Assembly: GCA_021805985.1 (NCBI GenBank)
Contig: JAJZDN010000021.1
Span: 1-62,556, forward strand
Reading direction: 5' to 3'
Origin: Planctomycetota bacterium
GTDB taxonomy: Bacteria > Planctomycetota > Phycisphaerae > WQYP01
Length of the DNA stretch: 62,556 nucleotides
Position 1 is the first letter of the stretch; every line of letters starts with the position of its first letter. The notes beneath the pieces are model-generated. The model ran no database searches. It worked only from the letters and a program-made list of their open reading frames with translations, and had not been told where the DNA came from. Shown piece after piece: positions 1 to 62,556 of the stretch. Made by a program: the position numbers and the translations under genes.

Positions 1-1552
1 ACGGGCCGCGGCTGGAGTACTCATTAAAGTTAACATCCGCTTCTACGCCGCCCGGCGGTGTGATTCCCATTAATGCCAGCAGATTCCAATCGGTTTGCAC
101 CGTGGTGCCGAAGATGCTGGAATTACCGACGCTGACTGATTTTAGCGGCGACGGATTCTGCTGTGTGGTGCCCGTAACATACGGCCAATAGAAAAACGGC
201 GCGCCCAGAAAATTGGCAGTCGTATTGGTGGCGGTAAAGGCATAGTACGCGGTTTTAGGTTTGGTGCCCGGCGGAGCCGGCGCTGCGACGCTCCGCACGG
301 TCATGGCACCGGCACCGATATAATAGTGCGGCTGATAAAATTCATCGGTTGATAATTTCACCGATTTGGCTTCAAATTTCCCCTGCGCCAGTTGGATAAT
401 CTCTTTGGCACGCATGTACAAAGGCGATTTGGCCTTAATATCTTGAGAAGTTAATACCGCATTAAGCAGGATGGCACGGTTCGTCGTGAAATCAAAATAC
501 ACCTGATTCGCATGCAGCGTCTGTGCTCCGGAAGTAACCGTTACATCCCCCTCAAGATATACGCCCTGTACTTTACGCGCAAAGGGGACAGCTTGCGGAC
601 CTGTGGCTTTTTTATCGCCTGCCACACGATGCCCCGCAGCACTGAACATGACCGCATTATTAGCCCGCAGCTCCAGGGCATTGTGGCCAGGCACTTGCCT
701 AAATAGATAGAATTCACCCTTGGCCACCGTCAGGCGTTGGTCTCCAATAACTTCCTCTTGAATGATGTTGCCCGTAGCCATAACCGTGGGCGTCGGCGGG
801 GGGGTGACGGCAGGTTTTGCCGCCACGCCTTTAGATGCAGGTGTAGCTTTTACTGGTGCCACAGGAATCGGTGCCACCGCCACACGTGAGCCGCCTGCAA
901 ACCAGCCATTGCGTAAAGCCAGTTCGGTCGGTGATATTTCAATAGTGGGAATCGCCATTTGTCCCTGCGGAGCCGCTGCCAATTTATCGATAAGTTTTCG
1001 TCCGCGGATTACCAGCGCATTTGTTGATTCGTCGTGAGCAATCGGCGGCGGCCCGGATAATCGCACGCGTGAGGTAATGCGCGTGGTTACCACCATTTCA
1101 TTGGCCGTGCTTACCGCTGTATTCATAGCACCTTCACGGATTACCACATGCCCCGCCAGAAATATCCGCACCTTAAAAAATCCGGACTGCTGCTGTCCCT
1201 GCGGATACAACCAGATGACCACATGATCCGCCGAGAGCCGGCGATACCCGACATCCACTCGCACATGCCCGGCGGCCAGCAGATGCACCGTTCCCCCATT
1301 GTTCTGCCATGTGGTGGTATGCTCTGCCGACACCACCAGCGGCACGCCGATCGTACCCGTGGGTTTAAGAATCGGGTAAATGGTGGGGCTGATTGGCTGT
1401 TCCAATGTTTGTGCCTGGGCAAGGCAAAAGCCCGTTCCCGTAGCGCCAAGGACCGCCGCCACAATTGCAGCACGAAACTTTCCGCGTAGCACCAATGTGG
1501 GCGCGAATGTGTAAGCGACGGAGTTGGTTTTTTTATCTTTTATGTTCGTCAC
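1..1552 (-). CDS. lptD: LPS-assembly protein LptD, N-terminal part (partial)
   Basis: The reading frame is open from a GTG to the window edge, so the C-terminal part is missing. The start is followed by a basic stretch and a hydrophobic segment ending near LAQAQT, which reads as a signal peptide. The rest resembles the periplasmic OstA/LptA-like beta-jellyroll of LptD: repeated segments with 'VYLEGDVTVTSG', 'LHANQVYFDF' and 'MRAKEIIQLAQGKFEAKSV', then a region with 'FLGAPFFYWPY' that leads toward the outer-membrane barrel in this family. LptD with LptE inserts lipopolysaccharide into the outer membrane. A low-complexity Ala/Pro linker splits the N-terminal domain. An in-frame TTG four codons upstream (1564-1562), behind an AGGGG, is an alternative start. 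lptB, the matching inner-membrane ATPase, lies elsewhere in this window. Confidence 0.72.
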   Translation of the reverse strand, partial: MTNIKDKKTNSVAYTFAPTLVLRGKFRAAIVAAVLGATGTGFCLAQAQTLEQPISPTIYPILKPTGTIGVPLVVSAEHTTTWQNNGGTVHLLAAGHVRVDVGYRRLSADHVVIWLYPQGQQQSGFFKVRIFLAGHVVIREGAMNTAVSTANEMVVTTRITSRVRLSGPPPIAHDESTNALVIRGRKLIDKLAAAPQGQMAIPTIEISPTELALRNGWFAGGSRVAVAPIPVAPVKATPASKGVAAKPAVTPPPTPTVMATGNIIQEEVIGDQRLTVAKGEFYLFRQVPGHNALELRANNAVMFSAAGHRVAGDKKATGPQAVPFARKVQGVYLEGDVTVTSGAQTLHANQVYFDFTTNRAILLNAVLTSQDIKAKSPLYMRAKEIIQLAQGKFEAKSVKLSTDEFYQPHYYIGAGAMTVRSVAAPAPPGTKPKTAYYAFTATNTTANFLGAPFFYWPYVTGTTQQNPSPLKSVSVGNSSIFGTTVQTDWNLLALMGITPPGGVEADVNFNEYSSRGP

Positions 1553-1942
1553 AGTCCCGCTCAAAATACCCCTGCAAAGATCACCAGCCAATTCGCCATG
1601 ACCCCGTTCAGGGCGCACCAAAACAACCGGGCCAAATCATAGAGCGCCCAAGGGATACTGGGAAGTCAACATGGGAAAAATAAGGAAATATCGCGGCGCG
1701 AAATGCCTTCCAGACGCTTGCCAAGACTTCGCGGAGGTAAAGACAGCGGATTACGCGGATAGTCACCGGTATCCATCATTCGGGACATCGATACGCGCAA
1801 ATGGCATCGCTATTTGGTGACTGTCACGGCAATCAGACTGCTTTCGGTCCGCCCCCAACACCGCAGGGACCCCAAACCGAATCCCTCTCGTATTCGCGTA
1901 ATCGGAGGTTCAAATTGTGCTGTGACCGTATGGTAGCAACTC

Positions 1943-1990
1943 TTGACTTGCTATTTTCCTGGTATATACTATTTTCCGACGCCGGAAAAT
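1943..1990 (+). promoter_or_regulatory. Promoter and inverted-repeat operator of the AbiE-like operon
   Basis: TTGACT (1943-1948) and TATACT (1965-1970), 16 bases apart, form a good sigma-70 promoter. The expected start point falls inside a perfect inverted repeat, ATTTTCCG-ACGC-CGGAAAAT (1971-1990). A third half-site, ATTTTCC (1953-1959), lies between the -35 and -10 boxes as a direct repeat. This fits autorepression by the AbiEi antitoxin, known for the family. The rest of the spacer back to lptD (1553-1942) holds nothing I can recognise. Confidence 0.7.
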
Positions 1991-1996
1991 GACAAT

Positions 1997-3058
1997 ATGA
2001 GTAAAATAGCAGATATCAACCTTGCCATAATGATCCGAACTGGCCGCTTGACCGTCCCGCCGTTGGAAATCCGTACACCCGCATCTCCACCTAATAAGCG
2101 AGGAGATGTCCTTATCGACGTGATTTGGCGTGGGCGGTCCCACCGATTCGTGGCCGAGGTTCGGCGGGACGCCAAACCGCAGACGCTCAAAATGGCGATC
2201 GATCGCATCCGACATTCCGCCACCATGAAGAGGCAGGCTCGACCGATGATCATTGCGCCTTATTTCAGCCAGGAGAAGCTCGACCAATTGCTTGCCGCCG
2301 GGATCAGCGCCATTGACTTCAGCGGCAACGCCGCCGTCGAGGCTCCCGGCGGGTTCCTCTTTTACAAGACCGGGAACCCAAATAAGTACCCCGACAGCTC
2401 CCCCATTCGCTCGGCCTATCGGGGCAATGGGTCCCTTGTGGCTCGCGTGCTGCTGATGCAGCGCCAGTTCCAAGCGGTAGGCGACATTCTCGCAAGCATC
2501 CGGGCCGGTGGCGGCACATTAACAATGGGAATGGTCTCTAAGGTTCTCCATCGCCTTGAAGCGGACTTGGCCATCGAACGCCCTAACCGCAATGCCGTGC
2601 GGGTTATCCAGCCCGAACGACTGCTCGAAGGATTGTTGAATGCCTACCAACCTCCAAAGACGCAAGACCTTTGGTTAGGAAAAGTCGCGGTTCCCGCGAC
2701 AGAGTTACTGGCCCGACTCGCGGGACTTGCCCCCGAAGGTGCTCTCGTGCGCACCGGCGAAGCCTCGACTGTCGAATACGCGGCGTGGGCCGGTGAACCG
2801 ATCACCTCATGCTATTGCCGCACGAGTCCGACAGTGCTGTTGGAGCAATTGGGAGCGCCAGCGACCGAGACTCGGGCATTTGCCAACCTTCGACTGATTC
2901 AAACCCAGGATCAACTGGTCTACTTTGACACGCGGCCGAACCTGACTGCATCGCCGATTCAGGCGTGGCTTGAGATGGCCAGCGGCGACAAACGGCAGAA
3001 AGAAGTTGCCGAACAGATTCGCGGTTCCATCGGGATAGCAACGGGGACACCCACGTGA
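1997..3058 (+). CDS. AbiEi-like antitoxin / transcriptional regulator
   Basis: A 353-residue protein read as the antitoxin partner of a type IV (AbiE) toxin-antitoxin pair. The call rests on position: it lies directly upstream of, and overlaps by four bases (GTGA), a nucleotidyltransferase with AbiEii motifs. The N-terminal half has a nuclease-like alpha/beta look; residues near 170-215 ('LLMQRQFQAVGDILAS', 'MGMVSKVLHRLEADL') read as a winged helix, fitting DNA binding. The ATG at 1997 is chosen over the in-frame codon at 1943 because 1943 lies in the -35 box; GGAA sits nine bases before the ATG. Classical AbiEi is nearer 200 residues, so this belongs to a longer variant. The operator overlapping the start point suggests autoregulation. 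Confidence 0.6.
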   Translation: MSKIADINLAIMIRTGRLTVPPLEIRTPASPPNKRGDVLIDVIWRGRSHRFVAEVRRDAKPQTLKMAIDRIRHSATMKRQARPMIIAPYFSQEKLDQLLAAGISAIDFSGNAAVEAPGGFLFYKTGNPNKYPDSSPIRSAYRGNGSLVARVLLMQRQFQAVGDILASIRAGGGTLTMGMVSKVLHRLEADLAIERPNRNAVRVIQPERLLEGLLNAYQPPKTQDLWLGKVAVPATELLARLAGLAPEGALVRTGEASTVEYAAWAGEPITSCYCRTSPTVLLEQLGAPATETRAFANLRLIQTQDQLVYFDTRPNLTASPIQAWLEMASGDKRQKEVAEQIRGSIGIATGTPT

Positions 3059-3921
3059 GCGATGAAATTCTGCGTACCAGCCTCTTGGATCTTTTATATG
3101 CTTTGGGAACAACGGCGGAAGGCATCCTTCTGGCCGGAGGCTACGGTCTATACCTCAAACAGTTGTATCTCTCCGACCTGCATATCCACACACTGATCAA
3201 TGCAGAAGTGTGGCCGGAGCCACGTGCGACACAAGATATTGACTTAATGCTGTCGGCGGAACTGGTCGCAAGTGCGCAATCCATGGCTGCGCTGCGGGCG
3301 GCACTTGATAAAATGGGCTACACGGTTGTTAAAGGCTCGGAATTTCTGCAGTTCGTCCGCACCATTTCCGGGACGGCCGTGGTCAAGGTCGATCTGCTGA
3401 CCGCACAGTTCAATATTCTCGAAAGCAATCGCGCTATTCGTGCCGATGACCGCCGGGCCAGACCCGCATCTGCGGACCACCCTGATCTCCACGCGCATCC
3501 CACCGATGGCGCCTTGGCTCTCACTGATGACCCCCTGATTATTGATGTCGCTGGAACGCGCTCGGATGGCCGGGCATGCAGTGTAAAGGTCACGATTCCT
3601 CACCCCTTCAACTACCTGTTGATGAAACTCACCGCTTACCGCGATCGGCGCAACGACTCTGACAAGAATCTGGGCCGGCACCACGCTTTGGATGTGTTCC
3701 GGATTGTCGCAATGCTGACTGAATCGGAATGGGATCAGATGCTGGCAAGCCAGCGGAGATTCACAACCGACAGCCAAGTGCTTTCCTGCCGGAAATTGGT
3801 CCAATCAGATTTTTCAGGCAAAACCACCCTCGGTGTACTGGCAATGCGTGCGCACCCGCTCTGGCGGAACGACCCGCAATTACCGGTGTTCCTCGAAGCG
3901 CTTCATGAAGTCAAGACGTGA
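3055..3921 (+). CDS. AbiEii/AbiGii-type nucleotidyltransferase toxin
   Basis: A 288-residue protein with the two hallmarks of DNA polymerase beta-like nucleotidyltransferases of the AbiEii family: a glycine motif LLAGGYG (residues 25-31) and an acidic pair D61-I-D63 in 'RATQDIDLML'. A later segment, 'LMKLTAYRDRRNDSDKNLGRHHALD', supplies the Lys and Asp positions typical of the family's C-terminal half. Known AbiEii toxins act as GTP-binding nucleotidyltransferases and cause growth arrest that can abort phage infection. The GTG start overlaps the stop of the preceding gene, so the pair is probably translationally coupled. No frameshift or truncation is visible, so it looks intact. The substrate cannot be told from sequence. 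Confidence 0.68.
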   Translation: MSDEILRTSLLDLLYALGTTAEGILLAGGYGLYLKQLYLSDLHIHTLINAEVWPEPRATQDIDLMLSAELVASAQSMAALRAALDKMGYTVVKGSEFLQFVRTISGTAVVKVDLLTAQFNILESNRAIRADDRRARPASADHPDLHAHPTDGALALTDDPLIIDVAGTRSDGRACSVKVTIPHPFNYLLMKLTAYRDRRNDSDKNLGRHHALDVFRIVAMLTESEWDQMLASQRRFTTDSQVLSCRKLVQSDFSGKTTLGVLAMRAHPLWRNDPQLPVFLEALHEVKT

Positions 3922-4113
3922 TGCCGCCGCCATCGGCCCAAGACGTCCGGAAGTTTGGCCCCGCGCGCGGTCGGATTCTCTCCACTGGATTAACGAGATA
4001 GTCGGGAGGGCAGAGCAGTGCCCTGAACCCCTCATTTTAAACGGAGCCTTGCCGCGAGCCTGTGCGGCTCAAATATCAATTATGCGCAATAAAATAAAAG
4101 GGTTTTATGCGAA

Positions 4114-4185
4114 CTCCGCGGGTAGGATTCGAACCTACAACCGATCGGTTAACAGCCGATTGCTCTACCATTGAGCTACCGCGGA
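4114..4185 (-). tRNA. tRNA-Asn (GTT)
   Basis: The reverse strand folds as a 72-base tRNA. The acceptor arm TCCGCGG pairs with CCGCGGA, the anticodon loop CTGTTAA gives anticodon GTT, and the T arm has the standard GGTTCGAATCC. CCA is not encoded. It lies 22 bases before tRNA-Phe's 3' end on the same strand, so the two may be co-transcribed. Confidence 0.96.
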
Positions 4186-4207
4186 AAATGGCTTCCGCCA
4201 GATTTTA

Positions 4208-4280
4208 TGGGCAGAGCCGGAATTGAACCGGCGACACAAGGATTTTCAGTCCTTTGCTCTACCAACTGAGCTATCTGCCC
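4208..4280 (-). tRNA. tRNA-Phe (GAA)
   Basis: A 73-base tRNA on the reverse strand. The acceptor arm GGGCAGA pairs with TCTGCCC, the discriminator base is A, the anticodon loop is CTGAAAA (GAA), and the T arm reads GGTTCAATTCC. CCA is not encoded. Confidence 0.96.
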
Positions 4281-4395
4281 GCCGAGCCAAACAATTTACG
4301 ATACCATGCCAGAAACTGCAAGTCTACGCCACATTTTTGCCACCCCGCAGTTGTCGGCCGGCCCCACTTATCCTATTATTACTCTTCCACGCTCC

Positions 4396-4469
4396 GGCCG
4401 GATGCCCGAGTGGACTAAGGGAGCGGATTGCAAATCCGCGATTCGTGGGTTCGAATCCCACTCCGGCCT
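4396..4469 (+). tRNA. tRNA-Cys (GCA)
   Basis: A 74-base tRNA. The acceptor arm GGCCGGA pairs with TCCGGCC, the discriminator base is T as expected for tRNA-Cys, the anticodon loop TTGCAAA gives GCA, and the T arm reads GGGTTCGAATCCC. It is divergent from the Asn and Phe tRNAs and just upstream of polA. Confidence 0.95.
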
Positions 4470-4534
4470 TTGTCTGAATCGCTTTGACCTGTGCATTTAT
4501 CCCCAATCTCGGCGACATGGGCTAAAATAGATCT

Positions 4535-7417
4535 ATGACGACGCCACAGACACTTTACGTTATTGATGGCCATGCGCAGATTTATCGGGCGTATTATGCC
4601 CTTCCGCCCCTGAATGCGCCCTCCGGCGAACCGACCAACGCCACGTTTGGTTTTGTTTCCGCGCTCTTGAAACTGCTGCAGGCTCAACGACCATCCCGGC
4701 TGGTTCTGGCGATGGATGCCGGTTCCAGCGGTCGTGAACTTCTGGACAGCCAATACAAAGCCCATCGCAAACCGATGCCCGATGACATGCGCCCGCAGAT
4801 TCAACGCATTATCAGCATCGCGCAAGTCATGGCTCTGCCAACCTTGCGCATTGCCGGGTTTGAAGCAGATGATGTGATCGCCACGCTGGTACAACGCATC
4901 GTTGCCCAAGTTGATCCACCGGATATTTTCATCTGCTCGCGGGATAAAGATCTCGACCAGCTAGTGGGAGATAAGGTCCGGCTTTATGACATTCAAACCG
5001 GTGAAGCAATTGATGCCGCCGCACTTATAAAAAGCAAAGGCTATTCGCCGCAGCAGGCCGGCGATGTGCTGGCATTAACCGGAGATACGGCAGATAACAT
5101 TTCCGGCATTCCGGGCGTTGGCCCGAAAACTGCGGCCAAATGGATTTCCCAGTTTGGAAATCTGGATAATCTCATCGCTCACGCCGCTGAAATACCGGGA
5201 AAAATAGGTCAGGCCTTACGCGATAATTTGCCAATCCTGGCGCAATCACGGCAATTGGTGCAGTTACGCTATGACGTTCCGCTGGAATTGCCCGATGCGG
5301 ATTTTGATCCCGCTTCTTTGGCAAAGCTGGAACCTGTATTTCATGAGTTGCAGTTCCAGCGTCTGCTGCCGGTATTAAGACAAACCCAACAAATGTTGGG
5401 AATGCCTCCACCGCCCATCCTGGTGGCCCCGAACCCTACCGCTGCCGCGGGTGACATTGTGGCCAATAAACCCTCTGGCTCTCCTGCGCCAAGAGGTCTT
5501 TTTGATTTGCCGGAGTTGGCTTCGGCCGCAGTGTTTTCGGAAGTTCGCAACCCCGCTGCCGCGTTTGCTCTATCGGTACCCGTGGCTGCACCCGTGGAAC
5601 TTGGCCGTGTGCAGGGTAATTATCGCTTGGTCAATAGCCCGGCAGCATTAGACGCGATGATTCAGGAAATTCACGCGCTATTGGAGGGCAATGCCAATCG
5701 TTGGCTGGCGGTGGATACCGAAACCGATTCCCTTTCCGCACTGGAATCGCGACTGTGCGGGATATCACTGGCCGCCAAGGAGGCTTTGGCGTGGTATATT
5801 CCAGTTATGGGGCCGGGATGTGAACTTTCTTTGGCGGATATTTCCGCCCGTCTGGCTCCCCTTCTGGCGGATAAAAATATCCGAAAAATCGGGCAGAATT
5901 TGAAGTATGACATGCACGTTCTGCATCGGCACAACATGCCGCTTGGGGGGATTTATTTTGATACGATGGTCGCCGGTTATCTGGTGGATTCTGCAAAGCA
6001 GAGCCTGTCCATGGATTCTCTGGCGGCGGAGTATCTTAGACTTCAGCCAATTCCCATTACCGACCTTATCGGCTCGGGCCGTAAGCAGGGGAGTTTTGCG
6101 GATGTGCCGCTGGATCGGGCCACACAGTATGCCGCCGAAGACGCAGATGTCACCTATCGTCTTGCAGTTGTGCTGTTTCCGTTGATCCAGGCCATGGGCA
6201 TGGACAACCTGATGTTTGAACTGGAAATGCCCCTGGTGGAAATTCTGGCGGAAATGGAACGCACCGGCATCAAAGTTAATAGCCGGCACTTGGAAGAACT
6301 GGGCCTTCGCCTGGGGAAGAAAATTGATTCTCTTCGCCTGGAGATTATGCAAGCGGCAGAGACGGATTTTAATCCTGATTCCCCCAAACAACTCGCCCAG
6401 GTGCTTTTTGAAAAGCTTCAACTGCCCCGTGGCAAAAAGACCCAAACTGGCTACAGTACGGATGTGGCGGTCCTGGAATCTTTAGCGGATCAACACCCGG
6501 TGCCGGCGCTGGTGCTGGAATATCGACAGCTTGGAAAATTGAAAAATACCTATGTCGATTCATTAATTCAAGAAGCCGCCCGAACCGGGCGGGTTCATGC
6601 CCAGTTTAATCAGACGGTTGCGGAAACCGGCCGGCTTTCCAGCAGTAATCCGAATTTACAGAACATTCCTATCCGAACCGATGAAGGCCGCGAAATTCGC
6701 AAGGCGTTCATCGCGGACGGCCCGGACAAAGTGCTTCTGGCCGCTGATTATTCACAGATTGAATTACGCATTATGGCCCATTATTGCCGCGAGCCGGCGT
6801 TGACCGACGCCTTTGCCCGCAATCAGGATATTCACCAGTTTGTCGCCACGGAGATTTATCACGTTCCTGCGGATCAGGTCACCAGCGATATGCGACGCGT
6901 AGCGAAGACCGTTAACTTTGGCATTATCTACGGCCAAACTTCTTTTGGTCTCAAGCAAGTGCTGAAAATTTCGCAAAGTCAGGCCGAAGCATTTATCGCC
7001 GCGTACAAACAGCGCTTCCCCGGCATTACCGGATTTTCCCATGATTGCATTGCACAAGCTTTGCAGCATGGCTTTGTCACCACGATATTGGGACGTCGGC
7101 GACCCATACCGGAAATATATTCAGAGCGGCAATCCACGCGCAACTTTGGACAGCGCGCCGCCGTCAATACTGTTATTCAAGGCTCCGCGGCTGATCTAAT
7201 TAAGCAGGCGATGGTACGCATTGCCAAGCGCATCGCCGGCGATTCACGCATCAACATGCTTTTGCAGGTGCATGATGAACTGGTATTTGAGTGTTCCCGC
7301 ACGGCCGTAGAGGAATTTTCCGCGTTGGTTCGCCAGGAAATGGAACAAGCTATTATCCTCACGGTCCCGCTAAAAGTAGATGTTCACTGGGCAGAGAATT
7401 GGCTGGACGCGAAATAG
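4535..7417 (+). CDS. polA: DNA polymerase I
   Basis: A 960-residue enzyme with the three-part PolA layout. Residues 1-290 are the 5'-3' exonuclease ('VIDGHAQIYRAYYAL', 'DADDVIATL'-like 'FEADDVIATL', 'GDTADNISGIPGVGPKTA'). Residues about 380-550 are the 3'-5' exonuclease with the catalytic pair intact in 'VDTETDS' (D394, E396), so proofreading is probably active. The polymerase domain follows, with 'NLQNIPIRT', motif A 'AADYSQIELR' (about 737) and motif C 'QVHDELVFE' (about 907). It fills gaps in DNA repair and removes primers from Okazaki fragments. A Pro/Ala-rich linker (about residues 295-350) joins the exonuclease domains. No strong ribosome binding site precedes the ATG. Confidence 0.96.
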   Translation: MTTPQTLYVIDGHAQIYRAYYALPPLNAPSGEPTNATFGFVSALLKLLQAQRPSRLVLAMDAGSSGRELLDSQYKAHRKPMPDDMRPQIQRIISIAQVMALPTLRIAGFEADDVIATLVQRIVAQVDPPDIFICSRDKDLDQLVGDKVRLYDIQTGEAIDAAALIKSKGYSPQQAGDVLALTGDTADNISGIPGVGPKTAAKWISQFGNLDNLIAHAAEIPGKIGQALRDNLPILAQSRQLVQLRYDVPLELPDADFDPASLAKLEPVFHELQFQRLLPVLRQTQQMLGMPPPPILVAPNPTAAAGDIVANKPSGSPAPRGLFDLPELASAAVFSEVRNPAAAFALSVPVAAPVELGRVQGNYRLVNSPAALDAMIQEIHALLEGNANRWLAVDTETDSLSALESRLCGISLAAKEALAWYIPVMGPGCELSLADISARLAPLLADKNIRKIGQNLKYDMHVLHRHNMPLGGIYFDTMVAGYLVDSAKQSLSMDSLAAEYLRLQPIPITDLIGSGRKQGSFADVPLDRATQYAAEDADVTYRLAVVLFPLIQAMGMDNLMFELEMPLVEILAEMERTGIKVNSRHLEELGLRLGKKIDSLRLEIMQAAETDFNPDSPKQLAQVLFEKLQLPRGKKTQTGYSTDVAVLESLADQHPVPALVLEYRQLGKLKNTYVDSLIQEAARTGRVHAQFNQTVAETGRLSSSNPNLQNIPIRTDEGREIRKAFIADGPDKVLLAADYSQIELRIMAHYCREPALTDAFARNQDIHQFVATEIYHVPADQVTSDMRRVAKTVNFGIIYGQTSFGLKQVLKISQSQAEAFIAAYKQRFPGITGFSHDCIAQALQHGFVTTILGRRRPIPEIYSERQSTRNFGQRAAVNTVIQGSAADLIKQAMVRIAKRIAGDSRINMLLQVHDELVFECSRTAVEEFSALVRQEMEQAIILTVPLKVDVHWAENWLDAK

Positions 7418-7714
7418 AGGTCAAGGCGGGAGGCCAGTAACCATGAGCAATGACTATTGAATAAAGATCCCTGTGATCAATATTTCAAAGGCAGAAACGT
7501 GATGTGAGGTTCTTCCGGGGGCTTTATGTTTCATGTCTCAAGGGCGGCGGATGGATGGGGGGTGCATGATCACTGATGATTGCTGTTTTACGTCAACGTA
7601 TCCCCCTGTTTTCGTCAGGCGGGGGTATGGAACTGGGCAACGGCCGTCCGCGGGGCTATCCTGCAAATTTGCATCTGATATTTCTGGCTGATGGATGAAC
7701 AGATTGGAGAACCT

Positions 7715-9058
7715 ATGAAATTCAAGCAACTGGCCATGACGATGATTTTCGCTGCGGCGGGAGCCTTGACGCTGGGGAATTCCGGCAAGACGTTTGCTGC
7801 GGCTCCGGCGGGGAAAAAACATACAGCAGATATGCGATGGTGGAAAAAAGCCCGCTTCGGCATGTTCATCCACTGGGGGCTATACGCCGTGCCCGCCGGC
7901 GTGTGGCATGGCAAACATATTGGCGAAGGGGGTGAATGGATTAAGAACAATGCCCATATTCCGAACCGCCAATACAATGCGTTGGCTCGAAAATTTGATC
8001 CCGTTGATTTCAACGCTAACCAATGGGCCACTATCGCCCGCAAGGCCGGCATGAAATATATGGTTATTACCAGCAAGCATCATGACGGCTTTTGCATGTT
8101 CAACACCAAAGCCACGAATTTTAATGTCGTTAAAGCCACCCCATGGCATAAGGATCCGCTGGCCATGCTGCCTGCGGCCTGTAAGGCACAGGGGATTACA
8201 TTCTGCACGTATTATTCCATTATGGATTGGCATTCCCGGGATCAAGTGCCCGCGCACCCCAGCGCCACGCATCCCACATATAATCCGACCCATTTTGCCC
8301 CCGGACGCGGGGAGGCATACCTGCATTACATGGAGCGGCAACTTCATGAACTGGTGACGCAGTATCATACGCATCTGTTCTGGTTTGACGGCCAATGGAT
8401 GCATGGCTGGGACCGTAGCGATGCGCGGCAACTGTATACGTATATCCGTTCAATAGATCCGACCATTATTATCAATTCGCGTATTGGTTTTGGATATGGC
8501 GATTACGCCACGCCCGAACAGAGTATTCCACCGCGCGGGCTGCCGGGGCCATGGGAAACCTGCATGACCATCAATAATACTTGGGGATATGTTTCATGGG
8601 ATCATCATTGGAAATCCTCCACCATGCTGATTCATCATCTCATCCATTGCGCCAGCGGCGGCGGTAATTTTCTGCTTAATGTCGGCCCCACCGCCAAGGG
8701 CATCATCCCCAAACCGGAAGTGCGGCGGCTCATGGCAATGGGAAAATGGCTGCGTGTTAATGGCGATGCCATTTATGGTTCGCATCGTACACCCTTTGCC
8801 AAAGCACTTTCCTTTGGCTACGCCACGCAAAAGCCTGGCAAGCTATTCCTGGAAGTTACCAAATGGCCCAAGAGCCGTACCCTGGTTGTGCCCATGCATA
8901 ATAAAATTGTCCGAGCATATTTGTTAAGCAATCCTTATATTCCATTGCAGACCGCCTCGGGGCATGATGGCCAACTGGTTTATGTGCCGGCGCAAGCTCC
9001 TGATTCCGTGGCCACGGTCGTGGTGTTGCAAGTGGACGGTGCAGTTCGACCGATGTAA
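7715..9058 (+). CDS. Secreted alpha-L-fucosidase (GH29)
   Basis: A 447-residue glycoside hydrolase family 29 enzyme that releases L-fucose from glycans. It shows the family's opening 'ARFGMFIHWGLYAVPAG', the metal- and substrate-pocket run 'ITSKHHDGFCMF', and the nucleophile region 'FWFDGQW' with D225 as likely catalytic aspartate. 'NFLLNVGPTAKG' is another conserved block. The start at 7715 is preferred over 7691 because GGAG lies five bases upstream and it begins a clean signal peptide (MKFKQLAM then a hydrophobic run ending near FAAAPA), so the enzyme is exported. The neighbouring sugar kinase and FucU mutarotase suggest uptake and catabolism of the released sugar. The 297-base spacer before it shows only an imperfect GC hairpin near 7600-7628. 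Confidence 0.92.
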   Translation: MKFKQLAMTMIFAAAGALTLGNSGKTFAAAPAGKKHTADMRWWKKARFGMFIHWGLYAVPAGVWHGKHIGEGGEWIKNNAHIPNRQYNALARKFDPVDFNANQWATIARKAGMKYMVITSKHHDGFCMFNTKATNFNVVKATPWHKDPLAMLPAACKAQGITFCTYYSIMDWHSRDQVPAHPSATHPTYNPTHFAPGRGEAYLHYMERQLHELVTQYHTHLFWFDGQWMHGWDRSDARQLYTYIRSIDPTIIINSRIGFGYGDYATPEQSIPPRGLPGPWETCMTINNTWGYVSWDHHWKSSTMLIHHLIHCASGGGNFLLNVGPTAKGIIPKPEVRRLMAMGKWLRVNGDAIYGSHRTPFAKALSFGYATQKPGKLFLEVTKWPKSRTLVVPMHNKIVRAYLLSNPYIPLQTASGHDGQLVYVPAQAPDSVATVVVLQVDGAVRPM

Positions 9059-9324
9059 CGGGTATTTCGGCGGCCCCGTCAGCGAATTTTGGGCATGGCT
9101 CTGGACAGACCCCTTAACGGCGATTCGCCGACGGGGGCTGCCAAGGGTTCCTGATGGGCTAGGCTGTCGAAAGTGGATAATAAACGCATAAATTTCCGCG
9201 CGCCATTGAACTTATGGCCGTTTTTCCTGATGATACACTTAAAGGGTGGTTCTATTCGCCACATAGAATCACCAACCAATGTCGTTTTGCCCGGGTTTGT
9301 GTCATTGGAGGAAAAGGTTCATCA

Positions 9325-10455
9325 ATGGCGACCGTTGAACTTAAGCAGGTTTCCAAAATCTATCCCGGCGGCGTGTGCGCTGTCAACAGCATAAACCTCA
9401 CGATAAAGGATCGGGAGTTTGTGGTGCTGGTGGGGCCATCAGGGTGTGGTAAAACTACCACGCTGCGTATGGTGGCGGGGCTGGAGGAGATTTCCGATGG
9501 AACGCTTAGTATTGACGGTCGCGTGGTGAATAATGTCGCCCCCAAGGATCGCGATATTGCCATGGTTTTTCAGAATTATGCGCTGTATCCGCACATGAGC
9601 GTTTATAAAAATATGGCATTTTCCCTGCAACTGCGGCGGCGCGAACTGGGGTTGACCAAACAGCTTATCGACCAGCGTGTGCGTGAAGCAGCGGCCATTC
9701 TCGGTCTGACGGATTATCTGCAGCGCAAGCCCAAAGCCCTGTCCGGCGGACAGCGGCAACGCGTAGCGGTTGGGCGGGCGATTGTGCGCGATCCGAAAGC
9801 GTTTCTCTTTGATGAGCCGCTATCAAATCTTGATGCCAAACTGCGTGTGGAAACACGCTCGGAAATTAAAAAACTCCACTTGCGGTTACAAACCACCACC
9901 ATTTATGTAACACACGATCAGGAAGAGGCCATGACGCTGGGTGATCGTATTGTGGTCATGAAAGACGGACTGATTCAGCAGTGCGCTCCGCCGCTGGAGG
10001 TCTATGAACATCCGGTGAACCGGTTTGTTGCCTCATTTGTCGGTACGCCGCCGATGAACTTTTTTACCGGCACGCTGCAAAACGGTCGTGAGTTTATATT
10101 CGGCGATCAGCGTTTGACACTGCCGGAAAAATTGACAGCAAATCTTGGTCAAAGTGCCGCTGCTCCGCTGGTCCTGGGCGTGCGGCCGGAGTCGATGTCT
10201 CTTTGTAATGAGGGGCGGTTTTCCGGGGAGAATAATTGCATCCGCGGAACCGTCAGTGTCATTGAACCGCTGGGAGATAAGGTGGATGTTTACTTCACTT
10301 TAGCCAATCAGCCGCAGATGGTCTGCCGGACCGATGCGCATCATCTCGCGGGAATCCGTCCGCAATCTCCTGGTAGTTTTTTTGTGGCCCTGGATAAATG
10401 TCATCTTTTCGAAGCCGACGCAGTCGGGCGTAACGTATCCCTGGCAGGTGGTTGA
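9325..10455 (+). CDS. Sugar ABC transporter ATP-binding protein (MalK/UgpC/MsmX type)
   Basis: A 376-residue ATPase with Walker A 'GPSGCGKTT' (about 37), a Q-loop 'MVFQNYALYPHMSV', the signature 'LSGGQRQRVAVGRA', Walker B 'AFLFDEPLSNLD' and an H-loop 'YVTHDQEEA'. The C-terminal 140 residues form the TOBE/OB-fold extension found in carbohydrate importers ('VLGVRPE', 'VIEPLGDKVDVYF'). It would energise uptake of a sugar or oligosaccharide across the inner membrane. The start at 9325 is chosen because GGAGGA lies upstream and the family N-terminus begins there. No permease or binding protein is adjacent, so it may serve several transporters, as MsmX does in Bacillus. The final residues run beyond the usual family end but without added motifs. 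Confidence 0.92.
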   Translation: MATVELKQVSKIYPGGVCAVNSINLTIKDREFVVLVGPSGCGKTTTLRMVAGLEEISDGTLSIDGRVVNNVAPKDRDIAMVFQNYALYPHMSVYKNMAFSLQLRRRELGLTKQLIDQRVREAAAILGLTDYLQRKPKALSGGQRQRVAVGRAIVRDPKAFLFDEPLSNLDAKLRVETRSEIKKLHLRLQTTTIYVTHDQEEAMTLGDRIVVMKDGLIQQCAPPLEVYEHPVNRFVASFVGTPPMNFFTGTLQNGREFIFGDQRLTLPEKLTANLGQSAAAPLVLGVRPESMSLCNEGRFSGENNCIRGTVSVIEPLGDKVDVYFTLANQPQMVCRTDAHHLAGIRPQSPGSFFVALDKCHLFEADAVGRNVSLAGG

Positions 10456-10547
10456 AGGCCCTGTCTCAGATAAGTTTTCAATAGATTCCACCGCGTGCAG
10501 CCTACTGCGGCCTGCTATCCGCGTCGGCAATCAGGCGCTGGAGTTTT

Positions 10548-10691
10548 TCAAAGGTCCACATCCTGCGTGAAACGGGGCATGCCCCAGCGTTGAACCGCCA
10601 CGCCACCGATGAAGCAGAATTGCCATGCGTGGTTGCGGCAGAATGCCTCAACTTCCGCAGCGGCCAGGATGACGTCGTCCAAGCCGCTCAT
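10548..10691 (-). pseudogene. Truncated AbiEii-like nucleotidyltransferase
   Basis: A 47-residue fragment holding the N-terminus of a nucleotidyltransferase: a glycine motif 'FIGGVAVQRWG' and the acidic pair in 'FTQDVDL', immediately followed by a stop. Family members are about 200 residues, so most of the protein is gone. In the next frame the sequence continues with 'FEKLQRLIADAD', which reads like a C-terminal tail; an internal deletion with loss of frame would explain both. Its ATG overlaps the stop of the small upstream gene (ATGA), as in an intact two-gene module. It is a second nucleotidyltransferase toxin-type locus in the window. Confidence 0.6.
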
Positions 10692-10912
10692 GGTTGCTTT
10701 CTCCGACGATGAAACAGGGCCTGCTGTTCTACGAGTCCGGACCAGTCCGGACGTTCGCGCCATGGCGTTCCCGGTACTTTCAATGTCTGAATTTGCCGCC
10801 ATACATCTGCATCGGTTAAAGCCCGCAGTTCCTGATCGCGAATGATTTCCAGCATTCTGGAAGTTTCACGATACTTTTTTTGCCACTGCGCTTTATCAAA
10901 AGTTCCATCCAT
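10688..10912 (-). CDS. Small conserved protein paired with the nucleotidyltransferase
   Basis: A 74-residue basic protein with no signal or membrane segment. The pattern 'RMLEIIRDQELRAL' followed by 'VWRQIQTLKVP' and a C-terminal 'GLVEQQALFHRRRK' resembles small proteins commonly found directly upstream of nucleotidyltransferase genes. The overlap with the truncated toxin gene supports the pairing. It may be the antitoxin-like member, but that is inference. Since its partner is broken it may be a relic. A longer in-frame extension upstream (to 11191) is rejected because it crosses a dispersed repeat. Confidence 0.5.
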   Translation of the reverse strand: MDGTFDKAQWQKKYRETSRMLEIIRDQELRALTDADVWRQIQTLKVPGTPWRERPDWSGLVEQQALFHRRRKQP

Positions 10913-10964
10913 GTTGGAATTATATATCAAGATCCCCGAGATGTCGTTGGGGCCAACGCCTGCA

Positions 10965-11055
10965 GGGGCGTGGCAACATTTCCGGGCCACACGGCCGTGT
11001 GGGCAAACTTCACAAAGCCGCCGGCTTTGCCGGTGGTGGAACGCACCATAAAAGC
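10965..11055. repeat. Two short dispersed palindromic repeats
   Basis: Bases 10970-11000 contain the palindrome CACACGGCCGTGTG flanked by ATTTCCGGGC and GGC; a copy in the opposite orientation lies at 49990-50036. Bases 11011-11055 contain CCGCCGGC-TTT-GCCGGTGG and share about 45 bases with 16539-16583. Both look like stable hairpins. The rest of the spacer to rhaB (11056-11320) shows no gene I can support; a GGAGA nine bases before the kinase ATG is its ribosome binding site. Confidence 0.6.
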
Positions 11056-11338
11056 ATCCAGACTCGCCGGGACCAAACGGCGTGATTTGCCCCTGATTTG
11101 GCGTTATTTCGGCCCTGCCCGGAAAAATTGCCACGCCCGCCTGCAGCCGGCATCCGATAGCCTCCATGAAACCTGATTTACCATCCCTCACATATCCTCC
11201 GGCTCTACGTCGGTTAAAAACTTCAATGTTCTGGGAACCGGGAAACCAGGAAAATGCGACTTCTGACTCGCCCGATTCAGTGCTTCACGTTATTATGCCG
11301 AGCCGAGAAAACACGCGGTCATTCGGAGACGAATAGTT

Positions 11339-12790
11339 ATGCAGGATCAGCAGTATATTGCAGTGGACCTGGGAGCTGAGTCAGGCCGCGTGATGCTCGC
11401 AACAGTCAGCAAGGCAGGCATTGCCCTGACGGAAATGCACCGCTTTCCCAATGGACCGGTGCGGGTAGGAAATGTTCTTCACTGGGATATTCTTCGGTTG
11501 TGGGGGGAAATTCAAACAGGTATAGGCAGAGCCGTTGCCGAGGCAGCTTCCGCGGGGAAAACAATTGCCGGCATCGGTGTAGACACGTGGGGCGTGGATT
11601 TTGGCCTGCTGGATAACAATGGGGAATTGCTGGCCAATCCTATCCATTACCGCGACAGCCGCACGGAGGGTATGCCGGAAAAGTTTTTCTCCCGGATGGC
11701 GTGGGAACGCGCGTATGCCATCAGCGGTATACAAACCATGAACCTCAACACGTTATTTCAACTTTGTGCTCTGGCGGAGAATCGTCCCGACCATTTGGAT
11801 CGGGCGCGGCATTTATTATATATTCCGGATCTGCTGGTGTACTGGCTTTGCGGGCGCATTGCCAATGAATATACCATCGCCAGCACTTCTCAAATGCTCG
11901 ACGCCCAAAGGCGTGAATATTCCAGGGAGATTCTGGCGTGCATACCCGTTCATCCGCCCATCTTGCCGGACCTGGTGATGCCTGGCACTTTACTGGGGCA
12001 TGTAGCTGGTTCAGCGGCCGAGGCGACGCAGGCGCATGGCATACCGGTTTTGGCGGTGGGATCCCATGACACTGCAAGCGCGGTGGCGGCGGTGCCGGCT
12101 GGTACGGAAAACTGGCTGTTTTTATCCAGCGGTACGTGGAGTCTGCTGGGGGCGGAAATAGACCAACCGATTTTAACCCCGGATGCCATGAATTTTAATC
12201 TTACCAATGAAGGGGGCGTGGGAGGGAAAATCCGCCTGCTGAAAAATATCGCCGGCCTCTGGCTTTTGCAGGAATGCCGCCGGGCCTGGGCGCGTGACGG
12301 CAAAGATTTTGATTACCGCACGCTGGTGCAATTAGCCCGCGAGGTGCCGTCGCGCGGCGCGCACCTGGACCTTGATGATCCGCACATGCTCGCCCCCGGA
12401 GATATGCCGCTGAAAATTATGGCGCAGTGCCGTCGAATGGGGATTAAAGTTCCCGAAACGCCGGGAGAATTTACCCGGGTAATTCTTGAATCGCTGGCCG
12501 CTACGTATGCACGCGTCCGGGATACGATTGAAAAAGTAACGGGGAAAACTTACACCCACTTGCATATTGTCGGCGGCGGCTCGCAAAATGAATTGCTGAA
12601 TCAACTGGCCGCCGACGCCACCGGCCTGCATGTTCTCGCCGGGCCGGTGGAAGCCACTGCACTGGGCAATGTCATGGTTCAGGCCATGGCTTGCGGCCAA
12701 CTGGACTCTTTAGCCGCGGGCCGGGAGCTGGTTGCCAAATCTTCCCAACTGCGTGAATTTATCCCGCATGAAAAAAGAAATAAATCATAG
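11339..12790 (+). CDS. rhaB: Rhamnulokinase-like FGGY carbohydrate kinase
   Basis: A 483-residue FGGY-family kinase that phosphorylates a ketose such as L-rhamnulose or L-fuculose. The N-terminal ATPase fold starts with 'YIAVDLGAESGRVML'; 'GVDTWGVDFGLLD' and 'HYRDSRTEGM' are typical of rhamnulokinases; 'SHDTASAVAAVP' and 'SSGTWSLLG' form the central sugar and phosphate region; 'HIVGGGSQNELLNQLAADATG' carries the C-terminal adenosine-binding block. GGAGA nine bases upstream supports the ATG. The next gene, 20 bases on, is a FucU-type mutarotase and a fucosidase lies upstream, so L-fuculose is a plausible substrate; kinases of this subgroup are known to act on either sugar. The aldolase and isomerase are not in the window. 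Confidence 0.85.
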   Translation: MQDQQYIAVDLGAESGRVMLATVSKAGIALTEMHRFPNGPVRVGNVLHWDILRLWGEIQTGIGRAVAEAASAGKTIAGIGVDTWGVDFGLLDNNGELLANPIHYRDSRTEGMPEKFFSRMAWERAYAISGIQTMNLNTLFQLCALAENRPDHLDRARHLLYIPDLLVYWLCGRIANEYTIASTSQMLDAQRREYSREILACIPVHPPILPDLVMPGTLLGHVAGSAAEATQAHGIPVLAVGSHDTASAVAAVPAGTENWLFLSSGTWSLLGAEIDQPILTPDAMNFNLTNEGGVGGKIRLLKNIAGLWLLQECRRAWARDGKDFDYRTLVQLAREVPSRGAHLDLDDPHMLAPGDMPLKIMAQCRRMGIKVPETPGEFTRVILESLAATYARVRDTIEKVTGKTYTHLHIVGGGSQNELLNQLAADATGLHVLAGPVEATALGNVMVQAMACGQLDSLAAGRELVAKSSQLREFIPHEKRNKS

Positions 12791-12810
12791 ATTTTCCAGG
12801 GAGTAGTTCT

Positions 12811-13254
12811 ATGCTTAAAACACCTCTGTTGCACCCGCAGATTCTTTCGGCCCTGGGTCGGGGCGGCCATAGCAGCAAAGTGCTGATCGCCGATGGGAAT
12901 TATCCTGCCTGGACGCGTCGCGGCCCCCATGCGGAAGTGGTGAATTTGAATTTGGCCGCTGATTTGCTCAAAGCGACGGACGTACTGAACCTGATTTTGC
13001 AAAGCATTCCCGTGGAGGCCGCCGTGGTCATGGCTCCCAACAAAACCGGGCCGTATAAACTGACCCAGGATCCGCCCATATTTGTGGAATATCAGATGCT
13101 TTTAGATACATGGGCGGCAGGCAATAAGCTGAAAAAAGTTGAACGCTTCGCCTTTTATGATGCCGCCTCCACGCCGGATGTATGTCTGGCCATTGCCACG
13201 GGCGAAAGCCGGATCTATGCCAATATTCTTTTGACCATCGGTGTGGTGCGCTAG
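12811..13254 (+). CDS. fucU: L-fucose mutarotase (RbsD/FucU family)
   Basis: A 147-residue RbsD/FucU family protein. These enzymes interconvert the alpha and beta anomers of free sugars so that isomerases receive the right form. The family signature 'ALGRGGHSSKVLIADGNYP' contains the catalytic H20 and D28. The length matches FucU (about 140) rather than RbsD, and the C-terminal 'ATGESRIYANILLTIGVV' matches the FucU ending with its conserved Tyr. AGGGAG nine bases before the ATG is a good ribosome binding site. It lies close behind the kinase, so the two are probably co-transcribed. Confidence 0.85.
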   Translation: MLKTPLLHPQILSALGRGGHSSKVLIADGNYPAWTRRGPHAEVVNLNLAADLLKATDVLNLILQSIPVEAAVVMAPNKTGPYKLTQDPPIFVEYQMLLDTWAAGNKLKKVERFAFYDAASTPDVCLAIATGESRIYANILLTIGVVR

Positions 13255-13373
13255 ACTGGCTTCACCGATGCGTTGTCGGGCGGCTGAATGCGACGGTCAG
13301 AGAATTTTAGATGGTTGCGGGGGCGGAACGTTACGGCTGACGGTTGTTTTTTTTGGGGGCGCAAAAGGATTTT

Positions 13374-13883
13374 ATGAATATTGTTCTTATCGGTTATCGG
13401 GGCGTGGGGAAATCCACTATCGGCAAACAACTGGCAAACCGCATGGGTATGAATTTTGTGGATACCGATGAGCTGATTATGCAACGGGCCGGTAAAACAA
13501 TACGTGAAATATTCCAGCAGGGCGGCGAGGCATTATTTCGTGATCTGGAGTCGGCAGTCGTTGATGATTTGGCTGAAGCGGATAATACCGTCGTAGCGGC
13601 GGGTGGGGGCGCGGTGCTGCGAAAATCCAACGTCGAAAAACTGCAGGCCAACGGGCGAATTGTCTGGCTGCAAGCGCCGGCGGAAGTGTTGTGGGAACGC
13701 ATTGGTGCCGATACGCTCACCGCCGCCAATCGGCCTGATCTTACCAGTGGCGGTGGCTTGGAGGAAATTTTGCGACTGTTGCAGATACGCGCACCGCTTT
13801 ACGCCGCCGCCGCGGACATCGCATTGGATGTTGCCAATATGCACCCGGATCAGATTGTGCGGTATCTGGCGGAAATGGCTTAA
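13374..13883 (+). CDS. aroK: Shikimate kinase
   Basis: A 169-residue shikimate kinase, catalysing ATP-dependent formation of shikimate 3-phosphate in aromatic amino acid synthesis. Walker A 'GYRGVGKST' is at residues 7-15, 'DTDELI' carries the substrate-binding Asp pair, 'GEALFRDLES' supplies the shikimate-binding Arg, and 'VAAGGGAVL' is the conserved Gly-rich strand. The LID region appears as 'TAANRPDL'. The start at 13374 is preferred over 13344 because the conserved N-terminus begins there and AAAGGA lies a few bases upstream. It follows the sugar genes but its job is unrelated to them. Confidence 0.93.
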   Translation: MNIVLIGYRGVGKSTIGKQLANRMGMNFVDTDELIMQRAGKTIREIFQQGGEALFRDLESAVVDDLAEADNTVVAAGGGAVLRKSNVEKLQANGRIVWLQAPAEVLWERIGADTLTAANRPDLTSGGGLEEILRLLQIRAPLYAAAADIALDVANMHPDQIVRYLAEMA

Positions 13884-13900
13884 AGCCGGGGCCGTGGGGC

Positions 13901-15037
13901 TTAATCGGTCTCAATTTGAAAGCCTTGCGTGGCGGATTGAATATAGCGGCTTGGCGACACAGCCCCGTTCGCAGCGGCGGCAGGCGGCAGGTCATGGCTG
14001 TTTTGGGCCTCGGTGTCCGGCGTTGCCGTGCGGCGTTTATGGGGTTTGCCCGACGCGGCTTTGCCAGGCTTGGCCCCGGCACCCGATGCGGAGTTATCTT
14101 CTGCGGGACTGCGTCGGGGTGTAGGGGTGATTTTCCAGATCGCCGGATACAGGCTGGTAATATGTTCGCGTGCGACAATACGCTTGGCATGACGCGGATT
14201 CAACGGGCAAAGCTGCACATGGCCGGGATCAGACGCCGGATTTCCCTGGGCATCGACGAAATAAATGCGTTTGAAGGTTGTGGCGAAATTATCCTGCTCA
14301 TCAAGACGAACCAGGCAGTCATCCCCATCCGATGGAGTATCAACGCTCGACAGCACAATAATATCCCCCGGCAAATACTGCGGTGACATGGAGTCTCCCT
14401 CTATACGCAACGCAAACATGCCGGCGTAAGGAGCTGCGCCTTGCGGCGTTTGCTCCGCCGAGGCATCAGGCGGCGGGACGGGAAGATACTCATCCGCAAC
14501 GCCCACCGGATAATCCAAATCCGTAAATTCCGCCGGTGTTCCCGCGGCCACACGATTAATTAAGGGTACCTGAATTAAAGCTGGAAATCGGAATTCTGAA
14601 TGGGTGGGGATAGATGGTTTTGCAGCACCGGAATTCTCATTCCCCGGCGCTGATCCGCTGCGGCGCAGCCATTCATCAAGATCAACCGCGCCGCTGCTAT
14701 TGCGTGGCAACGTGGAACTTGTGCCTTCCGGCATGAGTTGCCGGATGCTTTCAGGCGTGCGCAACCAATCTGCCTGCCGGATCAATTCACCGGTGGCAAT
14801 AGCCAGGGCTTTCTCAATAAGTGCCAATTTGTCACTTGAGGGCGGCCCTACGAGCCGGGCGGTTTCAATATTGGATAAATAAGGCTTGCTGATCTGCGTG
14901 GCAGCGGCGAGATCGTCCAGCGTCATGTTCATTTTCTTGCGTTGCAGCCGAATCCGTCGCCCCAGCTCGGCCAGCGTTGCAATCGGAATTGTTGTATCCG
15001 AGGTCTCATTTTTAACATCAGAAATAGGCAATTTCAT
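13901..15037 (-). CDS. XRE-family repressor with S24 (LexA/CI-like) autopeptidase domain
   Basis: A 378-residue regulator. An XRE helix-turn-helix lies near residues 20-80 ('LGRRIRLQRKKMNMTLDDLA', 'ISKPYLSNIE'). A linker leads to an S24 peptidase fold with an Ala-Gly pair in 'VAAGTP' (165-166) as possible cleavage site, the nucleophile S216 in 'EGDSMSP' and K256 in 'TFKRIY'. The Ser-Lys spacing of 40 is close to LexA's 37. Such proteins often respond to DNA damage by self-cleavage, which would make this a stress-controlled repressor. The last 70 residues are a basic, Ala/Pro-rich tail with no recognised fold. The start at 15037 has AAAGGGA upstream; a longer frame to 15136 runs through the promoter. 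Confidence 0.82.
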   Translation of the reverse strand: MKLPISDVKNETSDTTIPIATLAELGRRIRLQRKKMNMTLDDLAAATQISKPYLSNIETARLVGPPSSDKLALIEKALAIATGELIRQADWLRTPESIRQLMPEGTSSTLPRNSSGAVDLDEWLRRSGSAPGNENSGAAKPSIPTHSEFRFPALIQVPLINRVAAGTPAEFTDLDYPVGVADEYLPVPPPDASAEQTPQGAAPYAGMFALRIEGDSMSPQYLPGDIIVLSSVDTPSDGDDCLVRLDEQDNFATTFKRIYFVDAQGNPASDPGHVQLCPLNPRHAKRIVAREHITSLYPAIWKITPTPRRSPAEDNSASGAGAKPGKAASGKPHKRRTATPDTEAQNSHDLPPAAAANGAVSPSRYIQSATQGFQIETD

Positions 15038-15060
15038 AGTGCTAAATCCCTTTAATATGG

Positions 15061-15102
15061 TTGTTAAGCAACAAACATACAAGATAAGTGAGAAAATTGC
15101 AA
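15061..15102 (-). promoter_or_regulatory. Promoter and candidate operator of the XRE/S24 gene
   Basis: On the reverse strand TTGCAA (15102-15097) and TATGTT (15079-15074) are 17 bases apart. Just downstream, covering the expected start point, is the inverted repeat TTGTT-AAGC-AACAA (15061-15074). Its place suggests an operator for autorepression. The same 130-base spacer must also hold the hemL promoter on the other strand. Confidence 0.5.
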
Positions 15103-15165
15103 ATGCCATTGCTCGGGCGCTTCCTCCAACCTGCAATTCTCTTTGCCGCGTGTTACACTCTTTCT

Positions 15166-16488
15166 ATGAAGAAAAAAACGCCGCCCGTGAGTCGTTATGC
15201 CAAATCCGAGGCCCTTTTTGCAAAAGCGCGTGATCTGATGCCCGGAGGTGTCTCGTCGCCTGTGCGATCATTTAAAAGCGTGGGACGCGATGCACTGTTT
15301 ATTCAATCCGGGGAAGGCCCAGCAATTATTGACGTGGATGGCAATTCGTACATTGATTACGTCATGAGCTACGGCCCTTTGATTCTGGGGCATTCCCATC
15401 CGGCGGTTCAGGCGGCAGTTGCCAAACAGATCAGCCACGGCAGTAGCTTTGGCTGTTGCAGCGCATCGGAAATTGAACTCGCAGCCATGATCAGACAGGC
15501 CATGCCGGCGGTTGAAATGATTCGCTTTGTCAATAGTGGTACGGAAGCGGTCATGAGCGCCTTGCGACTGGCGCGGGGATTCACCGGGCGGTCACTGATT
15601 GTCAAAATGGCCGGTGGATATCATGGGCACGTTGATTCTCTGCTGGTTCAGGCCGGCAGCGGCGCTACCACGCATGGTCACCCCAGTAGCCCAGGCATTC
15701 CGGAAAGCGTCACCGCCAATACGCTGGTCATCGCTTTTAATGACCTGCCGGCGGCTCAGGAAGTTTTCACAAAATTCGGCCCGCAGATCGCGGCGGTTAT
15801 TACCGAACCGATCATGGGTAATATTGGTGTGGTCACGCCGCAGGCCGGTTATCTGGAAGCGTTACGGAAACTGTGCGAGGCGGCGGGGGCGCTTCTGATT
15901 TTTGATGAAGTCATGACCGGTTTTCGCGTGCATCCCTCGGGCGCTCAGGGGCTGTTGGGGGTGACGCCGGATTTAACCTGTCTGGGAAAAATCATCGGCG
16001 GCGGCCTGCCGGTGGGGGCGTATGGCGGCCGGCGGGATATTATGAATCTGGTATCCCCGGCCGGACCGGTGTATCAGGCCGGAACCCTTTCGGGCAATCC
16101 ATTGGCCATGCAGGCGGGAATCACCACGTTGCGGCTTCTCCAAGAGACCGACATATATCAACGTCTTGAAGTTTCAGGCAAGCTGCTGGAAGACGGCCTG
16201 CAGCAAAGCGCTCAAGCAACCTCGTGTCCAGTGTCCGTGCAACGCTGCGGTAGCATGATCACCCCGTTTTTTTCACCCGGCGGTACCGCAGTAAAAAATT
16301 ACGCCGACGCTCTGACGTGTGATCAGGCCGCATTTGCAAAATTCTTCCAAGTGCTTCTGGATGGCGGGGTATTGATCCCGCCATCCCAATTTGAAGCCTG
16401 GTTCATCAGCGCCGCCCACACTGAAAAAGACATCAAAAAAACGATTACCCTTGCGGAACAAGCCATGCGCGCGGCCATGCGCACATAG
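15166..16488 (+). CDS. hemL: Glutamate-1-semialdehyde 2,1-aminomutase
   Basis: A 440-residue class III PLP aminotransferase-fold enzyme converting glutamate-1-semialdehyde to 5-aminolevulinate in the C5 route to haem. The N-terminus 'LFAKARDLMPGGVSSPVRSF' and 'GPLILGHSHPAV' are diagnostic. 'FVNSGTEAVMSALRLARGFTG' binds PLP phosphate, 'FDEVMTGFRV' has the Asp that contacts the pyridine nitrogen, and K275 in 'CLGKIIGGGLPVGAYGG' forms the Schiff base. The ATG at 15166 is chosen over 15088 because the family N-terminus begins there. It is divergent from the XRE/S24 repressor; control by that repressor is possible but not shown. Confidence 0.95.
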   Translation: MKKKTPPVSRYAKSEALFAKARDLMPGGVSSPVRSFKSVGRDALFIQSGEGPAIIDVDGNSYIDYVMSYGPLILGHSHPAVQAAVAKQISHGSSFGCCSASEIELAAMIRQAMPAVEMIRFVNSGTEAVMSALRLARGFTGRSLIVKMAGGYHGHVDSLLVQAGSGATTHGHPSSPGIPESVTANTLVIAFNDLPAAQEVFTKFGPQIAAVITEPIMGNIGVVTPQAGYLEALRKLCEAAGALLIFDEVMTGFRVHPSGAQGLLGVTPDLTCLGKIIGGGLPVGAYGGRRDIMNLVSPAGPVYQAGTLSGNPLAMQAGITTLRLLQETDIYQRLEVSGKLLEDGLQQSAQATSCPVSVQRCGSMITPFFSPGGTAVKNYADALTCDQAAFAKFFQVLLDGGVLIPPSQFEAWFISAAHTEKDIKKTITLAEQAMRAAMRT

Positions 16489-16538
16489 CCTCGAAGCATG
16501 ACCGCGTCCCTCCGTCTCCCTGAAGTGCGTAATAACAC

Positions 16539-16583
16539 CACAAAGCCGCCGGCTCTGCCGGCGGTAGGGCCACCGTAAAAGCA
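16539..16583. repeat. Dispersed hairpin repeat (copy 2)
   Basis: CCGCCGGC-TCT-GCCGGCGG (16546-16564) forms a perfect 8-base stem. It shares about 45 bases, including CACAAAG before and GTAAAAGCA after, with 11011-11055. It sits 50 bases after hemL and could act as a transcript-end hairpin, but no T-run follows. Confidence 0.6.
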
Positions 16584-16667
16584 CACGCTTGCCCATGCAG
16601 AATTCGATCCCGTCCCATGCCATGACCGCCAGCTGCCTCAAAAAAGTTGCAGGACCGGCATATTTTG

Positions 16668-16696
16668 TTGCATCGGCGATTGCTCAATGCTATAAG
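16668..16696 (+). promoter_or_regulatory. Predicted promoter of the secretion/pilus-like operon
   Basis: TTGCAT (16668-16673) and TATAAG (16691-16696) are separated by 17 bases. The predicted start point is about 30 bases before the gspE-like ATG, leaving room for AAGG as ribosome binding site. Confidence 0.5.
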
Positions 16697-16733
16697 CATT
16701 GAATTAGTTCACTGCAAAACAAGGTTGTGTGGT

Positions 16734-17840
16734 ATGAAACCAGCTGCCGCAACTTTTCCAGATGTGCGTCCCATCGTGGACTCCCTGATCGCCCGGGCCT
16801 TGGATCGCCGTGCTTCAGATATTTATATTGAACCTGTCGCGGACGGATTTCAGATTCGCTTCCGTATTGACGGCCTGCTTGAAACCATTGAATCGCTACC
16901 CAGTGAAACCGGTGAATCTATTGTCAACCGTGTCATGGTCATGGGCCGACTTTTAACCTATCGCCGGGACATTCCGCAGGAAGGGCGGATGCGTATCGAT
17001 ACTCCACGCCCCGTAGATGTGCGATTATCCGTTATACCCACCCTGCACGGCCTGCGTGCCGTGGTGCGTATGCCGGCTGAATTATTTGCCCCGCATCAAC
17101 TCTCGGATTTATTTCTGCCCCGCCATACGCTGGATTTTCTCATGGAATTCTGCCGGTCAGATTGCGGCATGTTAGCGGTCATCGGCCCGGCCGGGGCTGG
17201 AAAAACCACGACAATTTATGCCCTGCTGGATCATCTGGCCCGCACGCAGCCGGGCATCAGTATTGTTTCGCTGGAAGACCCGGTTGAGCGCGGTATTCCC
17301 GGCGTAACACAAATTGAAGTCAGTCCCTTTGGTGAGTTGGATTACCAACGCGCCTTGCGCAGCATGTTGCGGCAGGACCCGCAGGTCTTGTCCATCGGTG
17401 AAATCCGGGATAACGCCACCGCTTCCCTGGCGGTGCAGGCGGCCCTGACTGGACACCGCCTGGTGTGCACGATGCATGCAGGATCAGCGGCCGGGGCGAT
17501 AAGCCGCCTGCTGGAAATGGGCATTCAGCGGTATCAAATTACCAGCAGTCTCTTTGGCATATTGAATCAGCGGCTGGTACGGAGAAAAACCGCTTCTGGC
17601 TATTGCGGCCGTCTGCCCATAGCCCAGTGTGTCCGCATGGATCAGGTGTTAAGCGCGGCGCTGCTGGACCAAAGCGATGCTGCCGGCTTGGACGCGGCGA
17701 TGCGGAAATCCCCGGCTTATCAGAGCCTGCATGACGCAGCACGGGATTTAATCAGCCGAGACACTACGGATCAAGCGGAAGTAGACCGGGTGCTGGGGCC
17801 GCTGGTGGAAAATGCCGCGCCGGCGGCAGCGATTCTCTAA
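16734..17840 (+). CDS. GspE/PilB-type secretion ATPase, short form
   Basis: A 368-residue ATPase of the type II secretion/type IV pilus assembly family, which powers pseudopilus extension from the cytoplasm. The N2 domain begins at once with 'RRASDIYIEPVADGFQIRFRIDG'; Walker A is 'GPAGAGKTT' (about 154), the Asp box lies in 'VSLEDPVE', Walker B is 'VLSIGEIRD' (about 218-226) and the His box is 'HRLVCTMHAGSA'. Normal GspE is about 500-570 residues. This one lacks the N1 domain that docks on GspL, and the tetracysteine zinc loop that usually sits between 'QRLVR' and 'GYxGR' is absent ('QRLVRRKTASGYCGR'). It is the first gene of an operon with GspF-like proteins and pseudopilins. Confidence 0.85.
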   Translation: MKPAAATFPDVRPIVDSLIARALDRRASDIYIEPVADGFQIRFRIDGLLETIESLPSETGESIVNRVMVMGRLLTYRRDIPQEGRMRIDTPRPVDVRLSVIPTLHGLRAVVRMPAELFAPHQLSDLFLPRHTLDFLMEFCRSDCGMLAVIGPAGAGKTTTIYALLDHLARTQPGISIVSLEDPVERGIPGVTQIEVSPFGELDYQRALRSMLRQDPQVLSIGEIRDNATASLAVQAALTGHRLVCTMHAGSAAGAISRLLEMGIQRYQITSSLFGILNQRLVRRKTASGYCGRLPIAQCVRMDQVLSAALLDQSDAAGLDAAMRKSPAYQSLHDAARDLISRDTTDQAEVDRVLGPLVENAAPAAAIL

Positions 17841-17916
17841 TCATGTGTCGCGCAAGAGATCAAACTTTCTTCGGCGAAAATTCCCGGCATGCCGTGGCGG
17901 AAGTAAGGAGTGAACC

Positions 17917-19155
17917 ATGGATAGCAGTTTCGGTTATCGAGCTACGTTGGATTCCGGACGCGAACTTTCCGGCACGCTTAATGCACCGGATCAGGCGGCT
18001 GCGCTGTCGGTGTTAACCTCCTTGCAGTTAAAAGTGCTGGATCTCTGGCCCGCCGGTGCGCCGGCCCGCACGCGACCCTTAGCCGCGGAGGATTTCAAGA
18101 GTTTTAATCAGCAGTTGGCACTATTGATAAAGTCCGGCCTGCCGCTGGAAACCGGATTACAATTATTGGCGGCTGACGCACCGCGCGGTCGGCGTCCCAA
18201 TGCGCTTGCGAATATCAGTGCGGATTTACAGGCGGGCCTTACGCTGCCGCAGGCGGTGGAAAAACACCGTGGCGAATTTCCACCGGATTACGCGCTGCTG
18301 CTGGACGCGGGCATTCGCACCAGTAATTTGTCGCAGGTGCTGGTAAATTTGGGAAACCATCTGGACTTGCGGCAAAAGCTCAGGGAGAGTATTTTCCGCG
18401 CGGTGGCGTACCCGATATGTGTGATCGCTGCGATGCTGGCGGTCCTGATGTTTATGGGATTAAAAGTATTTCCCTATTATCAGAGCTTTATACAACAGTG
18501 GATGACAACTAGCCGGGAGCACCTCTTCTACGGCAGCCGCACACCCCACACGCCACTGATTACCAGAGCGGTCCTGTATTGCGGCGTGCATGCTCCGGCC
18601 TTTGTTGCTCTGATTGTGACGGTTGTGGTGTTGGTTTTGGGATTCTGGCTGATTTTCCGTAAACGCCCGGTGATGTTGCACGTGCAGGACTGGGTGGCTT
18701 TGCATATTCCAGTGCTGGGGCCAACACTGCGGGCGGGGTTTGTGGCCCGCTGGTGTGATGCATTGCGCATCGGCGTGGTTAGCGGCCTGGATTTGCCGCA
18801 GGCGATCGAACTGGCCAATTCTGTGACAGGTTCCCCCGCACTAAGCGCCGACGGTATGCAGATGAATCAGACGATGTCGCGCGGCCTGCCGCTGAATCAA
18901 GCTTCGCCGGGACGGATGTTGCCGGCCTCGGTCGCTGCGACAGTTCAAAGTGGCATCGCCGGAAATAATCTGTCCGAGACATTGACGGTGCTCTCGGAAG
19001 GCTATACGCGGGAAGCCCAAGCGCGCATCAGCATCGCACCGGCGATCGTCACGCCGGTAGCGTTGTTGTTCATTGGCGTCATGGTCTTTACGCTGATATA
19101 TGCTATGGCATTGCCGTTTCTGCAGCTTCTGGCAGGGGTGGGCCGCGCCGGATGA
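17917..19155 (+). CDS. GspF/PilC-type inner-membrane protein
   Basis: A 412-residue protein of the GspF family, the membrane platform that couples the ATPase to pseudopilin assembly. It begins with the typical GspF/PilC N-terminal strand ('YRATLDSGRELSGTL', 'AALSVLTSLQLKVLDL') and 'FNQQLALLIKSGLPLETGL', the first helical repeat. Three hydrophobic segments are visible near residues 165-185, 225-250 and 375-400, the usual pattern. The second repeat is 'ARWCDALRIGVVSGLDLPQAI'. GGAG upstream supports the ATG. Of the three GspF-like genes in the operon this is the most canonical. Confidence 0.85.
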   Translation: MDSSFGYRATLDSGRELSGTLNAPDQAAALSVLTSLQLKVLDLWPAGAPARTRPLAAEDFKSFNQQLALLIKSGLPLETGLQLLAADAPRGRRPNALANISADLQAGLTLPQAVEKHRGEFPPDYALLLDAGIRTSNLSQVLVNLGNHLDLRQKLRESIFRAVAYPICVIAAMLAVLMFMGLKVFPYYQSFIQQWMTTSREHLFYGSRTPHTPLITRAVLYCGVHAPAFVALIVTVVVLVLGFWLIFRKRPVMLHVQDWVALHIPVLGPTLRAGFVARWCDALRIGVVSGLDLPQAIELANSVTGSPALSADGMQMNQTMSRGLPLNQASPGRMLPASVAATVQSGIAGNNLSETLTVLSEGYTREAQARISIAPAIVTPVALLFIGVMVFTLIYAMALPFLQLLAGVGRAG

Positions 19156-19197
19156 CAGGATTGGGAATCGGTTTCGTTGGGGTTGGTTCGATAATTC

Positions 19198-20451
19198 ATG
19201 CTTAAAAATTTGCAAATATGGCTGGCACGCAAGCGCATTGTACGATGGCAGCACCGGCGCGGGGTGCTGGCATTTCTGGGAACCTGGCTGCCGGTGTGGT
19301 GCGGGCTGGCAGTAATGTTTTGCATTTTCACGCGGATATTCGGTGAAATGCTCCTGCTAATGCTTCCGGTTTGGGTGCTTGGCCGGTATTTTATTGCGCG
19401 CCGGCGCTGTGATATTGTTATTCAGAATATTTACGGCATTATTCGACTGAATCACCTGTTGCCTGAAAATTTGATCCTGGCCGCTAAGTGCAAGCGCGGA
19501 AAAGTCGCCGTGCGACTCCAGACAATCGCCGAGCTGCTGCAACAGGGCCTGCCCCTGGCGGAAGCGCTGCGCCTCGGGGTACCGGAGTTAACAGCCGCCG
19601 ACCGTGCGACCATAGCCGAGGCCGAAATGTCCGGACGCCTGCTCCCTGAGCTTGAGAGATTAAGCGCCCGACGTACCGGATGGTCCGCTACCAGCGAGTT
19701 GGACGCCAACTATGGACTCTATATTCTTGCGACGCTGTGCATTCTCCTGTTCGCAATCGCAAAAATCTTCACTTTCGTGGAGCCTAAATACCGGTATATG
19801 CTCAAAGCGTACGGAATCCCTTTTGCAAATCACTGGTTTACCCGGGTGGTTATCGCCGAGCCGAGGCCGGTGTGGCGGCAGCTGCTGGACATCGCGATTG
19901 CTATCGTCATTGTGGTGGTGGCCACGGCGCTTCGCCGCCTTGTCATGCCATTTTTCCGCCGAGGGAACGTATCAATCTATATTCGTGACAGGGTCGCCTG
20001 GTGGCTGCCGATTGCGGGACCCCTGATTCGTTGGCGAGCTTGGTCAGATAGTACGCGGATTCTCGCGCAGGGCATGGCGGCAGGCCAACCCTTGCCGGAG
20101 GTTTCCCAATCTGCCGCGATGGCTGTTAGCAGCCGTGTTGCACGGCGGCGACTCCGGCAATGGAGCGAAAAAATATTGGCCGGAATGCCAGCGGATGCCG
20201 CAGCAAGAAAATCCGGCCTGCCGGGAATAGTATGCCACGCCTTGGCCCAACCGCTGGGTTCCACAGGTTCGGCATTGGGACTGGCGGCGGGCTATTACGC
20301 CCTCAAATATCGCCGCAGAGTGGAAATCATTCGTGCTGTAAGTATTCCGCTGGCGGTGTTGTGCATGGGATCGCTGGTTCTGATGTTGTGTTTGGCGCTG
20401 TATGTGCCCTACATTGAGTTGCTGCAGGTTGTCAGCAGGGGAGGCGGGTGA
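19198..20451 (+). CDS. Divergent GspF-like membrane protein, copy A
   Basis: A 417-residue protein with a GspF-like plan but weak motifs: 'LLQQGLPLAEALRLGVPEL' and 'DSTRILAQGMAAGQPLPEV' replace the two helical repeats, with hydrophobic segments near residues 25-65, 175-195, 225-245 and 380-405. The last segment ends 'CLALYVPYIELLQVV', like GspF C-termini. It is a paralogue of the gene at 20600; the first 35 codons and the last third are nearly the same while the middle differs. The stop overlaps the next start (TGATG), so translation is likely coupled. The role as a platform subunit is inferred from family and operon. Confidence 0.65.
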   Translation: MLKNLQIWLARKRIVRWQHRRGVLAFLGTWLPVWCGLAVMFCIFTRIFGEMLLLMLPVWVLGRYFIARRRCDIVIQNIYGIIRLNHLLPENLILAAKCKRGKVAVRLQTIAELLQQGLPLAEALRLGVPELTAADRATIAEAEMSGRLLPELERLSARRTGWSATSELDANYGLYILATLCILLFAIAKIFTFVEPKYRYMLKAYGIPFANHWFTRVVIAEPRPVWRQLLDIAIAIVIVVVATALRRLVMPFFRRGNVSIYIRDRVAWWLPIAGPLIRWRAWSDSTRILAQGMAAGQPLPEVSQSAAMAVSSRVARRRLRQWSEKILAGMPADAAARKSGLPGIVCHALAQPLGSTGSALGLAAGYYALKYRRRVEIIRAVSIPLAVLCMGSLVLMLCLALYVPYIELLQVVSRGGG

Positions 20452-20600
20452 TGGTTCGGCGACGCGGCTTTTTCTTATTCGATTTGACCGTGGCGATGGC
20501 AGTGCTCCCTGCGGCGGCGTTTGCTCAGAATGTTGAAGACGCCAGGCGGCCCAGGATAATTGGAGTCGCAATCAGCGTTGGCGACCGGTGGGCGAAGTGA
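20451..20600 (+). CDS. 49-residue pseudopilin remnant
   Basis: A short frame with TGATG overlaps at both ends, so it is knitted into the operon. Its first 20 residues, 'RRRGFFLFDLTVAMAVL', match the prepilin-like N-terminus of the gene at 21862 ('RSRGFFMFDLTLAIVLL'), including the Gly before the cleavage point and Asp at position +5. After that the similarity ends and the sequence is unlike a pilin body. The simplest reading is a duplicated pseudopilin gene that lost most of its length while the frame and coupling were kept. Whether the peptide is made is unknown. Confidence 0.55.
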   Translation: MVRRRGFFLFDLTVAMAVLPAAAFAQNVEDARRPRIIGVAISVGDRWAK

Positions 20601-21865
20601 TGCTTAAAGATTTGCAAATATGGCTGGCACGCAAGCGCATTGTACGATGGCAGCGGAAACGCGGAGTACTGGCATTTCTAGGCACCTGGCTGCCGGTGTG
20701 GTGCCTGATCGCCAGTGTTGTCCTTCCTCCGATTACGCCCATCCTGTTCGCAGTCATTTTTTCTCTACCAGTGATGGTAATGGCTCGGTATTTCATCGCC
20801 CGACGGCGCGCCCAAGTTGTGCTGCAGAAAATCTACGACGCGATGCGATTCAATCATCCACTATATGAGAACTTGTTGCGGGCTAGCCAGAGTGAACCAG
20901 GCATCCTGGGTGTGCGGCTGCAAACGCTCGCCGAGGAATTACTCCTCGGAAGGACGCTGGCGGGGTCGGTGCGGCTGGCGGTGCCGGAGGTGGCCGCCGC
21001 AGACTTGGCATCGCTTGAAGAAGCCGAGAAATCTGGATTTTTATTGACCGAACTGCATCTCCTTTGCAAGCCCCGGCGGAGTTGGCCAAGCTCTTCGGAG
21101 CTCGATATGAACTTCCTGGCTTATTTTATCTGCCTTCTGATCACGTTCGCTCTGGCCCTGATGGTGTTCCGTTCGATGATCGCGCCCCACCTTTATTGGG
21201 GCCTGGGCCCCGGCGTTTTTCCTTTCGCGCGGCCGCTTATGAAAGTCACGTCTTTTCTGAGTTACCACCGGGTCAAACACATCGCCATTGGCCTCCTCGC
21301 CAGCCTGCCCTTCGCGATCATCATCATTACGGCCATCCTGCTTCGCCGCCTTGCGATTCCCTTTTTCAGGCGCGGAAATGTCTCGATTTATATCCGCGAT
21401 GCCGTGGCGTGGCGTCTGCCGATAATGGGTTCCCTGATTCGCTGCCGCTCTTGGTCAGACGGTTCGCGGATACTGGCTCAAGGCATCGCCGCGGGCCAGC
21501 CCTTGCCGGAGGTTTCGCAATCCGCGGTAGAAGCTGTTGGTAGCCGCGTGGCACAGCGGCGCCTGCGGTTGTGGCGAGAAATGGTGCTCGCGGGAACCTC
21601 GGCGGACCGGGCGGCCCGGAAATGCGGACTGCCGGGACTGTTGTGTGGCGCTCTGGCCCAACCGTTGGGTTCAACAGGTTCGGCACTGGCACTGGTGGCG
21701 GGATATTACGATCTCAAATATCGCCGCAAGCTGGAACTGATCCGAGCTGTGAGCATTCCGATTGCCATATTGTGTATGGGAACCTTGGTGCTGCTGCTAT
21801 GTTTGGCATTGTATGTGCCATACGTTCGTATTTTGCAGTTGGTCAGTGGAGGCGCTGGATCATGA
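20600..21865 (+). CDS. Divergent GspF-like membrane protein, copy B
   Basis: A 421-residue paralogue of the protein at 19198. The first 35 codons ('MLKDLQIWLARKRIVRWQRK') are almost the same at the DNA level, the centre is diverged, and the last third ('RRGNVSIYIRDAVAWRLPIM', 'LAQPLGSTGSALALVAGYY') is again close. Hydrophobic segments lie near 25-65, 170-190, 230-255 and 385-410. The start at 20600 overlaps the stop of the 49-residue frame; the codon at 20588 is an alternative. The end overlaps the next pseudopilin by ATGA. Its role is inferred: a third platform-like subunit is unusual for one assembly system. Confidence 0.65.
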   Translation: MLKDLQIWLARKRIVRWQRKRGVLAFLGTWLPVWCLIASVVLPPITPILFAVIFSLPVMVMARYFIARRRAQVVLQKIYDAMRFNHPLYENLLRASQSEPGILGVRLQTLAEELLLGRTLAGSVRLAVPEVAAADLASLEEAEKSGFLLTELHLLCKPRRSWPSSSELDMNFLAYFICLLITFALALMVFRSMIAPHLYWGLGPGVFPFARPLMKVTSFLSYHRVKHIAIGLLASLPFAIIIITAILLRRLAIPFFRRGNVSIYIRDAVAWRLPIMGSLIRCRSWSDGSRILAQGIAAGQPLPEVSQSAVEAVGSRVAQRRLRLWREMVLAGTSADRAARKCGLPGLLCGALAQPLGSTGSALALVAGYYDLKYRRKLELIRAVSIPIAILCMGTLVLLLCLALYVPYVRILQLVSGGAGS

Positions 21866-22236
21866 ATCGAAGTCGCGGCTTTTTTATGTTCGATCTGACG
21901 CTTGCTATTGTGCTGCTTTTGACACTGGCGTCGGTGTTCGTCCACGTGGTGTGGTTGTATAACCGGGACTGCGTGCGTCTGGCGGCTATTCGTAATGCGG
22001 CCCGCAATGAGCAGACAATACTGTATCGTGCCACGATGCGGCCGCGGGAAGCCGCTGCCAAACAATGGATTGCCGGGCCGGGGCTTATCAGGCCGGCCAA
22101 AATGCCAAGCCGGGGCAGTCAGGCATTGCCCGGAGGCAGCCATTGGGTTGCCATTCATGCTGGCCATTCCGCCGGGCAGACACTGTATGCGTTGGCTCAA
22201 GCACCGCGGACAAAACGTATCGGAGGAAAAAAGTGA
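21862..22236 (+). CDS. Minor pseudopilin-like protein
   Basis: A 124-residue protein with a type III (prepilin-like) signal: 'RSRG' then 'FFMFDLTLAIVLLLTLASVF', giving cleavage after Gly. Position +5 is Asp where Glu is usual; the acidic residue probably still serves. The rest is soluble and short, like GspH/GspI minor pseudopilins, with no motif I can assign. The ATG overlaps the previous stop and its own stop overlaps the next GTG. It is the full-length counterpart of the 49-residue remnant upstream. Confidence 0.65.
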   Translation: MNRSRGFFMFDLTLAIVLLLTLASVFVHVVWLYNRDCVRLAAIRNAARNEQTILYRATMRPREAAAKQWIAGPGLIRPAKMPSRGSQALPGGSHWVAIHAGHSAGQTLYALAQAPRTKRIGGKK

Positions 22237-22736
22237 AACGAAAAATGCGTGCCGAAAGTTGCCGTTGTAAAGGCGGATTTACCCTCATGGAGTGCGTGGT
22301 CATGTTGCCCGTCATGGCTGTTTTTTTAATGATGGCCGGGCAGTTTTTTGTCGCATGCCTCCGGACATTTAACCGAGCTGATCTGCGAGCTGTACACATG
22401 TCGCAGCAGGGACAGCTCCTGCGGGAATTGCGACAGGATATAGCCACCGCGGAGCATCTGCAGTTGCAGGGATCCCATGGTCTGATCTGCGGGTTTGGAA
22501 AAAAGCGGAAGATTCTCTGGCTGGTGAATTCCAACGGCACCGTGGCACGGATTTGGCAGAATGGGAAAATTTCTCCGCCCCCGCAGTATTGGCCCGCACT
22601 CTGGCCCGACCTGCACTTTGCACAATTTAGCCCCGGCTACGTCTCTATCTCCTGGGTGAGAGGAAAACAACGCGTCACCCAAACATTCGTATCCCTTGCG
22701 GCGGAAATTCATGCCGGAAAGCATGGTGCGCTATGA
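22233..22736 (+). CDS. Minor pseudopilin (GspJ-like)
   Basis: A 167-residue protein with a clear prepilin signal 'CKGGFTLMECVVMLPVMAVF': cleavage after Gly, Phe at +1 and Glu at +5. The body, 'ADLRAVHMSQQGQLLRELRQ' and 'LVNSNGTVARIW', resembles GspJ-type minor pseudopilins in length and layout. The GTG start is chosen because GGAGG lies seven bases before it and it overlaps the previous stop (GTGA); the ATG at 22245 is a second option. It would sit at the tip of the pseudopilus. Confidence 0.72.
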   Translation: MKRKMRAESCRCKGGFTLMECVVMLPVMAVFLMMAGQFFVACLRTFNRADLRAVHMSQQGQLLRELRQDIATAEHLQLQGSHGLICGFGKKRKILWLVNSNGTVARIWQNGKISPPPQYWPALWPDLHFAQFSPGYVSISWVRGKQRVTQTFVSLAAEIHAGKHGAL

Positions 22737-23212
22737 ACCCTGATTTTCTACCCCATCCACGTAACACCACCCATAGCCCACGCCCGCGCGGTTTTGCGAT
22801 CATTACCGTGGTGGCGATGATGGCTCTGGCAGTGGCGTGCTTTGTAGTGGTGGGCGAGGTGTTTTCCTATCAGTTAAAACTCACAAATCACACCATCGCC
22901 CGGCTCCAAATGGAGCTTCTGCTGAATGCCGGAGAAACCTGTGCCATAGATGAACTGGCCGACGGGAAAGGTCTGTCAGATTCGTGGAAGGTGTCGCTGC
23001 CGGAGGCACTGATAAAAAAAGGTGCTCGGCTAATGCTTGCCGAGCGCCGACAGGGCGAAAACATTATATTCTTTACTGTGAAGGCGACTATTACGAATTT
23101 GCACAGTAGTCGCGTGCTGGAATTCCAACAGGATGCCAAGCATTGGCGGCTTACCCGTGTGGCCATTCCCGGATCGGCCTTCGGGCCTGCCACTTTCCGG
23201 CGGCCAGCATAG
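22733..23212 (+). CDS. GspK/PilX-like minor pseudopilin
   Basis: A 159-residue protein with an N-terminal Pro/Arg-rich leader, then 'RGFAIITVVAMMALAVACFVV', a pseudopilin-type helix that lacks Glu at +5 (Thr instead), a feature of GspK. It then carries a soluble part with 'LQMELLLNAGETCAIDEL', which recalls GspK/PilX segments. True GspK is about 300 residues, so this is a short form. It overlaps the previous gene by ATGA and ends the pseudopilin run. GspG, the major subunit, is not in this operon. Confidence 0.6.
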   Translation: MNPDFLPHPRNTTHSPRPRGFAIITVVAMMALAVACFVVVGEVFSYQLKLTNHTIARLQMELLLNAGETCAIDELADGKGLSDSWKVSLPEALIKKGARLMLAERRQGENIIFFTVKATITNLHSSRVLEFQQDAKHWRLTRVAIPGSAFGPATFRRPA

Positions 23213-23373
23213 GCTCATTGTTGTGATTGTATCGAATCTCTGGGGAGTCTCCCGTGGCATTAAAGTCGTTAACCCGGTGCCTCGAGTGCCATTATTTTTA
23301 CGCTTTTTAGTTGACGGCAGGGCGTTGTGGTGGTACAAAAACGTTTGATTTTCGACAGGGTGGCGGCTGAGCT

Positions 23374-25101
23374 ATGGCAGGAGTTGACGTGATTTCTACA
23401 ACACAACGGCCCGTTCTTATGATTTCTCAGGCCAGTACTACGGCCATTGTTGGTGCAGGTCGATGGACCGGCGTAGCGCGGGCCATTGGTTTAGCGGCCG
23501 CGTTTGCAGTAACTGCGGCCTTAACCGGATGCGGCGCTTCGCCATCTCATCAGGCTGACGTGCAGGCCAATGCGGCCTCAGCCAAAGCGTCCGCGCTGTT
23601 AGGGGATGCGGGCCGGTATCACGCCAAGGCTCATTTTCCGGTTTCAATCAGCGCGCCCTTAAGCTCAGGCCAGTTGGCTTCAGCGCAGGATGCCGCTAAA
23701 AGCAATCCGGGCGCTTATCTGGAACCTCCCTCGGTTAGCCGGGATTTACGCCACGCCTATGCAACGCTCTCCAGCGCGTTGGGCAATTCTGATCTGAATT
23801 TCCAGATGAAGGGTTTACTTGAAATGCAGCGCGGCTTGGTCAACTTGGCCTCCGCGCAAGTCCATACAGACCAATTATCCGCAGCCTTAATGGCATTGCA
23901 GGATCAGGTGTTATCGCTGGATTCAGGATCAACCCAGGTGGGGCATTTTGCCGCGAAAATGGCATTTTTGAAAAAGCAGCATGATCTGTATCTGCACTTG
24001 TATGATAAGGACTTGCGCCATGCCCAGCGTATGGAAAAATCTGCGAAGCTTGCGGTAGCGGACGCTCGACAAAAAGCAAAATCTGTTCGCGGGGTCTTAA
24101 CCCACTATCAGGGAATTGCCAAAGGTTTGGATATTCGTGGCATGGCTTTGCAGACCAAGGGCGAAGTGACCGTTACACCCGCTACCCTGGTGGATTTTAA
24201 GCGGGGAGCAGGATATCTGGATCGGGCCGCGGCCGCCAATCAGAAAGCCAATGTGCTACAGGTTCAATATCAACTCGCGACGCTGGTCGTTCATTCCGCA
24301 AAACTGCAACAAACCCGTTGGGCCAATCAGGTGGCGGCGTTGCGGCAGGCACAAAAGTCAGCAGCGGAATTGGCCCAAAGCGATACGGCTCAAGTTACCG
24401 CGCTTAAGGCGGGCGTCACCATTCTCATTGACGGTGCGGATGGCAGTTCTCCAACTTCTGCCGCCGGACGCTCTGCCAGCATTAACGCACTGCTTAAAAC
24501 CATCAATAAGCAGGCTGCGGTCGCTGCGAAATACGCCGACGCGGCCTCCCGTGATCTTATGGACGCCCTGAATGAACAGCGCCGCTCCAGCGCCTACGCC
24601 CAAAGCCTGGTTACCTCTGGATTTAAACCGGGCGACCCGCTGGTGGCCGCCAACCAGAGCCGCGCCCCGCAGTGCGTGCTGGAGGTATATCGTGCCGCCG
24701 CCGCACTGAAAGCAGGACAGATTGCCGCCATGCGAATGTACGCAGCGCAACTTCAGGCCGGTGCCGCCAAGGCTGGCAAACAAATTTTTTCTCTGGTAAG
24801 TGAAAAGTCGCCTCTGCGGGAACCTGCGGCCGGCGTGGTGGGAAATTTCCGCAAGCAGGCGATGGTGGAATTTAATGTCCATGCCGCTGGCGCGTTGAAA
24901 CAAGCACAATCTTCTTATCCCACGCAAGCTTCACCGCTGCCTTGGATAGTCCCGGCGATGATGTATAACGTCGATTTATCCGTTGCGGGTATTTCCAATA
25001 ATCCATCGGTCCGCGCGGCCGCACTCAAAGCCGCCGCCGCCAGTGCAATGACCGCCCAAAAGGTAAATGCATCGTTAAACTTGCCGCTACCGAAGAAGTG
25101 A
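23374..25101 (+). CDS. Large Ala-rich helical lipoprotein of unknown function
   Basis: A 575-residue protein. A hydrophobic stretch ends in the lipobox 'LTGC' (about residues 48-51), so it is probably a lipoprotein; the 25 residues ahead of the hydrophobic run are longer than usual, and an internal start at 23419 would shorten them. The mature part is almost all helix-forming, rich in Ala, Gln and Lys, with likely coiled coil around residues 200-260 and 280-350. It has no Cys after the lipobox and no catalytic motif I know. It follows the secretion/pilus operon after a 160-base gap, so it may belong to it as an envelope component, but that is only context. Confidence 0.6.
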   Translation: MAGVDVISTTQRPVLMISQASTTAIVGAGRWTGVARAIGLAAAFAVTAALTGCGASPSHQADVQANAASAKASALLGDAGRYHAKAHFPVSISAPLSSGQLASAQDAAKSNPGAYLEPPSVSRDLRHAYATLSSALGNSDLNFQMKGLLEMQRGLVNLASAQVHTDQLSAALMALQDQVLSLDSGSTQVGHFAAKMAFLKKQHDLYLHLYDKDLRHAQRMEKSAKLAVADARQKAKSVRGVLTHYQGIAKGLDIRGMALQTKGEVTVTPATLVDFKRGAGYLDRAAAANQKANVLQVQYQLATLVVHSAKLQQTRWANQVAALRQAQKSAAELAQSDTAQVTALKAGVTILIDGADGSSPTSAAGRSASINALLKTINKQAAVAAKYADAASRDLMDALNEQRRSSAYAQSLVTSGFKPGDPLVAANQSRAPQCVLEVYRAAAALKAGQIAAMRMYAAQLQAGAAKAGKQIFSLVSEKSPLREPAAGVVGNFRKQAMVEFNVHAAGALKQAQSSYPTQASPLPWIVPAMMYNVDLSVAGISNNPSVRAAALKAAAASAMTAQKVNASLNLPLPKK

Positions 25102-25157
25102 AGCACAGTTCTCGGAGCCTGTCCGAGTAATGGTGCTGAATAATGCTGAAAATAACG

Positions 25158-25191
25158 CCGTGGTTCCGATAACGTAGCCACAAGAGAGTTT
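25158..25191 (+). terminator. Possible weak terminator after the lipoprotein gene
   Basis: GTGGTT pairs with AGCCAC (one G-U) around a 10-base loop and a run of seven T follows about eight bases later. The stem is short and the gap to the T-run is long, so this is only a candidate. Confidence 0.25.
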
Positions 25192-25206
25192 TTTTCTTAA
25201 AAGCGT

Positions 25207-25234
25207 TTGCTTCGCTTCTCCGGATGTGTAGAAT
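25207..25234 (+). promoter_or_regulatory. Predicted promoter of the VPA-CTERM gene
   Basis: TTGCTT (25207-25212) and TAGAAT (25229-25234) with a 16-base spacer. If used, it gives an untranslated leader of about 260 bases. Confidence 0.45.
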
Positions 25235-25301
25235 ATCAATTGTTGGGTCTGAAGAGAGGCATTGTTTTAACGCCTCGAATATTTTTTTCAGAGTTCAACG
25301 A

Positions 25302-25480
25302 GAGGCAGAGCCTCCCAGTGGGTTCAATACAACATGGATGTTGTGTGGTCTGACAATTTGCGGCTGAAAGTAGCCGCAATATTTGATGGCCGGATGGAGA
25401 TGAAATTAGCTGGCACTTTGCGTTGAAGTGTCAGCGTTTCAGAATTTAGCAAGCCGGTTAAAGTACGTAACCGGATGCTT
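25302..25480 (+). promoter_or_regulatory. Hairpin-rich 5' leader of the VPA-CTERM gene
   Basis: Five consecutive hairpins are visible: GAGGC-AGA-GCCTC (25302-25314); ACAACAT-GG-ATGTTGT (25329-25344); TTGCGGCT-6 bases-AGCCGCAA (25358-25379); GCTGGCACTT-7 bases-AAGTGTCAGC (25409-25435, one G-U); and CCGGTTA-7 bases-TAACCGG (25454-25474), extended outward by AAGC/GCTT with a bulge. A GGGAG follows eight bases before the ATG. I do not recognise a known riboswitch class. Such density in 180 bases points to a structured RNA leader, but function is inference. Confidence 0.5.
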
Positions 25481-25499
25481 ACCCACGGGAGTATGCAAG

Positions 25500-26288
25500 A
25501 TGTTCAAGAATACAATTTTATCGGCAGGTTTGATCGCGGCGGCAGGGGCACTCGCCTCGGCGACGTCGGCCAACGCAAGTATCCAAAAGTTTTCCGGATC
25601 CTCCAGCGGTAACGCTTCCACGGTCGTTTTTACCTTTAACCCCGCGAATAACGACGTCACGGTAAATATACAAAATACCACGTCGTCCGTAAGTAATATC
25701 GGCCAAGCTATTTCGGGAATATCCTTTTCATTAGCCAACCTCGGCAGCGGGTCGCTAAGCGTCGATTCAAGCGCCCCAGTAGGTTATGAAGGAGATAGTT
25801 CAGCCGGTGGCTCGCTGTTATCCAACAGCCAACTGAACAACCCGTGGGAAATTGCCGACAGCAGCGGCACATTCGCCCTGGGAAATCCCAAAATCCTTGG
25901 TAATGTCGGTGGTCTTGGCTTGAGCGCCGGAAGCGACTATCCGAAAAGGGGGCCAACCGACCTCGTAGTTGAAACGATTCCAAATCCAAATGGAAGCATT
26001 GGTGCCCATGACCCATCTTTGTTTGGACAAGGTACCAATGGTGCCGAAGGCGTCACCTTTACGCTGGACGGAACAACCCAGTCATCGATCACCAGCAACA
26101 CAACTGTCACGGGAAATTTGACTGTCTATTTTGGCACCGGACCCGATTCGTCTATTTCCGCGGAGTCCGTTCCCGTAACCGTACCCGCCGGCGGCCCGCT
26201 GCCGGTGCCTGCGACGCTGCCGCTGGTTGCTGGAGGAATTCTGGCCCTGGGGGCGTTGGCCCTTCGGAAGCGCGGAAGATTTCAATGA
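25500..26288 (+). CDS. Exported protein with VPA-type PEP-CTERM sorting signal
   Basis: A 262-residue secreted protein. The signal peptide 'MFKNTILSAGLIAAAGALAS' ends near SANA-S. The middle is rich in Ser, Asn, Gly and Thr, typical of beta-rich surface proteins, with no catalytic motif. The C-terminus has the three-part sorting signal: 'PLPVPATLPL', a hydrophobic helix, and the basic end 'LRKRGRF'. This is the VPA variant of PEP-CTERM, known to be handled by exosortases in bacteria that make exopolysaccharide, which matches the polysaccharide locus in this window. GGGAG before the ATG decides the start. The long structured leader suggests post-transcriptional control. No exosortase gene is present here. 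Confidence 0.82.
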   Translation: MFKNTILSAGLIAAAGALASATSANASIQKFSGSSSGNASTVVFTFNPANNDVTVNIQNTTSSVSNIGQAISGISFSLANLGSGSLSVDSSAPVGYEGDSSAGGSLLSNSQLNNPWEIADSSGTFALGNPKILGNVGGLGLSAGSDYPKRGPTDLVVETIPNPNGSIGAHDPSLFGQGTNGAEGVTFTLDGTTQSSITSNTTVTGNLTVYFGTGPDSSISAESVPVTVPAGGPLPVPATLPLVAGGILALGALALRKRGRFQ

Positions 26289-26319
26289 TCACGGATCACG
26301 GATCACGGATCACGGATCA
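26287..26319. repeat. GATCACG tandem repeat
   Basis: Four head-to-tail copies of the heptamer GATCACG followed by GATCA begin at the stop codon of the VPA-CTERM gene. A degenerate array of the same unit lies at 46083-46153. Confidence 0.85.
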
Positions 26320-26367
26320 AAACTGCCAATACTGAATTTACTGTAAGTGCTGAATCTGGAATCTGGA

Positions 26368-26490
26368 ATCTTGCATTTAGCACTTAATATTTGGCATCAA
26401 GCAAAATGGCAGCGAAGCGCTTCAAAGCCTTCTAACTCCTAACATCTAGCTTCTGCGTTCTCGTATGATTACTCATTATTCATTGGCCCA
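26368..26490 (-). repeat. Dispersed modular repeat, full copy 1 (reverse)
   Basis: Read on the reverse strand this segment matches 62305-62430 over about 120 bases with few differences. It includes ATGAGTAATC, ACGAGAACGCAGAAGCTAG, a run of GGAGTTA-like units and the palindrome GAAGCGCTTC. A third copy is at 48853-48955. Confidence 0.75.
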
Positions 26491-26860
26491 AGGCCACGGA
26501 GGATCCACAGATTTCACGGATTTGCACAGTTTAACGGTGACGGGGTTGTTTTACCACAACGGCACGAAGACACGAAGAAGGGGAAGGGACAAGGAGTTGG
26601 CGCGAGAACGCAGGAGCGATAAGGTTTTGAAGCTCTGCGCTTTGGCATCTCACAGACTCATTATCCAGAGTCGGCCCGATCCTTCGCCGAGCATACGGGG
26701 CATTTCAGACCCATCGCATTCCCGGCCATTACTCGGACAGGTTCTCAGCCTTTGACTCCTTAATGCTGGTTGAATTATTTAATCTGTGTAATCCGCAAAA
26801 TCTGTGGATTGTTCAACAGTCCTTTGTGTCTTTGTGCCTTGGCGATCGTTACCGCTGGCG
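26491..26860. other. Gene-free spacer made of repeat modules
   Basis: I see no gene here. It contains modules met again near 48.5 kb: ACCACAACGGCACGAAGACA, GGATCCACAGATTTCACGG, and on the opposite strand TCTTTGTGCCTTGG and AATCTGTGGATT. The end of the spacer carries AAAGGA, the ribosome binding site of aspS. Confidence 0.6.
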
Positions 26861-26934
26861 CCGGTGCGGTGAATATTTATGAATTCCGGTATGATGGGGT
26901 GCTTGGTTGAACGGAAAAAGCCGAAAGGAAATGT

Positions 26935-28734
26935 GTGAAGTTTAAGCGTACGGATTATTGTGGAACTTTGAGAAAAGCCGATCTCTCACGGGAGGTTGTG
27001 GCGGCCGGATGGGTGCAATCTTACCGCGATCACGGCGGCGTGGTGTTTGTGGATTTGCGGGACCGCACGGGAATTATACAAATTGTATTCCGCCCTGAAT
27101 TGGCGGACATTTACGCACTGGGTCGCCAGTTGCGACATGAAGATGTTATTCTGATCAAAGGTCGTGTTCTGGCACGAGCAGCCCAGGCCGTAAACCCGAA
27201 AATTCCCACCGGTGAAATTGAAATCGCGGTTGAAGATATGGAACTGGCGAATAAATCGGACACCGCCCCATTTTCGCCCGCGCAGCATGATCCGGTAAAC
27301 GAAGATACGCGTCTGAAATACCGCTACCTTGATCTGCGAAGCGCCGATATGGCCCAGGCGATGGTGACCCGGCACCGCGTAACAAAAATCATGCGCGATT
27401 ATTGCGATGAGCATGGCTTTCTGGAAATTGAAACGCCCATGCTTTACAAGAGCACACCCGAAGGTGCCCGCGAATTTCTGGTGCCGTCCCGCCTGCATGC
27501 CGGTGAATTTTACGCCTTGCCGCAGAGTCCGCAGTTATTCAAGCAAGTACTGATGGTTGCAGGCATGGATCGGTATATGCAAATCGCCCGGTGTTTTCGG
27601 GATGAGGATTTGCGCATGGATCGGCAGCCCGAGTTCACGCAGCTTGATCTGGAGATGAGCTTTGTGGATCGGGAAGATGTTATTGACCTGATTACCGGAT
27701 TGCTGGTGCGGTTATGGAAACAAATCCTTCACGTGGATTTGCCTTCGACATTTCCCCGCATGCCCTGGCGGGAGGCGATGGACCGCTTTGGTATTGACCG
27801 CCCCGACACGCGCTACGGCATGGAATTAAAAGACATCAGCGATATGGTGGGGCAAACGGAATTCGCCGTATTTAAGGATGCGGTCGCAGCCGGCGGTTGC
27901 GTGAAATTGATCGCCGTTCCCGGCGGAGCGGCGCTGTCGCGTAAGCAACTGGACCAGCTTACTGAAGATGCCAAAAAGCTGGGGGCCAAAGGGCTGGCGT
28001 GGATTAAACTTGGGGGGGATGCAGGGGCCGGGAATATGGGCGGCCCGATCGCGAAATTCATCCCCGCCGCTGCGCAACAGGCCATTCGGCAGCGCTGCGG
28101 TGCCAATGATGGCGATATTCTGTTAGCGGTGGCGGATAAAATCGAAACCGCCTGGAAAGTCCTGGGTGAATTAAGGCAATCACTGGCCCGACAACTCAAA
28201 CTGATTCCGGAAAATCGCTTCGATTTTCTCTGGGTGGTGGATTTTCCAAGTTTTGAACATGACCCGGCGGCCAACCGCTTCATTGCCCGGCATCATCCGT
28301 TTACCGCCCCCCTGGCGGAAGATGTGCCTTTGCTGGAAACACAACCGTTGGAGGTCCGCGCCCAGGCCTATGACATTGTGCTTAACGGCATAGAAATCGG
28401 CGGTGGCTCCATCCGTATTCATCAGCGCGATGTGCAATCCAAAATCTTTTCGCTCTTGGGCATTTCACCGGATCAGGCACAGAAAAAATTCGCCTTCCTG
28501 CTGGATGCCTTGCGGTTTGGCGCTCCGCCGCATGGCGGCATAGCACTGGGACTGGATCGGCTGTTGATGCTGATGCTTAATCGGCAAAGCATCCGTGAGG
28601 TGATTGCCTTCCCGAAAACGCAAAGCGGCACAGATATGATGACCGAAGCGCCATCGGCCGTGGACCCGCGGCAACTCACAGAGTTATCCGTTGCGGTGAT
28701 AAAACCTATGGCCAGTGCACCGGCAAAAGCCTGA
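26935..28734 (+). CDS. aspS: Aspartyl-tRNA synthetase
   Basis: A 599-residue class IIb synthetase. It has the N-terminal OB-fold anticodon-binding domain ('VAAGWVQSYRDHGGVVFVDLRD'), motif 1 around 'FLEIETPMLYKSTPEGAREF', motif 2 'ARCFRDEDLRMDRQPEFTQLD', the bacterial GAD insertion (about residues 300-420) and motif 3 'GIALGLDRLLM'. It charges tRNA-Asp. In the OB-fold the residue after 'RD' is His ('RDHGG'), where strictly discriminating bacterial enzymes tend to have Leu; this fits a non-discriminating enzyme that also makes Asp-tRNA-Asn, though not proof. The GTG start has AAAGGA five bases upstream. Confidence 0.95.
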   Translation: MKFKRTDYCGTLRKADLSREVVAAGWVQSYRDHGGVVFVDLRDRTGIIQIVFRPELADIYALGRQLRHEDVILIKGRVLARAAQAVNPKIPTGEIEIAVEDMELANKSDTAPFSPAQHDPVNEDTRLKYRYLDLRSADMAQAMVTRHRVTKIMRDYCDEHGFLEIETPMLYKSTPEGAREFLVPSRLHAGEFYALPQSPQLFKQVLMVAGMDRYMQIARCFRDEDLRMDRQPEFTQLDLEMSFVDREDVIDLITGLLVRLWKQILHVDLPSTFPRMPWREAMDRFGIDRPDTRYGMELKDISDMVGQTEFAVFKDAVAAGGCVKLIAVPGGAALSRKQLDQLTEDAKKLGAKGLAWIKLGGDAGAGNMGGPIAKFIPAAAQQAIRQRCGANDGDILLAVADKIETAWKVLGELRQSLARQLKLIPENRFDFLWVVDFPSFEHDPAANRFIARHHPFTAPLAEDVPLLETQPLEVRAQAYDIVLNGIEIGGGSIRIHQRDVQSKIFSLLGISPDQAQKKFAFLLDALRFGAPPHGGIALGLDRLLMLMLNRQSIREVIAFPKTQSGTDMMTEAPSAVDPRQLTELSVAVIKPMASAPAKA

Positions 28735-28934
28735 TGGCTATAGAACAAGCGTGCGGCGCTGCGGAACGCTTTAAGCAACCGATTAAAAGATTGAACTTCA
28801 GAATTTCCGCTTTCGCGCTCGATAACCTTACGTTAAAGCTTTAAGATACAAGCGAGTTGCGGAGTGAACAGGGTGGTTAAAGTGAGGGCGGAATGCCGCT
28901 TTGCTAAAGCCATTGCGGAATTGGATTTACTAGC

Positions 28935-30389
28935 ATGATTGATCGCGTTAGAACCAAAACTGTCATCACCATGGGGCCGGCCTGCGCCACAGCTGAAATG
29001 TTCAACCAACTGGTTCAAACCGGCGTCTCGGTGGTGCGCCTGAATTTTTCCCATGGTGATTTAGCCCAGCGGGAAGAGTTTTTAGCAGTGGCCCGCAGCA
29101 CCCTGCACCACCCGCCGCTGGCCATCATGGGAGATTTATGCGGCCCAAAAATACGGCTGGGCAAGGTAATCGAAGGTGGTATGACCGTTGCCAAGGGCGA
29201 TGTTATTACCATTCAGCGCGAGCCGGTGCTGGGACAGAATAATCTGTTGTGCTCCAATTATGCCTGCCTGGTTGATGATGTGCAGATGGGGCAATCGATT
29301 CTTATCGATGACGGCTGTATCCGCGCTACAGTTATTGAGAAGGCCCCGAATAGTGTACGCTGTGAAATAATGGTCGGCGGCAAGATTCAATCTAACAAGG
29401 GCATTAACCTGCCGCAAACACGGCTTTCCATCCCCAGCGTGACGGAAAAAGACTGGCGCGATATTGACTGGGCGATTGAACACCAACTCGATTACCTGGC
29501 GTTGTCCTTTGTGCGCAGTGCCGATGACGTGCAAAGTGTTCGACGGTATCTGGAAAGCCGGAAATCAGACATTGATCTGGTGGCAAAAATTGAAATGCCC
29601 CAGGCCATTGATGATCTTTCCGCCATTCTGGATTGTTCAGATGCCGTGCTGGTAGCCCGTGGTGATATGGGTGTGGAGATGGAACTCACCGCCGTGCCCC
29701 TATTGCAGAAAAAGATTGTCGACGCGGCCCATGAAGCCGGCAAGCCCGTCATCGTCGCCACGCAGATGCTGCAATCTATGGTGGAGAACCCCACGCCCAC
29801 CCGCGCGGAAGTATCAGATGTAGCCAACGCGATATTAGATGGTGCCGATGCGGTGATGCTTTCTGGTGAAACCGCCGTGGGAAAATATCCGCTGGAGGCC
29901 GTGCAGACCTTACGGGATATTGCGGATAAAACCGAGCGATATATTGTACAGAAAGGCCTCCGCACGGAGCCACCAAAATTGTTACAGATCAGCCAGCATC
30001 GCACTGCCGCTATTGCGCACGGGGCCATGGCGATTGCACGGGATATTAACGCCCGAATGGTGGTGGTATGGTCGCAAGCCGGTGGATCGGCGCGGTATTT
30101 ATCAAAAAACCGCTTTCCTATACCTATTGTCGCGTTGTCAACCGATGTGGCGGCTGTGCGACGCATGGCGATGTATTATGGTGTTACCGGCGTGCATGCG
30201 GCGATTCCGAAGCACTTTGACGATCTGCCCGCAATGGTGGATGATTTGTTGCAGCGTGAGCATTGGGCGCAGTTAGGTGACCGTGTGGTGATTGCCGCGG
30301 GAGCGCCGATTGGAACCGCCGGCGCCACCAATAGCTTAAGCGTGTATACCGTTGGAGAACACGCCCGCATCAGCGGTGAAAGGCAATGA
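28935..30389 (+). CDS. pyk: Pyruvate kinase
   Basis: A 484-residue glycolytic enzyme making pyruvate and ATP from phosphoenolpyruvate and ADP. '[14 protein letters not shown]' and '[10 protein letters not shown]' are the N-terminal family blocks; '[13 protein letters not shown]' holds metal- and phosphate-binding residues; '[10 protein letters not shown]' carries the catalytic Lys and Glu; 'ARGDMGVEM' and 'VATQMLQSM' finish the barrel. The C-terminal allosteric domain is present ('[20 protein letters not shown]'). In the first family block many enzymes have 'IGPAS'; here it is 'MGPAC', a minor change. The 200-base spacer before it shows no clear promoter. Confidence 0.95.
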
Positions 30390-30513
30390 AGAAAAACGCC
30401 ATGACACATTCCACCGATACTGGCATATACACCGATCTCCCTTCAATGCGACAAATAGGCGATGGAATCCCCTGTACCGCAGCCATCTTGCCTGCATCGG
30501 GAACACGACAAAA

Positions 30514-30530
30514 GCAGGCGGGACGCCTGC
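30514..30530. repeat. Short palindrome GCAGGCG-GGA-CGCCTGC
   Basis: A perfect 7-base inverted repeat with a 3-base loop followed by GGTACC, lying in the spacer between pyk and the small lipoprotein gene. It could be a dispersed hairpin element or a transcript end; no T-run follows. Confidence 0.5.
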
Positions 30531-30622
30531 GGTACCTATACTGCTGTTACCTTCGCAACCCAGTATCATCCATGGCCGGGAGGAGTATAGAAACACAGCA
30601 TTCGGCGGCAAGCGAGCCTGCG

Positions 30623-31024
30623 ATGGTCCGTTCCGTAAAGTCGCTGAAATTTCTTGCTCTGATGGCCTGTATGCTGGTGACACTTTCCGGGTGCGGTGTA
30701 ATTCTGCATCATTATCCGCAACCAAATGTGGGATGGCATAGCAAGAATTATTCCGTAGTCTTTGGTGTGTTAAGCCAGCACAATACGCATGGGGCCTCAT
30801 GGACTATTCGTTATTCATCCGTATATGCCGGGGATCCCTATGGTGGGAAATTCGCATTGACACCCAACACGGAACTTGTGGGCTACCTGCCCGGTAACAC
30901 GGTTGAAATTTCTGGCCACCCCGAACCCAAAGTCCGTAATAAAGCCGGCACGGGCACCCTGTATAAAGTTACCAGCATCCGCCTGTGGCTGGGCAAAGGC
31001 CACCCGAATTATCTGACCAGGTAG
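30623..31024 (+). CDS. Small lipoprotein of unknown function
   Basis: A 133-residue protein. 'MVRSVKSLKFLALMACMLVTLSGCG' is a signal peptide with a lipobox, so it is anchored in the envelope. The mature part has one OB-like stretch, 'GKFALTPNTELVGYLPGNTVEISGHPEPKV', followed by 'GTGTLYKVTSIRLW', which resembles small exported OB-fold proteins; I cannot name a family. The start is chosen at the ATG that begins the signal peptide; the longer frame from 30386 crosses a palindromic repeat and has no coding look. Confidence 0.6.
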   Translation: MVRSVKSLKFLALMACMLVTLSGCGVILHHYPQPNVGWHSKNYSVVFGVLSQHNTHGASWTIRYSSVYAGDPYGGKFALTPNTELVGYLPGNTVEISGHPEPKVRNKAGTGTLYKVTSIRLWLGKGHPNYLTR

Positions 31025-31104
31025 CCCGCGGCTGCCGCACATTTCATCTATATTTCAAATATTTTATTTATTAATACGAATTTATACTGAATTTTATTGC
31101 TTTG

Positions 31105-31125
31105 GTGTAAAGTATTGTGTAAAGT
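31105..31125 (+). promoter_or_regulatory. Direct-repeat candidate operator before the TIGR04255 operon
   Basis: GTGTAAAGT occurs twice, at 31105-31113 and 31117-31125, 12 bases apart (about one helical turn), inside a clearly AT-rich stretch (31050-31135). It lies 74 bases before the first ATG. The HTH protein in the operon is a natural candidate to bind it. Confidence 0.4.
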
Positions 31126-31198
31126 TATTTGCTATGGCGTAGGCGATATGGCGTTGCTTTTGTCAGCTATCCCTCGGGCATGCGGTTAGGAATTAAAA

Positions 31199-31993
31199 AT
31201 GGCAACTCCCAAGAAACAGTCTGTGAAACTCCCCCGCGCCCCCCTAATTTTTGTTCTGGCACAAGTCAGATTCAGCCCTGTATTAAAAATGGAGTCCTAC
31301 GTTCCCGATATCCAGGAGTATATGCGGCATCATGGGTTTCCGAAATACAGAGTCGAAACTATTCAGAATATCATGATCGGATCGGGGACAAAAACCGAGG
31401 TAACCAGACGCTGGATATTCGACGACGCGGAGAGTTGCAGGCAGGTGATCCTGACGACCGATGCACTGACTTTTCAAACAACCACATACGATACCTTTGA
31501 TGGGTTTGTCTCGGACTTCACAACGGTTGCGCAGCCACTGGCTGATCATGCCAAGGTCGAACGCATTGAACAAATCGGCCTGCGCTATGTTGATTTACTG
31601 ACCCCGATTGACGGGATCAGCACCGGAGAATTATTGCGGCCGGGACTTCGCGGTGTACCAGCCGCATCGCTGGGTAGCGAGAATATGGTTTTCAGCTTCG
31701 CCTTGCAGGCCCAAACGCCGCCGGGCGTTCTTACGGTGCGATCGATTCAATTGCTGAACATTGAGTCGCTTTTGCCGCCGGATCTGGGGGAAGTTTCCCT
31801 GGCTTTTCCAAAATGGGCATTGAAAGCCCAGGATACTCGTGTGCTGGATTTCGACCATATTTCCCGGACGAATCTCTCTTTTTCCGGTGCCAGCTTATCA
31901 CAGGAACTGGGGGAGTTGCATAAATATACGGATATGGCGTTTCGGTCTTTTGTCACTGAGGAAGCTTTTCAGGCATGGAGTTTACCCGGATGA
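31199..31993 (+). CDS. TIGR04255-family protein
   Basis: A 264-residue protein beginning 'LPRAPLIFVLAQVRFSPVL', the opening typical of TIGR04255, a family of unknown function scattered through bacteria. The middle has 'RRWIFDDAESCRQVILTTDALTFQTTTYDTFDGF' (split here only by eye) and 'RIEQIGLRYVDLLTP', both family-like. There is no signal peptide or membrane segment, so it is probably cytoplasmic. It is the first gene of a three-gene operon and overlaps the next by ATGA. Such family members are often next to small HTH or toxin-like genes, which suggests a defence or addiction role; that is inference. Confidence 0.7.
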   Translation: MATPKKQSVKLPRAPLIFVLAQVRFSPVLKMESYVPDIQEYMRHHGFPKYRVETIQNIMIGSGTKTEVTRRWIFDDAESCRQVILTTDALTFQTTTYDTFDGFVSDFTTVAQPLADHAKVERIEQIGLRYVDLLTPIDGISTGELLRPGLRGVPAASLGSENMVFSFALQAQTPPGVLTVRSIQLLNIESLLPPDLGEVSLAFPKWALKAQDTRVLDFDHISRTNLSFSGASLSQELGELHKYTDMAFRSFVTEEAFQAWSLPG

Positions 31994-32763
31994 GTTACCC
32001 ACCAACACATATTGATAGGGTTGAAAATACCGTTTCACAGTTCGGCATACAACACCTGTCGGCGCTGGGAGAACGGCACATGGGCATGGTACAAAAGATG
32101 GCACCAGAGCCAACCTGTTTCCGACTGGGGTATGACTATCCAGCAAGCGGGCAATTGGGTGTCACCGGTGGTGTGGTGGGAGACGGCTTATGCACGGTCC
32201 TACTGGTTGGTACTGGCTCACTTCCACGAAGCCCGTCCGCTTCGCTTAGCAATCCGGCTGCGGGACGGGCCGCCGTGCGCACGCATGGCGAGCCGCGAGC
32301 GGCAGTAACACTTGGTGATTCTTCCCATTGTATCGCCACCATTCGCACGGCATTTCCATTTCAGATTTCGCAAATTGCCGAGATTCTCGGCGTCAGCCGG
32401 CCAACAATTTATGCATGGATCAGCGAGGGGCAGCGGCCGCAACCGCGCTGTCGGGCAAGATTAAATCAAGTCTACGGCCTGGCAGAATTCTGGAACAGGC
32501 AATCTAATTTGCCGCTGCCCGCGCAGGCATTAACCTCTCCGGATGAAACCGGCGCAAGCCTCTTAGAGATGCTGAAGGCGGAAACAATCGACGTTCCCGC
32601 GATCCGAACTCGCTTGAATTGCCTGCAAATTGGCACACGGAGAACTATAAGTGCGCCATCGATTGCTGATCTAGCTCGAAAATACGGAATCAACTTGGAA
32701 TCCAATACGGAAAATATCGGAGAATTTGATGTGATAACCCGCCGACCGATGAATGAGGCGTAA
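31990..32763 (+). CDS. HTH-domain protein of the TIGR04255 operon
   Basis: A 257-residue protein. A helix-turn-helix is clear near residues 125-150: 'QISQIAEILGVSRPTIYAWI'. The C-terminal 100 residues look soluble and helical, with 'SIADLARKYGINLES' as a possible second helix pair. The first 115 residues are poor in secondary-structure signal and have an odd composition (many Gly, Pro and Ser), so a different start or an old frameshift is possible; no better frame is evident. The ATG overlaps the previous stop, implying coupling. It may control the operon through the repeats upstream. Confidence 0.55.
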   Translation: MSYPPTHIDRVENTVSQFGIQHLSALGERHMGMVQKMAPEPTCFRLGYDYPASGQLGVTGGVVGDGLCTVLLVGTGSLPRSPSASLSNPAAGRAAVRTHGEPRAAVTLGDSSHCIATIRTAFPFQISQIAEILGVSRPTIYAWISEGQRPQPRCRARLNQVYGLAEFWNRQSNLPLPAQALTSPDETGASLLEMLKAETIDVPAIRTRLNCLQIGTRRTISAPSIADLARKYGINLESNTENIGEFDVITRRPMNEA

Positions 32764-32767
32764 GCGC

Positions 32768-33589
32768 ATGTCCGAGTTGGGTGACCATAGCGCCTTGATA
32801 AGCGCGATACGCCGGAATAAGTGGCGACAGGGTGCGGTTGTTTCCGCCTTGGCTGTCCCGTCTCAGCTATTCCCGCTACTTGATAGGGATAAAAGCCACT
32901 GGGTTGTACTATCACACGATTGCGACATCCTGCACCACGACCTTGAAAACGAGCCTCACGCCGAAGTCATTGCCCTGGCGGTAAATCGGCTGCGCGACGG
33001 AAATCTGCTTTACGGCAAGAACCCACGCCGATTGCAGATCCAGTCGCATGCGGCCGGCCACTGTTTGGAGTTTCATGCCAATAGCCGACGGTTTATTCCC
33101 CGACGTTGCCTGGCGGACTGTCACCCCGACGACGCCGTCGCTCTTTCTCCCGAGCAAGTGCAAGAGCTCGCATCGTGGATAGCACGCCGTTACGTACGTA
33201 CCGCTTTCCCAGATGCATTCAATGCTCGTCTTCAACCGATTAACTCTGAACTGATCCGGGTCCTTAAACGCGATGGAGAATGGATCAGTGGGATATACGT
33301 AGCAATGGAAATGGCGGAACTTTCGGCAGATCAGCCGTACGACGTACTAATGACGATAACCATGCTCGACCAGGATTTCAGCCAGCCGGATCGCAGAAGC
33401 AGGGTTCAGCAAACATGCGACATCATTGAAGTGTTGGTCAACGCGCAGAAACGTGCCATCAGCATCAAAAATATCCAGATGTTGCCCGAATCACAACTGA
33501 ATCTAACAGACTGGAAGAAACTTCGCAGGCTGGAGTTTGATTATCTTTCCGCCGGAGGTGAATCATCGCCGGCAACCCCACGGGTATAG
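32768..33589 (+). CDS. Unknown protein with SHDCD motif
   Basis: A 273-residue soluble protein I cannot name. It has a conspicuous 'WVVLSHDCDILHHDLENEP' near residue 40-60: Ser-His-Asp-Cys-Asp followed by His-His, which looks like a metal or catalytic site. 'GHCLEFHANSRRFIPRRCLADCHPDD' adds more His and Cys. The C-terminal part is helical. The ATG at 32768 has GAGG nine bases upstream; an ATG at 32753 inside the previous gene is an alternative. As the last gene of the operon it may be the effector. Function is unknown. Confidence 0.55.
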   Translation: MSELGDHSALISAIRRNKWRQGAVVSALAVPSQLFPLLDRDKSHWVVLSHDCDILHHDLENEPHAEVIALAVNRLRDGNLLYGKNPRRLQIQSHAAGHCLEFHANSRRFIPRRCLADCHPDDAVALSPEQVQELASWIARRYVRTAFPDAFNARLQPINSELIRVLKRDGEWISGIYVAMEMAELSADQPYDVLMTITMLDQDFSQPDRRSRVQQTCDIIEVLVNAQKRAISIKNIQMLPESQLNLTDWKKLRRLEFDYLSAGGESSPATPRV

Positions 33590-33631
33590 GAACATTCCTC
33601 CCAGTGTCATCATAATATCTTGCTGGCACTG

Positions 33632-33874
33632 CTATAGCAGCGACCGCAGGCCGGAAATTATTGCAAGCATGACGATGAGGACAAATCCAATCGCGAAAAA
33701 AGCGATTACAAGTGTTACCAGCCATAGGCCAATGAGGCATAAGCGGGGTATCCATTCGGTCTGGGGATCACGCAGTTCTTCAAGATCGGCGCGCCAGCGA
33801 CCAAACATTTCCTTGACCCACCAAAGAGCGCCAATCAGCAGCAGGGAGACGAACAATAATCCGAACGTGGGCAT
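33632..33874 (-). CDS. Small membrane protein
   Basis: An 80-residue protein with two hydrophobic segments, about residues 4-20 and 45-75, separated by a charged stretch 'MFGRWRADLEELRDPQTEW'. GGAGG lies nine bases before the ATG, which supports it as a real gene. It is the last in a reverse-strand run that begins with two prepilin-like genes. No family is recognised. Confidence 0.55.
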   Translation of the reverse strand: MPTFGLLFVSLLLIGALWWVKEMFGRWRADLEELRDPQTEWIPRLCLIGLWLVTLVIAFFAIGFVLIVMLAIISGLRSLL

Positions 33875-33959
33875 CCTTAAAACCTCCGAGTCCGATTATA
33901 CGCCTTTTAGGTGGGCGTGGGACCGTCTCCACGGCGGTGCGGATAACAATCCGTGGTGG

Positions 33960-34388
33960 TTATAACGGTAACGCAATAACTTCCACCGCCCGGGCCAACA
34001 GTGGGACGGGAAGCACGAGACACAAAAACAACAATCCCAATATCAGAAAAATAAAGACTATTGCGTTTGCCGCGTTGCGGCGGCCAGACTTTTTGAGCTC
34101 AAGTCCCAGTCCGATCGCCGCGACTATGACGCCATCGAATGCAAGTACAACCGCCACACAAACCGCATCGCGGCGTTCGGCGAGTTGTCGTTGCCAAAGC
34201 GATTCCGGGATCGTGGTCGCGGAATTATTTGCGGACGGCCACATATTGACCGTCGCGGCGGCAATACTCGCAAACCCCAGCGCAAGGGCCAGAACAATTC
34301 TTGCGATATTTTTGCCGGGCAACACCCGGCGCATCAAAAAACGACCGATGTTGCCACTCCGTTCGGGCTGAATTCCCATTGTTTCCAT
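33960..34388 (-). CDS. Membrane protein of unknown function
   Basis: A 142-residue protein with three likely membrane segments: about residues 28-50, 78-98 and 108-138. A charged N-terminus and a loop with 'SLWQRQLAERRDAVC' separate them. GAGGAG about eight bases before the ATG supports the start. It follows the second prepilin-like gene after 30 bases, so it is probably in the same operon. No family is recognised. Confidence 0.55.
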   Translation of the reverse strand: METMGIQPERSGNIGRFLMRRVLPGKNIARIVLALALGFASIAAATVNMWPSANNSATTIPESLWQRQLAERRDAVCVAVVLAFDGVIVAAIGLGLELKKSGRRNAANAIVFIFLILGLLFLCLVLPVPLLARAVEVIALPL

Positions 34389-34418
34389 AGCCAGTCTCCT
34401 CGCACTACCGAGACATTT

Positions 34419-35432
34419 TCACCACGCTCCGCTGTTAACTTCGCGCACCGGAACCATACACAGGTCGTAAAACGAACGCTTGGAAAAATGGACAACCGGC
34501 GCGGGAACCCGGGTGCCCAGGCCGCTCAATCCGACCTGAGGCGCAGACGGTACATCGCCGGAACCCGTAAAGTCGCGACTATAATAGGTAAAAATATTAT
34601 CACGGTGTATCCCGCAATAGGGATTAACTTCCCATGAGACGTGGTCATCCCCGAAGCCGACATTCTCGCCGTCGCCGCCATGATTGCCCGAATTGTAGAT
34701 GAAATTGCCGTAGGTATTGGCTTTTGGAAGGACCGTCGTGATTCGGTTGGCGTTCCCGGATGCGGAACGATCGGCGGGGGCCATATCACTGACCACGGGG
34801 AGATAGGAATTGCCGTTATCTGTCCACCACGGTCCAGGCCGTGCTATGCTGCCGGTGGCCACAGGCTGCCATGGATAAGCAATCGAGTAACTTTCCCCCC
34901 GCCCCCTCAAGTTCGGCGTGTCGCCGCCGGACACTACACCGAAGTTTGCTTGCACCGCGGTAGTATTAGTAGAACCGGCAGCCAAATATTCCTCGGATGG
35001 TGTCGTTGCAATTGGGTCATGGGGACAAATAAAATCCTTGGGTTTAAGTTGGTGCTGCAATACCAGCAACCACATACAGGCCAGCGGATTGCCCAAGTCG
35101 CTCCCATGCGGGGAGCTATCGTGTCCGAACCACGCCGCAGTCATTTTTTGTGCCGTAGGTTGGGCGGGCAAATCCATAGGGTTCTGCGGCGCGTTGCTGT
35201 ACGCCACGCCGTTCGGTCCAGGAGTGCAGGGAAACTGGCCGTTCTCACTCTGGGCGTATATATACATAGCCTGAATGATGCCTCGGATATTGGCGGAACA
35301 AATAGCTCGGTTTGGCAACCCGCCTTCGCCTGTACCCAAAGACTCCATTAATACGACCAACAAGATTGTGGACATGAACACCAGCACGATCAGTTCCAGC
35401 ATCGTAAATCCACTACTTTTTTGATTGAACAT
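34419..35432 (-). CDS. Prepilin-like protein with H-X9-DG-like motif, copy 2
   Basis: A 337-residue protein. 'SSGFTMLELIVLVFMSTILL' is a canonical prepilin signal (cleavage after Gly, Phe +1, Glu +5). The body has 'AICSANIRGIIQAMYIYAQ', seen in planctomycete pseudopilin-like proteins, and near the C-terminus 'NHGGDGENVGFGDDHVSW', a variant of the H-X9-DG motif of that group. AAAGGAG seven bases upstream decides the start. These proteins are abundant in planctomycetes and of unclear role; many seem to be surface or cargo pseudopilins. The last 125 codons are nearly identical in DNA to the neighbouring copy. Confidence 0.8.
   Translation of the reverse strand: MFNQKSSGFTMLELIVLVFMSTILLVVLMESLGTGEGGLPNRAICSANIRGIIQAMYIYAQSENGQFPCTPGPNGVAYSNAPQNPMDLPAQPTAQKMTAAWFGHDSSPHGSDLGNPLACMWLLVLQHQLKPKDFICPHDPIATTPSEEYLAAGSTNTTAVQANFGVVSGGDTPNLRGRGESYSIAYPWQPVATGSIARPGPWWTDNGNSYLPVVSDMAPADRSASGNANRITTVLPKANTYGNFIYNSGNHGGDGENVGFGDDHVSWEVNPYCGIHRDNIFTYYSRDFTGSGDVPSAPQVGLSGLGTRVPAPVVHFSKRSFYDLCMVPVREVNSGAW
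34450..34830. repeat. Near-identical tract shared by two prepilin genes (copy at 35492-35872)
   Basis: About 381 bases match 35492-35872 with roughly ten mismatches by eye, while the DNA on the 5' side of each gene is far more diverged. The sharp drop in identity near 34830 suggests gene conversion or a partial duplication rather than simple descent of whole genes. Confidence 0.8.
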
Positions 35433-35460
35433 GGCCTGCTCCTTTCGCGGCAACGGCTTT

Positions 35461-36480
35461 TTACCATTCTCCATTGCTTACCGAACGCACGGGAACCATA
35501 CACAGATCGTAAAACGAATGCTTGGAAAAATGGACAACCGGCGCGGGAACCCGGGTGCCCAAGCCGCTCAATCCGACCTGAGGCGCAGACGGTACATCGC
35601 CGGAACCGGTAAAGTCGCGACTATAATAGGTAAAAATATTATCACGGTGTATCCCGCAATAGGGATTAACTTCCCATGAGACGTGGTCGTCCCCGAAGCC
35701 GACATTCTCGCCGTCGCCGCCATGATTGCCCGAATTGTAGATGAAATTGCCGTAGGTATTGGCTTTTGGAAGGACCGTCGTGATTCGGTTGGCGTTCCCG
35801 GATGCGGGAAGATCGGCGGGGGCCATATCACTGACCACGGGGAGATAGGAATTGTCATTATCTGTCCACCAGGGCCCGGGCTGGGCAACCCTTCCATCCG
35901 CGGCGGCCAGCCACGGATAAGCGATTGAATAGCTTTCTCCCCGACCTGTGAGGTCAGGTGAACAACCATCAGCGCGTACGCCAAAATTGGCCTGATATGC
36001 GGCGGCATTTCCCCTGCTGGACGTGGTTGTGTACCCCAGACTGGGTTCAACGGCCATTGGGTCGCCCGGGCAAATAAAGCTTTTCGGTGCATCCTCTCCA
36101 CCCAACACCAGCAACCACATACAGGCAAGCGGATTGCCGAGATCACTTCCACGCGGCACCTTGCCGCTACCGAACCACGCAGCGGTTATCTTCTTCGCAG
36201 TGCGGATTGGGAGCAGATCCGAAGGATATTGCGGCGCGTTACTGTAAACCACGCCATTAGGGCCGGGTGTGCAGGGAAAACGCCCATTATTGCTCTGGGC
36301 GTAGATGTACATGGATTGGATGATACCCCGAATATTGGCGGAACAAACGGCGCGGTTTGGTAATTCGCAAACGACACAGATGGTGGGTTTCAGCAGGGCG
36401 ATCGTTATGAAACCGGCCGCCAGTAACACAATTAGCTCCAAGCGTGTAAGGCCCGACCGCCTGTTGAGATAAACTTGCAT
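35461..36480 (-). CDS. Prepilin-like protein with H-X9-DG-like motif, copy 1
   Basis: A 339-residue paralogue of the protein downstream. The signal is 'RRSGLTRLELIVLLAAGFIT', with cleavage after Gly, Leu at +1 and Glu at +5. The first two thirds resemble copy 2 at perhaps 60-70% by eye, with different loops, and the last third is nearly identical. AAAGGAA nine bases before the ATG supports the start. It is the first gene of the operon, 28 bases ahead of copy 2, with a predicted promoter about 310 bases upstream. Confidence 0.78.
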   Translation of the reverse strand: MQVYLNRRSGLTRLELIVLLAAGFITIALLKPTICVVCELPNRAVCSANIRGIIQSMYIYAQSNNGRFPCTPGPNGVVYSNAPQYPSDLLPIRTAKKITAAWFGSGKVPRGSDLGNPLACMWLLVLGGEDAPKSFICPGDPMAVEPSLGYTTTSSRGNAAAYQANFGVRADGCSPDLTGRGESYSIAYPWLAAADGRVAQPGPWWTDNDNSYLPVVSDMAPADLPASGNANRITTVLPKANTYGNFIYNSGNHGGDGENVGFGDDHVSWEVNPYCGIHRDNIFTYYSRDFTGSGDVPSAPQVGLSGLGTRVPAPVVHFSKHSFYDLCMVPVRSVSNGEW

Positions 36481-36799
36481 GATCGGTTCCTTTCCTATCT
36501 CCAGGCGTGGAATTACCTGTCAACGCACACACGATTTCGCCAGCGCCGGTCGAAGCGTGGCGGCGCGGTGTGCGCCGTGACTCATTGCGCGTTGCCAGCC
36601 CCGGATACAGTAGCGGCTCCCAAAATAGCACTCGCGATCGCGGCGTCGCCATCAAGGCCATCAAGTAGATGCCTAAACTGCGATGCCGGGCCGGAATATT
36701 TCGCGCGCTTGCGTCAGCGTAATGAAGGGGATGATAACGGTTCGGTAGAATAATCTTCACGCCACGCGGAATTCTGCGCGACATACACTCCGTAGCATT
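36481..36799. other. Long leader of the prepilin operon, no gene seen
   Basis: I see no gene on either strand here; the open frames have no coding look. If the promoter at 36800-36829 is used this is a 5' untranslated leader of about 310 bases. The stretch 36830-36979 after it also holds nothing I recognise. Confidence 0.5.
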
Positions 36800-36829
36800 A
36801 TTATAGACACCTCTTCACAGGTAGAGCAA
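36800..36829 (-). promoter_or_regulatory. Predicted promoter of the prepilin operon
   Basis: On the reverse strand TTGCTC (36829-36824) and a perfect TATAAT (36805-36800) are 18 bases apart. The next gene downstream on that strand is the first prepilin-like gene. Confidence 0.55.
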
Positions 36830-36979
36830 GAACAATCGATGCGTAATATTGCAAAACATCAGCCCGATGGTGACGCGTCGGGATCGCCAACAACGGGAGC
36901 TTTTTCGTAGCAGCTGTTGACCGGAAATCAGAGCCAACTCGTAAATGCGAAATTAAAAACCGGCCCTGTATTTTCGTTG

Positions 36980-37699
36980 TCACCCGACCATCGGTAACCC
37001 GAGAATCTGATCCAACTGCCGGTGGGGAACGTGCTGCAGATTCTCAAATGAAAAATCCGCCCATTTCCTTACAGAATTCAGACTACTGGTGGTCGCGACA
37101 CCCAGAACGCGCAGTTTCGCTCCATGGGCGGCCGCGGCTCCGCCCTCAGTATCTTCAATGACCAGGGATTTGGCAATGTTCAAGTTGCCGTCGCTTAGGG
37201 CATTCATACGGTCAAAGGCCAGAGAGTATCCCTGCGGATCGGGCTTGCTGCGTGTGACATCTTCAATGGCGATGATCACCGGAAAATAGCGTTCCAGCAT
37301 AAAAGCTTTTAACAGCGTCGTGATTTCCGCGCGCCGCGCGCCGCTGCAGATGCCGCAGGGCACATCGCGCGACGCCAGGTATTTAATGACTTCGGTAACA
37401 CCCAGCATAGGTGCGGGGGCTTCACCAAGACGGCCATCCATAATTTTATCTTTTAGTGCGCAGAGCTGATTCAAAAGAGCGACCGACGGCTCAATGCCCT
37501 GATCTTGAAGGACCATGCGAAAGGCTTCATAATTTCCAAATACGATGTATCGAGAAAAATAGCGTTCCGGCGTAATGTGAATAACCCGGCCGATGGATTC
37601 CGCCGATGTCAGCAGGACCTGATTGTACGCCGCAAGGTGCAGTTCCTCGGTGTTGGCGATCACACCGTCGAAATCAAAAATAACGCAAGCTTCACCCAT
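36980..37699 (-). CDS. HAD-family hydrolase (beta-phosphoglucomutase/phosphatase type)
   Basis: A 239-residue haloacid dehalogenase-like protein. Motif I is 'FDFDGVIANTEEL' with the nucleophile Asp and the second Asp two residues on; motif II is the Ser in 'GICSGARR'; motif III/IV are 'KPDPQGYSLA' and 'LVIEDTEGGAAAAHGA'. The helical cap between residues 15 and 90 is the subclass I type used by phosphoglycolate phosphatases and beta-phosphoglucomutases, so it acts on a small phosphorylated metabolite. The substrate cannot be told. It starts three bases after the stop of lptB, with GGATGA inside lptB as ribosome binding site. Confidence 0.85.
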   Translation of the reverse strand: MGEACVIFDFDGVIANTEELHLAAYNQVLLTSAESIGRVIHITPERYFSRYIVFGNYEAFRMVLQDQGIEPSVALLNQLCALKDKIMDGRLGEAPAPMLGVTEVIKYLASRDVPCGICSGARRAEITTLLKAFMLERYFPVIIAIEDVTRSKPDPQGYSLAFDRMNALSDGNLNIAKSLVIEDTEGGAAAAHGAKLRVLGVATTSSLNSVRKWADFSFENLQHVPHRQLDQILGLPMVG

Positions 37700-37702
37700 A
37701 GA

Positions 37703-38485
37703 TCATCCGAATTCGTCGCCCTTGAAACTATGACCCAGATACGTCTGACGTACCAGTGGATTATTAATTAATTCTTTGGGGGTGCCCTGGGCCAGGACCT
37801 TTCCCTCGGAAATAATCAGTGCCCGGTCGCATACTTCCAGTGTGCGCTGCACGTTATGATCGGTAATCAGAATAGCTTTTCCCATCTGGTGGCGCAACTG
37901 CCGGATTTCACGCTGCAAATCCTCTACGGCAATGGGGTCCACACCGCTGAAGGGTTCATCCAGCAGAATCAGCGATGGATTGGTAATCAAGGCCCGTGCG
38001 ATTTCCAGTTTGCGGCGTTCACCGCCCGAAAGAGTAAACGCCTTTTGCCGGCGCGTCTTGGTCAGGCCGAACTGTTCCAGCAGGCGATCCGCTTCTTCAC
38101 GCCGCTGAGCGCCGGTTCGCCGGGTCTGCTCCAGAATGGCCAGGAGATTTTGTTCCACCGTCAGGCGGAGAAACACCGATGGCTCCTGCGAAAGGTACCC
38201 CATGCCGCGCCGCGCTCGCTTGTACATGGGAAGATGCGTAATATCCACGCCATCAAAAAGCACGGTCCCGGCATCCGGGCGGATCATACCGATGGCCATG
38301 CGAAAACTGGTGGTCTTTCCCGCTCCGTTGCGGCCTAACAGGCCGATGACTTCCTTGTGCCCTACATCAAATGACACTTGGTTGACCACCGTGCGTGTGC
38401 CATATCGTTTAACGAGATTATGAGCCGATAGCAGATTCAACCAACACCATACCGCCGCAGTCACCAGACTCCGGGCCGCCACCAT
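37703..38485 (-). CDS. lptB: LPS export ABC transporter ATPase LptB
   Basis: An ATPase of the LptB type, driving extraction of lipopolysaccharide from the inner membrane with LptFG. Walker A 'LLGRNGAGKTTSF', 'GMGYLSQEPSVF' (Q-loop with the LptB-type 'LxQEPSVF'), signature 'LSGGERRKLEIARAL', Walker B 'LILLDEPFSGVDP' and 'ILITDHNVQRTL' with the H-loop. The C-terminus 'VRQTYLGHSFKGDEF' matches the family end. The frame is 260 residues; about 15 extra N-terminal residues suggest the true start may be the TTG at 38440, just before 'LLSAHNLVKRYG'. lptD is at the left end of the window. Confidence 0.92.
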   Translation of the reverse strand: MVAARSLVTAAVWCWLNLLSAHNLVKRYGTRTVVNQVSFDVGHKEVIGLLGRNGAGKTTSFRMAIGMIRPDAGTVLFDGVDITHLPMYKRARRGMGYLSQEPSVFLRLTVEQNLLAILEQTRRTGAQRREEADRLLEQFGLTKTRRQKAFTLSGGERRKLEIARALITNPSLILLDEPFSGVDPIAVEDLQREIRQLRHQMGKAILITDHNVQRTLEVCDRALIISEGKVLAQGTPKELINNPLVRQTYLGHSFKGDEFG

Positions 38486-38569
38486 GGCAGCCTCAAAACT
38501 GGTTGTGCAGCATTGTCACGATTGCTCGGCGGTATGGCAAGCGCATGGGCGGCCAAAGCGCCAGCCGCA

Positions 38570-39073
38570 TCATGGATTATTGCCGGGGGCAGTGCGGAAA
38601 ATAATCACCCCGTGCGCCTTTTTTACTGGATGTTTTAATGGCATAAGCCGCATGGCACCGGCGCACATGACAATAATAAGGCCGCACAAAACACAACCGG
38701 AATACCATTTTTTGGCAGCCTGCCGAAACGGTGCAAACATCGTGGCCCGTCCCGCCAGAATCGACAACAGAAAAAACAAAGCCAGCGCCGCCAGAAGTTT
38801 AACCGTCAGCAATATTTGATACGCCGGCGGCTCAGAACGCATATTGATCACCACCAAAAGCCAGTAAACCCCGGAAATAATCTGCAGCAGAATGACAATT
38901 CCCAGAAACATCCGCCAGGGCTTATTGATGCGCTCAATAATGGCATCCCGGCGGCCAGGCTCTTCACCGGCCAGAGCCGGGAGTAGAAATAGGCGTATAA
39001 AAAAGGGCGATCCAATTAAAATAATCGCTCCGCCAATATGGAGCCATCGCATAATCAGTGTCATTAAATTCAT
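38570..39073 (-). CDS. Four-helix membrane protein of unknown function
   Basis: A 167-residue protein with four hydrophobic segments, about residues 8-30, 52-75, 83-105 and 123-143. The N-terminal 'LIMRWLHIGGAIILIGSPFF' with a His in the first helix resembles small CopD/DUF2269-like membrane proteins, but the match is by impression only. AAGG precedes the ATG. It lies just upstream of lptB on the same strand and may be co-transcribed. Confidence 0.6.
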   Translation of the reverse strand: MNLMTLIMRWLHIGGAIILIGSPFFIRLFLLPALAGEEPGRRDAIIERINKPWRMFLGIVILLQIISGVYWLLVVINMRSEPPAYQILLTVKLLAALALFFLLSILAGRATMFAPFRQAAKKWYSGCVLCGLIIVMCAGAMRLMPLKHPVKKAHGVIIFRTAPGNNP

Positions 39074-39184
39074 ACGGTTTGCCTTCTTATCTAACGCCCC
39101 TGCAATAATACCGGCTTGGACTGATTACAGAAAGCTTTATGAATAGGGAGGCGGAAAAGCGGAAAAATGGGGCGTTACCATTAT

Positions 39185-39212
39185 TTGATCTATTTACGCC
39201 ATCCTGTATACT
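39185..39212 (+). promoter_or_regulatory. Predicted rpsA promoter
   Basis: TTGATC (39185-39190) and TATACT (39207-39212) with a 16-base spacer. The leader would be about 195 bases. It contains no other gene. Only a distant AAAGG, 13 bases before the ATG, could serve as ribosome binding site, which recalls the SD-poor leader of E. coli rpsA. Confidence 0.55.
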
Positions 39213-39415
39213 GATGTGATTATCCACAGTCAGGTGAATGGCTTACGCTTAAGCAATTCCAAAGTCTGCGGATAAGCCCGGTAAGGCATCAGCCCGGGAT
39301 TTTCATCAGCGATGTAGCTGGGTAAATAAAGTCTGGGCCGGTCTTTTTCGCCCGTCATTTCCGCGGTCTATTTACTTTTAATGCGGCTATCACGGGGAAA
39401 GGTTCCAAATCTTTT

Positions 39416-41128
39416 ATGGTTAATTTCGCGTTACTTAAAGAATTAGGCTTGGATGATCAAGCCGCATCCGTGGAGATCCAGAACCAATTTGAAAATATTG
39501 ACGACGCTCAAATTGGCGGATTGTTGGAGAAAAGCGGCAACAGTTTTACCAACGGCGCAATGCTTAAGGGCAAAATTGTCAATATCCGCGGCGATGATGT
39601 CGTGCTGGAAATCGGACTTAAGAGTGAAGGCGTCCTTTCACTGATGCGGGAATTTGATGATCCTTCCTCCGTTGAAGTTGGCGATGAAATCACCGTCCTG
39701 CTGGAACAGGTGGAATCAGAAAATGGTCTGGTCCAGATTTCCAAACGGAAAGCCGACCGCATTATCGGATGGGAAACCATTGTCAACACCAAAAAAGAAG
39801 GCGATCCGATCAGCGGGAAAGTCACGCGCAAAATCAAGGGCGGCCTGCTGGTGGATATCGGCGTGCCCGTGTTTCTCCCGGCTTCACAAGTGGATATTCG
39901 CCGCCCGGCGGATATTGGCGAGTTTATTAACAAAATCATTGACGCCGAAATTCTTAAAATTGATCTTGAACGCCGTAATATTGTGATCAGCCGTCGCAAA
40001 CTTATGGAGCGTCACCGCACCGAAGCCAAGCAGAAACTCTTTGACGAAATTGTCGTGGGGCAGGTGCGTAAGGGTACGGTTAAGAATATTGCCGATTTCG
40101 GTGCATTTGTGGACCTTGGCGGCGTGGACGGGCTGCTGCACATCACCGATATGAGCTGGGGCCGCATTAACCATCCATCCGATATGGTCAAGCTGGATGA
40201 GGAAATCGAAGTTGCGGTTCTGAATGTGGACCGCGAAAAGGAAAAAATTGCCCTGGGCCTCAAGCAGAAACATGCCTCGCCATGGGAACATGTGGACGAG
40301 AAATACCCGATTGGCACGCGCATCAAGGGTCAGGTCACCAACATCATGAGCTACGGTGCCTTTGTCAAACTTGAAGAAGGCGTTGAAGGTCTGGTACACA
40401 TTTCCGAAATGAGCTGGACAAAACGTATCAATCATCCCGGAGAGATGCTCTCTGTGGGTGAAGAAGTTGATGTCGTGGTGTTGGAAGTCAATAAAGGAAA
40501 ACAGGAAATCAGCCTCGGTGTTAAACAAACCGAAGCCAACCCCTGGACCGTTCTGGCCGAGAAATATCCGCCAGGCACGGTTGTCACCGGCAAGGTCCGC
40601 AATTTGGCCAACTACGGTGCCTTTATTGAAATTGAAGAAGGCATTGACGGCCTGCTGCACGTCAGCGATATGTCCTGGACCAAGAAAATTGTCCACCCCA
40701 GCGAGATGATCAAGAAGGGCGACGCCATTCAATGCGTTGTGCTAAGCGTGGATCAAGAGAAGAATCGCGTAGCGCTGGGCGTCAAGCAGTTGGCGGAAGA
40801 CCCATGGCTACATGCTATTCCCACCAATTACCACCCCGGCATGATCGTCAAGGGCAAGGTCACGAAGATCACCAATTTTGGTGTGTTTGTAGAACTTGAA
40901 CCGGGTCTGGAAGGCCTGCTGCACATCAGCGAACTTTCTGACAACAAGGTGGAAAACCCGCAGGACATGGTCAAGCTCGACGATGAACTGGAAGTCAAGA
41001 TCCTCCGCGTAGATATTGAAGACCGGAAAATCGGCCTGTCGCTCAAACGCGCCCAATGGGGTGAAGATCGGGAATCCTCGGAATCCGAACGTCCGGCCAA
41101 GAAATACCGTGGCGGTCTGGAAAGCTGA
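39416..41128 (+). CDS. rpsA: 30S ribosomal protein S1
   Basis: A 570-residue protein with six consecutive S1 RNA-binding domains, the full number of Gram-negative S1. Domains 1 and 2 are diverged ('GKIVNIRGDDVVLEIGLKSE', 'GKVTRKIKGGLLVDIGVPVF') and bind the ribosome in the family; domains 3-6 are regular, each with a 'GxFV' strand and an 'HISxMSW' motif ('LLHITDMSW', 'LVHISEMSW', 'LLHVSDMSW', 'LLHISELSD'). It brings mRNA to the 30S subunit, above all those with weak ribosome binding sites. A strong terminator follows. Confidence 0.95.
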   Translation: MVNFALLKELGLDDQAASVEIQNQFENIDDAQIGGLLEKSGNSFTNGAMLKGKIVNIRGDDVVLEIGLKSEGVLSLMREFDDPSSVEVGDEITVLLEQVESENGLVQISKRKADRIIGWETIVNTKKEGDPISGKVTRKIKGGLLVDIGVPVFLPASQVDIRRPADIGEFINKIIDAEILKIDLERRNIVISRRKLMERHRTEAKQKLFDEIVVGQVRKGTVKNIADFGAFVDLGGVDGLLHITDMSWGRINHPSDMVKLDEEIEVAVLNVDREKEKIALGLKQKHASPWEHVDEKYPIGTRIKGQVTNIMSYGAFVKLEEGVEGLVHISEMSWTKRINHPGEMLSVGEEVDVVVLEVNKGKQEISLGVKQTEANPWTVLAEKYPPGTVVTGKVRNLANYGAFIEIEEGIDGLLHVSDMSWTKKIVHPSEMIKKGDAIQCVVLSVDQEKNRVALGVKQLAEDPWLHAIPTNYHPGMIVKGKVTKITNFGVFVELEPGLEGLLHISELSDNKVENPQDMVKLDDELEVKILRVDIEDRKIGLSLKRAQWGEDRESSESERPAKKYRGGLES

Positions 41129-41164
41129 TTTGTTTTCCCACATACTGGGTTTAGTGATATTCAG

Positions 41165-41198
41165 GCGGGTGCGGCAAAAGCCGCGCCCGCTTTTTTTT
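41165..41198 (+). terminator. Rho-independent terminator of rpsA
   Basis: An 11-base stem (GCGGGTGCGGC with GCCGCGCCCGC, one G-T) around an AAAA loop is followed directly by eight T. It sits 36 bases after the rpsA stop. The last codon of the convergent cls gene overlaps the T-run. Confidence 0.93.
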
Positions 41199-42384
41199 AC
41201 AGCCACCAGCGGCAGGAATAGGCCAGCGTACTAAGGAATCGCTGTTTGAGCGTGCGCTTTTCGCAGTCACTGAATCTAATCCTCCGACTGCGGCGCAATT
41301 CGCTGCGGGTGATCCGAATCACGGCCTGCGCAAAGGGACGCGAGCGTATGACAGCCATAAATTCCAGGTTGATATATAAGCTTCGCGGATCCATATTAGC
41401 TGATCCCACCACCGTCCAATGCCGGTCGATGACCATGGCTTTGGTGTGCACGACGCGGTTTTTGCGTTCATATAGGTGGACACCCATTCGTAAAAGCTTG
41501 CGATACAGATACCACGCTCCATGTTGTGCGATGGGTACATCGGTCATGCCGGGCACCATGACATGCACACGCAGGTTTCTTTTCCGGGCGCGTGTTATTT
41601 CACCCATCACGCGCCCCACGGGAATAAAATAAGCCATGACGATAAGCACACTATGGTTGGCGGCGCGTAACAGGCGGCGAAAGACGCGTGGCGCCCGGCT
41701 GAACTTAAGCCCCGGCCCGGTATCAAAAAAGTGGATGGATTCAGGATTCTGCAGTAACTTCACACGCCGGTAGTCGCTGGGGCGGCGCGGCATCTTTTGG
41801 CCTTTGGCATGCATCCATGATCGTTCAAAACTGTGGGCGACTTCCGGCTGCTGCGGACCCATCATGCGAATGTGAATATCCCGCCAGGCTCCCGCCGGAT
41901 CAACGGTTGGGTCGCCTGGCAATGGCCGAAACAGGTGGCCGTGATCGTTAATATTCATGCCGCCGAAATAAGCGCACCGGTTATCAATCACCAGCAACTT
42001 ACGGTGATCGCGACGATTCAGAATAACCAGTGCCGCAATGGAGCGTAATGCTTCTTTAATCGGGTGATAGGCGTGTACCTGAACCCCACCGGCTGACAAT
42101 ATTTTGAAGATAGCAGGACTGGTATGCTGACTGCCCAAGGCGTCATAAAGCAAACGTACATCCAAGCCTTCCTTCGCACGCAGTACCAGAGCATCGGCAA
42201 TGGCGTACGAAGCGCGATCATTGGCAAAAATATACGTTTCGAGCCAAACGCATTTTTTTGCGGCGGCAATATCCACCAGCATCGCTTCAAAAAGCAAATG
42301 CGATTGGGTAAATAGCTCCAGACTGTTTCCCGCCACGAAAACGCACGTGACCGCTCCGGGAGTTTTAGGGTCGATGTCAGGCAT
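41197..42384 (-). CDS. cls: Cardiolipin synthase / phospholipase D-like protein
   Basis: A 395-residue phospholipase D superfamily protein with two HKD motifs: 'HRKLLVIDNRCAYFGG' and 'HTKAMVIDRHWTVVGSANMD'. The layout fits ClsB-type cardiolipin synthases, which join phosphatidylglycerol with another phospholipid; it has no N-terminal membrane helices, as in ClsB. The start at 42384 is chosen because GGGAG lies upstream and the family sequence begins shortly after; the longer frame to 42513 overlaps the cupin gene. The C-terminus 'LRRSRRIRFSDCEKRTLKQR' is basic, fitting membrane contact. Confidence 0.87.
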   Translation of the reverse strand: MPDIDPKTPGAVTCVFVAGNSLELFTQSHLLFEAMLVDIAAAKKCVWLETYIFANDRASYAIADALVLRAKEGLDVRLLYDALGSQHTSPAIFKILSAGGVQVHAYHPIKEALRSIAALVILNRRDHRKLLVIDNRCAYFGGMNINDHGHLFRPLPGDPTVDPAGAWRDIHIRMMGPQQPEVAHSFERSWMHAKGQKMPRRPSDYRRVKLLQNPESIHFFDTGPGLKFSRAPRVFRRLLRAANHSVLIVMAYFIPVGRVMGEITRARKRNLRVHVMVPGMTDVPIAQHGAWYLYRKLLRMGVHLYERKNRVVHTKAMVIDRHWTVVGSANMDPRSLYINLEFMAVIRSRPFAQAVIRITRSELRRSRRIRFSDCEKRTLKQRFLSTLAYSCRWWL

Positions 42385-42409
42385 ATCAGCTCGCTCCCGA
42401 AGTTGACGC

Positions 42410-42769
42410 TTAGCCCACGCAGGGGGCATGCACCCGGGCGGGGACCAGGCAAATAAATTCGAAATTGGTCGCGCCAGAATTACGAAACTGGTGCATCTCA
42501 TTCGCCGGCACATAAATCACGTCGCCGGCCTTCAACGACTTGGTTCCGTCCGGGGTTAAGGCTTCCCCACGGCCCGCTAAAATCAGTACTTCATGTTCAT
42601 AATCATGATGATGATGGGGTGTAAATCCGCCGGGTTCAACGGTGAATTTACGCATGGCAAATGTCGGGCACTGCTCCAGAGGCCCTAGAAGCATGCGCAT
42701 GGTTACGCGGTTCGCTCCGGCCATGGTAACCGGCTTGGCCGGCACGGAATCACTACTTTTTATAATCAT
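42410..42769 (-). CDS. Cupin-domain protein
   Basis: A 119-residue single-domain cupin. Motif 1 is 'PGGFTPHHHHDYEHEVLILAGRG' and motif 2 is 'GDVIYVPANEMHQFRN', which give the His and Glu ligands of a metal site. Proteins like this act as small oxygenases, isomerases or sugar-binding regulators; nothing here decides which. GGAG nine bases before the ATG at 42769 supports this start. It lies between ndk and cls on the same strand. Confidence 0.85.
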   Translation of the reverse strand: MIIKSSDSVPAKPVTMAGANRVTMRMLLGPLEQCPTFAMRKFTVEPGGFTPHHHHDYEHEVLILAGRGEALTPDGTKSLKAGDVIYVPANEMHQFRNSGATNFEFICLVPARVHAPCVG

Positions 42770-42808
42770 CGCAAACTCCAATTGCCTGGCGATCACTCAT
42801 TGCAGAAT

Positions 42809-43279
42809 TTATTGTGGATTACCACTGGACAGATCGTAAATCCATGGTTCCAAAGCCCGGTTGAAATCAAATAATTCTTCGGCCTTAAAAAATCGCGAAA
42901 CTTCAGCCTTCGCCGTCTCAGGAGAATCACTGCCATGTATCAGATTAAAAGCGCTGGAAACGCCGAAATCTCCACGAATGGTGCCAGGCTCCGCTTTATA
43001 GCCAAACGTGGCCCCCATCATCTTTCGGCTAACATCGATGACATTATTTCCTTCCAGCACCAGCAACACCACCGGACCACTGGTCATAAACTTCACCAGT
43101 GAATCATAAAAGGGTTTGCCTTTGTGCATGGCATAATGTTCATGCGCCACCGCCGGAGCTATGCGCGAAAGCTTCATGCCGACAATCTTTAATCCCTTTT
43201 GTTCAAACCGGGAGATAATATTTCCGATTAATCCCCGCTCAACGGAATCCGGCTTGAGAATAATTAATGTGCGATCCAT
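42809..43279 (-). CDS. ndk: Nucleoside diphosphate kinase
   Basis: A 156-residue enzyme that passes the gamma phosphate between nucleoside tri- and diphosphates. 'RTLIILKPDSVERGLIGNII' is the family N-terminus and 'NLIHGSDSPETAKAE' contains the phosphorylated catalytic His (about 116). 'GATFGYKAEPGTIRGDF' is the nucleotide-binding loop. It is somewhat longer than usual (about 140) by a C-terminal tail 'LFDFNRALEPWIYDL', which is common in several phyla. Confidence 0.95.
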   Translation of the reverse strand: MDRTLIILKPDSVERGLIGNIISRFEQKGLKIVGMKLSRIAPAVAHEHYAMHKGKPFYDSLVKFMTSGPVVLLVLEGNNVIDVSRKMMGATFGYKAEPGTIRGDFGVSSAFNLIHGSDSPETAKAEVSRFFKAEELFDFNRALEPWIYDLSSGNPQ

Positions 43280-43429
43280 AAAATTGTTTACTCCACTTAC
43301 ATATTTTTCAGGCTGCTAACCGTATTGTGCATCCTACTACAATGAGTATATCCTAATGGATGGCATATTTCCGGCAAGTGCGGTGCCATGTTTAGCTTCG
43401 CGGCCCTGATTGCCAGGTTCTTTGGCTGA

Positions 43430-44539
43430 TTAATACTGATCCAAATACCCTGCAATATGATCAATGGCCGCATCCAGGGAATGATCGTCCTGCAGCAGCA
43501 ATTCTGTCGCACACTGGCGGATGACGTTTTTCTGATCTTCCTCGGTAATGTATTCAACGGGAGATTTACCATCCATTCGCGCCAGCAACAGCGCCGCGAG
43601 AATTCTTCCCCCGCAGCCTGAAATTTCCGCAGCCATTGCTTTGGGTGCCGTTTCGCGATAGGTCTGCCAGAAATAATCCGCGGCGATCATGGCGGCCCGC
43701 CAGCGTTTTTTCAAATAAAACGCTTTAAGCATCAGATGATTCAAAAGTGTGGCCACATCGAAAGCGGGATTACCGTAAAACGCCACTTCAAAATCCAAAA
43801 TAAATAAATGAGCACTTTGGCCCTCCGCCGGTGCGCGCCAGAGCATATTTTTTGGTGAAAAATCACCATGAATCAGGCACTTGGGATGGCCAAGAAGCTC
43901 CGTTTCGATCTCTTGCAGTGCCGGGGCCACCGATTTATTTTTTTCGGCGACAAACCGCAGATAGGGGTCAATGCGCTGTTGGGTAAATCCCCGCGGCTCA
44001 CCAAATCGCAGCGCCCATTTGGCATCATTCATGGTAGAAACATGCAGCATGGCAAGAAGTTCTGCCGCTGCCTCAGCGGCGCGGCGATCAACCTGCCCGG
44101 TCAGCAACTGCTTTTTCCAATTCACCGCTCCCACCGGCGCTACAGAAATGGCCAGAACGCAATTTTCTAAATCACTCCAGAGGACCGTTGGAAGCGAATC
44201 AGCGGGCAGGATGTCCCGCAGCATGATCAAGGCATCGCGCTCCACCCATACCCGATCACGATCGACAGGCCAGTTGGCGGCGGTACGAAACTCCCCCAGC
44301 GGCTGCTTGATGACAAAACAGGCCCCGGACCGCATGCGCTTATCCGGAACGCCCCGTTTAATCTGGTGCGGGGTGCGCATGTCCGTTCCCACCGGCTCAC
44401 CGGCGTTCATGTCCATAATTTTGAGCACCACATTGGCCACCCCTCCGGTCAGGCTTTGTACCAGCACTTCCCCTTCGGGAGAAACGCTGCCACGGTGGCG
44501 TAAATATTCCAGGGCAGTTTGTTCAGAAAGTTCAATCAT
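43430..44539 (-). CDS. Aminoglycoside phosphotransferase-like kinase
   Basis: A 369-residue protein of the APH/choline kinase fold. The catalytic loop 'CLIHGDFSPKNMLW' gives the HxDxxxxN pattern, and 'FILDFEVAFYGNPAFDVATLL' the metal-binding Asp and the following helix. The N-lobe 'LVQSLTGGVANVVLKI' and 'CFVIKQPLGEF' holds the Gly-rich strand and the ATP-binding Lys. Family members phosphorylate small metabolites such as methylthioribose or amino sugars; resistance to aminoglycosides is not implied. It is 10 bases from the PIN-like gene upstream. Confidence 0.82.
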   Translation of the reverse strand: MIELSEQTALEYLRHRGSVSPEGEVLVQSLTGGVANVVLKIMDMNAGEPVGTDMRTPHQIKRGVPDKRMRSGACFVIKQPLGEFRTAANWPVDRDRVWVERDALIMLRDILPADSLPTVLWSDLENCVLAISVAPVGAVNWKKQLLTGQVDRRAAEAAAELLAMLHVSTMNDAKWALRFGEPRGFTQQRIDPYLRFVAEKNKSVAPALQEIETELLGHPKCLIHGDFSPKNMLWRAPAEGQSAHLFILDFEVAFYGNPAFDVATLLNHLMLKAFYLKKRWRAAMIAADYFWQTYRETAPKAMAAEISGCGGRILAALLLARMDGKSPVEYITEEDQKNVIRQCATELLLQDDHSLDAAIDHIAGYLDQY

Positions 44540-44548
44540 AGCGTTTTG

Positions 44549-44911
44549 TTAACCGGGTAACTGCCGCACCTTCACGCGGCCGGGAGTCACTGTATAAAGT
44601 CGCTTGGGTGATAGGCGCTTGTAACGTTCAAAAAGCCGATCCACTGCGGCGCTTCGATGCTGCGGTTCGGCAATCAACAGTACCAGGCAAAGAGGAAATG
44701 CCAAGCCCTGATCATAAACGGCATGAATAAAATCACGATCTGCTGTTAAAAGGCACCATTGCCGCTTTGCTAAATCAGCAAGCAGTTCCTTTGGAGCGCT
44801 TAATGCGGGCGTCTGGTCGGTGAGTTCTGCGATCTGATGCACGCGATGGCCGTGGCGAATCATTGCGTCGCCCGCATCCGCAGCCAGCCCGCCGTGGAGT
44901 AAAAACTGCAT
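44549..44911 (-). CDS. DUF5615-type PIN-like protein
   Basis: A 120-residue protein similar to the DUF5615 PIN-like toxins. 'LLTADRDFIHAVYDQGLAFP' is the family's central block with two Asp, and the C-terminus 'TPGRVKVRQLPG' matches its usual end. The N-terminus is 'MQFLLHGGLAADAGDAMIRHG', where the family has 'FLLDENLS'; the first acidic residues of the PIN site are replaced by His-Gly-Gly, so nuclease activity is doubtful. Its usual partner, a DUF433 protein, is not adjacent; one occurs at 49567-49773. Confidence 0.65.
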   Translation of the reverse strand: MQFLLHGGLAADAGDAMIRHGHRVHQIAELTDQTPALSAPKELLADLAKRQWCLLTADRDFIHAVYDQGLAFPLCLVLLIAEPQHRSAAVDRLFERYKRLSPKRLYTVTPGRVKVRQLPG

Positions 44912-45072
44912 TCAAAAGTCCCATCCGCGCTATTGCGCCTAAAAACCCCAGGAGCCCTTCCTAAGAGCCGCGGCAACACTCGCCAACGGCAATTCCTATG
45001 CGCGAATTATCCACAGAATTGCCCTGCCAGCCAAGTGCCACGCCAAGCGCCCGCCCAGTCCCCGGCTCCGGC

Positions 45073-45951
45073 TTACTTACTGCACCCCCCGCATCGGGCG
45101 TTAACCGCCAAAGCCATCGCCCCTGATGAAACATTATGCACACGATGCACCAACACTCCGCGCCGGGCCGCCAGACCCGTTACCAGTGCCGTAGCCATAT
45201 CACGTTGCTCCCAAGTATCTGGTGTTCCATTCGGGATAAGCGTTGATAAAAATCTCTTGCGTGATGCTCCGAGAACCACTGGAAAGCCATATTCTACCAA
45301 CTGGTCAATATGCGAAAGTATCCGCCAGTTATCTTCCATCGCCTTACCAAAACCCAGGCCTGGATCCAGCAGAATTTGATCATGCGCGATACCAGCGTCC
45401 ATGGCCGCTTTCGTCCGCTGCTGCAAATATCCAAAAACATCCGCACAAATGTTTTCCCGCGCCATGGGCGGATGCTGCGGACTTTCCATCCACATGTGCA
45501 TCAACACCACCAAACACCCAGTACGTGCCGCCAAAGGAAACATATCCGGATCATGTTCCCCAGCGGATGTATCGTTAATCATTCTGGCACCGGCGGAGAT
45601 CGCCGCTTGCGCCACCGCACTGCACCGTGTATCAACACTGAGAATGACTTCTGGATCGGTTTTAGCCACTTCACCCAGTCGCATTGCCAAGCCCTTAATG
45701 ACCGGAACTACCCGATGAATCTGTTGATCCGCCGACACCGGTACCACGCCCGGCCGATGAAAAGATGAGGCCTCACCGCCGATATCCAATATGCTCGCCC
45801 CCTGCTGCACCAGGCTAAGGCCCTGCTCAATACAAGCCTGATGATCAATTCCACTGGACGTGGAAAACCTGCCGCCATCACTGAAACTATCCGGCGTGAC
45901 ATTCACCACGCCCATAATCATCGGACGTACAATACCGGTACCCGTTGCCAT
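45073..45951 (-). CDS. folP: Dihydropteroate synthase
   Basis: A 292-residue TIM-barrel enzyme condensing pterin pyrophosphate with p-aminobenzoate in folate synthesis. 'MGVVNVTPDSFSDGGRF' is the diagnostic N-terminal motif; 'MINDTSAG', 'VLMHM', 'ILLDPGLGFGK' and 'VVLGASRKRFL' are the remaining strand ends, the last with the pterin-binding Lys and Arg. In loop 2, usually 'GGESTRPG', the sequence is 'GGEASSFHRPG', a longer variant. The start at 45951 has GGAG six bases upstream; ATGs at 45969 and 46083 are in frame. No other folate genes are adjacent. Confidence 0.92.
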   Translation of the reverse strand: MATGTGIVRPMIMGVVNVTPDSFSDGGRFSTSSGIDHQACIEQGLSLVQQGASILDIGGEASSFHRPGVVPVSADQQIHRVVPVIKGLAMRLGEVAKTDPEVILSVDTRCSAVAQAAISAGARMINDTSAGEHDPDMFPLAARTGCLVVLMHMWMESPQHPPMARENICADVFGYLQQRTKAAMDAGIAHDQILLDPGLGFGKAMEDNWRILSHIDQLVEYGFPVVLGASRKRFLSTLIPNGTPDTWEQRDMATALVTGLAARRGVLVHRVHNVSSGAMALAVNARCGGCSK

Positions 45952-46082
45952 ACACTTCTCCAAACCCATCAAACTCCGCCAGTGCTCTATGACGAAATGC
46001 ACGCTGTAAGTAATCTGATTATACCGCAACAGGAACCGTTCTGTGTCCCGGCACGTTGGCGCAAACCCGGAACCGCGCGGCA

Positions 46083-46153
46083 CGGATCACGAATCAATAA
46101 TCACGGATCACGGATCACGGATCAGGGATCACGGACCAACCTGTCACGGATCC
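46083..46153. repeat. Degenerate GATCACG array
   Basis: ATCACGG-like units, some altered (ATCAATA, ATCAGGG), run for about 70 bases between folP and the acetyltransferase gene. They match the perfect array at 26287-26319. Then GGTTGTTATTCATTGGTC and GAAGCGAAGCGCTT, pieces of the larger repeat family, follow to 46197. Confidence 0.75.
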
Positions 46154-46239
46154 CTGACTTCGGGTTGTTATTCATTGGTCATTGAAGCGAAGCGCTTAGC
46201 CCCTTGCCCCCTTGCGGCTCTTACGCCATGATATGGGGC

Positions 46240-46869
46240 ATGACCGAAACAAATACGCCAACCCTGCCAATAACAAATTCTGCCGCCGCCCGGCTGATCT
46301 CATCGGCCCCCACAAGCTGGAAGGTTCGGCGCTTACTTTGGAGCATGGTCCAATCCACACTCTATCGCTATTCCTTCCACACCTGCTCCAATTGGCGCAG
46401 CACCCTGCTACGGCTGTTTGGCGCGAAAATCGGCAAGCAATGCAGCATCCGCCGCACCAGCCGCGTGTATTATCCGTGGTTACTGGAAATGGGCGACCTG
46501 GGGTGTCTGGGTGATGACGTGGTGGTTTATAATTTAGGGCTGGTAAGGCTCGGGGCGCGGTCGTCGCTAAGTCAGGAAGCATACATTTGCGCCGGCACGC
46601 ATGACTACTCCAGCTTGGCGATGCCCTTGGTCACAGCACCGATAACCGTGGGATCAGATGCGTGGATCTGCGCGCGGGCATTCATCGGCCCGGGGGTAAC
46701 GGTCGGCGACGGTGCCGTAGTAGGTGCGTGCGCAGTGGCGATGCGGGATGTGCCACCGTGGACGGTTGCGGCGGGCAACCCGGCGCGGGTGATCAAGCCC
46801 AGGGTGTTGCAGGTCGCTAGCCCGGGCGACAGTGTGAAGGCCGGAACGCAGAAAGGTATCGAGGAATGA
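46240..46869 (+). CDS. WcaF-like left-handed beta-helix acetyltransferase
   Basis: A 209-residue O-acetyltransferase of the hexapeptide-repeat type. Hexapeptide turns ('IGKQCSIRRTSRV', 'LGDDVVVYNLG', 'ITVGSDAWICARAFIGPGVT', 'VGDGAVVGACAVA') and the ending 'VAAGNPARVIKPR' match the WcaF/colanic-acid acetyltransferase group. 'CAGTHDYS' contains the likely catalytic His. It would add acetyl groups to an exopolysaccharide sugar. No clear ribosome binding site; an ATG at 46228 is a second choice. It overlaps the next gene by ATGA and opens the polysaccharide locus. Confidence 0.82.
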   Translation: MTETNTPTLPITNSAAARLISSAPTSWKVRRLLWSMVQSTLYRYSFHTCSNWRSTLLRLFGAKIGKQCSIRRTSRVYYPWLLEMGDLGCLGDDVVVYNLGLVRLGARSSLSQEAYICAGTHDYSSLAMPLVTAPITVGSDAWICARAFIGPGVTVGDGAVVGACAVAMRDVPPWTVAAGNPARVIKPRVLQVASPGDSVKAGTQKGIEE

Positions 46870-47777
46870 CTGATATAAATACCGCTGGTGCGCCTCCTGG
46901 GCGAAAAACACCCGTATCCGTGATCATTCCGGCCAAGAACGAGCAGTCCAATCTCCGTGCGTGCCTGGAGCATTTAAGCTGGGCGGAGGAAGTATTCGTG
47001 GTTGATTCGCAAAGCACAGACGCGACAGCCTCGATTGCGGAATCGATGGGCGCTAAAGTGGTGCAGTTCCACTGGCACGGCAGTTACCCGAAGAAAAAAA
47101 ACTGGGCCTTGGAAAACCTTCCGCTCCGAAACGATTGGGTACTGATCGTTGACGCGGATGAGCACATCACTGAGGAATTGGCGAACGAAATTGCGGCGGC
47201 TGTCGCCAGCCCGGGGGATCGGGTTGGATTCTACATCAACCGTCGCTTCATGTTTGCAGGGAAATGGATTCGACATTGCGGCTATTATCCGAGCTGGAAT
47301 TTGCGGCTGATCAAACGGGGCTGCGGCCGGTATGAACAAATATCCGCATCCGCCGACACGCGCAGCGGTGATAACGAGGTTCATGAGCACGTAATCTGCG
47401 CCGGATCCACTAGCAGCCTGCGCAATGACATGCTCCATTACGCCTTCCCAGACATTGACACCTTCATGGAAAAGCACAACCGGTACAGCAATTGGGAGGC
47501 CTTGGTGCAACACGAGAGGCTCGGCGGCGGCCTTCCGAGGAACCCATTTGGCCATGAGCTTGAGCGCCGGCGCTTTCTCAAATACGTTGCCTCGCACATG
47601 CCGTTTCGGCCCGCGCTGCGATTCGTTTACGCCTATTTCTTTCGGCTTGGATTCCTCGACGGCCGACATGGATACGTGTTCTGCAGGCTCTTGGCGACTT
47701 ACGAATTACTCTGCGTTACTAAAGCGCAGGAGCTCAAATGGCGCAGCACTCGCGAGTTGAAAAAATCAAGCGAGTAA
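46866..47777 (+). CDS. Family 2 glycosyltransferase (WaaE/KdtX-like)
   Basis: A 303-residue GT-A enzyme. 'VSVIIPAKNEQSNLRACL' begins the nucleotide-binding fold, 'VVDSQSTDAT' follows, and 'LIVDADEHIT' contains the metal-binding DxD. Next 'KWIRHCGYYPSWNLRLIKRG' resembles the acceptor region of WaaE-like transferases that act on LPS core or exopolysaccharide. The C-terminal 'FRPALRFVYAYFFRLGFLDG' looks amphipathic and may touch the membrane. Translation is coupled to the acetyltransferase by the ATGA overlap. Confidence 0.87.
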   Translation: MTDINTAGAPPGRKTPVSVIIPAKNEQSNLRACLEHLSWAEEVFVVDSQSTDATASIAESMGAKVVQFHWHGSYPKKKNWALENLPLRNDWVLIVDADEHITEELANEIAAAVASPGDRVGFYINRRFMFAGKWIRHCGYYPSWNLRLIKRGCGRYEQISASADTRSGDNEVHEHVICAGSTSSLRNDMLHYAFPDIDTFMEKHNRYSNWEALVQHERLGGGLPRNPFGHELERRRFLKYVASHMPFRPALRFVYAYFFRLGFLDGRHGYVFCRLLATYELLCVTKAQELKWRSTRELKKSSE

Positions 47778-49091
47778 TGGCCAACTTTCACGTGACTTAT
47801 CTGGGTGCCAAATGCGAGCCTTGGGCAATTGGCACCGGCCGAGCTTGCATCAGACTCTGCGGTGGCAGCACCTGCCAACCGCCCCGCCCCCAGGATCCAA
47901 CGCCTTCCGCGATGCCAGATGCGAGATGACGCGATCTTAGTATTCAGTACCGAGGAGTTAGAAGTTAGAAGGCTTTTTGAAGCGCTGCGATGCCATTTTT
48001 TGGTATGGGAGATGCTGCAATGTTAGTATTCAGTACCGAGGAGTTAGGAGTTAGAAAGCTTTGAAGCGCTGCGCTGCCATTTTGTGGTATGCGGGATGCT
48101 CGGCAGGTGAACCAGCCGGCTAACATTTAACTTCTGATTGTTACTGCATGTACCGCAATTACTGCCAGTACTGTCACCTAAATCGCCTCCCAACTCCTAA
48201 ATTCTCCGCGGATGCGAGATGCCGCGCAGCGACAGCGCTTCCGGAAAATTCCAGGTTCCGGATTCCAGATTCCGGGGGCAAGGTGTCCAAGTTGTCCAGG
48301 TCACGGGGCTAGGGGGCCAAGTTGGACATGTTGACCAAGTGGTTGATTCTGGCGGGTTTGGTTGAAGGTGGCCAAGATGTCCAAGTTGTTTCAGGTTTTA
48401 GTATTCAGGAGCTACAAGTTAGGAGTTAGAAGGTTTTGAAGCGCTGCGCTGCCATTTTGCGGGTTGGCGGACGGGGTTACCACAACGACACAAAGACACG
48501 AAGAAGAAAGGGGGGTAGGATCCACAGAGATCACAGATTGATGTGGACGCAGGAGTTAGGAGTTAGAAGTTAGTGCGAGGTTACAGGGGCATCGGGCTGC
48601 GGCCCGATAGAACAGGAGAGAGTGGAGAGGTGAACAGTAGAGCAAATTCGGCTGGCGCAAAATGGTGGCTGTCGCCGTAACAAAACGGCCTCCTGCGGCC
48701 GATTAGAGCAGAGTATGTGCCACGGCGCACCGGGCGGGGGTATTTACTTTTCAAGCAACGAGATCAATGGTCAATGAGCGCTCGGCAATGATCAAAGGAC
48801 CTATTGGGGAAGCTATAGGGCGCGGATGGCGAGTTTAATAAACAATAATTAATGAGCAATGAGTAATCGTACGAGAACTCAGAAGCTAGGAGTTAGGAGT
48901 TAGAAGGCTTTGAAGCGCTTCGCTGCTGTTTTGCTGAATGCGAAATGCCGCAATCTTAGTATTCAGTACCGAGGAGTTAGGAGTTAGAATAAGGAGTGAA
49001 TTGGCAGGTTTACCTGCCAAGCAAAATAGCAGCGCCAGCGCTTCCAAACTCTAACTCCTAACTTCTCGCCTAACCCCTAACTCCTAACTCC
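47778..49091. repeat. Gene-free repeat-rich spacer
   Basis: I find no gene in these 1.3 kb. Two head-to-tail copies of a unit of about 85 bases (from TTAGTATTCAGTACCGAGG to GGTATGNGAGATGCTG) lie at 47937-48108. A partial copy is at 48403-48465, a fuller repeat-family copy at 48853-48955, and a reverse part at 49015-49091. Between them lie GTCCAAGTTGTCCA-like units (48275-48395), ACCACAACGACACAAAGACA (48479-48500) and GGATCCACAGAGATCACAG. GGAGTTA heptamers recur throughout. Confidence 0.75.
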
Positions 49092-49352
49092 TCAATGCTG
49101 CGTCTGTCCCCGGTCACCTGTAACCCCGCGCCGCCCCGTCCCGCGCCGGCTTTCTCGAATTGTTCGGACAATATCGGAGGTTGTCGCGCCCGTTCGCACG
49201 CCACGGACATCCAACGGAGACCCCTGGGGCTGCTGTGGAGAAACACGAAAGGCCTCTCCGCCACGCCTGCGAATAACCACGGGTTCGGACCGAGACCGAT
49301 TAAGAACTTCCGTCAGTTTTTGCCGTGCCTGCGAATAAGAATAAACTTTCAT
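49092..49352 (-). CDS. Phd/YefM-type antitoxin
   Basis: An 86-residue protein. The N-terminus 'MKVYSYSQARQKLTEVLNRS' followed by 'PVVIRRRGGEAFRVSP' is typical of Phd/YefM antitoxins, which bind DNA through this domain and neutralise a toxin with the C-terminal tail. The tail here is Arg/Gly/Thr-rich, unlike a normal neutralising helix, and runs into a repeat sequence at its end, so it may be altered. GAGG lies four bases before the ATG. The gene overlaps the stop of a PIN-toxin remnant upstream. Confidence 0.6.
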   Translation of the reverse strand: MKVYSYSQARQKLTEVLNRSRSEPVVIRRRGGEAFRVSPQQPQGSPLDVRGVRTGATTSDIVRTIRESRRGTGRRGVTGDRGQTQH

Positions 49353-49492
49353 ATTGCCTCTACAAGTCTGATATTCAGATTCTTGGCCACGCGTCGCATT
49401 CGCTGATCCAGGGTCAGCAGCGCACAACCTGATTGTATGGAGCATTGCAGTAAAAAATTGTACTCGTTGTGCGCCCGAGAGGCAAGACAAAT
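49349..49492 (-). pseudogene. C-terminal remnant of a PIN-domain toxin
   Basis: An open stretch after a stop reads 'SRAHNEYNFLLQCSIQSGCA' then 'LLTLDQRMRRVAKNLNIRLV', a good match to the C-terminal PIN block with its conserved Asp. The N-terminal two thirds are absent, so this is a relic. Its stop overlaps the ATG of the antitoxin, so the toxin preceded the antitoxin in the original pair. Confidence 0.6.
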
Positions 49493-49566
49493 TCATGGTT
49501 TACGCAGGGGAAGAACTCGGATCATGACACCTGCTTGGTGAGCGTGATGTCAAACTCCTCGCTACG

Positions 49567-49773
49567 CTATGCTGCGTAAGCCAACGCAGCGCGGATATCA
49601 AGCTCCTCGAGGTAGGGATACGCAAGAAGAATTTCCCCAACACTTCGCCCCGCCGCCAGGAGCCCGACTACCATCCCAACTGTGACCCGCATTCCCCGAA
49701 TGCAAGGCTTTCTCCCCATTACTTCCGGCGCGCCGCTGATGCGATTCAACTCTTCTATGCCAGCAATACACAT
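49567..49773 (-). CDS. DUF433-family antitoxin-like protein
   Basis: A 68-residue protein matching DUF433: 'APEVMGRKPCIRGMRVTVGM' and 'ILLAYPYLEELDIRAALAYAA', the family's two blocks. Such proteins have a helix-turn-helix-like fold and usually precede a DUF5615 PIN-like toxin. No such gene follows here; the next 70 bases hold only a short unlike tail. There is no ribosome binding site; an extended -10 box lies seven bases before the ATG, so a leaderless transcript is likely. Confidence 0.75.
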   Translation of the reverse strand: MCIAGIEELNRISGAPEVMGRKPCIRGMRVTVGMVVGLLAAGRSVGEILLAYPYLEELDIRAALAYAA

Positions 49774-49780
49774 GCTATGA

Positions 49781-49789
49781 ATTATACCA
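49781..49789 (-). promoter_or_regulatory. Extended -10 box of the DUF433 gene
   Basis: TGGTATAAT on the reverse strand (extended -10). No convincing -35. Seven bases separate it from the ATG, placing the start point at or next to the start codon. Confidence 0.45.
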
Positions 49790-49896
49790 TGGCGGATGAC
49801 ATGACGCTATTATTTTTATCGCATTTTTCCCATCGGTGATACATGCCGCCGCCCCGGCGGCAAACAGGCAAATGTCTTTTTCAGTAAACTCGGTAT

Positions 49897-50040
49897 TGGC
49901 AGTACATGCACCGATTGGAGTTAGGAGTTAGAAGTTAGAATAATAAGGATGGGCAGGTTTAACCTGCCGGGCAAAATGGAAGCGGCTACGTGAAGTTTCC
50001 CGGCACGGCCGTATGGCCCGGAAATATTGTCACGCCCCCC
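49897..50040. repeat. Repeat modules before the VapBC-like pair
   Basis: Contains GGCAGTACATGC, GGAGTTAGGAGTTAGAAG, GCAGGTTTAACCTGC (a palindrome also near 49011) and then ACGGCCGTATGGCCCGGAAA, the reverse copy of the palindrome at 10970-11000. No gene is seen from 49790 to 50111. Confidence 0.65.
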
Positions 50041-50111
50041 AATCGCGGGCAAGGCAACCGGCAAGACGCCCCGCCTTGTTTAATCCAGCCAAATTAGCTA
50101 GACTATAATCC

Positions 50112-50369
50112 ATGCTATCGACCTGTTCAACTTTTGACGCAAAAAACCGCTTGGGTCGGCTACTGGATCGCGTGCAGGCGGGCGAAGTGGTCGTTATCAC
50201 CCGCCATGGACAACCGGTGGCAAAGTTGGTGCCCGCCACGACCTCTGATGCGGAATCCTTAACCGCTGTGCTCTCTGAATTAAAGCAGGTTCGAGACTTG
50301 ATCTCCCGACGCGGCATCAAGATTACGCGCAACGAGGTTCGCCGATGGAAACAGGGGGGGCGGAGGTAA
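50112..50369 (+). CDS. Phd/YefM-type antitoxin of a VapBC-like pair
   Basis: An 85-residue antitoxin. 'FDAKNRLGRLLDRVQAGEVV' and 'ITRHGQPVAKLVP' form the Phd/YefM DNA-binding domain. The C-terminal 'LTAVLSELKQVRDLISRRG' is helical and would wrap the toxin. Its TAA stop directly abuts the ATG of the PIN toxin, the usual VapBC organisation. Autorepression is expected, but I see no clear operator. Confidence 0.85.
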   Translation: MLSTCSTFDAKNRLGRLLDRVQAGEVVVITRHGQPVAKLVPATTSDAESLTAVLSELKQVRDLISRRGIKITRNEVRRWKQGGRR

Positions 50370-50780
50370 ATGGCTGCCGTTATGGACGCCTCGTTTGCTG
50401 CAACACTGTTTCTTCCCGATGAATCCTCCGCGCGTTCATCTGAATGCTTCGCCGAGACCGCATCGAATGGAATTATTGCGCCGGCGCTTTGGCAAGTCGA
50501 AGTCACGAATATTGTGGTTATGGCGCACCGCCGAAAACGGATCAGTACCGTGGTGATCGGCCAAATTCTTGAAATCATCGACCGGCTGCCGGTGGTTCTT
50601 GAGCCGGTTCTCACCCCCGGCCAGCGCGGGAGGGTCGCCAATATTGCCGTATCCCACAGGCTTTCAGCATACGACGCAGTTTATCTTGAACTGGCGATCC
50701 GGCGAGGTTTTGATCTGATGACACTGGATTCCGCGCTGGCGAAAACAGCGCGCACCATCGGCGTCAATGTCGTGGCGTGA
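50370..50780 (+). CDS. VapC-like PIN-domain toxin
   Basis: A 136-residue PIN ribonuclease. The four acidic positions are present: D6 in 'VMDASFAA', Glu in 'LWQVEVTN', Asp in 'LSAYDAVYLELA' and Asp in 'LMTLDSALAK', so it looks active. VapC toxins cut specific RNAs, often tRNA or rRNA, and stop growth until the antitoxin returns. The pair lies between the two parts of the polysaccharide locus and is flanked on both sides by repeats. Confidence 0.88.
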   Translation: MAAVMDASFAATLFLPDESSARSSECFAETASNGIIAPALWQVEVTNIVVMAHRRKRISTVVIGQILEIIDRLPVVLEPVLTPGQRGRVANIAVSHRLSAYDAVYLELAIRRGFDLMTLDSALAKTARTIGVNVVA

Positions 50781-50814
50781 CCGATCAGATAACCCCCAGG
50801 GCATCGGCAGAATG

Positions 50815-50965
50815 CAGAATGCCAGATGCGAGGTTACAGCATTAGCCATTACTCATTACCCATTATTCATTATTCATTGCAATCGCTAGCGCCTCCAAAC
50901 TCTTCTAACTTCTAACTCCTAACTCCTTTCCCAATACCAGATGCTGAATGCGAAATGCCGCGAAG
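50815..50965. repeat. Repeat-family fragments after the VapBC-like pair
   Basis: CATTACTCATTACCCATTATTC, then on the reverse strand GAGGCGCTAGCGATTGC and GGAGTTAGGAGTTAGAAG, then ATGCGAAATGCCGC. These are pieces of the family seen at 48.9 and 62.3 kb. Confidence 0.6.
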
Positions 50966-50972
50966 CTGAAGG

Positions 50973-52310
50973 CTACGCCCCAAGCCTTTTCCGCACAATT
51001 TCCACATACTGTTTCGCTTGGCGAGATAAGCTGAAATTTTCTAACGCCCGCTTCCGGCCCGCGGCGCCCATTACTGCCCACTTCTCCCGGTCTTCCAGCG
51101 CCCGCAGCAGCCCCGCCCGGAACCCGGCTACCGTCGGCTCATGAACATGCCACCCAGTCTGCCCATCCACTACCGTTTCCGCCGGCCCACCCAACGCATG
51201 CACCAGCACGGGTTTCCCCATCATCATGGCTTCTACCACCGAAAGTCCGAACGGTTCGGGGTCAATCCGCGCGTTTGTTGCGAGGTCGATCGCCCCATAA
51301 TACCGCTCCGGATCAGGCACGCTGCCCACCAGATGCAGGCGATCCGCGATGCCCAGGCGTTGGGCCATAGCCCGCAGTTGATGGCCAAATTCACTTTCCA
51401 CCGGCCCACCGAGCAACAACAAATGCGTATTGCCATAGGCCAGCGGTAGTTGGGCCACGGCCTCCAAGATTACGGCTTGGCCCTTCTGGGGCGTCAGTCG
51501 CGCGAAGACGCCCAATACGGTGGCATCAGCGCGTATGCCTAACTGCGACCGTGTGACTGCCGAGACCTGTTCGGGATTAAACCTTTTTTCGTCGGCCCCA
51601 AGGTACATCACGATCGGCTTAACCGGATGATCTCCCAGCGTGGCGGCCGTATAACCGCTGTTTGCCAGGACCGTCACATTCCAGCGATGCAGCGTATGCT
51701 GCGTCAGGCGGCGATTGACACGAAAGGGATATTTACCCATGACGTTGGGCATCTCCCAGAAACAGGGAATGCCCACATCAGAGGCGGCCATCGCCGCCAG
51801 CGGCATGTAGTTCGGCCATAGCACATGAACCGCTTGCGCCCCAGCCGCTTTCAGGGCATCCGCCAGAACTGACCGTGTAGCGGCCAACTGCTTACGCACC
51901 TTTAGATGCAGAAATAATTTGGTAGCAAGTCCGCCCCGCAGAACGGCCAGAGGCCTGACATTTAATGTCCGCACTTCGGTTCCCGCGGCCGCGATGCCTC
52001 TGGCAAAGGCACCATCGTTCAGCGAAATGATGACAGGATCAATTCCCAGCGGCCGCATCCCGTAGGTCAGCCCGCGCACCGCTTGGGCGACCCCGCCATC
52101 CTCGTCGCCCGCAATAAGCCAGGCAATGCGAATTTCTTTTTTTTCGTCTGCGTTAATCAGATAAGCACCCGTTTCCGATCCAAAATTTGGCTGCGTGGAT
52201 ACTACCGACCCGTCACAGGCGCAGCAAGCAGGCGACCTGAGGCCCGACCGCGGTTCGGCCCGACAAACACTACTGGTGGGCGTGCCATTGCCGCAAAGAG
52301 CCTGTATCAT
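50973..52310 (-). CDS. Family 4 glycosyltransferase
   Basis: A GT-B enzyme. 'IAWLIAGDEDGGVAQAVRGL' starts the N-terminal fold, and the C-terminal domain has 'LGVFARLTPQKGQAVILEAV' and the donor-binding 'EPFGLSVVEAMMMGKPVL' with the E-x7-E pattern of GT4. It would add a sugar in exopolysaccharide or O-antigen synthesis. The 445-residue frame is likely too long: the first 50 residues are Cys/Pro/Ser-rich and look non-coding, but no ATG or GTG is near the expected start, so the true start is unsure. The next gene is divergent only 32 bases away. Confidence 0.82.
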   Translation of the reverse strand: MIQALCGNGTPTSSVCRAEPRSGLRSPACCACDGSVVSTQPNFGSETGAYLINADEKKEIRIAWLIAGDEDGGVAQAVRGLTYGMRPLGIDPVIISLNDGAFARGIAAAGTEVRTLNVRPLAVLRGGLATKLFLHLKVRKQLAATRSVLADALKAAGAQAVHVLWPNYMPLAAMAASDVGIPCFWEMPNVMGKYPFRVNRRLTQHTLHRWNVTVLANSGYTAATLGDHPVKPIVMYLGADEKRFNPEQVSAVTRSQLGIRADATVLGVFARLTPQKGQAVILEAVAQLPLAYGNTHLLLLGGPVESEFGHQLRAMAQRLGIADRLHLVGSVPDPERYYGAIDLATNARIDPEPFGLSVVEAMMMGKPVLVHALGGPAETVVDGQTGWHVHEPTVAGFRAGLLRALEDREKWAVMGAAGRKRALENFSLSRQAKQYVEIVRKRLGA

Positions 52311-52342
52311 GGCGTGCGGTAAACGTAGCGAGAACCCAACGA

Positions 52343-53842
52343 ATGGCCGAAACCCAATCCACCGAATCGCTCACTGGCAAAGCTTCCCGTGGATTCGTAT
52401 GGATGGTGCTACAGACCGTCGGCTCTAAGATCTTTGGTTTTGCCGGACAAATGGTGCTTGCCCGCCTGCTGCTACCAAAAGATTTCGGCATTATGGCCAT
52501 GGCCTACGCGGCCGCGGCCATCCCTTCCATGATCCGTCAAACCGGAATAATTCAGATATTGGTGCAAAAGCAATCGTCCTTTAATCGGTGGGTAAATGCG
52601 GGCTTCTGGATGGAGCTTGCCCTGGGAATATTGGCCGCCCTGATTACCGTTGCCGTCGCGCCGGCGGCCTGCGGCTTCTTCCATACTCAACGCCTTTTCG
52701 GGCCGTTGATGTTAATTGCGGCGATGGCCGTAATCGGCGCGGTCAACAACCCTCCCTACGCAAGGCTACTGCTCGACATGAGATTCAGGACCATTGCATT
52801 GGCCGGGATATCGTATAATTTGGCGGTCGTGATCTTAAGCGTAGCATTTGCATTTCTCGGCTTTGGTGTCTACAGCTTTATTTTGCCGCTGCCTATTGCT
52901 GCTACCGCGCGCGTCATATTTTATTGGCGCATGGCACCGGTTCACATCAAAATGGATTTGCAGTTGCACCGCTGGCGGCCCATGTTTTTGGACAGCATAT
53001 TCCTGATGGGATCGGGGCTTTTTGCCACCATTCTAGGGCAGGCCGATAACGTAGCACTGGGGCGATTCGTTACCGCCACGGAAGTGGGATACTACGCAGT
53101 GGCCTCTAACCTCTCGTCCCAGATACTGCAGATGCTTTCGGTCAACCTCTCGGGCGTTTTGTTTCCCACTCTAAGCCAACTGAAAGATGATCCCGCGCGG
53201 CAGACTGCGGCCTTTTTTCGCGCTGCACGACTTCTGGCCTTAATCGGAATTCCAATGTGCGTACTGGAAGCTGCGTTGGGCCGGCCCATCATCACCGTGC
53301 TTTATGGCCCGAAATATTTGGCCGCGATTCCGTTGCTGCGGCTATTGGCGTTGGCCGCCGGAGTGAACCTTTTGTTTGGCCCTCTGCAGAACTATCTCCA
53401 GTCCCAGGCTAGATTTTCCCTGCTCTTCAAATGGACAGGATTTCTGGTAACGGTATTTGTAGTGGTGGTGTTTATCGCTGCATGGCAGGGCGGATCGTTC
53501 TGGGTCGCCGCAGGTGTGCTGGGTGTGGCGGGGTTGCTCCAGCCAGCCGGTATGCATTTCGCATCACGCAGCCGGGGCGGTAATTGGAGGGCAGTCGCGG
53601 GTGTCTATTTGCCACCCATTCTAATCAGCGCTGCCGCGGTCGCGCCGCTGGAATTGGTGAATCATGCGATTCCGTGGATCGCGGGGCACTGGTGGGCCGT
53701 CGTACTGGTCGGCGTTTGTACATTCCCCCCGATCTATGCTGCTCTGGCATGGCGATTCCGGCGTGCAGACTGCGCGACAATCCGAGAACACGTTATACAC
53801 GCATTGGCCCGGATAAGCGGAAAATCCGCCCCCGTTATTTAG
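52343..53842 (+). CDS. Wzx-like polysaccharide flippase
   Basis: A 499-residue integral membrane protein with 12-14 hydrophobic segments, of the polysaccharide transport (MOP) superfamily. The N-terminus 'ASRGFVWMVLQTVGSKIFGF' with 'LARLLLPKDFGIMAMAYA' and the central 'LGRFVTATEVGYYAVASNLS' are typical of Wzx/RfbX flippases that move lipid-linked repeat units to the periplasm. It belongs with the transferases and the polymerase in this locus. No strong ribosome binding site precedes the ATG. Confidence 0.87.
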   Translation: MAETQSTESLTGKASRGFVWMVLQTVGSKIFGFAGQMVLARLLLPKDFGIMAMAYAAAAIPSMIRQTGIIQILVQKQSSFNRWVNAGFWMELALGILAALITVAVAPAACGFFHTQRLFGPLMLIAAMAVIGAVNNPPYARLLLDMRFRTIALAGISYNLAVVILSVAFAFLGFGVYSFILPLPIAATARVIFYWRMAPVHIKMDLQLHRWRPMFLDSIFLMGSGLFATILGQADNVALGRFVTATEVGYYAVASNLSSQILQMLSVNLSGVLFPTLSQLKDDPARQTAAFFRAARLLALIGIPMCVLEAALGRPIITVLYGPKYLAAIPLLRLLALAAGVNLLFGPLQNYLQSQARFSLLFKWTGFLVTVFVVVVFIAAWQGGSFWVAAGVLGVAGLLQPAGMHFASRSRGGNWRAVAGVYLPPILISAAAVAPLELVNHAIPWIAGHWWAVVLVGVCTFPPIYAALAWRFRRADCATIREHVIHALARISGKSAPVI

Positions 53843-53961
53843 AGCCGTCGCCCTGTGCCCGAGGTGGACTTCCATCGAGAGTCGGGTAAAATCCAATTTC
53901 AAGCGGGAAGTCGTCTCTTGGCATGCGCCCCGCTACGCCTCGCTTTGGAGTAGAAGAAGCT

Positions 53962-54609
53962 ATGCAGCAATCGATACCCCCAGACCGAGGGTATATTTAC
54001 GATAACCCGGAGCAAAATTGTGCCCACAACTACCTGATGCCGGCGGTGTCGCGCCTGCTGGAGCGAGAGCGCGCCCGTCGAGGGGGCGGCGATCTGCGGG
54101 TGTTCGATTTGGGTTGCGGAAATGGCTCGGTTGCTGCCGAGTTGACTAGCAAGGGATATATCCTCAGCGGGGCAGATGCTTCGCGGGAAGGCATTCAACA
54201 GGCCGAAACTGCCTACCCCAGTATCAATCTTAAGGTTGGGTCAGCTTACGACGACCTGGCCGCTACCTTTGGCACGTTCCCCGTCGTAATTAGCTTGGAA
54301 GTAGTGGAGCACCTTTATTTCCCAAAAAAATTCGCGGCGTGCGTATTTTCTCTTTTGGAACCCGGGGGCACGGCCATTATATCAACGCCCTACAACGGTT
54401 ACCTTAAAAATCTCGCGATCGCCGTTGCCGGGGGATTCGATCGCCACGTCACCGCATTATGGGATCACGGCCACATTAAATTCTGGTCAATGGCTACGCT
54501 CAAGACGCTACTGGTTGACGTCGGGCTGTGTGACATAACCTTCGTCCGGGCGGGCAGGGTGGCGCCGCTGGCTAAGTCCATGATCGCTATCGCACACCGA
54601 CCGGGCTAG
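53962..54609 (+). CDS. SAM-dependent methyltransferase (UbiG-like class I)
   Basis: A 215-residue class I methyltransferase. 'VFDLGCGNGSVAAEL' is motif I, 'GADASREGIQQAE' holds the acidic residue binding the SAM ribose, 'PVVISLEVVEHLYFP' is motif II with the VEH run of UbiG-like enzymes, and 'LLEPGGTAIISTP' is motif III. It may methylate a sugar or lipid carrier of the polysaccharide. An in-frame start at 53923 would add 13 residues; a GAAG before 53962 makes the shorter form slightly better. Confidence 0.8.
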   Translation: MQQSIPPDRGYIYDNPEQNCAHNYLMPAVSRLLERERARRGGGDLRVFDLGCGNGSVAAELTSKGYILSGADASREGIQQAETAYPSINLKVGSAYDDLAATFGTFPVVISLEVVEHLYFPKKFAACVFSLLEPGGTAIISTPYNGYLKNLAIAVAGGFDRHVTALWDHGHIKFWSMATLKTLLVDVGLCDITFVRAGRVAPLAKSMIAIAHRPG

Positions 54610-54884
54610 GCCTTAGAAACCGACCGGCCGAGGCCGGTGCATCTTTCCGTAAACTCCCCTTCTCGTGTCGTGTCTCCGCACCCGGGGCATTGGCATGGCG
54701 GTTTCCAAGGCTAAATCGCGCCCGTAAGATTTGCCCCTCGTCGAAGAGAGCGGTGAGTATTGATCGGGCCGACATGCGGAGAACTGCGGAGTAGCGGCCA
54801 CGCCTCCCCCTGGGGCAATTTGGCGGCAAGCGGTTTGTCCGCGCTTGCGGGATTAAGTATGATCTAGGTTATTCCGATCTCTTT

Positions 54885-56102
54885 GTGGAAGTCCATGTGA
54901 CCGAGCAAATTCATCCCTCGAAAACACCCGCAGCGAGGAATCGCGTTATCTGGGTACAGAATAAGCCAAATCACTATTTCGTTGAGATGCTTGATTCGCT
55001 CAATCGGCGTGGCGAAGTGGAATACTTCGGCGTGTTTTTGTTTCCAACGCCGGCTGGCAGCGCGATATTCCAGATCCCAGCATGTTCCCCGCACGTATTC
55101 CTTGGCGACCCCACAAAACACGGTGGGCCGGTAGGTTACAAGCGATTGGGCGAGGAAGCGAGGGAATTTGTTAGGAATCTGGATTTTTGCGCCGCCATCG
55201 TGGGCGGGTACGACTCGCGCTTCAAGCGATGGGTACTGGGCTATTGCAAAAGCCAAGGCATTCCCACAGCCTTATTTGTAGATAGTAACATCCGGGCGGA
55301 ACGCGGACGATCCATAAGGAAAAAACTCAAGCGTTTCGCCAAGCGGATTTTCCTTCGCCACATTATTGGCCACGCTAACGCAATAATTCCGTGCAATCGA
55401 TCCGGTGTAGCCTATTGGCGCTATTACGGCTGTCCAGCTTCCAAGATAACCCGGAGCACCTATTATTGCGCGGTCGATGCCGGCGCCGCGCTGGCCGTGA
55501 GTCGAGGGGATGTATTCGCCCGATATGGGTTGGAGCCAAGGTGTAAACTTATTTTTACTGCGGCCCGGCTGGTACCCGCGAAGGCGCTGCACCTTATGGT
55601 GGAGGCGTTTATGGAGTCTGGCTTGGCGGAGCGGGGCTGGGCATGGGCTGTGGCGGGAGATGGGCCGCTGCGGCAGGCGCTCGAACTGCAGGCGGGAAAA
55701 CTCAATGGCACGGCCATCCGATTCTTAGGGGTCGTGGCTCCAGTGGATATTCCTTCACTGATGGCCCAAAGTGAATTGTTCGTGCTGCCATCGGTCTACG
55801 AACCGCACGGCATTGTGGTAACGGAAGCCATGGCTGTGGGCACGCCAGTAATAGCAAACAAGGATTGCGGTGCAGCTCGTGATCTGGTTCGGCCGGGAAA
55901 AACGGGCTGGCTGTATTCTCCCAGCGATGGTGCCTCCCTGTTACTCGCCCTGCGCGAGGCTGTCGGCACGGAGAGAAAAGCCGCGAACATGGCAGCTTCG
56001 TGCAGAGAGGAATTTACTAAGTGGTATACGCGGTACGATCCGCTTGTTAGAATTCCGGAAATCGTGCGCGATGCATTACTGCTGCGCCAGTTGGAACGGT
56101 AG
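54885..56102 (+). CDS. Family 4 glycosyltransferase
   Basis: A 405-residue GT-B enzyme. The N-terminal half begins 'RVIWVQNKPNHYFVEMLDSL', an acceptor-side layout of GT4. The donor domain has 'LIFTAARLVPAKALHLMVEA' and 'LFVLPSVYEPHGIVVTEAMA', which gives the E-x7-E pair, then 'GTPVIANKDCGAARDLV'. It adds one sugar to the growing repeat unit; donor and linkage are unknown. The start is a GTG; a second GTG lies four codons on. The 275-base spacer before it has no visible feature. Confidence 0.82.
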   Translation: MEVHVTEQIHPSKTPAARNRVIWVQNKPNHYFVEMLDSLNRRGEVEYFGVFLFPTPAGSAIFQIPACSPHVFLGDPTKHGGPVGYKRLGEEAREFVRNLDFCAAIVGGYDSRFKRWVLGYCKSQGIPTALFVDSNIRAERGRSIRKKLKRFAKRIFLRHIIGHANAIIPCNRSGVAYWRYYGCPASKITRSTYYCAVDAGAALAVSRGDVFARYGLEPRCKLIFTAARLVPAKALHLMVEAFMESGLAERGWAWAVAGDGPLRQALELQAGKLNGTAIRFLGVVAPVDIPSLMAQSELFVLPSVYEPHGIVVTEAMAVGTPVIANKDCGAARDLVRPGKTGWLYSPSDGASLLLALREAVGTERKAANMAASCREEFTKWYTRYDPLVRIPEIVRDALLLRQLER

Positions 56103-56120
56103 CCCTGTGCTTGGAGGATT

Positions 56121-57269
56121 ATGCGCGTCGGGCATGTCATACAATCTGCCAGCCATTCCGTGGGTGGCCCTACCGCCTCAACTTTCGCACTGTGCAACGC
56201 GGTGCACCTTTCGGGCTGCGACTGCGCCATCGCTTGCGGGGTGAAGGACAGTGGGGAGCAGCCGGGACTGGATCCAACGATTGAGATCTCCGTTTTTAAC
56301 ATTCAGAGGCCACCGCTTCTTAGCCGCGCCGAGAAAGGGAACCTGGAGAGTTTTATCCGAGCATCGGACGTAATTCATCTCCACGGATTGTGGGATACGC
56401 TTCCGTGCACTGCGGCGAAATTCTCGCTCAAGATCGGAAAGCCTTATGTACTGTCGCTGCACGGAATGCTTTTAGAGCGGAGCCTCGCGAACCACCGCCT
56501 CCGCAAAATGCTGTTCCTATCCATCGTCGGAAACCGCGTGCTGCGCGGTGCGGCAGCAATACATTTCACGACCAAGGCGGAGCTTGAGCAAGCCGGCTCC
56601 GTTCTGCCCGAGGGGCCTGAAAGGCTGGTAATACCGCTGACCATCGAAAGCAGCCTGATCGACAACCCGCCGAACGGTAACCTGTGGAGGCAATATTTTC
56701 CGCAACTTCCCGATTCATGGCCCCGGTTATTATTCCTTTCTCGTATTCACCCTGTAAAGAATCTTCCGTCGCTTCTGGCTGCGCTACCACCTTTGGTGAG
56801 AGAATTCCCCGGGCTGCACTTAGTGGTGGCGGGCGGCGGCGACCCCGGTTACGTCCGAAAGATGAAGGCGATGGCAAGCGCCTCCTCGGCGGCCAGGGGA
56901 GTTTTCTTTGTTGGGCCGATCGCCGGCGAGAGTAAGGCTGCGCTCATTAGCTCCGCGACGGTTATGGCCATACCGAGCTTCCATGAGAATTTTGGCATGG
57001 CCATTGCCGAGGGCCTGGCGTGCTCAGTACCGACAATTGTAACCCCCGGCTTGGGGATCGGAGCGGAGATACTGGCCTGTGGCGCAGGTTTTCCCTGCGG
57101 CGAGGACTCCAATTCCATTGCGGAATCGCTGGCAACCTTCCTGCGCCGGCGTGCGTGGCTGCTCGGAGCGGGGGAAAATGGTCGCCAATGGGTATTGCGC
57201 ACCCTTTCGGCGTCCAGTGTCGCGGGACAGTTTAACCGGCTCTACGCCCGGCTCGCCAACGGTCCGTGA
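56121..57269 (+). CDS. Family 4 glycosyltransferase
   Basis: A 382-residue GT-B enzyme. 'HVIQSASHSVGGPTASTFAL' starts the fold with the Gly-rich loop, 'VIHLHGLWD' is a conserved acceptor-domain element, and the donor domain contains 'LLFLSRIHPVKNLPSLLAAL' and 'SFHENFGMAIAEGLACSVPT' with the E-x7-E pattern. GGAGG six bases before the ATG decides the start. It follows the previous GT4 after 18 bases, so they are co-transcribed. Confidence 0.85.
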   Translation: MRVGHVIQSASHSVGGPTASTFALCNAVHLSGCDCAIACGVKDSGEQPGLDPTIEISVFNIQRPPLLSRAEKGNLESFIRASDVIHLHGLWDTLPCTAAKFSLKIGKPYVLSLHGMLLERSLANHRLRKMLFLSIVGNRVLRGAAAIHFTTKAELEQAGSVLPEGPERLVIPLTIESSLIDNPPNGNLWRQYFPQLPDSWPRLLFLSRIHPVKNLPSLLAALPPLVREFPGLHLVVAGGGDPGYVRKMKAMASASSAARGVFFVGPIAGESKAALISSATVMAIPSFHENFGMAIAEGLACSVPTIVTPGLGIGAEILACGAGFPCGEDSNSIAESLATFLRRRAWLLGAGENGRQWVLRTLSASSVAGQFNRLYARLANGP

Positions 57270-57403
57270 AAAACCCGGTCTTCCGATCCGCCATGGGCTG
57301 GCGGCAGGTGCTATGAAAAATATTTTGCGGTAGCCGCGGATCGGAAATTGCCAACGGTTTTTTAACCCCAGATGAAGCGACATGCCCTGGCGGGACGCAA
57401 CGT

Positions 57404-58423
57404 TTAGGCCAACAAATTGGTCCATTGTAGAAAAACTCCCTCTACCGCGGCGTAAGCATGCGCGTTCTTGTAGATGATGGACTGGCTGGCGGGCTTGGCG
57501 AGTAGCGAGTTCTGGATGATCAGCACTGCATTGCGGCCCGGCAGGCCGGCAAGTTCCGCCACTGGCCCAGAGAAGCTGCAGGCCTGCGCCGTTACCAGCG
57601 CGCTGGGGCCAATTTTCCACGGCAAAACCGCCGGCCCCACATTTCCGCAATAGGAAACCACATGGACAACTTGATTTCCCCCGCCGCACTCCAGCAACGT
57701 CCCCGCCTCGAGTTTGGCGTTGCTGATCGACAACGTGGCGGCGTTGGGGCCGCCGCCACGGAACGCGATGCCGACGCGGTCCATACCTGCGCCGCTCTGA
57801 ATGAACCGGTCTACCACCATGGATCCGCCCTGCAGAATTTCGATGCCTATTGGGCAGGAGCTATCGACATGCGAAAATCTGTGGCAAACACTTTGATCAT
57901 TGCAGACCCGCACGCCCACACCACAGTAAAGCTGGACGGAGTCAAAGGTGCATTCATCGTTATTTCCCCCGAGCGACTGGGATTTTGTGCCCAACTGAAT
58001 TCCCACCGCAGCATGGCGAAATGCCATATTTTTAATATGCGTGGCAGTGCTAGGCCAGCCGTAGATGGTCTGAATTTGCAGCAGCACCCCCGCCCGGTTG
58101 TCGCCGTCTAGTTCCATACGATCTAGCGAGACCTGCGGCGATGCCAGAATTTCCAACACCGTGCCGCCCCGTGGGCCCACCCATTTCAAACAAGTCCCCA
58201 CCGCCCGCTTGATATCCGACCATCCCGGGCCGCAGTTTTGGGGGTTACACCCGCCGACGCCCTCCATGCGAACTCCGAAGCATTTATCAATCGAGATGGT
58301 CCTGGAGACATTGAACACGCCACGGCCAAGCCGCACGATCCCATCGCCAGAGATCGCCTTTTCAATGGCCAATTGAATCTGGCCGGAATCGTCGCCACCG
58401 CTAGGAGAAAGAATATCGGACAT
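57404..58423 (-). CDS. Right-handed beta-helix (pectate-lyase-like) protein
   Basis: A 339-residue protein reading like a parallel beta-helix of the pectate-lyase superfamily. The start 'SGGDDSGQIQLAIEKAISGD' matches the opening seen in many phage tailspikes, pectate lyases and alginate epimerases, followed by 'VRLGRGVFNVSRTISIDKC' and rungs such as 'IKNMAFRHAAVGIQLG'. There is no signal peptide, which is unusual for a protein acting on extracellular sugar. AAAGGGG before the ATG at 58423 decides the start. It lies on the opposite strand in the polysaccharide locus, so it may modify or cut the product. Confidence 0.65.
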   Translation of the reverse strand: MSDILSPSGGDDSGQIQLAIEKAISGDGIVRLGRGVFNVSRTISIDKCFGVRMEGVGGCNPQNCGPGWSDIKRAVGTCLKWVGPRGGTVLEILASPQVSLDRMELDGDNRAGVLLQIQTIYGWPSTATHIKNMAFRHAAVGIQLGTKSQSLGGNNDECTFDSVQLYCGVGVRVCNDQSVCHRFSHVDSSCPIGIEILQGGSMVVDRFIQSGAGMDRVGIAFRGGGPNAATLSISNAKLEAGTLLECGGGNQVVHVVSYCGNVGPAVLPWKIGPSALVTAQACSFSGPVAELAGLPGRNAVLIIQNSLLAKPASQSIIYKNAHAYAAVEGVFLQWTNLLA

Positions 58424-58542
58424 GGAAAACCACCCCTTTCCGGAAAATAGCATTGTACGCCGGACGGCAGCCTTGGTACAATTTTCAGGAGTTTCGCAGA
58501 GTTGCCCCGTGTTTCTGGCGCCAATGGCGCAATGGAGCGATT

Positions 58543-59880
58543 GTGGATTTTATAATCTTGCTCTTGGCCTTTGTAGCCACCGGTGTTTACGCGTGGCGGA
58601 TTTTCCGCGACAATCCTCGCATTCCCACCTATTGCTACGTTTGGGCCACGTCGGTCGTTATATTGCTCTCCGGCGCGATCTACCGCGAGACCACCGGCCT
58701 TCGCGCCTTCTACTCCGGCGGCTTAGGAGCTACACATTGGCTTAGTTGGGCTGAATATAGCAATGCGATGCTGGCTGCGGCAATCGGCATCGTCTCCTTG
58801 GCCGCAGGTCATTACTGGGCCAATCGGCGGCAATGGAACCTGGCATTGCCGGAGTTTATCGATTCGCGCACACCTGATTCCGAGCGCCTGCGGCGTTGGG
58901 CGTTCTTCCTGCTTTTGGCAGGGTTCATCCCGTTTCTGGCCACGGGTATATTAAACCCAGTGACGCTGCTCCACTCGCTGCTCCACGGGAGGTCCGTCCA
59001 GGGGCGGGCGCTCTACCTTTATTCGGAGGGCACCTATTTCTCATTTTTTAGTGTGTTCGCGAACTTGGTCCCCTTCGGCGTTGCTGCGGTGGCGGTTCTA
59101 TTCTGGGGCCGGATGCGGCCTCGCATACTGCTGGCGATCGCCGCTTTTTTCATTGTAACGCAGTTCTTAGGGGGGGCGCGGTCCGGCAGCGCGATGATGT
59201 TGGCCCCTTTCGTCGTGCTGCCGCGCTATATGGGCAACGAGAGACTCTTCCGCAGGCTGGCAATTTTCGCCGTAATCGGCGGGTTTATCATTTTTACCGT
59301 CCAATTGGTTTACCGCGCCTCAGGCTTCGAACACGCCCAAGTGGGCTACGCGCTCACGCATACCAACCCCATCGCGACTGTGGACGGCTTTGAACTGGAT
59401 TGGACCGGTGAGGCGATGCGGAATTACGGCCGCACCTTCCCTTACCTCCACGGTCAATCCTACTACGCGGTATTTGTGAATCCTGTTCCCCGTGTGTTCT
59501 GGCGCAGCAAACCGGGGGGATACGGTGCTGTCAATGCCAAAAACCTGAGGTTTGAGTTTGGAACTACGATGACTTCCGCATGGATGGGGGAGGCCTACGC
59601 CAATTTTGGCTGGTTTGGCATCCCGATCGTCGGCCTGATTGCCGGGGCGATCATGGGAATTCTGGATGTGTTTATTCGGCGGGCAGGCGCTTTTGCCATG
59701 GCGGCGTTTCTGCCGCTCCAGTTTCACTGGGCCTTTTGGGTGCGCGGTGATTCGGTCGCGTGCTTGGACCCTTGGATGTTCGGGATGGTCCTTCTCGCCG
59801 GTGCCCTGTTAATCGTAGGCCCAGCAAAATCCACCCACCCAGAAGCCGAATCCGTTGGGTTCGGCCAAGCCACGATTTAA
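58543..59880 (+). CDS. Wzy-like O-antigen/exopolysaccharide polymerase
   Basis: A 445-residue membrane protein with about 10-12 hydrophobic segments and a large loop near residues 240-330 containing 'FPYLHGQSYYAVFVNPVPRV'. This layout and the block 'WMGEAYANFGWFGIPIVGLI' are typical of O-antigen polymerases of the Wzy/oligosaccharide repeat unit type, which join repeat units in the periplasm. The GTG at 58543 has GGAG six bases upstream; an upstream in-frame TTG at 58453 is a poor alternative. With the flippase it makes up a Wzx/Wzy pathway. Confidence 0.8.
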   Translation: MDFIILLLAFVATGVYAWRIFRDNPRIPTYCYVWATSVVILLSGAIYRETTGLRAFYSGGLGATHWLSWAEYSNAMLAAAIGIVSLAAGHYWANRRQWNLALPEFIDSRTPDSERLRRWAFFLLLAGFIPFLATGILNPVTLLHSLLHGRSVQGRALYLYSEGTYFSFFSVFANLVPFGVAAVAVLFWGRMRPRILLAIAAFFIVTQFLGGARSGSAMMLAPFVVLPRYMGNERLFRRLAIFAVIGGFIIFTVQLVYRASGFEHAQVGYALTHTNPIATVDGFELDWTGEAMRNYGRTFPYLHGQSYYAVFVNPVPRVFWRSKPGGYGAVNAKNLRFEFGTTMTSAWMGEAYANFGWFGIPIVGLIAGAIMGILDVFIRRAGAFAMAAFLPLQFHWAFWVRGDSVACLDPWMFGMVLLAGALLIVGPAKSTHPEAESVGFGQATI

Positions 59881-60267
59881 CCCAGCGCGGCGGTCTGCTA
59901 TCGCCAGTTTGGCGGTATAGATCCGCGATGCCCGGCGAAACTGCGTTTCCGACGAGGTTTCATATTGCCCCCTGGCGATCACTCTCACCGCCGGCGCGAA
60001 GCTTCTCAAGGCCCCTCAGTACCCGCGTCCCGAGTGATGAGGTAGGAACCCGCGTCTCCGCGATACGATAATCCGATACCGGACGCCAATATCTTCTCAC
60101 TAATCTGCCAAGCCCGGCCCACCCAAGGCAGGCCCCCGTGCCCAGGTTTGACTTTTCGCAGTCACCAACGATAATTCCATCGTTTGCGAAGCTAAGGGGT
60201 GCCATGCGGCCGTCCGACTGCCTTTGGCATGCCTACAGAGCCAGACAAGGGGCGTAGCTTGGAACGA
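59881..60267. other. Spacer with no recognised feature
   Basis: No gene or repeat I can support. The short open frames on both strands have no coding look. Only the GGAA before the methyltransferase ATG is notable. Confidence 0.4.
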
Positions 60268-61038
60268 ATGAAAACACTGATCAGATTGCACACCCCCGGA
60301 ACTTACCGGGCGCTGCACGGATGGCGGAAACGAACGACATTGGCCGCTCTAGGCCGCGCGTATGGCCCGCGCGTTGCAGCGGGTCCCTTTCAGGGGATGG
60401 CCTACATGGACACGGCCGCAGGAAGCGCGCTGGTTCCCAAGTTCGTGGGATCCTATGAGTGCGAGTTGCACGCCGCTTTAATTTCTCTGCGCGGCCAAAG
60501 TTACGCCGGGGTAATCGATATTGGTTGCGCCGAAGGTTACTACGCCGTCGGGCTTGCGAGGATGTTGCCCGGTGTCCCTATTTTCGCCTACGACACCGAT
60601 CCGGCGGCGCAGGAGCTGTGCCAGCGGCTGTCCGCCCTTAACCAAGTGCAAGGGCAGGTTCACATTGCGGGGAGCTGTGATCGGGATCACCTGATAGCCC
60701 GGTCTGGCCAAAAATTGTTTCTGCTCTGCGATTGCGAGGGATACGAATTGGACCTCTTCGATGAGCCGGTGGCCCACGCCATGGCCGAATCCGACCTTAT
60801 TATCGAGACCCACGAGATGTACCGCCCCGGCTGCACCGCTCAACTGCTTTCCGTTTTCTCCGCGACGCACGCCCATGAGGTTATATCTCCGGTGGCCAGG
60901 AGGTGGGAAGATTTCCGGGCGACGCGGGCCATTCCGAGTTTATTTAGAAAATACGCCGTAGACGAATGGCGCAATCCGGCCCAGCGCTGGCTGTGGTTGC
61001 GGTCGAGGTCCGCAGTTCGCAAGTCCGGTGGCGCGTAA
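60268..61038 (+). CDS. FkbM-like SAM-dependent methyltransferase
   Basis: A 256-residue protein. 'VIDIGCAEGYYAVGLARMLP' is the SAM-binding motif I, 'IFAYDTDPAAQELCQRL' the acidic strand end, and 'LLCDCEGYELDLFDEP' the 'CDxEGxE' motif of FkbM-type methyltransferases, which methylate sugar hydroxyls among others. The start at 60268 has GGAA upstream; a longer frame from 60199 has no family sequence. Its place next to the polymerase suggests methylation of the surface polysaccharide. Confidence 0.8.
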   Translation: MKTLIRLHTPGTYRALHGWRKRTTLAALGRAYGPRVAAGPFQGMAYMDTAAGSALVPKFVGSYECELHAALISLRGQSYAGVIDIGCAEGYYAVGLARMLPGVPIFAYDTDPAAQELCQRLSALNQVQGQVHIAGSCDRDHLIARSGQKLFLLCDCEGYELDLFDEPVAHAMAESDLIIETHEMYRPGCTAQLLSVFSATHAHEVISPVARRWEDFRATRAIPSLFRKYAVDEWRNPAQRWLWLRSRSAVRKSGGA

Positions 61039-61074
61039 CCGAAATTATCGCGGTAATATGCGGCCCCGCCGCGA

Positions 61075-61779
61075 TCATGTAATCTTCCTGTACAACCGGC
61101 CCGCCGCCACTCTAGCCCTCTGCAGCAGGCTCCACTCCCGCCAGCTTCCGTAGCAGTGATGGATTCCGTAGGCGACGCCGTCGCTAAGAATTGCCCGGTA
61201 TTCTCGCTCGTTGCGCGGGGTAAGTGGGCTGAATAGCTCAGTCGAGGGGGTGTAAACAGGCAAGCCCAGGTCTTTCGCTCTGTGGAATATCCGCGTTACA
61301 AACTTCGGGCCTGTGGCGGAAATTACGTCCGGATCCTCCGCCAATGGCGGGTTCGATTTGAGATCGTCGATCATTAACTTGAACAGGGGGTGGCCAGGCG
61401 TTGAGGCAAAGATACAATTGCACAGCAGGTCACCGCCCGGAACAGGTTTGTGCGATGATTCCCATGAGAGCACTGCTTCGTAATCCAGCAAGTCAAAGGG
61501 CTTGAGCATTTCATAATCTGTGTCGAGGTATAGGCCGCCAAGCTTGTACATCAGTAGGTATCGGATAACATCGGCCCGCATAATAGGCTTCGGCAGACTC
61601 GTGAACACGTCGAGAAAATCCGGGAATTCGCTCTTCACAAACGCCAAGTTGTCCTCGTCCGTCCAGAGGTGATATTCCCAATCTGGGTGCAGGGCAATTA
61701 GCCGCTGCTGGTAGGGCTTACACCTATCAGTAACTTCCCGCGTTTTGGCGGTCTGGTGAATTAATTTTGGAATTGCCAT
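61075..61779 (-). CDS. Family 32-like glycosyltransferase
   Basis: A 234-residue transferase with 'IPKLIHQTAKT' at the start, 'YHLWTDEDNLAFV', and the DxD block 'GGLYLDTDYEMLKPFD', all diagnostic of capsular-polysaccharide GT32 (OCH1-like) enzymes. 'IMRADVIRYLLMYKLGG' is the conserved helix before the DxD. It adds a sugar, often hexose or hexosamine, to surface glycan. It is convergent with the methyltransferase gene. A good promoter lies upstream at 61844-61872. Confidence 0.88.
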   Translation of the reverse strand: MAIPKLIHQTAKTREVTDRCKPYQQRLIALHPDWEYHLWTDEDNLAFVKSEFPDFLDVFTSLPKPIMRADVIRYLLMYKLGGLYLDTDYEMLKPFDLLDYEAVLSWESSHKPVPGGDLLCNCIFASTPGHPLFKLMIDDLKSNPPLAEDPDVISATGPKFVTRIFHRAKDLGLPVYTPSTELFSPLTPRNEREYRAILSDGVAYGIHHCYGSWREWSLLQRARVAAGRLYRKIT

Positions 61780-61843
61780 GCAACTACCCTAAAAATGCCA
61801 CGCAGCCAGGACGTAAAGCGCTCCCTGCCAGTTTTAGACCAAG

Positions 61844-61872
61844 ACTATTGCGGCCCGGCGAAAAACTGTCAA
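61844..61872 (-). promoter_or_regulatory. Predicted promoter of the GT32 gene
   Basis: On the reverse strand a perfect TTGACA (61872-61867) is 17 bases from AATAGT (61849-61844). The leader is about 58 bases and has AGGG near the start codon. Confidence 0.55.
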
Positions 61873-61946
61873 GTAATTATCCCCGAAAAATCGCCGCAGG
61901 CTGGAAAAACTGCACAAAGTAATGATCGGCACTGTTTTGCAGCCAG

Positions 61947-62066
61947 ATGACACGCTTCCGCGGCGCAGCTGGCGCTTTGGAATCCCTGGAGTCTGCGGAA
62001 TTACTGGGCAAGCTATTTACCACTCCAAAACACATTAATGATTTTACTGCCGACGAGCTGCGTTAG
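61947..62066 (+). other. Possible 39-residue open frame
   Basis: ATG to TAG frame with a protein-like composition ('GALESLESAELLGKLFTTPK', 'DFTADELR'). No ribosome binding site, and a stop lies shortly upstream. It could be the tail of a lost gene. The rest of 61880-62079 shows nothing else. Confidence 0.2.
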
Positions 62067-62079
62067 CCAGCGGGGCGGG

Positions 62080-62277
62080 GTCAGTATTGGGCAGTACATT
62101 CGGTATTGAGCAGTATTGAGCAGTATTGATCAGTATTAGCGGTACATTCGGTATTAGCAGTAGATTCAGTATTAGCAGTATTGATCAGTATTAGCAGTAC
62201 ATTCAGTATTGGGCGGTACATTCAGTATTAGGAGTTGATTCAGTAATTGCAGTAAATTCAGTATTGATCAGTACAGG
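62080..62277. repeat. Degenerate CAGTATT array
   Basis: About 20 variants of a short unit (CAGTATTGAG, CAGTATTGATC, CAGTATTAG, CAGTACATTCGGTATT, CAGTAGATTCAGTATT) run head to tail for nearly 200 bases. Related single units occur near 26325, 48140 and 49893. Confidence 0.75.
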
Positions 62278-62288
62278 CAACGGCTGCG

Positions 62289-62430
62289 AGGAGTTAGAAG
62301 GTTTTTCACTGAATAATGAGTAATCGTACGAGAACGCAGAAGCTAGGAGTTAGAAGTTAGAAGGCTTTGAAGCGCTTCGCTGCTATTTTGCTTGATGCGA
62401 AATACTAAATGCTAAATGCGAGATTCCATG
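62289..62430 (+). repeat. Dispersed modular repeat, full copy 3
   Basis: Contains GGAGTTAGAAGG, ATAATGAGTAATCGTACGAG, AACGCAGAAGCTAGGAGTTA, the palindrome GAAGCGCTTC, and GATGCGAAATACTAAATGC. It matches the reverse strand of 26368-26490 over about 120 bases and, in part, 48853-48955. Confidence 0.78.
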
Positions 62431-62464
62431 TGAGTTACTGTCAAATGTTGTGGACGGGAGATTT

Positions 62465-62556
62465 TCAGGCGGCTGATTTCTTGATCCCGTCTTCGTAAAT
62501 AATCCCGACGATAATATCCTTAATCTGTTCGGCTCCATTGAGTCGCTGGAAGTTTC
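62465..62556 (-). CDS. C-terminus of a possible transposase (partial)
   Basis: A frame open from the window edge to a TGA encodes 'NFQRLNGAEQIKDIIVGIIY' then 'EDGIKKSAA'. The pattern 'F-RLNG-E-I--VI-G---EDG' recalls the ends of transposase-like proteins in planctomycetes, but 30 residues are too few to be sure. It starts right after a dispersed repeat copy. Confidence 0.35.
   Translation of the reverse strand, partial: NFQRLNGAEQIKDIIVGIIYEDGIKKSAA

Follow-up and report, generated by a model that had tools for sequence, protein, structure and literature searches.

Tandem duplication of a GspF-family platform gene in a type IV filament-like operon of a planctomycete genus

A filament-type operon with three platform genes

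The window, a 62,556-nucleotide stretch of a planctomycete draft genome (4.68 Mb in 197 contigs), carries an operon with the gene order E–F1–F2–p1–F3–p2–p3–x, all on the forward strand (Table 1). An ORF check confirmed the positions as first described. One ATPase, a canonical GspF, two divergent GspF paralogues, and pilin starts had been predicted here from the DNA alone, and all were found, with Pfam T2SSE and T2SSF matches in agreement. The predicted start/stop couplings are also present, as GTGATG at F2/p1 and TGATG at p1/F3.

Its PF00437 match (3.5e-76) places E with the T2SSE/PilB extension ATPases of the type IV filament superfamily. Its best NCBIfam match, TIGR02533 (GspE), falls under the family cut-off. 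E is 51-97% identical to the same gene in operons of the same genus and family. F1, F2, and F3 all score above the Pfam cut-off for T2SSF, the family that identifies platform proteins. From their sequences, p2, p3, and x are predicted to be cleaved, as each has a prepilin-type start followed by a hydrophobic segment. In relatives p2 is the partner of a single-copy F2, and x is also kept in their operons. p3 has a weak NCBIfam match to ComGF (0.023).

Pfam and NCBIfam scans recognized no secretin, GspC, GspL, or GspM among the operon genes. The sole secretin found in the genome, a 1313-aa protein with TPR matches (C50), lies away from the operon, and the one prepilin peptidase in the genome (C129) is unlinked to it. 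A T4P-like set of three T2SSE-family genes and a GspF is present at C125.

Table 1. Genes and sub-gene features of the operon, in window coordinates.
Feature	Coordinates	Strand	Description	Evidence
E	16734..17840	+	GspE/PilB-type extension ATPase, 368 aa, short form without N1 domain	Pfam T2SSE 3.5e-76
F1	17917..19155	+	Canonical two-domain GspF/PilC platform protein	Pfam T2SSF 1.5e-32, two stretches
F2	19198..20451	+	Second platform protein of the E-F1-F2 set	Pfam T2SSF 2.3e-12
p1	20451..20600	+	49-codon junction ORF (49 aa)	Pilin start + F1 3' end + F1-F2 spacer
p1, pilin-derived part	20451..20498	+	First ~16 codons, prepilin-type start G/FFLFD	34/48 nt identical to p2 start
p1, part from F1 3' end	20499..20559	+	Boundary approximate	GGPG-stop readable in +1 frame
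p1, part from F1-F2 intergenic spacer	20560..20599	+	Boundary approximate	Tail alignment
F3	20600..21865	+	Tandem duplicate of F2, third GspF-like protein	Pfam T2SSF 1.2e-6
Conversion tract	20609..20653	+	F3 codons ~4-18, matching F2 19207-19251	Permutation p = 0.001
p2	21862..22236	+	Full-length pilin-like protein, start G/FFMFD	ORF and relatives
p3	22233..22736	+	Second pilin-like protein, start G/FTLME	GTG start overlaps p2 stop
x	22733..23212	+	GspK-like minor pseudopilin, start G/FAIIT, no Glu5	NCBIfam T2SS_GspK 2.5e-6, below cut-off

Related genomes have a two-platform baseline

Operons of same-genus and same-family relatives have the order E-F1-F2-p2-p3-x, with F2 in single copy; in fragmentary contigs some of these genes are cut off. 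E, F1, and F2 are also clustered in further families of the class, probably Phycisphaerae (L060, L061, L062, L064, and L071-L078). L070 has F1-F2 with no E match seen, L063 is arranged differently and has two F1-like genes, and G018 carries a separate expansion, F1-F2-F1'-F2'. In surveys that sampled part of the available genomes, a profile of the F2/F3 family, applied at 1e-15, matched 27 of the 81 class genomes, and among 99 genomes of the phylum (~93 from other classes) it matched only the source genome at 1e-20. Because the E-F1-F2 cluster is kept in class relatives and the profile survey agrees, two full-length platform proteins beside the ATPase are the baseline of the class across the sampled relatives, with F1 and F2 ancient and distinct. 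The original prediction had taken one GspF per system as normal, which is wrong for this group.

Both proteins are complete at the domain level. The F1 profile aligned to PilC (3jc8) at 3.2e-34 over positions 5-406, and the F2/F3 family profile aligned to PilC at 1.6e-17 over 85-410, spanning both cytoplasmic domains. At their N-termini, F2 and F3 carry additional hydrophobic segments ahead of the first of these. The predicted structure of F3 is a modest model (pLDDT 68, pTM 0.37) useful for the cytoplasmic domains only, which match those of GspF.

PulF has been shown to be a homotrimer, and the pore glutamate in its TMS3 has been described as common to every GspF/PilC homologue of T2SS and T4aP (PMC10790770). 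Pore residues were assigned here by alignment to PilC. The PulF-type combination of a TMS1 Tyr-Pro with a TMS3 Glu-Pro is absent from F1, F2, and F3: F1 keeps the Tyr-Pro (Y165-P166) and has Thr-Pro (T379-P380) for Glu-Pro, and F2 and F3 have the tyrosine without proline and Ile-Pro in TMS3. All three thus lack the glutamate. Two further GspF genes in this genome (C125 and C156) retain both motifs. The glutamate is replaced in most class relatives as well. Tyr-Pro is present throughout 25 F1-type sequences, with Glu only in G092 and Asp in G058; among 20 F2-type sequences, nearly all have the tyrosine, few have the proline, and Glu occurs in G015, G013, and G092.

These observations bear on how the platform might be built. 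F1 and F2 (or F3) may form separate homotrimers, each acting on its own pilins or at its own step (such as assembly or release) with the ATPase in common; F3 would then be an alternative platform and not a subunit of a mixed one. With both cytoplasmic domains present, each protein could build its own platform, the pore residues differ in that the TMS1 proline is kept in F1 and lost in F2/F3, and a homotrimer is the state established for PulF. We regard this as possible but on the unlikely side, since relatives keep E, F1, and F2 strictly in this order, which suggests that they are used together, and the operon holds a single ATPase. We favor a platform in which F1- and F2-type subunits would be mixed. 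A stricter version, in which the platform is an obligate hetero-oligomer (F1+F2 in the class, F1:F2:F3 in this genus) and no subunit retains the pore glutamate, is doubtful; if true, a trimer that is homomeric in PulF would here be built from different gene products.

F3 is a genus-level tandem duplicate of F2

F3 and p1 co-occur only in the source genome (G000), G005, and G007, all of the same genus, and no F3 orthologue was found outside the genus in the relatives or in the profile survey of class genomes. G002 and G006 have one F2-type copy each. F2 and F3 share 58% amino acid identity and contain DNA repeats, D1/D2, ~1.4 kb apart. Their DNA identity is 89% across 110 nt at the 5' end and 71% across 300 nt toward the 3' end, and it falls to 35-46% in the middle. 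The paralogues had been described as nearly identical at both ends and different between; this is accurate for the 5' end and the middle, but too strong for the 3' end. F3 is a third platform gene gained by tandem duplication of F2 in this genus.

The age of the duplication is less clear, as trees of the three segments of the gene disagree and the N segment is both too short and converted. In the middle-segment tree, F2 of G002 and G006 groups with the other F2 sequences and F3 falls outside, and an approximately unbiased (AU) test on this segment disfavored a duplication after the G002/G006 split (p = 0.031). The same test on the C segment does not separate an earlier from a later duplication. 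The middle segment thus favors duplication before that split, although this signal may be distorted by the length of the F3 stem branch. In the C part (codons 271-360), the synonymous distance between F2 and F3 is 0.97-1.89, near saturation and about equal to the F1 distance between G000/G005/G007 and G002/G006 (1.0-1.26).

Between species, dN/dS of F2 and F3 is 0.11-0.35 where computable, and the N and C parts of both are under purifying selection (0.11-0.28). Synonymous divergence of F3 and of p2 is lower than that of F1. The F2 middle is unusually divergent at synonymous sites too, with dS of 0.95-2.5 compared to 0.53-0.77 for F1, and because of this high dS it is possible that the segment was imported from a diverged sequence.

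It is also conceivable that F3 is redundant, a frozen duplicate held by chance and gene conversion without a new role. Copy number does revert, as in G003 (see below), which is back to one copy, and G002 and G006 are single-copy. However, F3 is retained in three species under purifying selection, with synonymous divergence below that of F1, and in every one of them about half of the sites in its middle are different from F2. We consider redundancy rather unlikely; under the reading we prefer, F3 would be an additional F2-type platform subunit.

The short ORF between F2 and F3 is a duplication junction

The 49-codon p1 had been taken for a pilin in decay. It does retain a prepilin-type start, which in G007 is identical to that of p2 at 47 of 48 nt, together with the couplings to its neighbors. 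The rest of p1 has a different source. Its last 101 nt before the F3 start align with the final 60 nt of F1 followed by the F1-F2 spacer. When single p1 tails were aligned locally and without constraint to all operon windows, the result was not decisive for G000 and G007; the decisive test was right-anchored, with shuffles and offsets. The summed score of three p1 tails against five F1 tails plus spacer reached z = 9.8 over dinucleotide shuffles (0/400 reach it), and the true register was the best of 334 offsets along F1. Against the p2 body, local scores of the p1 tail equaled those of shuffles.

Reading frames are consistent with this origin. In the +1 frame the G000 tail ends in GGPG-stop and the G005 tail in VGGPR-stop, and the F1 C-terminus of G002 is GVGGPG-stop. 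The p1 frame initially runs in line with F1 (FAQ against FLQ), after which one inserted base shifts the alignment, so that p1 gets past the stop codon of F1.

We also considered p1 as a conserved small protein. Codon-position bias is absent (11/15/11 variable columns by codon position), the chance of its remaining open under neutrality is an unremarkable 0.49, pairwise dN/dS is erratic, and no constraint on the protein is seen. This candidate was rejected for lack of position bias and for the neutral openness.

Since the p1 tail is made of the F1 3' end and spacer and is unlike a pilin body, p1 is a duplication junction, a chimeric ORF that was never a whole pilin. A decayed pilin is very improbable given this tail and the invariant, indel-free length in three species. 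The composition of p1 defines the duplicated unit as F1 3' end, spacer, F2, and ~16 pilin codons. The predicted tandem duplication of a GspF gene with a pilin start is therefore supported, both by the p1 tail and by the single F2 of relatives. It is equally improbable that the three GspF genes are ancient, distinct families flanking an unrelated short gene. F3 does lie outside the F2 sequences of the genus in the middle-segment tree; however, F2 and F3 share their start, end, and overall similarity, the short gene is built from its neighbors' sequence, and comparison with related genomes shows F3 as a later F2 copy confined to this genus.

Exchange between the copies and collapse in a relative

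Exchange between the copies, as originally predicted, is evident in two genomes and in a crossover in a third. In G000, a run of 22 variable sites within codons 4-18 shows no difference between the two paralogues (permutation p = 0.001), and in G007 the same holds for 16 sites in codons 368-387 (p = 0.001). The same permutation test found no significant F2/F3 conversion tract in G005. In G003, F2 codons ~361-381 form a short tract with many F3 alleles.

G003 is near-identical to G005 at this locus, but its F2 is directly followed by the pilin gene. Over its first ~15 nt this pilin has the alleles found in p1 of G005, the remainder is p2 (310/312 nt of the body), and the 120 nt upstream match F2 at 116/120 positions and F3 at only 81/120. 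Because a hybrid p1/p2 start follows F2-type sequence, G003 has lost the p1–F3 unit through recombination of one pilin start with the other, provided that its assembly is correct here.

Although all relatives are draft genomes, and G003, as G005 minus one unit and nearly identical elsewhere, could in principle be mis-assembled, the chance that the three-GspF array itself is an artefact of a metagenome-assembled genome is negligible, as G000, G005, and G007 carry it with independent, diverged sequences.

Discussion

We propose, with a probability of roughly 0.75 for the reading as a whole, that this is a minimal filament operon with an F1/F2 platform, in which a genus-level duplication gave rise to F3 and p1, followed by exchange and, in one relative, collapse. 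From family membership and gene order we infer that the operon would be a minimal type IV filament assembler, a secretin-less system resembling an endopilus or T2SS. Its platform would be made of two distinct GspF-family proteins, F1 and F2, both full-length and found as a pair across the sampled members of the class. E would power this mixed platform, and p2, p3, and x would be assembled into a short filament. The tandem duplication copied the segment running from the F1 3' end through the spacer and F2 into the first ~16 pilin codons, yielding F3 and, at the join, chimeric p1. The F2 and F3 ends later exchanged sequence by gene conversion, their middles diverged or were replaced, and one relative returned to a single copy by crossover at its pilin starts. 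p1 is unlikely to be a working pilin; at most, its overlapping stop and start codons may hand ribosomes on from F2 to F3 during translation.

Several known systems share parts of this arrangement. The T2SSF fold is common to F1, F2, F3, and the GspF/PilC proteins of T2SS and T4aP (PulF, EpsF, PilC), but those systems have one platform gene, while two or three different full-length ones are present here per operon, with the PulF pore glutamate of TMS3 replaced in each. The weak GspK resemblance of x and the prepilin-type starts of p2 and p3 recall the minor pseudopilins of T2SS and endopili; among the operon genes themselves, no secretin or GspC/GspL/GspM was recognized. The minimal ComGA/ComGB competence pilus likewise combines a short ATPase without N1, a platform, and small pilins in a compact operon, but its platform is one protein (PMC10191384), compared to two or three here.

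Tad and Epd pili are similar in having two adjacent GspF-related platform genes, TadB and TadC, in one system. Each of these has a single T2SSF domain and is a product of gene fission (PMC6668835, PMC10191384), whereas F1 and F2 each align across both domains, which points to whole-gene duplication rather than fission. TadB/TadC were the only multi-gene platforms we found in the literature, and our search, with weak coverage of subscription journals, found no two-platform system described besides Tad/Epd.

Among the core parts of type IV filament machines, the platform has been called the most poorly characterized (PMC10191384). Close species with natural two- or three-platform versions offer a handle on whether it can be hetero-oligomeric, and the same system offers one on the need for the proposed ion-channel glutamate. 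The genus-level duplication is a modest evolutionary case; of greater interest is the two-platform system found across the class. On a smaller scale, p1 shows how a duplication join can yield a small ORF that resembles a truncated gene.

Divergence within the operon and related loci

Between species, synonymous divergence in the middle of F2, a divergent GspF paralogue, far exceeded that of the adjoining canonical GspF gene, F1, and the F2 middle of the same-genus relative G007 was nearer to those of G002 and G006 than to that of the source genome. These two observations point to a possible import of diverged sequence into this segment. Synonymous divergence between species was lower than that of F1 in the other divergent paralogue, F3, and the full-length pilin-like gene p2, which may reflect exchange between species.

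E-F1-F2, where E encodes a GspE-like ATPase, recurs in several families of the class (loci L055-L057, L060-L062, L064, and L071-L078), with small pilin-like genes 3' of it in some of them. In G018, another family member, the platform pair has expanded independently, giving the gene order E-F1-F2-F1'-F2'.

Positions of the features discussed
Feature	Position
F2 middle	within 19198-20451 of the window
F3 and p2	20600-22236 of the window
575-aa protein	23374-25101 of the window
286-aa protein	25428-26288 of the window
E-F1-F2-F1'-F2' (G018)	L048, oriented 1529-6668

Genes downstream of the operon

The 575-aa protein, which has a lipobox-like start, is conserved beside the operon in G003 and G007; a Pfam search with it returned nothing above cut-off. 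The 286-aa protein ends in a hydrophobic C-terminal tail, a putative PEP-CTERM-like sorting signal.
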